Shown here: one piece after another, positions 1 through 32,765 of the stretch
Layout: each line of letters begins with the position of its first letter
How positions within the stretch are numbered: the first letter of the stretch is position 1
From: Clostridium sp.
GTDB taxonomy: Bacteria > Bacillota > Clostridia > Clostridiales > Clostridiaceae
Direction of reading: 5' to 3'
Length of the DNA stretch: 32,765 bases
Assembly (NCBI RefSeq): GCF_016650035.1
Contig: NZ_JAENWM010000043.1
Location: forward strand, 1-32,765
Position numbers and translations under genes: made by a program
The notes under the pieces: generated by a model
Databases searched by the model: none
The model's input: the letters and a program-made list of their open reading frames with translations, nothing else
Told to the model about the DNA's origin: nothing

Positions 1-1
1 A

Positions 2-895
2 TACAAATCTGAGAATGAAGGTTTTATGCATGCATGCGGACATGATTGCCATATATCAATGCTCTTAGGAGCTGCCATGATACTAAACGAAATCAAAAAT
101 GAAATTAATGGTACTGTAAGGCTACTTTTTCAGCCAGCAGAGGAAGTAGCGCAAGGAGCTAAAAAAATGATAAAAGCCGGAGCTCTTGATGGTGTAGATG
201 GAGTTTTTGGAATTCATGTATGGAGTGATATAGAATGTGGCTTTGTATGTGTCCAAGAAGGACCACTCATGGCTTCAGCAGATTTATTTACAATTAGTGT
301 AGTTGGGAAGGGGGGCCACGGCTCTGCCCCACATCAAGGAGTTGATGCAGTTGTTGCATCATCAGCAATTGTTATGAACCTTCAATCTATAGTAAGTAGG
401 GAATTAAGTCCTCTTGAACCAGCTGTTGTAAGTATTGGTTCTCTCCAAGTAGGCACAAGGTTTAATATTATTGCAAGTGAAGGAACTTTGTGCGGAACTA
501 CTAGAAGCTTTAATCAAGATGTTAGGAATAAATTTCCTGAAATGATTAAGAGGATTGCTCGTGACACAGCATCTGCTTATAGAGCAGATGCTGAACTCGA
601 ATATACCTTTGCCACACCAGTTGTAATCAATGATGCAAATTGTTCGAAAATAGCAGAAAAATCCTTAGATAAAATAGGTGCTAAATCTATTATTATTGAA
701 AAAATCACAGGAGGAGAAGATTTTGCCGAATACCTAAATATGGTTCCTGGCATAATTGCTCTTGTTGGAGTGGGGAATGAAGCTAAAGGTGCTTGTTATC
801 CTCAACATCACCCAATGTATACAGTAGATGAAGATGCACTTGAAATAGGTACTGCATTATATGCACAATATGCTAAGGACTTCTTAAATAGCTAA
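2..895 (+). CDS. M20 family metal-dependent amidohydrolase/peptidase (5' partial)
   Basis: The reading frame is open from base 2, so the gene begins upstream of the window; the first ATG at 26 is internal. The 297 visible residues begin just before the MHACGHD segment that carries the first metal ligands of M20D enzymes (aminoacylase, N-acyl-amino-acid and IAA-amino-acid hydrolase group). PAEE, GIHVW and a C-terminal QHHPMY follow, the other conserved metal and substrate positions. Family members are about 390 aa, so roughly 90 N-terminal residues are missing. The enzyme would hydrolyse an N-acylated or peptide amide in the cytoplasm and release a free amino acid; the exact substrate cannot be read. 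No signal peptide is visible in this part. The family call is firm, the substrate open. Confidence 0.9.
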   Translation, partial: YKSENEGFMHACGHDCHISMLLGAAMILNEIKNEINGTVRLLFQPAEEVAQGAKKMIKAGALDGVDGVFGIHVWSDIECGFVCVQEGPLMASADLFTISVVGKGGHGSAPHQGVDAVVASSAIVMNLQSIVSRELSPLEPAVVSIGSLQVGTRFNIIASEGTLCGTTRSFNQDVRNKFPEMIKRIARDTASAYRADAELEYTFATPVVINDANCSKIAEKSLDKIGAKSIIIEKITGGEDFAEYLNMVPGIIALVGVGNEAKGACYPQHHPMYTVDEDALEIGTALYAQYAKDFLNS

Positions 896-944
896 AATTA
901 ATAACTACCCAAATATATTAGTAGCAAGCGTAGCAAAGGCCCCG

Positions 945-1000
945 CAAAGCCCCCCCGAGCAGTGTAAACAAAGTGTTAACATGGCTCGGGGGGGGCTTTG
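945..1000. repeat. GC-rich inverted repeat after the M20 gene
   Basis: Arms at 945-960 and 984-1000 (core GCCCCCCCGAGC and its complement, differing by one extra G) enclose a 23-nt AT-rich loop. It stands 50 bases after the M20 stop and may end that transcript. Neither side has a U-tract, though: the plus-strand 3' flank is TAAAAAAAAT. It is therefore not a textbook intrinsic terminator. Just before it GCAAAGGCCCC is nearly repeated as GCAAAGCCCCC. Confidence 0.6.
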
Positions 1001-1106
1001 TAAAAAAAATGGATGTAATCTGGTAGAATCAGGTTCTTTACTTGCTAAAGTGAAGTCCTCTAAATTTTATAAGATTTTAATTAAATTTAATTAATTTTAA
1101 GTAAAT

Positions 1107-1147
1107 TATATACTTGCTCAGGCACAAAGAATGAGTAAGTATATATA
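1107..1147 (-). terminator. Possible terminator after the 50-aa ORF
   Basis: TATATACTTGCTCA (1107-1120) pairs with the mirrored arm starting TGAGTAAGTATATA at 1132, with one wobble. The hairpin lies directly downstream of the minus-strand small ORF. The following U-rich stretch is weak, so the call is tentative. Confidence 0.45.
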
Positions 1148-1150
1148 TTC

Positions 1151-1303
1151 TTATTGCAAGTCTTCTGAATCGCGGCCTAGTCCAAAGAAGTTCACCTTAT
1201 AATTTGGGTTGTCAAATTCAAATTTATTTTGTGTCTCTTCATAAATATTATCAATTCTTTCTGTCTCTCCTATATAATCCGATTTTTCATTTATATTTAA
1301 CAT
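1151..1303 (-). CDS. Small 50-aa hypothetical protein downstream of a T-box
   Basis: The ORF reads MLNINEKSDYIGE... and ends ...FFGLGRDSEDLQ, acidic, with no membrane segment or signal peptide and no cysteine. The start at 1303 is chosen because the strong AGGAGG site (1311-1316) is 7 nt away; the in-frame ATG at 1309 is only 1 nt from it. I do not recognise the family. The ORF lies about 100 nt after the T-box terminator on the same strand and nothing else follows on that strand, so it is the only visible candidate for the T-box-controlled gene. It could be a real small protein, a peptide precursor or a fragment left after a deletion. Confidence 0.5.
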   Translation of the reverse strand: MLNINEKSDYIGETERIDNIYEETQNKFEFDNPNYKVNFFGLGRDSEDLQ

Positions 1304-1404
1304 TTTCATTTCCTCCTTTTATTTTATAATAATTTTGAATTGATACTCTGATTTTCACTTAACTTCTTTAAGTATTGTCGCGTATAAGGCCTCCTTTTTG
1401 AGTA

Positions 1405-1766
1405 AATAAAAAAATCTCCCACCCTATAAACAAGTTTAACTATGTTTATAGGGACGAAAGATTCGTGGTACCACCCTAGTTCGTAATTTATTGATATAAA
1501 TTACCTCTTCATTTTGGTTAAAAGAAATATAAATATATGAAAATGCATTTCCTTTACCATAGCCCTATATCGGGGGCATCCGTCTTCGTTTACTCAATGT
1601 GAAACTACAGTTTTTGTGATATGTTTTTATAAAATCTATCATCACAATAGTTTCAATTTCAACTCAGCAGCTCAGGAGTGATTATTATATATCTGCTCAA
1701 CACCAACTCTCAGCAAATGTTGGTTCTCTGTGGGGTTACTGTGATATTTTTCTCTCCATCATAGCT
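1405..1766 (-). promoter_or_regulatory. T-box leader, probable isoleucine specifier
   Basis: On the minus strand AGGGTGGTACCACG (about 1478-1465) matches the conserved T-box sequence AGGGUGGNACCGCG; the U after UGG would pair with an A discriminator base. A long terminator follows: CCCTATAAACA pairs with TGTTTATAGGG, the stem extends outward through AATCT/AGATT, and a run of T ends near 1409. The Stem I region (about 1757-1675) holds GGAG/CTCC at its base and ACCAAC/GTTGGT near the apex. Immediately 5' of the CTCC strand is ATC plus A (1682-1679), the position of the specifier codon, suggesting Ile. A TATAAT box lies at 1773-1778. The T-box identity is firm; the specifier is a manual fold. 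Confidence 0.88.
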
Positions 1767-1906
1767 TTATTTATTATATTACTTTTAGTATATGTTCGAA
1801 AAAGCAATTTAGGAACACATAAATTGATTTTTTGAAAAAAAATTATATTGAGTCATCATATTTCCCTCGTGAATAATAAAATTAAAGTACAGAGAGGAAG
1901 TTAATT

Positions 1907-2062
1907 ATGAGTAAGGTTGATAAGATGAGTGATAGGCAATATTTATTTGGAGTAATTTTCATAGTTGCGAATAGAGTGGATACTATCCTTGAAAGAGAAT
2001 TCAAACGATTTGATATTACAACAAAGCAGTGGTTTTTATCAGTTATTATAAAAATGATTTAA
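1907..2062 (+). pseudogene. Truncated MarR-family regulator remnant
   Basis: The 51-codon frame begins at ATG 1907 after AGAGAGGAAG. Its N-terminus, with YLFGVIFIVANRVDTIL and then FDITTKQWFLSVI, resembles the first helices of clostridial MarR-type regulators of about 145 aa. It stops right after this point, before the recognition helix and wing, so it cannot bind DNA as a normal MarR protein. The promoter of the next gene (TG-A-TATAAT, 2077-2085) starts directly behind the stop, suggesting a deletion joined the stub to that gene. A functional 51-aa peptide is less likely. Confidence 0.6.
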
Positions 2063-2076
2063 ATCTCTTAGAAATT

Positions 2077-2085
2077 TGATATAAT
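2077..2085 (+). promoter_or_regulatory. Extended -10 promoter for the PrpR-type activator
   Basis: TGATATAAT is an extended -10 element (TG-N-TATAAT) 32 nt before the ATG at 2117. No convincing -35 is seen. AAGGAGA precedes the start. Confidence 0.5.
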
Positions 2086-2116
2086 ATATAGTATATAAAG
2101 ATTAAGGAGAGCACAT

Positions 2117-4003
2117 ATGGATAAAAAAATTGGAGTAATTGCTTCTGATAAAGAACTAGAAAAAAGTATAATAGAATTATTTAGAGAAGATGTAGAGCAA
2201 GGAAGGATTATTATAGATATATTGGATCCTGATAATATAGAAAAACAAGGAAAGATATTAGAAAATAAGGGTGCCAAAGCTATTATAGCGAGAAGTGGCG
2301 GGTACAGTCTTACTGTCGGCAAGGTGAATATTCCGGTTATACAGTTAAAGATAACTACATTAGATATTTTATTTTCAATAAAGACAGCAAGTGAGGCTAA
2401 TAAGGATATAGTACTTATTATATCGGATATAGAGTACTTTGATTATGAGGAATGGAAAAGTATGATAAGTGGCAATGTCATAATTGAGAGGTTTAGCTAT
2501 AAAGAAGAAATTGAGAAACGTGTAAATAAGTATTTATATAAAAAGGAGCAGGTAATAATAGTTGGGGGTGGCATTCCCTGCAGCTATGCTCAAAGATTAG
2601 GCATAGAATTTGTTCATTTAGGTGCCAGCAATGAGTCAATTCATGAAGTAATCACGTATGCTAGAGAACTTGTAGACAACTTATATGAGCAGAAATATAA
2701 AAATGAGGTCCTAAAAACAATTCTGGATGGAGTTCATGATGCTGTTGTTGCAGTAGACCAAGAAGGGAAAATTATATTATATAATGAAAGAGCTGAGGAA
2801 TTATTAAAAAAAGATAGCAGTGATGTAGTAGATAAGCAATTATTAGATGTTTATCCTGAACTCGGATTTATAATGGATGTAATGGAAAATAAAATAAATC
2901 GATACAATGAAATAAAAGTCCTAAAAAAAATAGTTATTGCGGCAAATACGTCTATATTAGAGGTGGATAAGAACATCCATGGTGTTTTGTGCTCATTTCA
3001 GGACATAACTAAGTTACAAAGCTTGGAAAAGAAGATAAGGTACGAACTTAATAAGAAAGGTCTTGTTACGAAGTACGAATTTCAAGATATTATTACTTAT
3101 GATCCCGTTATGAAAAATACTTTGGCAAAAGCAAGAAAAATTGGTTTAACTGATAGTACTGTAATGATTTATGGAGAAAGTGGAACGGGAAAAGAGATGA
3201 TTGCGCAAAGTATTCATAATATTAGCAGTAGAAAAAACGAACCATTTGTTGCTATTAATTGTGCGGCAATATCAGAGAGCTTACTAGAAAGTGAACTTTT
3301 CGGATATGAAGAGGGCGCATTTACGGGTGCGAGGAAAGGTGGCAAACCTGGGTTATTCGAACTAGCTCATGGCGGATCGATATTTTTAGATGAAATTAAC
3401 AGCGTTTCCCTTAATCTTCAAGCTAAGTTACTACGTGTTTTAGAAGAGAAGGAAGTAATGAGGATAGGTTCTGACTATGTAATCCCTTTAGATGTTAGAA
3501 TCATATCTGCAGCAAATGAAGAGTTAAGGAGAAAAGCTTACGCGGGAAATTTCAGAAGAGACTTATTCTATCGTTTAAATATATTGGAACTTCATATACC
3601 TCCACTTCGGGAAAGAAAAATGGATATCCTTCCGCTGTTTAAGCACTATCTAAAAAAACTGGATGATGAAACTGACGGAATGAGAGTAGATGGTGAACTT
3701 GAGAAAAGATTAGTCGAATATTCTTGGCCTGGTAATGTGAGGGAACTTAGAAACATTGCACAAAGATATGTGATATTTAAAGAAGTGAATTTAAATGATT
3801 TAGAAATAATTGAGACGGGTAACCAATTTATAAATGAAGCCCGCGAGCACACTAGTGAAAAGGTGTTAGACTTAAAGGAAATTAACAGATATGTAGAGGA
3901 AAAAGTAATAGATATGCTTACGAGTAGTGGAATGTCAAAAACAGAAATGGCAAAACAATTGGGAATAAGCAGAACTGCGTTATGGAAAAAGACGAAATCT
4001 TAA
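2117..4003 (+). CDS. Sigma-54-dependent transcriptional activator, PrpR_N-PAS-AAA+-HTH
   Basis: The 628-aa protein has an N-terminal region (about 1-190) like the PrpR/PrpR_N ligand-sensing domain, a PAS domain (about 200-310, DGVHDAVVAVDQEGKII), an AAA+ sigma-54 contact domain (about 325-560) and a C-terminal Fis-type helix-turn-helix (SKTEMAKQLGISRTALWKK). Walker A GESGTGKE is at 353-360 and an intact GAFTGA loop at 400-405, so it should activate RNA polymerase with sigma-54. GSIFLDEI is the Walker B. A perfect palindrome and a -24/-12 promoter lie between it and iorA, so iorAB is the obvious target. The effector is unknown; a keto acid or aromatic compound is only inference. Confidence 0.93.
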   Translation: MDKKIGVIASDKELEKSIIELFREDVEQGRIIIDILDPDNIEKQGKILENKGAKAIIARSGGYSLTVGKVNIPVIQLKITTLDILFSIKTASEANKDIVLIISDIEYFDYEEWKSMISGNVIIERFSYKEEIEKRVNKYLYKKEQVIIVGGGIPCSYAQRLGIEFVHLGASNESIHEVITYARELVDNLYEQKYKNEVLKTILDGVHDAVVAVDQEGKIILYNERAEELLKKDSSDVVDKQLLDVYPELGFIMDVMENKINRYNEIKVLKKIVIAANTSILEVDKNIHGVLCSFQDITKLQSLEKKIRYELNKKGLVTKYEFQDIITYDPVMKNTLAKARKIGLTDSTVMIYGESGTGKEMIAQSIHNISSRKNEPFVAINCAAISESLLESELFGYEEGAFTGARKGGKPGLFELAHGGSIFLDEINSVSLNLQAKLLRVLEEKEVMRIGSDYVIPLDVRIISAANEELRRKAYAGNFRRDLFYRLNILELHIPPLRERKMDILPLFKHYLKKLDDETDGMRVDGELEKRLVEYSWPGNVRELRNIAQRYVIFKEVNLNDLEIIETGNQFINEAREHTSEKVLDLKEINRYVEEKVIDMLTSSGMSKTEMAKQLGISRTALWKKTKS

Positions 4004-4034
4004 ATTAGATGTATGTAAACTAAAGATAACAAAG

Positions 4035-4052
4035 TGTTAACGTAAGTTAACA
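4035..4052 (+). promoter_or_regulatory. Palindromic upstream activator site for iorA
   Basis: TGTTAAC-GTAA-GTTAACA is a perfect 7-bp inverted repeat with a 4-nt spacer. Its centre is about 96 nt upstream of the predicted start of the sigma-54 promoter at 4114, the usual distance for an enhancer-binding protein. The most likely protein is the adjacent PrpR-type activator. Function is inferred from symmetry and position. Confidence 0.65.
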
Positions 4053-4081
4053 TATTATTTTCAAATTGAAAAATATCTTAC

Positions 4082-4113
4082 CAAAATACAGGCTTAAGGC
4101 CTGTATTTTGTTT
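4082..4113 (+). terminator. Intrinsic terminator of the activator gene
   Basis: CAAAATACAGGC (4082-4093) pairs perfectly with GCCTGTATTTTG (4099-4110) and the tail is TTTTGTTTT. It sits between the activator site and the -24/-12 promoter, separating the regulator transcript from iorAB. Confidence 0.8.
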
Positions 4114-4129
4114 TGGAACGATTCTTGCT
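4114..4129 (+). promoter_or_regulatory. Sigma-54 (-24/-12) promoter of iorAB
   Basis: TGGAACGATTCTTGCT matches TGGCACG-N4-TTGCW with one mismatch and keeps the exact GG-N10-GC spacing. Transcription would begin near 4140, giving a leader of about 70 nt. An adjacent GAFTGA-type activator supports the call. Confidence 0.85.
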
Positions 4130-4209
4130 ATTATAAATGTATACGATTAATTTGAAACTAACTATTTTGACTTCAAGAGGACAAACATCATAAAAAAAGG
4201 AGTGGAATT

Positions 4210-5994
4210 ATGAAAAAATTACTAACAGGAAACGAAGCTATTGCACGTGGAGCATATGAAGCAGGAGTAAAATTTGCATCGGCATATCCAGGAACACCTA
4301 GTACTGAAATATTAGAAAATATTGCTTTATATAAAGAGGATATATTAGCTGAGTGGGCTACAAATGAAAAGGTTGCAGTAGAAGCAGTAATTGGCGCATC
4401 TTTTGCAGGGGCTAGATCAATAGCTGCTATGAAGCATGTCGGTCTTAATGTTGCAGCAGATCCACTTTTTACAAATGCTTATACAGGAGTTAATGGTGGA
4501 CTTGTTATAGTATCCGGGGATGAACCGGGCATGCATTCATCACAGAATGAACAAGATAACAGAAACTATGCAAGATTTGCTAAAATACCAATGTTTGAGC
4601 CGTCTGACAGTCAAGAAGCAAAAGATATGATTAAAGATGCATTTGAAATAAGTGAAAAATATGATAGTCCAGTACTTTTTAGAATCACTACTAGACTTTG
4701 TCATTCTAAGGGAATAGTGCAATGTGAAGATAGACGCGACGTTCCATTAAAAGAATATGTTAAGGATATAACAAAATATATACCTGTTCCAGCTCATTCA
4801 ACAAAGCTGAGAGTAAAAGTAGAAGAGAGACTAAACAAATTGGAAGAGTTTTCAAACAATACACCTTTAAATTATATTGAATTAAATGACACAAAAATAG
4901 GTGTAGTTGCATCTGGCTGTTCTTACAAATTTGCTAAAGAAGTCTTTGGTGATAATGCATCTTATTTAAAACTTGGATTTACAAATCCACTTCCTAAAGC
5001 GATGATGAAAGACTTTGCTTCAAAAGTTGATAAAATATATGTGATTGAAGAAAATGATCCAATAATAGAAAATGAATTAAAAATGATGGGAATAGAATGT
5101 TTTGGAAAAAATACTTTTCCATACAATGGAGAAATGACTCCAGATGTAATTAGAAAATCGGTTTATGGTAAGAGTGAAGCAACTATAGAATATGATGAAT
5201 GTAAAGTCGTTGCAAGACCTCCAACTCTATGTGCCGGATGCCCTCACAGAGGTTTCTTCTACGAAATCAGTAAGAGGAAAAACACTGTAATATCTGGCGA
5301 TATAGGATGTTATACACTAGGATTTGCTGAGCCATATAACGCTATGGACTGGTCAGTATGTATGGGTGCTAGTATTAGTATGGGACATGGAGCACAACAA
5401 GTATTTAATATGAAAAAGGACAATGAAACTCGAGTAGTATCAGTACTTGGAGACTCTACATTCTTCCATACTGGAATTAACTCATTATTAGATGTTGTTT
5501 ATAATAAAGGTAATTCCATAAATGTAATTTTAGATAATAGAATTACGGGTATGACAGGACATCAAGAAAATCCAGGTACAGGATATACACTGCAAGGATT
5601 AGAAACAGAAATGGTTGATATAGAAGCAATTGTAAAAGCTTGTGGGATTAAAAACGTACGAGTAGTAAATCCTAATGACTTAAAAGAAATGAAAGAAACT
5701 ATAGATTGGGCTTACGCGTTAAATGAAGCATCAGTAATAATTACTAGATGGCCTTGTGTATTAAAAAAATTCTCTAAAGAAGACAAAGAAGAATTTGCAG
5801 GTGCTTTCCAAGGTAACTGTGTGGTTGATGAAGATAAATGTATAGGATGTAAAAAATGCCTTAAAACTGGATGTCCAGCAATATCCTTTGATAAGACAAC
5901 TAAAAAATCTAGTATAGATAAGGGTCCATGTGTTAGTTGTGGAATATGTGAACAAGTATGCCCTGTAGGTGCAATTTCCAAGGAGGTAAAATAA
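4210..5994 (+). CDS. iorA: Indolepyruvate:ferredoxin oxidoreductase, alpha subunit
   Basis: The 594-aa length and architecture fit IorA. The N-terminal pyrimidine-binding part carries SAYPGTPSTEILE. PTLCAGCPHRGFF begins near 337, and the thiamine-diphosphate part holds GDIGCYTLG (near 364), GDSTFFHTG and ILDNRITGMTG. The C-terminus has two 4Fe-4S motifs, with cysteines at 544/547/550/555 and 574/577/580/584. The complex oxidatively decarboxylates aryl pyruvates, made by transamination of aromatic amino acids, to aryl-acetyl-CoA and reduces ferredoxin in the cytoplasm. AAAAGGAG precedes the ATG. The gene is first in an operon with iorB and a membrane protein, behind a sigma-54 promoter. Keto-acid preference cannot be fixed from sequence. 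Confidence 0.96.
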   Translation: MKKLLTGNEAIARGAYEAGVKFASAYPGTPSTEILENIALYKEDILAEWATNEKVAVEAVIGASFAGARSIAAMKHVGLNVAADPLFTNAYTGVNGGLVIVSGDEPGMHSSQNEQDNRNYARFAKIPMFEPSDSQEAKDMIKDAFEISEKYDSPVLFRITTRLCHSKGIVQCEDRRDVPLKEYVKDITKYIPVPAHSTKLRVKVEERLNKLEEFSNNTPLNYIELNDTKIGVVASGCSYKFAKEVFGDNASYLKLGFTNPLPKAMMKDFASKVDKIYVIEENDPIIENELKMMGIECFGKNTFPYNGEMTPDVIRKSVYGKSEATIEYDECKVVARPPTLCAGCPHRGFFYEISKRKNTVISGDIGCYTLGFAEPYNAMDWSVCMGASISMGHGAQQVFNMKKDNETRVVSVLGDSTFFHTGINSLLDVVYNKGNSINVILDNRITGMTGHQENPGTGYTLQGLETEMVDIEAIVKACGIKNVRVVNPNDLKEMKETIDWAYALNEASVIITRWPCVLKKFSKEDKEEFAGAFQGNCVVDEDKCIGCKKCLKTGCPAISFDKTTKKSSIDKGPCVSCGICEQVCPVGAISKEVK

Positions 5995-5995
5995 T

Positions 5996-6565
5996 ATGAC
6001 AAAGAATATAATGTTAGTTGGAGTAGGTGGTCAAGGTACTATTCTTGCCAGCAAACTTTTAACAACAGGCTTAATGGAAGCAGGATACGATGTTAAAATG
6101 AGCGAAATACATGGAATGTCTCAAAGGGGTGGAGCAGTTTCGTCTCAGGTTAGATACGGTGAAAATGTACAATCTCCTGTAATAGAAATGGGAGGAGCTG
6201 ATATATTAGTTTCCTTTGAAAAAATGGAAGCTATGAGATGGCTTAAATACTTAAAGCCAGAAGGAAAGGTTATAGTTAACGATTACGAAATGGACTCCAT
6301 GCCAATTCTTTCTGGAAAAGTTGATTATCCGTCAGGAATTATTGAAGAACTGAGTGCCAAAGTTCAGACAACAGTAGTAGATGCTGCAAAACAAGCTGAA
6401 AAACTTGGGAATGCGAAAGTTATGAATGTTATTCTACTAGGAACTCTAGTGAAGGCAATGGAACTTGAAGATATAGATTGGAAAAAAATAATAGAAGATA
6501 ATGTTAAGCCAAAATTTGTTGAACTTAACTTAAAGGCTTTTGAAGTTGGAATGAGCCTCGCTTGA
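5996..6565 (+). CDS. iorB: Indolepyruvate:ferredoxin oxidoreductase, beta subunit
   Basis: The 189-aa protein starts 1 nt after the iorA stop. It shows GVGGQGTILASKLL and EIHGMSQRGGAVSSQVR, the conserved gamma-type 2-oxoacid oxidoreductase domain that completes the active site with IorA. The length is normal for IorB. The preceding AAGGAGG lies inside the end of iorA, so the two are translationally coupled. Its TGA overlaps the TTG start of the next gene by 4 nt, so the membrane protein is probably co-translated. Confidence 0.95.
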   Translation: MTKNIMLVGVGGQGTILASKLLTTGLMEAGYDVKMSEIHGMSQRGGAVSSQVRYGENVQSPVIEMGGADILVSFEKMEAMRWLKYLKPEGKVIVNDYEMDSMPILSGKVDYPSGIIEELSAKVQTTVVDAAKQAEKLGNAKVMNVILLGTLVKAMELEDIDWKKIIEDNVKPKFVELNLKAFEVGMSLA

Positions 6566-7221
6566 AGAAAGGAGATTTCTTATGGGTGGCGCTGTTATTG
6601 ATTTGGATAGTTATCTTAGTAGTACCAGCAACGCGAGAGGCATTTATTGGTGCTACTGAGGCACATCCGTATATAGGAGGATTTATTAAGTTTGGAATAC
6701 TTGCCACTATGGGCGATTTACTTGGAGCAAGAATTTTAAAAGGCGATTGGGTTATTCCTAAGGGAGTTATATATAAAGTTATTATATGGGGAGTTATAGG
6801 TTTGATGATTACACTCGTATTTACTGTATACATGGGTGGAGTAGCTGCAGCACAGGCATCTGGTAAACTCCCATTTAGTGGTTCAGTACTTGCACAGGCA
6901 TTTTTCGGTAGTGCAATTATGAATCTTACTTTTGGGCCTATGATGATGGTTTTTCATAGATTTACTGATATGTATATAAATATAAAGTATGAGAAAAATG
7001 GTGGAAAAGTTACAATGAGTGAGCTAATTGATAAAAATGATTGGCATTCATTGGTGGAGTTTACTTGGATTAAAACATGTCCGTTTTTCTGGATACCTGC
7101 TCACACTGCAGTATTTTTGCTGCCAGCACAGTATAGAGTTATTGCCTCGGCATTTCTGTCTATAGCATTAGGTATCTTACTTACTATTGCTAAAAAACAA
7201 AAATCGGTTCAAGCTATATAA
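6562..7221 (+). CDS. Mpv17/PMP22-like integral membrane protein
   Basis: The 219-aa protein has about four or five hydrophobic segments. Its end resembles the Mpv17/PMP22 signature: TCPFFWIPAHTAVFLLP then QYRVIASAFLSIALGIL, comparable to the conserved W-P-x-x-x-x-x-F-x-x-P...R pattern of those peroxisomal and mitochondrial proteins. TTG at 6562 is taken as the start because it overlaps the iorB TGA (TTGA) and gives MKKGDFLW; the ATG at 6582 is out of frame and a GTG at 6586 is an alternative. The function of bacterial members is not established. Co-transcription with iorAB suggests a membrane role in aryl-keto-acid metabolism, such as passage of substrate or product, but this is inference. 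Confidence 0.75.
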   Translation: MKKGDFLWVALLLIWIVILVVPATREAFIGATEAHPYIGGFIKFGILATMGDLLGARILKGDWVIPKGVIYKVIIWGVIGLMITLVFTVYMGGVAAAQASGKLPFSGSVLAQAFFGSAIMNLTFGPMMMVFHRFTDMYINIKYEKNGGKVTMSELIDKNDWHSLVEFTWIKTCPFFWIPAHTAVFLLPAQYRVIASAFLSIALGILLTIAKKQKSVQAI

Positions 7222-7262
7222 TCACTTACGCCCCAGTTGAAATAATTCCTGGGGAGAATGAA

Positions 7263-7316
7263 AAGAACTATCTCAAAATAGAAAGTAATTTCTATTTTGG
7301 GATAGTTCTTTTTTTT
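7263..7316. terminator. Strong terminator between the iorAB operon and brnQ
   Basis: A 22-bp stem (7263-7284 with 7289-7310) around GTAA is followed by a T run on the plus strand; one wobble interrupts it. It stops the iorAB transcript and, because A residues precede it, may also serve the convergent brnQ transcript. A smaller CCCCAG hairpin stands before it. Confidence 0.88.
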
Positions 7317-7371
7317 ACACATAAAAAATGGGCATATACATTTAAAGATTCTATGCTAGGGGAAACAGCAT

Positions 7372-8679
7372 TTATGCTACTTCAGCTTCTGTTTCTGCTT
7401 CCTCATCATATTCTTTTGGTTGTATTGAAATGTTGGAAATTATAAAAGCTAGTAATGTAGGTATAAGCCATGAGAATCCAACGCTTGCTAGAGGAATGGA
7501 TTTAAGAAATCCAATGCTATTTGGATATATACCATTTATAGTATCTAAAATACTAACAATTAGCGCTGTGTATGTAGTTATAGCAACAACCACATTACTT
7601 TTAACTTTATCACCAAGCAATGTAATAACTATAAGAACAATTACAATTGGATATAGAATTTGTAAAACAGGACCTGCCAATGCAATTATAGAATCAACAT
7701 TTTTTGTAGCTATTAATCCACTTACGACAGCCATAATAACAGCAGCAGTTTTGTAAGAAATTTTATTCTTTGATAGTTTAGCAAAGAATTCTGCTCCACT
7801 TGCAAGTAATCCAATAGAAGTTGTTAAGCATGCAAGAGCAACACATAAACCAAGAATAACTGCACCAATACTGCCTAGGTCTAACTTAATAATTTCTGTA
7901 ACTAGCTTAGTTCTAGCTATATCTGCTGGAAACAAAGTACTTGTTTGCGTTCCAAGATACATAAGTCCACCATATACAAAGGTTAAACCCGCTACAGATA
8001 CTAAAGCTGATTTTATGGTAATCTTCATTATATCACTTGCATTTTCATAACCTTTTGATCTAATAGATGAAATAATTATTCCTGCAAATATAACAGAAGC
8101 CATAGCATCCATTGTTTGATAACCTTCTATTAAAGCTTTTGATAATCCACCACTGTAAGATGTATTTATGATTGGTCCAATAGGATCTATAATTCCTTTA
8201 AATATAATTATAGCTAACATTAATAAAAGTGTGGGTGTAAGTATCTTACCTATATTATCAATTATTGAAGAAGGGTTAAGCGCAAATGCAAGTGTTATTG
8301 CAAAATAAAATATAACGACTATGTTTTGTGACACAGATGGAAATATAGGATGTATTCCAAGCTCGAAAGTTGTTGCAGCGGTTCTTGGTATTGCAAATAA
8401 CGGTCCTATAACAAGAATCAAAGCTATACCTGTTATTATAGCAAATTTTTTGCCTACTCTATTTGCCATTTTATCGTAAGTACCATTAATTTTGGCACAG
8501 GCAATTACTCCAGCTAGTGGAAGACCAACTCCTGTAATGAGAAAACCTATTATGGATAAAAAAAATGCACTTCCTGCAGCTTTTCCGAGTAACGGTGGAA
8601 AAATCAGGTTTCCTGCACCGAAAAACATTGCAAATAGTGCAAAACCTATAATAATTGAATGTTTTGTTGAATTTTTCAT
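7372..8679 (-). CDS. brnQ: Branched-chain amino acid transporter BrnQ (LIVCS family)
   Basis: The 435-aa protein has about twelve hydrophobic segments and begins with HSIIIGFALFAMFFGAGNLI followed by FPP, the hallmark N-terminus of BrnQ sodium-coupled symporters. Length is typical. It would import leucine, isoleucine or valine. GGAGG at 8689-8693 lies 9 nt before the ATG. A -24/-12 promoter is found about 90 nt upstream, and the next genes on the same strand encode an NtrC-type regulator and a kinase with an amino-acid-binding sensor, so transport is probably induced by extracellular amino acid. The acidic C-terminal tail (EEAETEAEVA) is short and cytoplasmic. Confidence 0.94.
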   Translation of the reverse strand: MKNSTKHSIIIGFALFAMFFGAGNLIFPPLLGKAAGSAFFLSIIGFLITGVGLPLAGVIACAKINGTYDKMANRVGKKFAIITGIALILVIGPLFAIPRTAATTFELGIHPIFPSVSQNIVVIFYFAITLAFALNPSSIIDNIGKILTPTLLLMLAIIIFKGIIDPIGPIINTSYSGGLSKALIEGYQTMDAMASVIFAGIIISSIRSKGYENASDIMKITIKSALVSVAGLTFVYGGLMYLGTQTSTLFPADIARTKLVTEIIKLDLGSIGAVILGLCVALACLTTSIGLLASGAEFFAKLSKNKISYKTAAVIMAVVSGLIATKNVDSIIALAGPVLQILYPIVIVLIVITLLGDKVKSNVVVAITTYTALIVSILDTINGIYPNSIGFLKSIPLASVGFSWLIPTLLAFIISNISIQPKEYDEEAETEAEVA

Positions 8680-8770
8680 TAAAACATACCTCCAGATAAT
8701 AATTTTTTAATACTTGAATCATAAATAAATGACTTAACAGAGTTCAAAGTATTCAGTTGCTTTTATAAAT

Positions 8771-8786
8771 AGCAACTATTATGCCA
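8771..8786 (-). promoter_or_regulatory. Sigma-54 (-24/-12) promoter of brnQ
   Basis: The minus strand reads TGGCATAATAGTTGCT, matching TGGCAC-N5-TTGCW with exact GG-N10-GC spacing. Transcription should start near 8760, about 80 nt before the brnQ start. The neighbouring response regulator carries GAFTGA. No competing sigma-A promoter is obvious. Confidence 0.82.
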
Positions 8787-8858
8787 TAATTTTATGATTT
8801 TCATAATTAACTGAGATTAGTTTTAATTTCTTGTAATAGTCTGTGCTTATCCATACTT

Positions 8859-8885
8859 AACAGAATTATATTTTAGAATGCTGTT
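8859..8885 (-). promoter_or_regulatory. Candidate activator site for brnQ
   Basis: AACAGAATT (8859-8867) and AATGCTGTT (8877-8885) form a 9-bp inverted repeat with one mismatch, centred about 112 nt upstream of the predicted brnQ start. Position fits an NtrC-type enhancer. ACTTAACAGAATT, which overlaps the left arm (8855-8867), recurs as ACTTAACAGAGTT at 8732-8744. Confidence 0.4.
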
Positions 8886-8919
8886 GTAAATGATTACATT
8901 TAATTTTAATCTTCATAAT

Positions 8920-8970
8920 AAAAGTGGGCAATTTTTTTCCGCCTATTGTGGAAAAAAATTGCCCACTTTT
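8920..8970 (-). terminator. Terminator of the two-component operon
   Basis: A perfect 21-bp inverted repeat (8920-8940 with 8950-8970, core GTGGGCAATTTTTTTCC) lies at the end of the response regulator gene; its stem includes part of the stop codon. On the minus strand it is followed by TTATTATG, a modest U-rich tail. Confidence 0.82.
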
Positions 8971-10312
8971 ATTTTTGTATATCATATTCGTTAACTTTAT
9001 TTTGTAGCTGTCTTCGAGTGATACCTAATATTTTTGCTGTTTTTGTCATGCTAAAGGTGTTTTTTTCTAATACGGTTTCTATGTATTTTTTTTCTATTGA
9101 AGACCTAAATGCTTTTAGTGTTTGATCTCCTTCATAGTCTGTAGAAGGAACTTCATGTATTAATAAATCATCTTTTGAAATAACACCATGTTCACTAAAA
9201 ACTACCAGCCTTTCGATTATGTTTTTAAATTCTCGTACATTGCCTGGATAGTCATATTGGTTTAAATATTCCCAAACTTCAGGCTCTATGGTATGTATTT
9301 CTTTATCCATTTGCACAGATGCCGTAGCTATGAAGTTACTAGCCAAACTATATATATCTTCTTTATGTTCCCTTAGTGGTGGTATTTCAATGATGATTGT
9401 GTTGATTCTATAGTAGAAATCTTCTCTAAATAGTCCTTGGTCTATTAATTTTACTATAGATTTATTTGTGGCTGTTATAAGTCTAAAGTCAACGGGAGTA
9501 CTTATGTTGCTACCTATTTTTTCTATTGCTCTGTCTTCAATTACTCTTAGTAGTTTGATTTGTGTGGATAAAGGCATGTCAGCTATTTCATCTAGAAATA
9601 GTGTCCCCATGTTAGCTGATTCAAATCTACCAATTCGCTCTTCATTAGCACCAGTGAAAGCCCCCTTAATATGTCCGAATAATTCAGATTCTAATACACT
9701 TTCAGAGAGAGCATGACAGTTTACTGCTACAAATGGTTTGTTTTTGCGCTGGCTCTGAGTATGAATGAAGTTTGCAAATACTTCTTTTCCTACTCCCGAC
9801 TCACCAAGTAAAATGACGTTGACGGGGGTTTTGGCTACTTTTCGAGCCATATCTATAATTTTTTTAAATTCACTATTTTCTGATTCTAAAAGCGATTTCT
9901 CTTTTTTATCATATGTTTTAGAGTATAGTTCTAATTGGCTGTACTCTTCATATACTTTTTCTATTTCTTCTATGAGTTCAATAGGATCATTTCCTTTTAC
10001 AAAATAAGATATTGCTCCTTTTTTCATGGCTTCTACTGCGGTGGGTATAGTGGCATATGCAGTCATAAGGATAACTTTGATATCTTGGTCTAATTCTACT
10101 GTTTTTTCTAAAAGCTCTATGCCGTTCATTCCATCCATCATTAAATCTGTCACTACCATCTGATATTTTTTGTGTCTGAGTTTTTTCAGAGCATCTTCTG
10201 CTGAGAGTACTGTTTCTATGATATAGCCCTCAATCTGGAGTATTTTGGCTAGTCCTTTAGAATATGCCGCTTCATCATCTACTATTAATATTCCATAATT
10301 CTTATTTTTCAT
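8969..10312 (-). CDS. NtrC-family sigma-54 response regulator
   Basis: The 447-aa protein has a receiver domain (1-120) with the acidic pair in VDDE, phospho-acceptor Asp56 (VVTDLMMDG) and a lysine in SYFVKG. The AAA+ domain has GESGVGKE as Walker A, GAFTGA at 217-222 and GTLFLDEI as Walker B, and a Fis-type helix-turn-helix ends the protein (MTKTAKILGITRRQLQNK). All parts needed for phosphorylation and sigma-54 activation are present. It is downstream of the sensor kinase gene with a 10-nt gap, so the two form one operon. The nearest -24/-12 promoter is that of brnQ, the likely target. Confidence 0.95.
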   Translation of the reverse strand: MKNKNYGILIVDDEAAYSKGLAKILQIEGYIIETVLSAEDALKKLRHKKYQMVVTDLMMDGMNGIELLEKTVELDQDIKVILMTAYATIPTAVEAMKKGAISYFVKGNDPIELIEEIEKVYEEYSQLELYSKTYDKKEKSLLESENSEFKKIIDMARKVAKTPVNVILLGESGVGKEVFANFIHTQSQRKNKPFVAVNCHALSESVLESELFGHIKGAFTGANEERIGRFESANMGTLFLDEIADMPLSTQIKLLRVIEDRAIEKIGSNISTPVDFRLITATNKSIVKLIDQGLFREDFYYRINTIIIEIPPLREHKEDIYSLASNFIATASVQMDKEIHTIEPEVWEYLNQYDYPGNVREFKNIIERLVVFSEHGVISKDDLLIHEVPSTDYEGDQTLKAFRSSIEKKYIETVLEKNTFSMTKTAKILGITRRQLQNKVNEYDIQK

Positions 10313-10322
10313 TTGCCATCTC

Positions 10323-12350
10323 CTATTTCAAAATTAGTATAGGGTCATGGATCTTTGTGGGAAGAGTAATTATAAACTTCGAACCCTCACCAAGTTTACT
10401 TTCTACTCTAATAGATCCTTCCATCTTTTGTACTTCGTTATAAACAATAAATAGTCCAAGGCCCGTGCCTTCTCTAGCTTGCTTAGTAGTATAAAATGGA
10501 TCGAATAAATACAATTGTGTATTTGCATTCATGCCCATGCCTGTATCAGATACTTCAATAATTATATTGTCATCATTTTTGCAAGCGTGTACCAGAAGTA
10601 TACCTCCTTGCTCCATGGCATCAGTAGCATTTGAAAAGAGATTTAGTAAGATATGTTTCAGTGATTCACTATATAGCTCTACTTCTAAGTCTCTTTCCAC
10701 ACATAACTTGAATTCTATATGGTTTTGCTTCAAGGCTTTTTTATTTAGTTCATAAAGATTGGATATAAAATCATTGATTTGTATTTTGTGTATTTTGTTA
10801 TCAGAAAGCCTTGAAAAGTTTAAAAGATTGTCTATAATTTTATTGGCTCTAGTCACTGAATTATCTATTATATCTATTGCCTCTTTTTTATCCGCTTCTT
10901 CTTTCATACGTCTAAGTAAATATGTATAGTTCCGAATGATTCCCAGAGGCGTCCTTATTTCATGTGCAATACCTGCAGCAAGTTGTCCTACTGCAGCCAT
11001 TTTACTTGATTGCAACATTTTTTGTTCTGCAAGTTTTAGATCAGTTATATCTTCCATCATGACTAGTACTCGTTCTTTAGTATTTGATATTTTATCTAAC
11101 AGATAAGTTCGCACTTTAAATTTTCTGTTTTGATATTCTACTTCTGTTTCTACTGAAGTTCTATATTCAAATATATCCTTAATGAGACAAACGTCGCAGT
11201 TACTTCCTAGTATTCCATTGACATTTTTGCAGTGCATATTTTTCACTACATTTATAGAGTATCCTATATACTTACAAAATGCTGTGTTGGCTTCTGTCAC
11301 GCAACAGTCCTGGTTTACCACCACCATTAAATGAGTGGTAAGTCCATTGAAAGTAGTCTCTAATTCGTTTTTAGATATATCCAATGCATTTGTTTGCTTT
11401 TTCACTTCTTTTTTTAGTTCTCTGTTCCAATAATAAAAAAATAGTGCTACTAGCATTGCTACGAGTATAGCATATTTAAATAAAAGCATATATTTATCAC
11501 CGTTGTTATTTTTCATAATGAGTGGGGATATGCCAAACCATTTTTCATATATTCTTTCCATGGTGTTATTCTTTTGCAACTGGTATATTGAATTGTTAAT
11601 TATTTTTAATAATATTTTATTGTCTTTTTTTACTGCTATTACTGCTGCTCTTTCGTACAAGTATTCATTTAGTATTGAATATTCACGGCTGAGTCCCTCT
11701 TGGGTTAAATAGTAGTTGATTACTGATTCATCTCCAAGGACCGCATCTACTTCACCCTTTTCAAGGAGACTAATAGCATCTCTTAAATTTTCAGTTTCAA
11801 CTCCATGCACATCAGTATAATTTTCAGACAAATGCTCAAATATATAGTCTCCTTTTATTGCCGCTATAGTTTTCCCTTTTAAATTCTGTGGTGTTTTGAT
11901 ATTGCTATTATTTTTTTTTGTTAATATTGCCCCTCTTTGATAGTATATAGGGTCAGTAAATATAAAGCTACGAGAGCGATCTTTGGAAGCGTGCATGTCA
12001 CAGAAATCTATAGTTCCACTTTCAAGGGCTTCAAGGGCTTCATTCCAAATCATAGGTTTCATCTTTATGTTGACTCCTAGTTCTATAGAAAGAGCATTGA
12101 GATAATCTATTACGAGCCCCTCATATTGTCCACTATCCGGATTTAAATATCTTAGCGGTGGAGTGTTTTGATCTGATCCATATATTAAGTCTCCATGTTC
12201 TTTCAAATACTCTATTTCAGAGGCAGTTAGTCTATTGTCTTTTGAAAAGTATTCGACTATGTTCATGTTGTGTTCTATCTTGAAATAACTATTTGTAAAT
12301 ATAAGTGCAGTTATTATAATTAAAAATCCTAATATGTATTTTTTCTTCAT
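10323..12350 (-). CDS. Sensor histidine kinase with extracellular solute-binding (SBP_bac_3) domain
   Basis: The start MKKKYILGFL at 12350 is preferred over an ATG at 12437 because a GGGGTG site precedes it and the protein then opens with a membrane anchor. The 675-aa product has an N-terminal transmembrane segment, a periplasmic-binding-protein-like domain (GSDQNTPPLRY, GTIDFCDM, WFGIS end; about 45-290), a second transmembrane segment, a PAS domain with cysteines spaced like C-x11-C-x2-C (MHCKNVNG...NCDVC), a HisKA box with His463 (GIAHEIRTPL) and HATPase boxes (NLFSNATDAM, DTGMGM, GTGLGL). It likely senses an amino acid outside the cell and phosphorylates the partner regulator. The PAS cysteines may bind a cofactor; that is unproven. 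Confidence 0.93.
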   Translation of the reverse strand: MKKKYILGFLIIITALIFTNSYFKIEHNMNIVEYFSKDNRLTASEIEYLKEHGDLIYGSDQNTPPLRYLNPDSGQYEGLVIDYLNALSIELGVNIKMKPMIWNEALEALESGTIDFCDMHASKDRSRSFIFTDPIYYQRGAILTKKNNSNIKTPQNLKGKTIAAIKGDYIFEHLSENYTDVHGVETENLRDAISLLEKGEVDAVLGDESVINYYLTQEGLSREYSILNEYLYERAAVIAVKKDNKILLKIINNSIYQLQKNNTMERIYEKWFGISPLIMKNNNGDKYMLLFKYAILVAMLVALFFYYWNRELKKEVKKQTNALDISKNELETTFNGLTTHLMVVVNQDCCVTEANTAFCKYIGYSINVVKNMHCKNVNGILGSNCDVCLIKDIFEYRTSVETEVEYQNRKFKVRTYLLDKISNTKERVLVMMEDITDLKLAEQKMLQSSKMAAVGQLAAGIAHEIRTPLGIIRNYTYLLRRMKEEADKKEAIDIIDNSVTRANKIIDNLLNFSRLSDNKIHKIQINDFISNLYELNKKALKQNHIEFKLCVERDLEVELYSESLKHILLNLFSNATDAMEQGGILLVHACKNDDNIIIEVSDTGMGMNANTQLYLFDPFYTTKQAREGTGLGLFIVYNEVQKMEGSIRVESKLGEGSKFIITLPTKIHDPILILK

Positions 12351-12458
12351 TGTTTTTTCACCCCATATGATTATAACAGGAAATCGGGTAAGAGTGTAAC
12401 TATGACTTTGGAAAAAATTAAAATGCTTAAAAGCCACAACAAAGATTATTCTTGATTA

Positions 12459-12467
12459 TGGTATAAT
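12459..12467 (+). promoter_or_regulatory. Extended -10 promoter for the TatD-like gene
   Basis: TGGTATAAT (TG-N-TATAAT) lies about 70 nt before the ATG at 12538. The -35 region is poor, as is usual for extended -10 promoters. Confidence 0.45.
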
Positions 12468-12537
12468 TATCATATGTTAAAGTAAAGTGGTTCAACTACC
12501 ATTCTAAATAGAATCTTTAAAGGCGGGTGCGAAAAAA

Positions 12538-13275
12538 ATGTATATTGATGCACATACTCATTTAGATTTTTTTAATAACAAGATAGACGAGGCTATTAAT
12601 GAAATTAATAACTTTAAAATCCTAACTATTGCGAATGGTATGGATATAGAGAGTTACTTAAAGAATAAGGAATATACTCAAAGGAGTCAATATATTAAGG
12701 CTACCTTTGGAATTCACCCATGGAAGGCAGTGGAATATAATGGAGAACTTGAAGATTTAATACCTTATATTGAGGAAAGTGAGTTTATAGGGGAAATAGG
12801 CTTAGATTTCTTTTGGGTAGAGGATAAAGATACCTTTGAGGCACAAAGAATGATTTTCAATTTTATTTTAGAGGAAAGTATTAAAAGAAATAAAGTTATA
12901 TCTATACACACAAAAGGAGCAGAAGAAGAAATCTATAATATTCTTAAAAGTTATAGCTATAGTAAAGTAATTATTCATTGGTATAGTGGGGATATTAAAA
13001 CATTAGATAAATTTATAGAGCTGGGCTGTTATTTTACTGTAAGTGTTGATATAGGCTACTCTAAATTAACAGAGAAAATATTAGCTAGGATTCCAATAGA
13101 TAGGTTACTTGTGGAAACTGATGGACCAACAGCTTTAGAATGGGTAAATGGTGATTATGGCTATCCAAGAGTAATAATTGATGTTATAAAAAATATTTCA
13201 GAGAGAAAAGCAATTTCGACAGATAGATTATTAAAAATTTTGGAAGAGAATTTCTTTGAATTAACTGGAATTTAA
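12538..13275 (+). CDS. TatD-family metal-dependent hydrolase
   Basis: The 245-aa protein begins MYIDAHTHLD, giving the HxH pair at residues 6 and 8. Further TatD-type positions are FGIHPW, the glutamate in GEIGLDF, HTKGAEEE, IIHWYSG and ETDGP near the end. These form the two-metal site of an amidohydrolase-fold nuclease or phosphodiesterase. The length is close to the family norm of about 255. The start follows AGGCGGGTG at good spacing. The gene stands alone between a kinase on the other strand and a small secreted-protein gene, so context does not narrow the substrate. DNase activity is known for TatD relatives but not shown here. Confidence 0.88.
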   Translation: MYIDAHTHLDFFNNKIDEAINEINNFKILTIANGMDIESYLKNKEYTQRSQYIKATFGIHPWKAVEYNGELEDLIPYIEESEFIGEIGLDFFWVEDKDTFEAQRMIFNFILEESIKRNKVISIHTKGAEEEIYNILKSYSYSKVIIHWYSGDIKTLDKFIELGCYFTVSVDIGYSKLTEKILARIPIDRLLVETDGPTALEWVNGDYGYPRVIIDVIKNISERKAISTDRLLKILEENFFELTGI

Positions 13276-13324
13276 AATGGTGTAAAAAAATTCATTTTAT
13301 TGACATATATATGACATTTTTATT

Positions 13325-13333
13325 TGCTATAAT
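13325..13333 (+). promoter_or_regulatory. Promoter for the small secreted protein
   Basis: TGCTATAAT is an extended -10 element 45 nt before the ATG at 13378. A consensus TTGACA lies at 13300-13305, but the 22-nt spacing is too long for a normal pair. Confidence 0.45.
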
Positions 13334-13377
13334 AATTCTTAGATGTAATTAAAATAAGTTAATAAGGAGAGATTAAA

Positions 13378-13857
13378 ATGAAAAATACATCTTTAAAAAT
13401 AAAAATACTAACAGGAATAATAACTGGTGGCATGTATTTATCATCTTTTAGTATAACTTTTGCAACAACTGTTGAACCGTTATACATTAATGAAAAGGCA
13501 CCTTTAACATATGAATTTAAACAAATTGATACTAATATACAACAGGGGTTACAAATAAAAAATGAAAATCTTTTAAATACTAAGACTATAACACAGGATG
13601 AGGCTAATAAAATTAAAGCTGTTTTAAATAAATCTGAATCAACAAAAAAAGTAAATGTTGGAATGACTAAAACTTTAGTTAATCAAGAACAAAAGGTATA
13701 TAAGGATAGCGAAAAGATAAAACGTATAAATCCAATAATAACACTTTTAGATAATGGAACTATAACTGAGACTCAAGCTGAAAAAATTTTAATGAAACAA
13801 ATGTATCTTTACCATACAAGAATGGCTAAATCACTACCTCTAGGTATTGCTAAATAA
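13378..13857 (+). CDS. Small secreted protein of unknown function
   Basis: The 159-aa protein follows AAGGAGA and starts with a lysine-rich N-terminus and a hydrophobic stretch (about 9-29) ending FATTVEP, a plausible signal peptide cleaved near residue 29-30. The mature part is charged and contains two similar segments: about 65-83 (LNTKTITQDEANKIKAVL) and 123-140 (LLDNGTITETQAEKILMK), the L-x-x-x-TIT-x-x-x-A-x-KI pattern seen in several clostridial exported proteins. There are no cysteines and no cell-wall anchor. I do not recognise a named family. It has its own promoter and lies 50 nt before the molybdopterin enzyme gene, which has its own ribosome site. Confidence 0.75.
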   Translation: MKNTSLKIKILTGIITGGMYLSSFSITFATTVEPLYINEKAPLTYEFKQIDTNIQQGLQIKNENLLNTKTITQDEANKIKAVLNKSESTKKVNVGMTKTLVNQEQKVYKDSEKIKRINPIITLLDNGTITETQAEKILMKQMYLYHTRMAKSLPLGIAK

Positions 13858-13907
13858 TTGCGAAGAACTAAAAAAAATTATTACCAACAACAATGGAGGT
13901 GTAACCT

Positions 13908-15905
13908 ATGGAAGAGAAAAATATAAATTTTGGGTGTTCACTGGATTGTTTCGGGAATTGCTCTATGGTAGCAACAGTACAAAATGACAAAATTGTAAAA
14001 ATAGAAGGAAATAAACATCATCCTTTAACTAAGGGAGTAATTTGCGAAAAGGGGAGAAAACATCTGGAGCGAGTATATCATCCTGATAGAATATTAACCC
14101 CTAAAAGGAAAGTTAATGGGAAATGGGTGGACATAAGTTATGAGGAAGCTTTAGATTTAATTTCTAGCAAACTCATTTCTTATAAAAAAGAATACGGCTC
14201 CGAATCTGTACTCTTGTTCTCTAGTGCTGGTTATAGTGGGCTTAGTAAGTCTGTAGATGAAATGTTTTTTAATTACTATGGTGGAGTAACAAAAGCCATA
14301 GGTAGTCTATGCCTCGGTGCAGGTAAAGAAGCACAAAAGATTGACTTTGGCTCTAATAAGGAACATGGTCCTAAAGATATACTAAATTCTAAGACTATTT
14401 TTATATGGGGTAGAAATCCTGCAGATACAAACATTCACTTGATGAAATATTTGAAAGAGGCAAAGGATAGAGGAGCAGATATTTATGTTATTGATCCAAT
14501 AAAAACAAATACTGCTAAGGTAGCTTCAAAATATATTAGATTGAATCCAGGGACGGATGGTGTCTTAGCTTTTGGGATAGCGAACTACATTATTGAGAAT
14601 AACTTGATTGATAAAAACTTCATAGTGGAAAATGTTAAAGGATACGCGGATTATAAGGAGTATGTAAAGAAATTCAACTTAGATTATGCACAGGAGATTA
14701 CAGGAGTAGATAAAGAAAATATTATTAAACTAGCAAGGGCTTACGCCCGAAATACGCCTTCTTCAATTTATATCGGCTATGGACTACAAAGATATAGAAA
14801 TGGTGGGAATAATGTGAGAGCCATAGATTCTTTAGGTGCCATCACAGGCAATATAGGTAAAAGTGGAGGGGGAGTTAATTACTATCATAAAACCATTAGT
14901 AAGTATGTAGTTAGCCATGTAGATAAAAGCGAAGAGTTCAAAGTGAAAAAGAGAAATTATATTATAGGGCAATTTGCTGATTTTATATTAAGCACTAATA
15001 ATCCTCCAGTGAAGTGTATGTTTATAAACAAAGGAAATCCGCTGGTTCAAGTAGGGGATATAAACAAAACTCTTGAAGCTTTTAAGAAAATCGATTTTAT
15101 TGTAGCTATTGATTTGTTCATGACAGATTCTGCACGGTCTGCAGACCTTGTGCTACCAGCTACTAGCATCCTCGAGGAAGAAGACTTTATTTATACAGGA
15201 ATGTATTCGCCTTATCTTAGCTATTCGCAGAAGGTTATTGAACCTGTACGCAACATCATTGGTGAGTATGATCTTTTTAGAAGCCTTGCTAGAAAAATGG
15301 AGCTGAAAGAGTACCCAGATATTGATAAGGAAGCATTCTTTAGAAATGCCTTAAAACCTCTTATGGATAAGGCTAATGTGACCTATGAATACTTAAAGGA
15401 GAATTACTTTGCCCTAGAAGGGGAAGAAATACCTTGGAAAGATGGAAAGTTTGATACACCGTCAGGGAAATATGAACTTTACTCTGAAACTGCTAAAAAT
15501 CAAGGATTGAGTCCGTTGCCAGAATATATACCTATAAAGGAAAGGGATGAAAACTATTCACTAAGGTTATTAACACCTCATTCAAAAAACTCACTTAATT
15601 CCCAGCATTTTGCCTTTGAAGAAGAAAAACCAATAGCTTATATAAATGAAAACACATTAAAGCAGCAGGGCTTTGAAAATAACCAATTAGTAAAAGTAAA
15701 GTCAGAGTACGGTGAAATCGAAGCATATCTACTTATAAGCGATATTGTAGGGGAAAATATAATTATGATCTATGAAGGTATGTGGCATAAAAGTGGCTCA
15801 ATAAATATGCTGACAACTAATGAAGTAAGTGATATAGGGGACCAAGCCGCATACTATGAGAGTTTTTGTAAATTAGTTAGCAAGGTTACTTATAAAAGTA
15901 AATAA
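13908..15905 (+). CDS. Molybdopterin-dependent oxidoreductase, cytoplasmic catalytic subunit
   Basis: The 665-aa protein has the 4Fe-4S ligands Cys10, 14, 18 and 46 (C-x3-C-x3-C-x27-C) and the PRxxx-like YHPDRIL-TP region. Cys135 (GSLCLGAGK) is a candidate Mo/W ligand. WGRNPADTN and RLNPGTDGVLA are pterin-binding segments, and the C-terminal molydop-binding domain starts near RLLTPHSKN. No twin-arginine or other signal is present, so it should be cytosolic. Family members include formate dehydrogenase, thiosulfate/polysulfide reductase and acetylene-hydratase-like enzymes; the substrate is not readable. No iron-sulfur partner, membrane anchor or cofactor gene is adjacent, so it is an orphan catalytic subunit here. 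AATGGAGGTG precedes the start. Confidence 0.9.
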   Translation: MEEKNINFGCSLDCFGNCSMVATVQNDKIVKIEGNKHHPLTKGVICEKGRKHLERVYHPDRILTPKRKVNGKWVDISYEEALDLISSKLISYKKEYGSESVLLFSSAGYSGLSKSVDEMFFNYYGGVTKAIGSLCLGAGKEAQKIDFGSNKEHGPKDILNSKTIFIWGRNPADTNIHLMKYLKEAKDRGADIYVIDPIKTNTAKVASKYIRLNPGTDGVLAFGIANYIIENNLIDKNFIVENVKGYADYKEYVKKFNLDYAQEITGVDKENIIKLARAYARNTPSSIYIGYGLQRYRNGGNNVRAIDSLGAITGNIGKSGGGVNYYHKTISKYVVSHVDKSEEFKVKKRNYIIGQFADFILSTNNPPVKCMFINKGNPLVQVGDINKTLEAFKKIDFIVAIDLFMTDSARSADLVLPATSILEEEDFIYTGMYSPYLSYSQKVIEPVRNIIGEYDLFRSLARKMELKEYPDIDKEAFFRNALKPLMDKANVTYEYLKENYFALEGEEIPWKDGKFDTPSGKYELYSETAKNQGLSPLPEYIPIKERDENYSLRLLTPHSKNSLNSQHFAFEEEKPIAYINENTLKQQGFENNQLVKVKSEYGEIEAYLLISDIVGENIIMIYEGMWHKSGSINMLTTNEVSDIGDQAAYYESFCKLVSKVTYKSK

Positions 15906-15910
15906 TTACA

Positions 15911-15950
15911 AAACAAAAATAAGCAGAAAGCTGTTAAACCTTCTGCTTAT
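15911..15950 (-). terminator. Terminator of the ABC importer operon
   Basis: ATAAGCAGAA (15919-15928) pairs with TTCTGCTTAT (15941-15950). The minus-strand side is followed by TTTTTGTTTTG, so it ends the leftward operon about 110 nt after the ATPase gene. The plus-strand side lacks a T run but the hairpin may still serve the molybdopterin gene. Confidence 0.65.
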
Positions 15951-16061
15951 CCTATTGTTAAACACATGCTATTTAATGTGAAAATTACTACATATGCACC
16001 TAAAAAGGGAACCCATTGAAAATTTAATATCATATTTTTTTATTATATAAAATTTCGATAT

Positions 16062-16859
16062 TTAAGAGAATAAAACTCTGTCACTTAAGCCATCTTCATT
16101 TTCTTGAACTTTTCCGAAGGCTTTTAAAAGTTTATCTATGCTTAGTTTCTGTTTTTCATCTCCTGAAACATCCATAACTATTTTTCCACCATGCATCATA
16201 AATAGTCTATTACCTAAGTTTATTGCATGAGTTAAATTGTGAGTTACCATAAGTGTAGTTATTTTATTGTCCTTAACCACTTTGCCAGTAATTTCTATTA
16301 TCCGTTCAGAGGTTTTAGGATCCAAAGCTGCTATGTGTTCATCTAAAAGAAGAAGCTTAGGTTTGCACATTACTGCCATCATTAATGATAGAGCTTGTCT
16401 TTGTCCACCGGATAAAAGCCCTGCATTAGTATGAAGTTTATCTTCAAGGCCTAGGTTAACTTCAGATAGAATTTCATTAAACATCTGTAAATTTCTTTTA
16501 TTTACACATAGCTTTAGGCCGTACCTATGTCCTTTATTATAAGCCATAGACATATTTTCTAGTATTGTCATGTTTGGAGAAACGCCCTTTGAAGGATCTT
16601 GAAAAACTCTTCCTATATGTTTTGTTCTTTTGTATTCTGGCAGTTTACTTATTTCTTTTCCATCTAAAATAATTGAGCCTTCATCTGCATTTAAAGTACC
16701 ACATATCAAGTTAAGAAGAGTAGATTTGCCAGCGCCATTACTCCCTATTATGGTAATGAAGTCGCCTTTATTTATGTTCAAAGATAAACTATCATATAAT
16801 ACATTCTCATTTATAGTGTTTTTATTAAATACTTTATGCAGCTTCTGTATTTTTAACAA
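16062..16859 (-). CDS. ABC importer ATP-binding subunit (TrpZ-type)
   Basis: The start is taken as TTG at 16859: GGAGGTGA (16865-16872) lies 5-8 nt before it and the protein then begins MLKIQKLHKVF, typical of the family; an upstream TTG at 16874 falls within the SD region. The 265-aa product has Walker A GSNGAGKS, a Q-loop in FQDPSKG, signature LSGGQRQAL, Walker B LLLLDEH and the switch histidine in VTHNLTHA. Walker B reads DEH where most have DEP. The gene overlaps the permease gene by 26 nt. With the permease and binding protein it forms an importer of the PF04392-linked class, some of which carry tryptophan or other aromatic compounds. Confidence 0.9.
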   Translation of the reverse strand: MLKIQKLHKVFNKNTINENVLYDSLSLNINKGDFITIIGSNGAGKSTLLNLICGTLNADEGSIILDGKEISKLPEYKRTKHIGRVFQDPSKGVSPNMTILENMSMAYNKGHRYGLKLCVNKRNLQMFNEILSEVNLGLEDKLHTNAGLLSGGQRQALSLMMAVMCKPKLLLLDEHIAALDPKTSERIIEITGKVVKDNKITTLMVTHNLTHAINLGNRLFMMHGGKIVMDVSGDEKQKLSIDKLLKAFGKVQENEDGLSDRVLFS

Positions 16860-17724
16860 TAGACTCACCTCCAACTTTAGATTTCTTTACTTTAAAACTT
16901 AATTTTTTACCGTTTAAAGATAAAGCTAAAACTACAATTAGAGCGGTTATTAATTTTAAATCTGTGGATGGGAGTCCAAGCATTAATGCTATTGCTATGG
17001 ATCCCTTATATAGCATTGAACCGAGTAACGCTGTTGTAGTTGGTTTTAATACTCTAATTCTGCCAAATACAGATTCTCCTATTATAACAGCAGCAAGTCT
17101 CATTACTACAGTCCCAGTTCCCATTCCAACATCAGAGAACCCTTGGTATTGAGCCATCATTGAACCAGATAGAGCTACGAGTCCATTTGAAACTGCAAGA
17201 CCAATTAATTTTATACTATCTGGATTTATACTAAGGGATGCTACTAGCTGGGGATTATCTCCCACAGCCTTTAAAACAAACCCCAGTTTAGTTTTTAAAA
17301 ATAGGTCTAAACCTATCTTTACTATAATCATAAATGCAAATAAAATTATTAAAATATCTATGTTATTAGAAAATATAGTCTGTTTATCAAATAAAGGAAT
17401 ATTAGACTTTCCCATTATTCTCAAATTTATAGAATAAAGTGCTATCATAACTAAAATTCCTGATAAAAGGTTTGTTATTTTTAGTTTAACATGAAGTAAT
17501 CCTGTTAAAATACCACCCAAACATCCTGCACCAAAAGATAAAACACATGCTGCAAAGGGATTTATTCCTTTTAATAGGCAAAGTCCAGTTATTGCGGCGC
17601 CTAAAGGGAAGGTACCATCTACTGATAAATCTGGAAAATCTAATATTCTATAGGTTATATATATTCCAAAAGCTGCTATAGAGAATATTAACCCTTGCTC
17701 AATCACGTTCATTAGTATATCCAT
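16834..17724 (-). CDS. ABC importer permease (TrpY-type)
   Basis: The 296-aa, highly hydrophobic protein has about eight membrane segments and the opening IAAFGIYITYRILDFPDLSV followed by DGTFPLGAA, characteristic of branched-chain-type (BPD_transp_2) permeases paired with PF04392 binding proteins. The ATG shares its A with the TAA stop of the binding-protein gene, so the two are coupled. Length is normal. Substrate is set by the binding protein and remains open. Confidence 0.9.
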   Translation of the reverse strand: MDILMNVIEQGLIFSIAAFGIYITYRILDFPDLSVDGTFPLGAAITGLCLLKGINPFAACVLSFGAGCLGGILTGLLHVKLKITNLLSGILVMIALYSINLRIMGKSNIPLFDKQTIFSNNIDILIILFAFMIIVKIGLDLFLKTKLGFVLKAVGDNPQLVASLSINPDSIKLIGLAVSNGLVALSGSMMAQYQGFSDVGMGTGTVVMRLAAVIIGESVFGRIRVLKPTTTALLGSMLYKGSIAIALMLGLPSTDLKLITALIVVLALSLNGKKLSFKVKKSKVGGESIVKNTEAA

Positions 17725-18740
17725 TAGTTAACTCCGCCTGTTATTTTTTCTGCTTTAGTAGCTAAGTCTTGTGGGATTTTTATGTTTAATTTCTTTGCTG
17801 CATCTTCATTAATAAACAGTTGCATATCTTTTAACATTGTAATAGGAAGCTCACTCGGATTCTTACCTTCAATTATATCTACCGCCATAAGTCCTGTTTG
17901 AAATCCTAGTTTACTATAATCGATACCAATAGTCGCAAGTGCCCCTTGTACTACTATCCCTTTTTCGGCACCAATTATAGGGAGGTTTTTCTTAAAACAT
18001 GCATTTGCTATAACAGGCATAGCTGATGCTAATACATTGTCTGTAGGGATATATAGTACATCTATTTTTCCAATTATTGAACTTAAGGATTGCTGAACTT
18101 CATTTACATTTGTTATCCCAGCCGTTACAATTTCTAGCCCAAAGTTTCCAGCTACTTTCTTTGCATTGTTAACCTGGACTTCTGAGTTACTTTCACTTGT
18201 GTTGTAAAGAATTCCTACTTTTTTGGCACTGGGTATTAATTCTTTTAACAGCTCAAACTGTTTCTCTATTGAAACATTGTCTGAAGTCCCTGTCACATTA
18301 GTACCAGAATTTTCAAGTGATTTTGCAAGACCTGCATTAACTGGGTCTGTTACCGCAGTTATAAGTATTGGAATATCTTTTGTTGCATTAAACGCTGCTT
18401 GAGCAGTAGGTGTTGCCACTGCAAATATTAAATCTTCTTTTTGTGATACAAAGCTTTGAGCTATACTTTGAGCTGTGGGCATATCTCCTTGAGCATTTTG
18501 ATAATCTATTTTAATATTTTTCCCGTCTTCATATCCTTTAGATTTTAAGGCTTCGATAAATCCTTCTCTAGCCGAGTCAAGAGCAGGATGCTCGACAATT
18601 TGTGTAATACCAATTTTGATTACTTTTTTGTCATTAAGTTTTTGATCAGGGTCACCTACGGATGTTTTTGCACACCCTCCTAAAATTGATGCAGCTAATA
18701 AAACTGCTGTCAGAAATGAAATTTTTTTGTTTGCTACCAT
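17724..18740 (-). CDS. ABC importer substrate-binding lipoprotein (ABC_sub_bind, TrpX-type)
   Basis: The 338-aa protein has a signal peptide with lipobox SILGGC (Cys23), so it is a lipoprotein anchored outside the membrane. The mature part carries KIGITQIVEHPALDSAREGF, AVATPTAQAA, ITAVTDPVNAGL and TGTSDNVSIEKQFELL, recognisable from the PF04392 family. Streptococcal TrpX belongs here, and other members may bind tyrosine or related compounds. An aromatic substrate would suit the iorAB genes nearby, but this is inference. GGAGG precedes the ATG. The 5' leader carries hairpins and UAG clusters, and a HutP-family gene lies directly upstream. Confidence 0.92.
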   Translation of the reverse strand: MVANKKISFLTAVLLAASILGGCAKTSVGDPDQKLNDKKVIKIGITQIVEHPALDSAREGFIEALKSKGYEDGKNIKIDYQNAQGDMPTAQSIAQSFVSQKEDLIFAVATPTAQAAFNATKDIPILITAVTDPVNAGLAKSLENSGTNVTGTSDNVSIEKQFELLKELIPSAKKVGILYNTSESNSEVQVNNAKKVAGNFGLEIVTAGITNVNEVQQSLSSIIGKIDVLYIPTDNVLASAMPVIANACFKKNLPIIGAEKGIVVQGALATIGIDYSKLGFQTGLMAVDIIEGKNPSELPITMLKDMQLFINEDAAKKLNIKIPQDLATKAEKITGGVN

Positions 18741-18797
18741 TCTACCAATCCTCCAAAAATAATATTTTCATATTGAATTTAATATTGAAAATAAAAA

Positions 18798-18822
18798 AAG
18801 TTCTGAGTCACCAGAACTTTTA
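18798..18822 (-). terminator. Leader terminator (attenuator) before the ABC importer
   Basis: On the minus strand AAAGTTCTG pairs with CAGAACTTT around GTGACT and is followed by further T residues: a proper intrinsic terminator about 60 nt before the binding-protein start. It can end the hutP-like transcript or act as an attenuator for the importer genes. Confidence 0.85.
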
Positions 18823-18836
18823 TATAACAATACAAA

Positions 18837-18869
18837 CCTAAGGAGATTTTTCAAAAAAATCCTTAGGTT
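18837..18869 (-). promoter_or_regulatory. Second leader hairpin
   Basis: ACCTAAGGA and TCCTTAGGT (minus strand) form a perfect outer stem closed by a T-rich/A-rich inner helix. It lies between the UAG clusters and the terminator and could be part of an antitermination switch. Confidence 0.6.
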
Positions 18870-18876
18870 TAAAATT

Positions 18877-18952
18877 CTATATGTTCTACATAAACTACCA
18901 TACTACTATTTTATTAATCTGATTTTGGGTATTATTAAAAACTACTATCCTA
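18877..18952 (-). promoter_or_regulatory. Clustered UAG triplets, candidate HutP-type RNA target
   Basis: On the minus strand eight UAG triplets occur in 76 nt: three at 18952-18942 and five at 18908-18877, the latter separated by 0, 5, 6 and 6 nt. HutP of Bacillus subtilis binds NAG triplets separated by 4 nt in a leader upstream of a terminator. Here the cluster lies between a HutP-family gene and two leader hairpins. Binding is inferred. Confidence 0.6.
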
Positions 18953-18984
18953 CTCAGCAATTGTAGTATGTATATGTAAATTTG

Positions 18985-19407
18985 TCAATATACAGCTGGA
19001 ATGGAGCGGTGACTTAGTCCAATTACTACTTCGTTTAAATGGAGTAATCCTATGCTCATAAATATGCATACACTAATATGCTCTCCACTTCTAGCTATAC
19101 CAACTTTTCCGCCTACATTGAATCCACTTGCTTTTTGCATAATTTGAGCAAGAGCCTCTCTTGTAGCTCCAACTACAGCGCCATCATGTACATGATAATC
19201 TTCTTTTATAAGCCCTTTCTTTTTAGATGCAACTAAGGCTCTTTCTATGACCTTTGATACAGTATCATTAAAATTTCCACCAATATCTACAGCCACAGTC
19301 AAAATTCCTTTATTTTTAAAAGACTCAGTTAATGTCTTTTCATCTTCTCTAGAAGATATGGACATTTCTATAGAAGCCCTTGCCACATCAGTACTTTGTA
19401 TATTCAT
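18985..19407 (-). CDS. HutP-family RNA-binding antitermination protein
   Basis: The 140-aa protein matches HutP along its length: VDIGGNFNDTVSKVIERALV then ASKKKGLI (compare the ASKKSGVI region), GATREALAQI (compare HATMEALHG) and ISVCIFMSIGLL with IGLSHRSIP at the end. HutP hexamers bind UAG-rich leaders with histidine and Mg2+ and prevent termination. Aligned by eye, the HutP metal-ligand histidines in HALYH become GAVVG here, although HVH sits just before. The effector may therefore differ. AGGAGG-like TGGAGG precedes the ATG. The gene lies directly upstream of the ABC importer leader, not of histidine-degradation genes. It is probably an autoregulated attenuator protein for the importer. 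Confidence 0.85.
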   Translation of the reverse strand: MNIQSTDVARASIEMSISSREDEKTLTESFKNKGILTVAVDIGGNFNDTVSKVIERALVASKKKGLIKEDYHVHDGAVVGATREALAQIMQKASGFNVGGKVGIARSGEHISVCIFMSIGLLHLNEVVIGLSHRSIPAVY

Positions 19408-19727
19408 TTGTTTTTACCTCCATAATTTATAATTTGATTAATTGTATTTTAAAATTATTTTAACGCTTAATACCCAAGACGGTACTAACTTTATTAATTG
19501 CAGCAGTTTATGTTTTTAAAAAGAAAATAACAGACTAACAAGAGCAGAGGTATCCTTAAGGGTACCTCTTTTATATGGAAGGAAAACAACAGGATTTAAC
19601 TGATAGTGTCCTGCTATGAATAGTGGGGGGCCTTATTTGTTCCAGACATTATTATTGATGATGAATACTATTATTAAAGAATGCAAAGAATATGAAGATG
19701 AAATTAATTATTGCCCTTATTAAAGAA
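19408..19727. other. Gene-free stretch between the HutP-like and RpiR genes
   Basis: The 320 bases contain the AT-rich upstream region of the hutP-like gene, one hairpin at 19546-19569 and some short open frames without good ribosome sites (for example a 14-codon frame at 19576 and a 22-codon frame ending INYCPY). I see no supported gene; it may hold the remains of a deleted one. Confidence 0.5.
19546..19574 (+). terminator. Hairpin with short T tail
   Basis: AGAGGTATCC (19546-19555) pairs with GGGTACCTCT (19560-19569) with one wobble around TTAA, followed by TTTTA. Its T tail points rightward, yet no gene upstream on that strand is visible. It may also serve the leftward rpiR-type transcript. 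Confidence 0.5.
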
Positions 19728-20489
19728 CTATATATCTTCTTGCTCAGTATTTATTTGTTTTTGTTCAAGATTCTTCTGGCGATTATTAAAAATAATATGT
19801 TGAATAACTTCTTCTATGAATATAAAAAAAACGATTCTTGATTTTTCATGGGGTTTAAGATTATCTGGTTGAAGGAATTTTGACATCCAAAATATCTTAT
19901 CATAATGAGCTAGTAAGGAAGCATTGTATTCTTCAACAATCAATAAAACTTGACAATTTTTCTCTCTTGAAAGGTTGTTAATTCGTTCAAAAGACTTGAA
20001 TTTACCTGTTGTAGAAAAAATAACAAGTAGACTTTTGTCATCAATTAAACTTTCTACAGAAACTTCATCAGGTACAGCAATAACAAACTTATTTGTGTTG
20101 ATCCGCAATTTGTATTCAAGATATTGGGTACAAGTAAACGAAGGTCCATAACCAAAAAGAATAATCTTTTCATAAGAATTTATAAGTTCTATAAATTCAT
20201 CAACCAAAGATGTATCAAAATCATCTATAAAATTTTTAATTCGCTCAAGCTCTATTGAAGATTTGTTTTCAGGAAGGCCCTTACCATATAAAAAATCAAT
20301 ATATTGTTTATAATTGTTGAATCCAAGTTTTTTCACAAATTTCGAAATTTTAGACAAAGAACAATCACAGGCTTCAGCTGCTTTTGTTATTTTAATATTG
20401 GTAACAGTTTTTGATAAAGTAATAAGAGTTTCATTAATCTTTTTTTCCAAAGGATTCAATTTGTTAAAGTCAATATTTATCATAATCAC
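19728..20489 (-). CDS. RpiR/MurR-family transcriptional regulator (HTH-SIS)
   Basis: The 253-aa protein has an N-terminal HTH_6 domain (about 1-75, TKAAEACDCSLSKISKFVKKL) and a SIS phosphosugar-binding domain (about 95-225, IILFGYGPSFTCTQYLEYKL and LLVIFSTTGKFKS). RpiR proteins respond to sugar phosphates and usually control an adjacent carbohydrate operon. It is divergent from the oxidase-Etf-SDR-kinase operon, whose last gene is a sugar-type kinase, so that operon is the likely target. No strong ribosome site precedes the ATG. A double AGATAATCT element directly upstream is a candidate autoregulatory operator. Confidence 0.9.
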   Translation of the reverse strand: MIMINIDFNKLNPLEKKINETLITLSKTVTNIKITKAAEACDCSLSKISKFVKKLGFNNYKQYIDFLYGKGLPENKSSIELERIKNFIDDFDTSLVDEFIELINSYEKIILFGYGPSFTCTQYLEYKLRINTNKFVIAVPDEVSVESLIDDKSLLVIFSTTGKFKSFERINNLSREKNCQVLLIVEEYNASLLAHYDKIFWMSKFLQPDNLKPHEKSRIVFFIFIEEVIQHIIFNNRQKNLEQKQINTEQEDI

Positions 20490-20491
20490 TA

Positions 20492-20518
20492 TTAGATAAT
20501 CTCTATCAGATAATCTAA
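20492..20518. promoter_or_regulatory. Repeated AGATAATCT operator candidate
   Basis: TTAGATAATCT (20492-20502) and AGATAATCTAA (20508-20518) flank five bases. The outer TTAGAT and ATCTAA are inverted while AGATAATCT is repeated directly. It lies 3 nt upstream of the rpiR-type gene start, so a bound regulator would block its expression. Confidence 0.45.
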
Positions 20519-20623
20519 ATATACTCCTTATTTTACTAAGTAATTTAACAACTACTTGTATTTTGATTGTAACACTAGAGAAAGTGTTAGTAAAGTAATT
20601 TAATAAGGGTATTCACAATAGAC

Positions 20624-20680
20624 GTGGAAAGTTTTCCGTTTTATTAGAATAATTCAAAACAAAACGAATAATTTTCCACT
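20624..20680. promoter_or_regulatory. Imperfect inverted repeat upstream of the oxidase promoter
   Basis: GTGGAAAGTTTTCCGTTTT and AAAACGAATAATTTTCCAC form an inverted repeat with matching ends. The left arm alone contains the palindrome GGAAA-GT-TTTCC. It ends 7 bases before the -35 box at 20687, a fitting place for RpiR-type control of the divergent operon. Confidence 0.4.
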
Positions 20681-20686
20681 AAAAAG

Positions 20687-20715
20687 TTGACATGTAATTT
20701 TGAATATAGTATTCT
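20687..20715 (+). promoter_or_regulatory. Sigma-A promoter of the oxidase-Etf operon
   Basis: TTGACA (20687-20692), 17 nt, TATTCT (20710-20715). The -35 is perfect. The transcript start would be about 40 nt before the TTG start of the first gene. Confidence 0.7.
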
Positions 20716-20760
20716 ACTGTTATAGATCGAATGAATTAGAAATTAAGGAGGCAATGTAAA

Positions 20761-22233
20761 TTGAATAAGGAAAGAATATTAGAAGATTTGAAGGATATTT
20801 TATCAGAAGAACAAATTAACACAAATTATGATGATTTATATGATGCAGCTGCAGATCGCTATAAAAAATATGCAAAAGCCAAAAAAGTATTAGATGTTCC
20901 AGTACCTACAGCTATTGTGTTTCCAAAGTCTGTGGATGAGGTAAAATCACTATTAATGTATTGCAATGAAAACAATGTTAATGTAATCCCTAGAAGTGGC
21001 AAGACTGCTACGGAAGGTGGTCTAGAAAACTGGAAGGAACTAACACTTGTAATCGATGGGAAGCATCTGAATAAGATTGTTAAAATTGATGAATATAACA
21101 TGGAAGCAACTGTGCAAGCGGGAGTTCCGCTACAAGTACTTGAAGATGAACTCCGAAAAGTAGGATATACAACAGGACATTCTCCACAATCTAAGCCAGT
21201 TGCTCAATATGGAGGCCTCGTAGCAACGAGAAGTATTGGACAATTCTCAACTTTATACGGTGGAATTGAGGATATGGTAGTAGGACTTGAATGCGTTTTC
21301 CCAGATGGACATATTTCAAGAATTAAGAATGTTTCTCGCCGTGCTGGAGGACCAGATATACGACACGTTGTTATTGGTAATGAAGGAACATTATGCTATA
21401 TTACTGAAGTTACAGTTAAATTATTTAAAATTTTCCCAGAGAATAATAAGTTTTATGGATACCTTATAAAAGATGTTGAATCTGGAATTAAAGTATTAAG
21501 AGAAGTTATGGTTAATGGGTATCGCCCATCTGTCGCTCGAACATATTCCGAGGAAGATGCAAGACAACATTTCTATCACTTTTACAAGGGCAAATGTGTG
21601 TTAATATTTATGGCTGAAGGAAATAAAGAAACAGTAAATGCTGTATGCACAGGGATTGAAGATGCTACTGAAAAATTCAATGATAGTATTATCGAAAAAG
21701 TAGATAGTAAACTTATAGAAGATTGGTTTAATCATTTGAACTGGTCACAACAAGATATTGATGATGAGTTCCAAGGAATGATTGATAATGATAAACATGA
21801 CGGATATACAACTGAAATTTCAGCTAACTGGGAAATGCTTCCTAAAATATATGATAGCGTTCTTAACAGGATTAAAACTGAATTTAAGCGTCCAAGCGAC
21901 CTTACAATGCTCGGTGGACATTCATCTCATAGTTACATAAACGGAGCTAATATGTACTTTGTTTATAATTATAATATCAATTGTGCACCAGAAGATGAAA
22001 TGAGGATATACCACCATCCAATACAAACAATTATTGTGGAGGAAACATTAAAACTTGGAGGCTCTATGTGTCACCACCATGGAATTGGAAAGTTTCGTAA
22101 CGAATGGACAAAAGCAGAACATGGCAGCGCATATTATATATTAGAAAAATTAAAAGAAGCTTTCGATCCAAAGGGCATTATGAACTTTGGAACAATCTAC
22201 CCACAAGAAGAAGGCATTAAATATCAAAAATAA
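20761..22233 (+). CDS. FAD-linked oxidase of the alkyl-DHAP-synthase/GlcD type (YgcU-like)
   Basis: Translation starts at TTG 20761, 9 nt after AAGGAGG; the ATG inside the leader is followed at once by a stop. The 490-aa protein has a PCMH-type FAD-binding domain (PRSGKTATEGG, YGGIEDMVVGL, IGNEGTL) and an FAD-oxidase C-terminal domain with HHHGIGKFR (His438-440), the active-site motif of alkyl-DHAP synthase-like enzymes. Length fits E. coli YgcU (about 484 aa). EtfB and EtfA follow, so electrons from the reduced flavin probably pass to the Etf pair. The substrate is likely a hydroxy acid or polyol derivative, which is inference. Confidence 0.9.
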   Translation: MNKERILEDLKDILSEEQINTNYDDLYDAAADRYKKYAKAKKVLDVPVPTAIVFPKSVDEVKSLLMYCNENNVNVIPRSGKTATEGGLENWKELTLVIDGKHLNKIVKIDEYNMEATVQAGVPLQVLEDELRKVGYTTGHSPQSKPVAQYGGLVATRSIGQFSTLYGGIEDMVVGLECVFPDGHISRIKNVSRRAGGPDIRHVVIGNEGTLCYITEVTVKLFKIFPENNKFYGYLIKDVESGIKVLREVMVNGYRPSVARTYSEEDARQHFYHFYKGKCVLIFMAEGNKETVNAVCTGIEDATEKFNDSIIEKVDSKLIEDWFNHLNWSQQDIDDEFQGMIDNDKHDGYTTEISANWEMLPKIYDSVLNRIKTEFKRPSDLTMLGGHSSHSYINGANMYFVYNYNINCAPEDEMRIYHHPIQTIIVEETLKLGGSMCHHHGIGKFRNEWTKAEHGSAYYILEKLKEAFDPKGIMNFGTIYPQEEGIKYQK

Positions 22234-22241
22234 TAAATTAC

Positions 22242-22279
22242 TACCACAGACTTAAGAGTAAATTCTTAAGTCTGTGGTA
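22242..22279 (+). repeat. Perfect 16-bp hairpin inside the operon
   Basis: TACCACAGACTTAAGA (22242-22257) pairs perfectly with TCTTAAGTCTGTGGTA (22264-22279). No T run follows, so it is probably not a simple terminator. It may stabilise or process the mRNA between the oxidase and etfB genes. Confidence 0.7.
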
Positions 22280-22362
22280 TACATAAAGAACACTAAGAAA
22301 AGGATTAGTTGAAAAGAAAGAAGAAGTAGACCGATTCTTCGGAAAAAAGGAGAAAGCAAAAG

Positions 22363-23157
22363 TTGAAAATAATTTGTCTAGTTAAGTTCGTTCCAGATGT
22401 GGATAATTTCACGTATGATTACGGAAAAAATATATTGGTTAGAGAAAATGTGAAGTTAATCCTTAATCCAGAGGATGCCTGTGCCTTGGCCTTTGCTCTA
22501 AAAGTAAAAGAAAAAAATCAAGATACTTTTGTAGAAATAGTTAGTATGGCTCCACAAAACACTATTCCACTTATAGAGGATTTGCTTAGGATAAATGTTG
22601 ATAAAGCAACGCTCATATCTGATAAACTTTATGTGGGTAGTGATACTTATGTAACAAGTAAAATCATAGCTAAGTATTTAAGGGAAGAGGAATATGATTT
22701 CATTCTTACTGGAAGTCATTCATTGGATGGGGATACTGCCCACATTCCGGCGCAACTTGCTGAGATATTACAACTTAGTCAACTATCTAATATTGTGAAG
22801 ATTTACGAGGAGAGTTTAGAAAATGATAGTGTGATAGTTATTGTTGATTGTGAAAAAAACTTCTCAAAATACGAAATGGCACTTCCATGTGTTTTAAGTA
22901 TAGGAAAAGAGAGTAAATATAAATTACCTTTTGTAAAATACAAGGATTTAGAACTTAATGTAAAAGATAGAATATCAGTGATTACAAATGAAGAATTGGA
23001 GTTTCTACAAGATGAGGTGGGTACTTCAGGGTCATTAACGAAAGTAAATAGAACTTTTGTGAGGGAACTTCATAAGAAAGAAAAAGTGGTTGTGCGTAAT
23101 GATGAGGTAGGAATTGAAGTGGTGTATAAATTTCTAAAAGATAAAGGATTTGTTTAA
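22363..23157 (+). CDS. etfB: Electron transfer flavoprotein beta subunit (YgcR-like)
   Basis: The 264-aa protein starts at TTG 22363, behind AAAAGGAG with about 10 nt spacing. It shows KIICLVKFVPDVDNF, LNPEDACALAFALKVKE, ILTGSHSLDGDTAHIPAQLA and ALPCVLSIGKE, all EtfB landmarks. It forms a heterodimer with EtfA that accepts electrons from an FAD dehydrogenase, here presumably the preceding oxidase. Whether it can bifurcate electrons cannot be judged by eye. The etfA start is 2 nt after its stop. Confidence 0.92.
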   Translation: MKIICLVKFVPDVDNFTYDYGKNILVRENVKLILNPEDACALAFALKVKEKNQDTFVEIVSMAPQNTIPLIEDLLRINVDKATLISDKLYVGSDTYVTSKIIAKYLREEEYDFILTGSHSLDGDTAHIPAQLAEILQLSQLSNIVKIYEESLENDSVIVIVDCEKNFSKYEMALPCVLSIGKESKYKLPFVKYKDLELNVKDRISVITNEELEFLQDEVGTSGSLTKVNRTFVRELHKKEKVVVRNDEVGIEVVYKFLKDKGFV

Positions 23158-23159
23158 TT

Positions 23160-24125
23160 ATGAATAAAAGTTTAATCTACTTTGATGAAGAAGATTTTCA
23201 GAACTCTATAGATTTATTAGAAGTAGTAAGTCAGATGTATAAAGATAGTGAATATGAAACCTATGCTATTTGTTTTAATCATAATGATGGGATAATTGAT
23301 GGGAAATTTGATTATATAATTAACATTCAAAATGAAGTGATAAAGAATTATGATGTTCAAAACATAACAAATTGCATAGAAGAATTACATCATACGTATG
23401 ATTTTGATAGCATACTTATTCCAGCTACATATTTAGGAAGGATGCTTGCCCCAAGACTGTCAATGAGACTTAAAATTGGCTTGGTTGCAGATGTTACATC
23501 GATTGAACATAATAATGGTGAAGTGGAGATGGTAAGACCGGCATTTAGTGGTAAAATTTTTGCTGGCATTGTTATCAGGAATTGTAAGACCATTATGATG
23601 AGTGTAAGACCGAATGTATTTGTCTATACTACAGCTTCTTTTAAGAAAACAGAGAAAATTCAATTTAAACCAACGACTGTAAAGCCAAGCAAGATTAGAT
23701 TACTTAAAACAATAGAAAAAGAAATTACAAAAGATATACGAGAAAGTGAAGTTTTGATTTCTGGTGGGGGTGGTGTAATAGGAAACTTTGGACATCTATA
23801 TTTATTAGCCTCTGAATTGAATGCAATGGTATCTGCTAGTAGAAGTATCGTAGATAGTGGGATTGCTCCCCGAAGTATTCAAGTAGGGCAATCAGGGAAA
23901 ACTGTTAGTCCAAAGTTATACATTGCATTAGGCATTTATGGATCTCTTCAACATATTGAAGGGTTAAAAAATGTTGAAAATATAATTTCAGTAAATATAA
24001 ATAAGGATGCACCTATTTGTAGTCTAGCAGATATTGTTGTTGAAGGAGATGCCATAGAGTTTATTGATAAGTTAATAGAAAAAATAGAAGTTAGGAGGAA
24101 TAAAAGTGGATATTATGGATTTTAA
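23160..24125 (+). CDS. etfA: Electron transfer flavoprotein alpha subunit (YgcQ-like)
   Basis: The 321-aa protein ends in a clear EtfA FAD-binding domain: VSASRSIVDSGIAPRSIQVG, then SGKTVSPKLYIALGIYGSLQ and NINKDAPICSLADIVVEGD. The N-terminal half carries ILIPATYLGRMLAPRLSMRL. It begins 2 nt after etfB with only AAAGG nearby, so translation is probably coupled. The C-terminus overlaps the next gene by 20 nt. No ferredoxin domain is fused to it. Confidence 0.93.
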   Translation: MNKSLIYFDEEDFQNSIDLLEVVSQMYKDSEYETYAICFNHNDGIIDGKFDYIINIQNEVIKNYDVQNITNCIEELHHTYDFDSILIPATYLGRMLAPRLSMRLKIGLVADVTSIEHNNGEVEMVRPAFSGKIFAGIVIRNCKTIMMSVRPNVFVYTTASFKKTEKIQFKPTTVKPSKIRLLKTIEKEITKDIRESEVLISGGGGVIGNFGHLYLLASELNAMVSASRSIVDSGIAPRSIQVGQSGKTVSPKLYIALGIYGSLQHIEGLKNVENIISVNINKDAPICSLADIVVEGDAIEFIDKLIEKIEVRRNKSGYYGF

Positions 24126-24885
24126 AATGGATTTCTTTTCATTAAAGGGAAAGAATGCAATTGTAACTGGTGGAAATACTGGTTTAGGACAGGCATTTTC
24201 GGTTGCATTGGCAAAAGGTGGCGCAAATGTAATGGCAGCAAGTGTTATGGATGATGATGGTGAAACAAAAAAATGGGTTGAATCTTGCGGAGTGGAGTAT
24301 AAATACATTAATGCTGATATTACAGCAGATGAAGAATGTAAAAGAGTTGTTGACGAGTGCGTTAATACATGGGGTAGCATTGATATATTAGTTAACTGTG
24401 CAGGTATTTCTATAAATGTTCAAGATGTCACTAAATTTACTCGTAAAGAATGGGATAAAATGGTTTCAATTAATTTAACAGCAGCATTTGAAATGATTCA
24501 TGAATCAGCAAAATACATGATTAAACAAGAAAGTGGTAAAATAATTAATATTGCATCTCTTTTTGCATTCCTTGGAGGACAGTGGTCACCAGCTTATGCA
24601 GCGACAAAACATGGTATAGTAGGTCTTACAAAGGCTATGTGCGATGAATTGGCTCAGTTTAATATTCAAGTTAACGCAATTGCACCAGGTTATTTTGCAA
24701 CTAAGTTAACTGATGCTATAAGAAATGATGAAAAACAAAATAGAATAATCTTAGATCATATACCATCCAATAGATGGGGTGAAGTAGCAGACCTAATGGG
24801 AACGAGTGTATTCTTAGCAAGTTCAGCATCTAATTATGTTAATGGTACTACTGTAACTGTAGATGGTGGTTATTTAATGAGATAG
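24106..24885 (+). CDS. Short-chain dehydrogenase/reductase (YgcW/KduD-like)
   Basis: The 259-aa protein starts at GTG 24106, 7 nt after AGGAGGA; ATG at 24115 is an alternative. It has the Rossmann glycines TGGNTGLGQAF, NCAG, a catalytic serine in NIASLFAF and the YAATK motif, and ends NGTTVTVDGGYLMR. It should be an NAD(P)-dependent dehydrogenase of the gluconate/deoxygluconate type acting on a polyol or keto sugar. It overlaps etfA by 20 nt. Placement next to an FGGY kinase suggests successive steps on one carbohydrate-like substrate. Confidence 0.92.
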   Translation: MDIMDFKMDFFSLKGKNAIVTGGNTGLGQAFSVALAKGGANVMAASVMDDDGETKKWVESCGVEYKYINADITADEECKRVVDECVNTWGSIDILVNCAGISINVQDVTKFTRKEWDKMVSINLTAAFEMIHESAKYMIKQESGKIINIASLFAFLGGQWSPAYAATKHGIVGLTKAMCDELAQFNIQVNAIAPGYFATKLTDAIRNDEKQNRIILDHIPSNRWGEVADLMGTSVFLASSASNYVNGTTVTVDGGYLMR

Positions 24886-24925
24886 TATTAGCAAGTAAAT
24901 AATAATCTAGCATAGGAGGAAGCTT

Positions 24926-26368
24926 ATGGTGAATCAATACATTATAGCAATCGATGGTGGAACACAAAGTACAAAAGTATCCATTTTTAATACGTTAGGA
25001 ATAGAGGTTTGCTCTCGTACCGTACAGCTTCGAGAAATTCAGCTAGGTGAAAATGGTAGAGCGGAACATCCTGATGATGACTTGTGGGATAGCTTAAAAC
25101 TAGCTTTTGATGAAATGTTCAAAAAATTCAATGGTGACAAAAAAGACATTATAGGGGTTGGACTTGGCTCTATTAGATGTTGTCGCGCACTGGTTAAAGA
25201 AAATGGAGATTTGGCATCGCCGATGCAAAGCTGGATGGATCTTAGATTATCAAGACCTTATGAACATGATGATGATAATGTGAAGTATGTTACGACTACA
25301 ACAGGTTATCTTACTTATAGACTGACTGGTGAGACCAAGGATACAAGGTCTAACTATGTTGGTCCTTGGCCAATAGATCCAATGACTTTGGAATGGTTTG
25401 AAGACGGAGAAAAATTTGATGAATTTACTATACCAAGAGAAATGCTCTTTGATCTTGTTGATCCTTCGAGCGTTATGGGAAAAATTACAGCTGAAGCTAG
25501 TGTGGCAACAGGTATACCAGTGGGCGTGCAAGTAGTGTCAACGGCAAATGACAAAGCAGTTGAAGGCCTCGGTGCAGGTCTTGTAAATGATGGAACAGTC
25601 CTAGTGTCATTAGGTACTTATATTACTTCAATGATGATTGGAGAAGAGAATAATCCAAGTACTGTGAACTACTGGAGTAATCCAGGAGCTACCAAAGGAG
25701 ATTGGCTTTATGAAAGTAACGGTATACGCCGAGGTATGTCAACTGTTACATGGATAAAGGATCTGCTAGGTAGTGATATTGTTAATGAAGCTGAAAAGAG
25801 ATGTATGTCACCAGAAGGGTATCTAAATGTTCTAGGAGCCGAGGTGCCGGCCGGATGTGGTGGTCTTTATACAGTGCTTAACTGGCTAGCGAGCCCTGAT
25901 AAGTTGCATCAGCGTGGTATGATAATTGGGTTTAACGGTACTCATAAGGGTCAACATATGTTCCGTTCCATGCTTGAAGGTATCGCATTTACAATGAAGA
26001 ATTATGTTGAGGCGATGTGTGATGAACGAGGTATAGAGCTATCTAATATTATTGTTAGTGGTGGCGGATCAAATGGAGAACTCTTTATGCAAATATTCGC
26101 TGATGTCTTTGGCGTACCGGCTCACAGAAATGTGGTAAATGGGTCTGCCAGCATGGGTGCTGCAATATGCACAGCCTTGGCACTTGGCGTTTATAAGGAA
26201 AGGGAAGAAGCAATTGAACATATGGTGAAACGTAGAGACAGTTTTATGCCAATTTATGAAAATGTGAAGATTTACAAAGAGATGAATGAAAATGTTTACA
26301 AGCATATCACAGATTACACAGATGAACTTTTAAAGAAATCACATGAGATTTTTAAAGACAAGGTATAA
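24926..26368 (+). CDS. FGGY-family carbohydrate kinase (YgcE-like)
   Basis: The 480-aa protein begins with the phosphate loop AIDGGTQSTKVSIFN and has QSWMDLRLSRP, STANDKAVEGLGAG, VSLGTYITSM and SGGGSNGELFMQIFADVFGV, the FGGY actin-like ATPase pattern. The resemblance is to xylulokinase-like and YgcE-type kinases; the sugar or polyol is not readable. It is the last gene of the oxidase-Etf-SDR operon (41 nt after the SDR stop, with ATAGGAGGAAGC before the ATG). The upstream RpiR regulator would fit a phosphorylated product as signal. Confidence 0.92.
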   Translation: MVNQYIIAIDGGTQSTKVSIFNTLGIEVCSRTVQLREIQLGENGRAEHPDDDLWDSLKLAFDEMFKKFNGDKKDIIGVGLGSIRCCRALVKENGDLASPMQSWMDLRLSRPYEHDDDNVKYVTTTTGYLTYRLTGETKDTRSNYVGPWPIDPMTLEWFEDGEKFDEFTIPREMLFDLVDPSSVMGKITAEASVATGIPVGVQVVSTANDKAVEGLGAGLVNDGTVLVSLGTYITSMMIGEENNPSTVNYWSNPGATKGDWLYESNGIRRGMSTVTWIKDLLGSDIVNEAEKRCMSPEGYLNVLGAEVPAGCGGLYTVLNWLASPDKLHQRGMIIGFNGTHKGQHMFRSMLEGIAFTMKNYVEAMCDERGIELSNIIVSGGGSNGELFMQIFADVFGVPAHRNVVNGSASMGAAICTALALGVYKEREEAIEHMVKRRDSFMPIYENVKIYKEMNENVYKHITDYTDELLKKSHEIFKDKV

Positions 26369-27007
26369 AGAAAATAATAACAAAGTATATTGAAAGGGTG
26401 CTAATCTTTGTGAATATTAACAGAATTATTGCAGATAATAATAACACAACTTGCGATACTTTCACATTCTAGTTACAGTACGTACATTATAATGTATGAG
26501 AGTTTACAGGTGAAATAATAAATGAAATATCAGATGGTAACTCAACTATTGATAGTAAAAAACTAGCTAATTTACAGATTGTTTAAAAAAAGTTTACAGA
26601 ATATATTGAATTTAGCTATGTTTTATGATAACATATTGATATACATTGGCAAAAAAATGCATAATTTAAGTTATTACGACAAAACAACAAATACCTATAC
26701 AAATATTATTGAGTGGTTCTCGAGTAGAATTCATTTTGATGAATATTTAAGTCAAAACACTTAAGCAAGAAATCTTTAACTCTAAAGTTACTAGTCTAAA
26801 TACAATTAAGTAGTATCAACTCTCCGCAATATACAAAATCTTTATAATTGGCTCATTTTTTTTATATAGTATTTTATAAGAAGATAAAAGGTTTTTACAT
26901 TATTAATAAAAATTTTACTGAGTGTATGACAAATATAATATTATTGGTTATACATATAATTGTTGTATCCATGATTTCATTACCAAAAATTTCAAAGGAG
27001 GTGTAGT
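26369..27007. other. 639-nt region without a supported gene, probable relic
   Basis: The stretch is AT-rich. It contains a 20-codon frame from GTG 26410, a protein-like segment GEIINEISDGNSTIDSKKLA (from 26509, ended by TAA at 26583) and a 61-codon frame at 26579-26764 with no ribosome site. The broken frames suggest a decayed gene. No clear terminator is seen after the kinase gene. Near the right end ATGACA (26926-26931) and TATACA (26949-26954) with 17 nt between them may be the promoter of the next operon. Confidence 0.5.
26926..26954 (+). promoter_or_regulatory. Possible promoter of the OpuC-type operon
   Basis: ATGACA-17 nt-TATACA lies about 55 nt before the first permease start. The boxes are degenerate and the region is AT-rich, so confidence is low. 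Confidence 0.4.
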
Positions 27008-27628
27008 ATGAATTTATTTAGTTTTTTCACTTCCAGATGGGAAACTATAGTAGATCTTACAGTGGAACACTTTATGATGGTTCTTATTGCAATGGTTATT
27101 TCCATTATATTAGGAACCACTGTAGGAATAATAATTACAATGAATAGAAAAGTGGCAAGTATTGTTTTAAATATTACAAATGTCATGATGACAATTCCAA
27201 GCTTAGCACTTTTTTCTTTGCTTATTCCTATACTAGGGATTGGGAAAGCACCAGCAATCGTCGGGTTAGTTGCATATACGCAGTTACCAATTGTTAGAAA
27301 TGTTTATACGGGAATTACAAGTATTAAGCCATCTATTATTGAAGCAGCAAGAGGTATGGGACTTACAGAAATGAAGATACTTTATAAGATTAAAATCCCA
27401 CTTGCTTTTCCAGCTATTATGACGGGTATTCGAACAGCGACTGTAATGGGAATAGGAATAGGAGCCATTGCAGGGTATATAGGAGCGGGTGGACTAGGCG
27501 TCTATATTTTCAGAGGAATAAGTAGAACAAATGATAATATGGTGTTAATAGGAGCAATATTAATTTCCATCATCGCCATATTGACAGATAAATTACTTGA
27601 GAAGGTTCAAAAAAAACATGAGATATAA
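27008..27628 (+). CDS. Quaternary-amine ABC importer permease 1 (OpuCB-type)
   Basis: The 206-aa membrane protein shows TIPSLALFSLLIPILGIGKA, NVYTGI, the EAARGMGL coupling helix and IGAGGLGVYIFRGI, typical of OpuCB/OpuCD permeases for glycine betaine, choline or carnitine. About five membrane segments are visible. AAGGAGGTG precedes the ATG. It opens a four-gene operon of permease, ATPase, permease and binding protein. Confidence 0.93.
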   Translation: MNLFSFFTSRWETIVDLTVEHFMMVLIAMVISIILGTTVGIIITMNRKVASIVLNITNVMMTIPSLALFSLLIPILGIGKAPAIVGLVAYTQLPIVRNVYTGITSIKPSIIEAARGMGLTEMKILYKIKIPLAFPAIMTGIRTATVMGIGIGAIAGYIGAGGLGVYIFRGISRTNDNMVLIGAILISIIAILTDKLLEKVQKKHEI

Positions 27629-27643
27629 GAGGGGGTGGAGAAT

Positions 27644-28756
27644 ATTATAAAATTTGAAAATGTTACTAAGAGATATAATAATGCAAATGTAGATGCAGTT
27701 GAAAATCTGAACCTTCATATTAAAAAAGGAGAAATCTGCATGCTAGTCGGACCATCAGGTTGTGGTAAAACGACAACTATGAAGATGATTAATAAATTAA
27801 TCAAACCTAATTCAGGAAATATACTTATCGATGGTAAAAGTATAGGAAATATTAACTCTATAGAATTAAGAAGAAATATTGGATACATTATTCAGGATAT
27901 AGGATTGTTTCCACATATGACAATTGCTGAGAATATTGCCACTGTACCAGTGGAATTAGGTTGGAAAAAAGAAAAAATTGATGCGAGAGTAAATGAACTA
28001 TTAGAGCTCATGGAACTTGATCCGGAAGTTTATAGAACTAAGAAGCCAAGAGAACTTAGTGGTGGACAGAAACAAAGAATAGGAGTGGCAAGAGCATTGG
28101 CAGCTAATCCTCCAATTATGTTAATGGATGAACCATTTGGCGCCTTAGATCCCATTACTAGAGGAAAATTGCAGGATGAATTTCTTAAAATACAAAGAAA
28201 AATAAAAAAGACTATTGTCTTTGTAACTCATGACATTGATGAAGCAATTAAAATGGGTGATAAGATTGTTGTATTAAAAGATGGGAAAATTCTTCAAATG
28301 GGTACGCCAAGCCAAATTTTATCTGATCCTATAGACAATTTTGTATCTGAACTCATTGGTGGAAATAGCTCAATAAAAATGATGAACTTGATTAAATGTG
28401 AAAGTATTATGCAAAAGGTGAACACTATGGATATAAATCTAACATTTGAGGAAGCAAAGAAATCATTTTTGGAATCAAAAGTTAATCAAATGGTGATTAC
28501 TGAAGATGGGAAAAAAGGGAAATATTATATTGATCTAAAGGATATTTTAAAAAAGAAAGATAAAGTTAGTGAAACAAAAAGAGAAATCGTAGACCGAGTT
28601 TCAACGGATGCAACGGCAAAAGATGCACTGTCAGAAATGTTTAGTACAGGGAAACACTATATTTTTGTTGAAGACAGCAGTCATGAGATTGAGGGCATAG
28701 TCACAATAAACAATTTACTTAAGGTGGTGAGTGATGGTGACAGCGAGTCTAAATAA
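27644..28756 (+). CDS. Quaternary-amine ABC importer ATPase with CBS region (OpuCA-type)
   Basis: The protein has Walker A GPSGCGKT, signature LSGGQKQRIG, Walker B IMLMDEPFGALDP and a switch histidine in VTHDIDEA, then a C-terminal CBS-like region (about 285-365). The likely start is an ATT at 27644, giving MIKFENVTKRY as in relatives, because the G-rich ribosome site (27629-27637) contains the GTG at 27635 that would otherwise be used; with GTG three residues are added. CBS regions of this family sense osmotic or nucleotide signals. It lies a few nt after permease 1 and overlaps permease 2 by 23 nt. Confidence 0.92.
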   Translation: MIKFENVTKRYNNANVDAVENLNLHIKKGEICMLVGPSGCGKTTTMKMINKLIKPNSGNILIDGKSIGNINSIELRRNIGYIIQDIGLFPHMTIAENIATVPVELGWKKEKIDARVNELLELMELDPEVYRTKKPRELSGGQKQRIGVARALAANPPIMLMDEPFGALDPITRGKLQDEFLKIQRKIKKTIVFVTHDIDEAIKMGDKIVVLKDGKILQMGTPSQILSDPIDNFVSELIGGNSSIKMMNLIKCESIMQKVNTMDINLTFEEAKKSFLESKVNQMVITEDGKKGKYYIDLKDILKKKDKVSETKREIVDRVSTDATAKDALSEMFSTGKHYIFVEDSSHEIEGIVTINNLLKVVSDGDSESK

Positions 28757-29474
28757 AAATTCTATACAATACATAAAAAATATTGTCATAATTTTAATTT
28801 TAATAGTTATTGGTATTATCTTAAGCATTTATGTTGTTGAAAACCCTCAAGATAGTATGGTTGCCAGATTAGTTAGTTATAACAAGATTTCTACTCTTCT
28901 AAATCAACATCTTTATATTGTTGGAGTATCAAGTGGACTCGCAATATTGACAGCAGTCCCAATAGGTATATTTCTGACTAGAGCGAAATTTAAAAAATGG
29001 ACGTCTAAAGTAGTGAGTGTTGTTAATGTGGGGCAAACGATTCCGAGTTTAGCTATTGTAGCCTTACTTGTTGGAGTACTTGGAATTGGAGCCAAAACAG
29101 CTATTATTGCCTTGTGGATATATTCACTTTTACCTATTTTGAACAATACATTAATTGGTGTGGGCGAAGTAGATAAAGCCATCATTGAGGCTGCGAATGG
29201 AGTAGGAATGAAGGCAAGTCATGTTTTGACTAAGGTGGAAATTCCACTAGCTATGCCAATGATAATAGCTGGAATCAGAACAGCTATTACTATTAATATT
29301 GCTTCAGCTATACTAGCAGCTTTTGTTGGTGGTGGTGGTTTAGGTAATTTTATTATCGCCGGAAATAATATTAATCGTTGGCAAGTTCTTGTATTAGGAG
29401 CGGTTCTTCCAGTACTTATGGCACTTATTGCTGATTCTGTATTTGGAATGATTGAACAAAAAATAAAATTATAA
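28734..29474 (+). CDS. Quaternary-amine ABC importer permease 2 (OpuCD-type)
   Basis: The 246-aa protein starts best at ATG 28734, after AAGGTGG (28721-28727), although a GTG lies at 28731 in the same frame. It has an N-terminal membrane segment, an extracytoplasmic stretch, then QTIPSLAIVALLVGVLGIGA, EAANGVGM and FVGGGGLGNFIIAG, as in permease 1. The two permeases pair in the membrane. The overlap with the ATPase gene suggests coupled translation. Confidence 0.92.
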   Translation: MVTASLNKNSIQYIKNIVIILILIVIGIILSIYVVENPQDSMVARLVSYNKISTLLNQHLYIVGVSSGLAILTAVPIGIFLTRAKFKKWTSKVVSVVNVGQTIPSLAIVALLVGVLGIGAKTAIIALWIYSLLPILNNTLIGVGEVDKAIIEAANGVGMKASHVLTKVEIPLAMPMIIAGIRTAITINIASAILAAFVGGGGLGNFIIAGNNINRWQVLVLGAVLPVLMALIADSVFGMIEQKIKL

Positions 29475-29487
29475 AGGGGAAATTATA

Positions 29488-30414
29488 ATGAAAATCGGTA
29501 AAAAATTAATAACAATGATTATTGTATCAGGAATGGTAATTACTACACTAACAGGATGTGGAACAAAAAGTGGAGATGAAAAAGTCACTGTTAAGGTAGG
29601 TTCAAAAGAATTTTCTGAACAATTGTTGCTAGGACAAATGACAATGCTTGCTTTAGAGGATGCAGGATATAAAATTGATGATAATACAGGTGTTGCAGGT
29701 TCATCTAAAAATAGAAGTGCGCTAATAAATGAAGAAATTGACATTTATTGGGAATATACAGGAACTGCATGGCAATCGCATTTACAACATGACACTCCTT
29801 TGACAGATGCACAGGAATGCTATGATAAAGTAAAAGCGGAAGATGTAAAAAATGGAATTGATTGGTTGGACTATGCAGGGTTTAATAATACTTACACTGT
29901 TATGATGAAAAAAACAAAAGCTGATGAATTGAAAATTAAAACATTGAGTGACTTAGGTGCTTATATTAAAGCAAACCCAAGTGAATTGATATTTGCAGTA
30001 GATCAAGAGTTTACAGCAAGAGCTGATGGTTTGCCAGGATTAGAAAATATTTATGGATTTAAAATGCCAGAAGATAATCTTTCAGTTATGGATAATGGTA
30101 TTATTTATAAAGCGCTACAAGAAGATCAAGCTGATATTGGGATGGGGTTCTCAACAGATGGAAGAATCAAAGCTTTTGGATTGGTTAATATTGAAGATGA
30201 TTTAGCCTTCTTCCCAGTTTATAATCCTGCACCTAATCTTAGAACTGAGTTTGTTAAAGAAAATCCTGAAGTTGCAGAGATACTAAATAAAATTTCTGCT
30301 AAGCTAACTAATGAAAATATGACGCAAATGAATTATTTAGTAGATATTGAACAAAAGCAGACAAAAGTTGTGGCAGAAGAATGGTTGAAAGCAGAAGGAT
30401 TAATAAGCGAATAG
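29488..30414 (+). CDS. Quaternary-amine-binding lipoprotein (OpuCC/OpuAC-type)
   Basis: The 308-aa protein has a signal peptide with lipobox TLTGC (Cys24). The mature part begins VKVGSKEFSEQLLLGQMTML and contains IDIYWEYTGTAW, FAVDQEFTARADGLPGLENI, and DQADIGMGFSTDGRI, the pattern of the OpuAC/ProX-like binding domain. It would capture glycine betaine, choline, carnitine or a relative and deliver it to the two permeases. No substrate can be chosen from the residues I can place. The gene ends the operon and a terminator follows. Confidence 0.93.
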   Translation: MKIGKKLITMIIVSGMVITTLTGCGTKSGDEKVTVKVGSKEFSEQLLLGQMTMLALEDAGYKIDDNTGVAGSSKNRSALINEEIDIYWEYTGTAWQSHLQHDTPLTDAQECYDKVKAEDVKNGIDWLDYAGFNNTYTVMMKKTKADELKIKTLSDLGAYIKANPSELIFAVDQEFTARADGLPGLENIYGFKMPEDNLSVMDNGIIYKALQEDQADIGMGFSTDGRIKAFGLVNIEDDLAFFPVYNPAPNLRTEFVKENPEVAEILNKISAKLTNENMTQMNYLVDIEQKQTKVVAEEWLKAEGLISE

Positions 30415-30450
30415 GTTTATTAGTGAACAAAAAGTGAATAGGATCTAAAT

Positions 30451-30487
30451 AAAGACCTCCGCTGTAAATAGCGGGGGTCTTTTTTAA
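30451..30487 (+). terminator. Terminator of the OpuC-type operon
   Basis: AAAGACCTCCGCT (30451-30463) pairs with AGCGGGGGTCTTT (30470-30482) with one wobble, followed by T residues. Confidence 0.92.
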
Positions 30488-30494
30488 AAAAAAC

Positions 30495-30523
30495 TTGTAT
30501 AATAACAAAAAATTATGTATAAT
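30495..30523 (+). promoter_or_regulatory. Promoter of the glycine-riboswitch transcript
   Basis: TTGTAT (30495-30500), 17 nt, TATAAT (30518-30523). It gives a leader of about 400 nt before the symporter gene. Confidence 0.65.
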
Positions 30524-30559
30524 TATAAATAGTTTGTGAACAAAAATTGAATATTGTGT

Positions 30560-30870
30560 TCGGATGAAGATTGTGGGAGAGAGATGGCTTGCCATCCGCC
30601 GAAGAGGAAAAACTTTCAGGCACCTAAGGATTTTTAAGTGAAACTATATTTATATAGGTACAAAATCTCCATTAACTTGTGAGTTTTGGATTAGTATTAA
30701 ATTAATAGTTGAACTGAAAAACCTATTAGTTTCGCACAGAAACTATTTACTAGGAGAAAACCGTAATTGGACGAGCCTCTGGAGAGAGCTGGTTAAACAG
30801 ACACCGAAGGAGCAAGATAGTATTATTCAGATAATCTATCGAATCTCTCAGGTAAAAAGGACAGGGGATA
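30560..30870 (+). promoter_or_regulatory. Tandem glycine riboswitch with an insertion
   Basis: Aptamer 1 core: GGGAGAGA, the stem GATGGC-TT-GCCATC, CGCCGAAGAGG and CTTTCAGGCA (30575-30622). Aptamer 2 core: CCTCTGGAGAG, CACCGAAGG and CTCTCAGGTAAAAAGGACAG (about 30776-30865), with P1 formed by CCTCT and AGGGG. These are the hallmark glycine-riboswitch sequences in the usual tandem order. Between them, after AGGCA of aptamer 1, lie 132 extra nt (30623-30754) that can fold on themselves. The regulated gene is an alanine/glycine symporter. Confidence 0.9.
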
Positions 30871-30893
30871 GAAATTATTAAAAAAATTTTGTC

Positions 30894-30923
30894 TCCTCCA
30901 TTAAATTAAAGGGAGGATTTTTT
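30894..30923 (+). promoter_or_regulatory. Expression platform: terminator-like hairpin over the ribosome site
   Basis: TCCTCC (30894-30899) pairs with GGAGGA (30912-30917), which is itself the ribosome site for the ATG at 30926; TTTTTT follows. It could act as terminator, as ribosome-site sequestrator, or both. The direction of the glycine response is not shown by sequence; glycine-repressed symporter switches are known in streptococci. Confidence 0.65.
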
Positions 30924-30925
30924 AA

Positions 30926-32299
30926 ATGACAGCGTTTATGGAAGTACTTAACAAAATTGATTCATTGGTTTGGGGACCACCGTTACTTATTTTACTAGTA
31001 GGTACAGGACTATATTTAACTATAAGATTGGGTTTATTGCAGGTTACTAAGCTACCACTTGCACTTAAGTATTTATTTACTAAAGAAAAGAATAATGATG
31101 GAGCGGGTGATGTATCATCATTTGCAGCTTTATGTACAGCACTCGCGGCAACAATAGGAACAGGAAATATTGTTGGTGTTGCAACAGCAATTAAACTTGG
31201 TGGACCAGGAGCTTTATTCTGGATGTGGGTAGCTGCTTTCTTTGGGATGGCTACAAAGTATTCTGAAGCTTTACTTGCAGTAAAATACAGGACTGTTGAT
31301 GAGAATGGACAAATTGCTGGAGGGCCTATGTATTACCTTGAAAATGGGCTTAAAAATAAGTTCTTAGCAAAAATGTTTGCAGTCTTTGGTGTAGGAGTTG
31401 CCTTTTTTGGAATAGGTACTTTCCCACAGGTAAATGCAATAGTAGAAGCTGCATCAATTACATTTAATATACCCATTATTGCAACAGCAATAGTAATAAC
31501 ACTTTTAGTTGCATTAATAACTATTGGTGGAATAAAAAGTATAGCAGCAGTAGCAGAAAAGACTGTTCCATTTATGGCAGTGTTTTATGTTATAGGAGCT
31601 TTAATAATTATAATAATCAATATTGATTTATTACCAGGAACAATAGCTTTAGTTGTAAAGAGTGCATTTACTCCAACTGCAGCAGCAGGTGGTTTTACAG
31701 GGGCAACAGTAATGCTTGCTATGCGAAGTGGTGTTGCTAGAGGAGTATTCTCTAATGAGTCTGGTCTAGGTAGTGCACCAATTGCAGCAGCGGCGGCTAA
31801 AACTAAGTTTTGTGTAAGACAAGGACTTGTATCTATGACAGGTACTTTCTTTGATACAATAATTATTTGTACTATGACTGGTCTTGTTTTAATAATGACT
31901 GGAGCTTGGAATTCTGAGCATGCAGGAGCAGCTATGACAAACTATGCTTTTAGTAATGGGTTGCCTATTGCGATAATAGGACAGTTGATTGTGACTATTG
32001 GACTTATATTCTTTGCATTAACAACAATACTTGGTTGGAATTATTATGGAGAAAGATGTGTTGTATATTTAATAGGAGTAAAAGGAATTAAACCTTATAG
32101 AGGGATATATATTGTCTTAGTAGCATTAGGTGCATTCTTAAAATTAGAAATGATTTGGGTAATTGCTGATATAGTAAATGGACTTATGGCAATTCCAAAC
32201 TTAATCGGATTGATTGGATTAAGTGGAGTTATTATAAATGAAACAAGAAAATACTTTAGAGATCTTGAAAATGATAAAATGCTTAAAGCAGGGAAATAA
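30926..32299 (+). CDS. Sodium:alanine/glycine symporter (AGCS family)
   Basis: The 457-aa protein has about ten to eleven membrane segments and the AGCS marks ALAATIGTGNIVGVATAI, GGPGALFWMWVAAFFGMATK, GGPMYYLENG and RGVFSNESGLGSAPIAAA. Length is normal for AlsT/YaaJ-type carriers. It would import glycine or alanine with sodium ions. The preceding tandem glycine riboswitch points to glycine as substrate or signal. It has its own terminator and is monocistronic. Confidence 0.95.
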   Translation: MTAFMEVLNKIDSLVWGPPLLILLVGTGLYLTIRLGLLQVTKLPLALKYLFTKEKNNDGAGDVSSFAALCTALAATIGTGNIVGVATAIKLGGPGALFWMWVAAFFGMATKYSEALLAVKYRTVDENGQIAGGPMYYLENGLKNKFLAKMFAVFGVGVAFFGIGTFPQVNAIVEAASITFNIPIIATAIVITLLVALITIGGIKSIAAVAEKTVPFMAVFYVIGALIIIIINIDLLPGTIALVVKSAFTPTAAAGGFTGATVMLAMRSGVARGVFSNESGLGSAPIAAAAAKTKFCVRQGLVSMTGTFFDTIIICTMTGLVLIMTGAWNSEHAGAAMTNYAFSNGLPIAIIGQLIVTIGLIFFALTTILGWNYYGERCVVYLIGVKGIKPYRGIYIVLVALGAFLKLEMIWVIADIVNGLMAIPNLIGLIGLSGVIINETRKYFRDLENDKMLKAGK

Positions 32300-32340
32300 A
32301 TAATTGCTCACAAGCTAAAAAATGACCTATGCTACTTGGA

Positions 32341-32378
32341 AATGAGTCCTGTATTGAACAGGGCTCATTCTTTTTTTT
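32341..32378 (+). terminator. Terminator of the symporter gene
   Basis: AATGAGTCCTGT (32341-32352) pairs with ACAGGGCTCATT (32358-32369) with one wobble, then a run of T. Confidence 0.93.
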
Positions 32379-32383
32379 ATATA

Positions 32384-32412
32384 TTGACAATAAATGCATA
32401 AAAGGATATAAT
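32384..32412 (+). promoter_or_regulatory. Consensus sigma-A promoter for the oxidoreductase operon
   Basis: TTGACA (32384-32389), exactly 17 nt, TATAAT (32407-32412): a perfect consensus. It should be a strong, constitutive-type promoter about 50 nt before the ATG. Confidence 0.88.
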
Positions 32413-32461
32413 TAAAATACAACTGATATATCACAAGAATATTAACTTTAAGGAGGATTTT

Positions 32462-32765
32462 ATGATTGAAGTTAGATGGCACGGCCGAGGAGGCCAAGGT
32501 AGTTTTACCATAGCAAGACTATTAGGAATGGCAGCTTCTGTATTTGGTGGTGAGTATGCTCAAGCATTTCCATCGTTTGGCCCTGAAAGACGTGGTGCGC
32601 CTGTTTTAGGATTTACAAGAATTGATAGCGAAAAAATTACGGATAGAAGTGAAGTTGATCAGTGTGACTACGTTGTAGTTCTTGATGAAACACTTTGGGG
32701 TCCTTCAGTATTATCAGGTTTAAAGGAAAATGCTATTATTATTGTCAATACAGATTCACCTGAAA
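32462..32765 (+). CDS. 2-oxoacid:ferredoxin oxidoreductase gamma subunit (3' partial)
   Basis: The first 101 residues are visible; the window ends inside the gene, whose family is about 180-190 aa. WHGRGGQGSFTIARLLG and FPSFGPERRGAPVLGFTRI are the signature of PorC/VorC gamma subunits of pyruvate or branched-chain keto-acid ferredoxin oxidoreductases. In this class delta, alpha and beta genes normally follow, probably beyond the edge. AAGGAGG precedes the ATG. The enzyme oxidises a 2-keto acid to acyl-CoA and reduces ferredoxin. Pyruvate versus 2-ketoisovalerate cannot be decided. Confidence 0.93.
   Translation, partial: MIEVRWHGRGGQGSFTIARLLGMAASVFGGEYAQAFPSFGPERRGAPVLGFTRIDSEKITDRSEVDQCDYVVVLDETLWGPSVLSGLKENAIIIVNTDSPE

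Follow-up and report, generated by a model that had tools for sequence, protein, structure and literature searches.

The known role of HutP is that of a histidine-dependent antiterminator. In the Bacillus subtilis protein, His73, His77, His138 and Arg88 are the residues that bind Mg and L-histidine. A second B. subtilis protein, TRAP, recognises 9-11 NAG repeats separated by 2-3 nt spacers and responds to tryptophan. According to PMC7430163, Bacillus HutP binds NAG triplets arranged in clusters and prevents terminator formation. Excerpts of PMC4347634 and PMC7430163 describe TRAP binding to NAG-repeat RNA, which blocks an antiterminator and leads to termination, and repeats placed over the ribosome-binding sites of its targets, including a transporter. 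For S. suis trpX, a PF04392 importer, an excerpt of PMC9382623 describes attenuation by amino acid state via a T-box. The HutP text of PMC12456014 deals with B. subtilis, and among the hits listed in our search of the open-licence PMC literature there was no paper on a clostridial HutP; other publications may exist.

Organisation of the importer locus

The window, a 32,765-nt stretch of Clostridium sp. DNA, was the subject of an earlier note that listed a HutP-like gene, a group of eight UAG triplets within 76 nt, an outer hairpin, a terminator and genes for a TrpX-type lipoprotein, a permease and an ATPase. Profile search, folding and coordinates recovered all of these elements on the minus strand, where all features given below are located. 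The hutP-like gene (18985..19407) encodes a HutP family member that scored 154.9 bits against PF09021 (E 1.6e-45; cut-off 25) and belongs to a subfamily without the histidine/Mg ligand residues; B. subtilis HutP scored 111.3 bits on the same model. The importer leader has a promoter-like site, TTGACA-17-TACAAT (18960..18988; 11/12 matches), which overlaps the hutP stop. The proposed HutP binding site is the eight-UAG cluster (18877..18952), with UAG 5' bases at 18952, 18947, 18944, 18908, 18905, 18897, 18888 and 18879; it includes UAG-UAUGG-UAG at 18905-18895 and has a spacing conserved in relatives.

The leader is predicted to fold into an antiterminator whose 5' strand, UAGAACAUAUAG (18877..18888), contains two UAGs and is also backed by general pairing tests. 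The predicted 3' strand (18812..18827) consists of UUAUAU and GUUCUG with AAAA between them, and GUUCUG is likewise predicted to form part of the 5' arm of the intrinsic terminator (18796..18821; terminator call and predicted fold). The predicted outer hairpin, 18888-18812, surrounds an inner hairpin with a UAAACCUAAGGA stem (18833..18871). Comparison with relatives identified GAG-GAUUGG-UAG-AAUGG-UAG (18734..18753) as a proposed translational operator over the Shine-Dalgarno sequence and start codon of the importer's substrate-binding lipoprotein gene (PF04392; 17724..18740), which is accompanied by the permease (PF02653; 16834..17724) and ABC ATPase (PF00005; 16062..16874) genes. In the window scan no Rfam family matched the importer leader, including the T-box (RF00230), for which the only match in the window was at 1447-1771.

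Conservation of the UAG leader

In line with the proposed association of HutP-like genes with PF04392 importers in clostridial genomes, the importer was found downstream of hutP in 64/80 fetched named loci. In the window alone, UAG density is only mildly unusual, with 8 UAGs in 100 nt compared with 5.4 after dinucleotide shuffling of 400 nt (p 0.025). Since UAG counts compared with dinucleotide shuffles are by themselves a weak test (p<0.05 in 15/39 hutP-adjacent importers), spacing and operator tests were added. The 65 compared leaders, that of the window among them, contain 140 pairs of neighbouring UAGs set 5 nt apart, versus 16.8 in shuffles, and 52 occurrences of AUGGUAG, versus 2.1. Spacers of 2 nt were enriched (62 versus 18.3) and those of 3 nt depleted (8 versus 19.1), 5 nt being the main spacer. 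It is this conservation among the compared leaders, rather than density in the window alone, that carries the claim for a UAG leader. Lack of conserved UAG clusters in relatives had been named beforehand as the outcome that would refute the proposal, and it was not observed. The comparison supports a HutP-family gene tied to the UAG leader of an ABC importer, not to histidine degradation.

The UAG leader accompanied the importer even where hutP was distant (L054, L058, L065, L085, L106), and on this comparison it belongs to the importer, not to hutP. A promoter with at least 10/12 matches preceded the cluster in 44/65 leaders, versus 5.7 in mononucleotide shuffles. Because the importer leader thus has its own promoter-like site at the hutP end, and hutP itself is as a rule not preceded by a UAG leader, the earlier description of the circuit as self-regulated lacks support.

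A repeat site over the start codon

A second site, GAG-GAUGG-UAG-NAUGG-UAG, which had not figured in the earlier note, spans the ribosome-binding site and start codon in 51/65 leaders. Searched genome-wide with at most one mismatch, this operator occurred in 37 of 148 relatives, and 37/37 carried HutP, which was matched in 69/148 genomes (68 above Pfam's cut-off); the co-occurrence gave a Fisher p of 4e-16, a value that, like the other p-values reported here, overstates independence owing to kinship among genomes and leaders. A reversed control pattern gave 2 matches. The genome of the window is outside the 37 because one spacer of its start site is 6 nt long. Importer starts carried the operator in 29/39 cases within 2.5 kb of hutP, in 5/20 elsewhere in HutP genomes and in 0/13 importers of 11 HutP-less genomes, a tally of 72 of 73 rows that leaves out the second fragment of the G048 gene.

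By coordinates, 35 of the 40 operator matches lay at importer starts; four preceded other transporter-like genes (G064, G025, G088, G144), and the match G110:C8, within a coding frame, looked like background. A two-part pattern had 5 matches in 391 class genomes, versus 1 for its control, and all 5 preceded the importer's binding-protein gene (L266 by its coordinates). In the genome of the window, UAG-N-AUGG-UAG gave 10 matches, two of them at this locus, versus 15 for the reversed control; one of the other matches (L118), with as many UAGs around it as here (9 in 211 nt), looked like coding sequence and was set aside. Most single-motif matches located away from importers looked like background.

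Position of the repeats relative to terminator and antiterminator

The terminator 5' arm showed a pairing preference for the last UAG of the cluster, which had been selected without regard to pairing (-6.0 versus -2.6 kcal/mol, n=55, Wilcoxon 6e-8). The best arm duplex contained a UAG in 52/57 leaders, versus 25.9 in shuffles, and nascent minimum free energy folds paired the arm with UAG bases in 39/57 leaders versus 30% of shuffles, the remaining 18/57 failing this criterion. When the 27 unusual terminator arms were exchanged between leaders, no convincing covariation emerged: foreign leaders paired equally well or better in 30/30 cases for L045, L097 and L109 and in 0/30 for L084 and L086. 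Within a leader, UAG segments other than the one selected matched its pairing with the arm in 121/420 cases.

UAG or GAG was present in the 5' arm of only 4/57 importer terminators. Because this arm mostly lacks the triplets and the conserved last UAG lies in the antiterminator strand, UAG binding should favour termination. The antitermination put forward in the earlier note is therefore unsupported and probably inverted, such that binding would lead to termination and also mask the start site, in the manner of TRAP. As far as anatomy goes, the arrangement is of the TRAP type, the repeats overlapping both an antiterminator strand and a ribosome-binding site.

Importer pocket and other predicted targets

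The lipoprotein had been called TrpX-type. With 321 of 390 bits it fell below the TrpX equivalog cut-off, and its pocket (Glu259, Tyr275) is of the tyrosine type, so that this label was dropped and, on the pocket residues, a tryptophan importer rejected. The relative of known structure nearest to this lipoprotein is the tyrosine-binding CD0873. Glu/Tyr pockets were found in 63/68 rows of named loci and also in operator-less importers, including those of HutP-less genomes. A scan of 20 importers that were either paralogs or from HutP-less genomes found T-boxes upstream of 6. Where the T-box reads UUC (Phe), four paralogs had Val/Tyr; a further paralog, whose T-box reads UGG (Trp), had Val/Asn. 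One binding protein (L288, T-box in L212) had Glu/Tyr though its aligned specifier reads UUC.

DAHP synthase is a further predicted HutP target in two genomes, G077 and G042, and in the latter it is followed by tyrA; the third NAG at the DAHP synthase start site follows a 6-nt spacer and escapes the strict pattern, and importers of these two genomes (L181, L184) lacked the operator. A sodium-dependent transporter was predicted as target in G064, G025 and G088, and in the first two it is also located behind a T-box reading UAC (Tyr). Since the importer pocket is of the tyrosine type and the other targets include DAHP synthase-tyrA and the transporter with a tyrosine T-box, the effector, left open in the earlier note, is most likely tyrosine.

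Discussion

We consider it probable that this HutP subfamily acts like TRAP, shutting off the importer in a tyrosine-dependent manner by termination and a start-site block; in this model, protein-RNA binding, effector and polarity are the parts that we infer. When the effector, most likely tyrosine, is plentiful, HutP would bind the regularly spaced NAGs of the importer leader. On the UAG cluster it would block the antiterminator, whose 5' strand holds the last UAGs, so that the terminator forms; on the three NAGs over the Shine-Dalgarno sequence and start codon it would keep ribosomes off read-through transcripts. With tyrosine scarce, the RNA would be free, the antiterminator would form and the tyrosine importer would be made.

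Classical antitermination, in which effector-bound protein would keep the terminator from forming and switch the importer on, would agree with the protein family and with terminator prevention by Bacillus HutP (PMC7430163, excerpt). This mode exists in the lineage, as two clostridial hutP-hutH leaders carry UAG/GAG in the terminator itself (by eye), and UAG occurs somewhere in the hairpin of 17/57 importer terminators. However, the scarcity of UAG/GAG in terminator 5' arms, the pairing of the conserved last UAG with this arm and an operator overlapping the Shine-Dalgarno sequence, which fits repression, make it unlikely. Somewhat less likely still is repression of translation only, with the cluster loading protein near the start codon and a terminator that is constitutive or otherwise controlled. 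Strong conservation of the start-site operator and its occurrence at the G088 transporter without an upstream UAG cluster would suit it, but clusters share the operator's 5-nt spacing and show a link with the arm of the terminator.

Much less credible is binding of the UAG repeats by another factor, or a protein-free attenuator with hutP as a mere neighbour: the lack of an Rfam match would permit it, but the operator is restricted to HutP genomes, even with the importer away from hutP. Least probable of all is a histidine effector like that of Bacillus, with histidine also the cargo of the importer. Family membership speaks for it, as does a hutH-like gene elsewhere in the genome of the window; this only PF00221 match lies on contig C73, with none on the contig of the window HutP. 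However, alignment showed Gly, Gly, Glu or Asn, and variable residues in place of His73, His77, His138 and Arg88, with Gly at both the H73 and H77 positions in 112/113 fetched HutP copies. Importer-linked HutP is without these ligand residues, which persist in two clostridial HutPs adjoining hutH; histidine is therefore an unlikely effector of the importer-linked protein, and histidine sensing was put low. The importer pocket, the T-boxes and the other targets point to an aromatic amino acid, and only two HutPs in the genome survey adjoin a PF00221 gene (G046, G076; by coordinates). Judged from these residues, the importer-linked clostridial HutP appears to be a relative of Bacillus HutP in which the residues for histidine binding were lost. 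Its conserved positions include Asn97, Arg106, His110, Asn125 and Glu126, candidates for a ligand pocket.

Extending the TRAP-like, tyrosine-dependent reading to the whole clostridial subfamily is a proposition on which we are evenly divided. The subfamily would be a tyrosine-sensing RNA-binding attenuator, TRAP's tyrosine counterpart built on another protein family, exerting two-level control of one mRNA over a regulon of tyrosine import and synthesis. Its three-NAG operator, running through the start codon, would dictate a Met-Val N-terminus of the regulated proteins, and the subfamily would have diverged from a histidine-sensing HutP, its ancestor or its sister, that still lies beside hutH in some clostridia. 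If so, many clostridial HutPs would be aromatic amino acid sensors of opposite output converging on TRAP logic, which would explain T-box-free control of tyrosine uptake in many clostridia and provide hundreds of PF09021 proteins with a function (at least 568 relatives of the importer-type alignment). HutH-linked and importer-linked HutPs would then form a natural pair for the study of a change of effector and polarity in one RNA-binding family. As the operator is short and exact, the regulon is predictable and testable.

Compared with known systems, the clostridial system shares with B. subtilis HutP the PF09021 domain, clustered NAG triplets and a gene upstream of a regulated terminator. It differs in lacking the His73/His77/His138/Arg88 equivalents, in predicted targets of tyrosine uptake and synthesis, in UAGs located in the predicted antiterminator, not the terminator 5' arm, and in an extra start-codon operator with a dominant spacer of 5 nt. 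With TRAP, which controls trp attenuation and trpP and trpG translation, it has in common NAG repeats, antiterminator overlap and repeats at ribosome-binding sites, with a transporter among the targets; in contrast, PF09021 is another family, the main spacer is 5 nt, and the clostridial leaders do not show the 9-11 NAGs with 2-3 nt spacers of a TRAP site. T-box-controlled trpXYZ-type importers likewise place a PF04392 importer under attenuation, but there by a tRNA-binding RNA, which the leader in the window lacks. The importer itself carries Glu/Tyr specificity residues identical to those of the CD0873 tyrosine importer of Clostridioides difficile.

The hutP-importer locus and its conservation

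The window carries on its minus strand a gene of the HutP family (PF09021; 19407-18985; profile match 1.6e-45), the only PF09021 match in this genome by profile search. A gap of 244 nt separates it from an ABC importer operon whose profile matches identify a PF04392 lipoprotein (the binding protein), a PF02653 permease and a PF00005 ATPase. A promoter-like sequence, TTGACA-17-TACAAT, overlaps the hutP stop codon; 3' of it come a 76-nt cluster of eight UAGs, then a long hairpin and a predicted intrinsic terminator (18821-18796). All elements described in the earlier note, namely HutP gene, UAG cluster, hairpin, terminator and importer, were thus recovered. Elsewhere in the window lie a T-box leader with AUC (Ile) at the specifier position (1447-1771, minus strand), followed only by short ORFs (longest 52 aa, 1151-1309) before an opposite-strand gene; indolepyruvate ferredoxin oxidoreductase alpha and beta genes (4210-6565, plus strand), which belong to aromatic amino acid metabolism; and tandem glycine riboswitch aptamers (30564-30643 and 30769-30874, plus strand) 5' of the amino acid carrier gene agcS (30926-32299).

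A profile scan of named genomes provided the best 80 of at least 568 confirmed candidate loci, a sample biased towards the window type. Within these 80, the importer lies downstream of hutP in 64, at no more than 900 nt in 58 and farther away in 6; it is absent from the flank examined in the remaining 16, where some contigs stop early (L070 inside a UAG leader, L081 shortly past one). No UAG cluster was found 3' of hutP in the flanks examined of L035, L057 and L082, among others; in L035 (7629-8415) the genes after hutP encode a TM1266-like regulator and the S component of an ECF transporter. Among 148 relatives, a profile search detected HutP in 69 (68 above cut-off) and, at a threshold of 1e-30, the binding protein in 58; both occur in 47 (Fisher 1e-11), p-values here being optimistic since the compared species are related.

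UAG spacing and a putative operator at the importer start

Spacers between neighbouring UAGs were compared with dinucleotide shuffles in 65 importer leaders, their last 45 nt excluded. Spacers of 5 nt, most frequently UAUGG and AAUGG, were observed 140 times vs 16.8 in shuffles; those of 0 nt (86 vs 19.8), 2 nt (62 vs 18.3) and 6 nt (41 vs 16.1) were also enriched, and those of 1 and 3 nt depleted. The same unit recurs at the start of the importer gene as GAG-GAUGG-UAG-NAUGG-UAG, three NAGs with 5-nt spacers. This putative start-site operator spans the Shine-Dalgarno sequence, the start codon (whose AUG lies in spacer two) and codon two, and would account for the Met-Val N-terminus of these lipoproteins. 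With a first spacer of 4-6 nt permitted, 51 of the 65 leaders contain it. The window start site carries it with one 6-nt spacer. Searching 148 genomes with at most one mismatch gave 40 matches in 37 genomes, all 37 HutP-positive (Fisher 4e-16), and the reversed control pattern gave 2; by coordinates, 35 of the 40 lie at importer starts. Because of its 6-nt spacer the window genome is not among the 37.

Judged from its placement, the UAG leader goes with the importer: in the loci that have the importer 1.5-6 kb from hutP (L054, L058, L065, L085, L106), UAG cluster and terminator are found 5' of the importer. Over 72 of 73 importer rows (a second fragment of a G048 gene was omitted), the start-site operator occurs in 29/39 importers within 2.5 kb of hutP, in 5/20 located elsewhere in HutP genomes, and in none of 13 from the 11 HutP-less genomes. 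The five distant ones (L153, L154, L180, L186, L188) lie at least 5.4 kb from hutP or on another contig; a sixth distant importer, L195, has the UAG cluster and no start-site operator. A promoter match of at least 10/12 precedes the UAG cluster in 44 of 65 leaders vs 5.7 in mononucleotide shuffles. Upstream of hutP itself the maximum number of UAGs per 100 nt averages 3.0 (n=78) vs 7.8 in importer leaders, and AUGGUAG occurs in 1 of 78. Since hutP genes as a rule lack an upstream UAG cluster (n=78), the self-regulation through the leader proposed in the earlier note found no support. In Clostridium bovifaecis (L058, 10300-10940) the UAG array of the importer leader is very large and includes tandem UAGAAGUU repeats; three consecutive binding-protein genes lie at this locus.

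Candidate effector

We take His73, His77, His138 and Arg88 to be the histidine/Mg ligand residues of B. subtilis HutP. By alignment the window protein lacks them. Of 113 clostridial copies fetched, with some genomes represented twice, 112 have Gly at the His73 and His77 positions; His138 is replaced by Glu or Asn, and the Arg88 position is variable. The window type aligns only remotely with B. subtilis HutP (hhalign probability 41%), so assignments close to the C-terminus are uncertain. The closest PDB relative of the window binding protein is CD0873 (6HNI), followed by VC_1101 and SP1069. Their ligands, according to excerpts of PMC6816091, are tyrosine, phenylalanine and tryptophan; Glu263 selects for tyrosine, and Tyr279/Gln284 disfavour or favour tryptophan. 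The window protein has Glu259 and Tyr275 at these positions. Across 68 binding-protein rows from the best 80 of at least 568 loci, the pocket pair is Glu/Tyr in 63, Glu/Phe in 2, Asp/Tyr in 1 and Val/Asn in 1 (an opposite-strand paralog in L062), with 1 cut off. The Glu/Tyr pocket also occurs in importers without a HutP link. Upstream regions of importers without a HutP neighbour contain a T-box in 6 of 20 scanned; by our own reading of the Rfam alignment, its specifier is UUC (Phe) in L137, L141, L271 and L272, with Val/Tyr binding proteins, UGG (Trp) in L285, with Val/Asn, and UUC, aligned across an insertion, in L288, with Glu/Tyr.

Further candidate targets agree with an aromatic/tyrosine effector. 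Genome G042 combines UAGUAUGGUAG in a leader with a GGAGGAUGGUAG start site, whose third NAG, at 6 nt, does not fit the strict pattern; the gene behind this leader encodes DAHP synthase, with prephenate dehydrogenase next, and an aroK-like gene and aroQ lie ahead of the unit. G077 shows the same leader and start site 5' of DAHP synthase. The importers of both genomes lack the start-site operator. The operator also precedes sodium-dependent transporter genes, exactly in G088 (family checked) and with one mismatch each in G064 and G025 (assigned by likeness); the latter two also stand behind a T-box with UAC (Tyr) at the specifier position, below the Rfam gathering score (E 1e-17 to 1e-18). The loci L291, L292 and L295 show this arrangement of operator and transporter gene, the first two together with the UAC T-box and UAG motifs 5' of it, and G144 (L263/L294), a HutP genome without this importer, has an exact three-NAG operator 5' of a sodium:solute symporter-like gene. 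In other families, 6 of the 10 loci inspected have a PF09021 gene immediately 5' of the chorismate mutase gene aroH (PF07736). This gene order, in most cases with a cytidylate-kinase-like gene next, was noted in other clostridial families (L002, L004, L005, L008, L014, L015, L108) and suggests a long-standing connection with aromatic amino acids.

Predicted antiterminator pairing and probable direction of control

The full-length window leader is predicted to fold into the terminator. When the RNA ends in the terminator loop, the predicted partners of UAGAAC and AUAUAG (18888-18877), which contain the last two UAGs, are UUAUAU and GUUCUG (18827-18812), GUUCUG lying in the terminator 5' arm. 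Among the 57 leaders (of 72) with a recognised terminator, 55 (51 distinct) offer a last cluster UAG, picked blind to pairing. Its 16-nt segment pairs with the terminator arm at a mean of -6.0 kcal/mol, compared with -2.6 for the remaining segments of that leader (Wilcoxon 6e-8, n=55); in 28/55 leaders no more than 5% of the remaining segments pair equally well, and other UAG segments do so in 121/420 cases. In 39/57 leaders vs 30% of shuffles, the minimum-energy nascent fold has five or more arm bases paired upstream, with two or more UAG bases involved. The typical pairing is UAGGAGA with UCUCCU; in L084 and L086 it is UAGGCGAG with CUCGCCU. An arm-swap control on 27 unusual terminator arms gave a mixed result, which counts against antiterminator pairing, and relatedness among the species makes these p-values optimistic too.

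The earlier note had proposed that UAG binding causes antitermination. This polarity is what the leaders of the hutP genes directly 5' of hutH-like genes in G046 (L298) and G076 (L299), by coordinates, would imply: read by eye, they have UAG/GAG inside the terminator hairpin, so that protein binding should prevent termination. The HutPs of these two loci (44-45% identity to B. subtilis HutP) keep the ligand residues. Within the lineage these loci contrast with the importer type, where only 4/57 leaders carry UAG/GAG in the terminator 5' arm and 17/57 a UAG somewhere in the hairpin. Because of this contrast, the few such arms and the TRAP-type anatomy, we consider repression of the importer the likelier outcome with reasonable confidence.

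On sequence grounds, this is a HutP-type system in a new variant, for which the open literature searched yielded no description, with a different putative effector, a second putative operator at the start codon and, probably, an output sign opposite to HutP antitermination. As described in excerpts of PMC7430163 and PMC4347634, TRAP bound to NAG repeats blocks an antiterminator, and NAGs over the ribosome-binding site block translation. The importer leaders are of the same kind in anatomy, with repeats at both the antiterminator and the ribosome-binding site.
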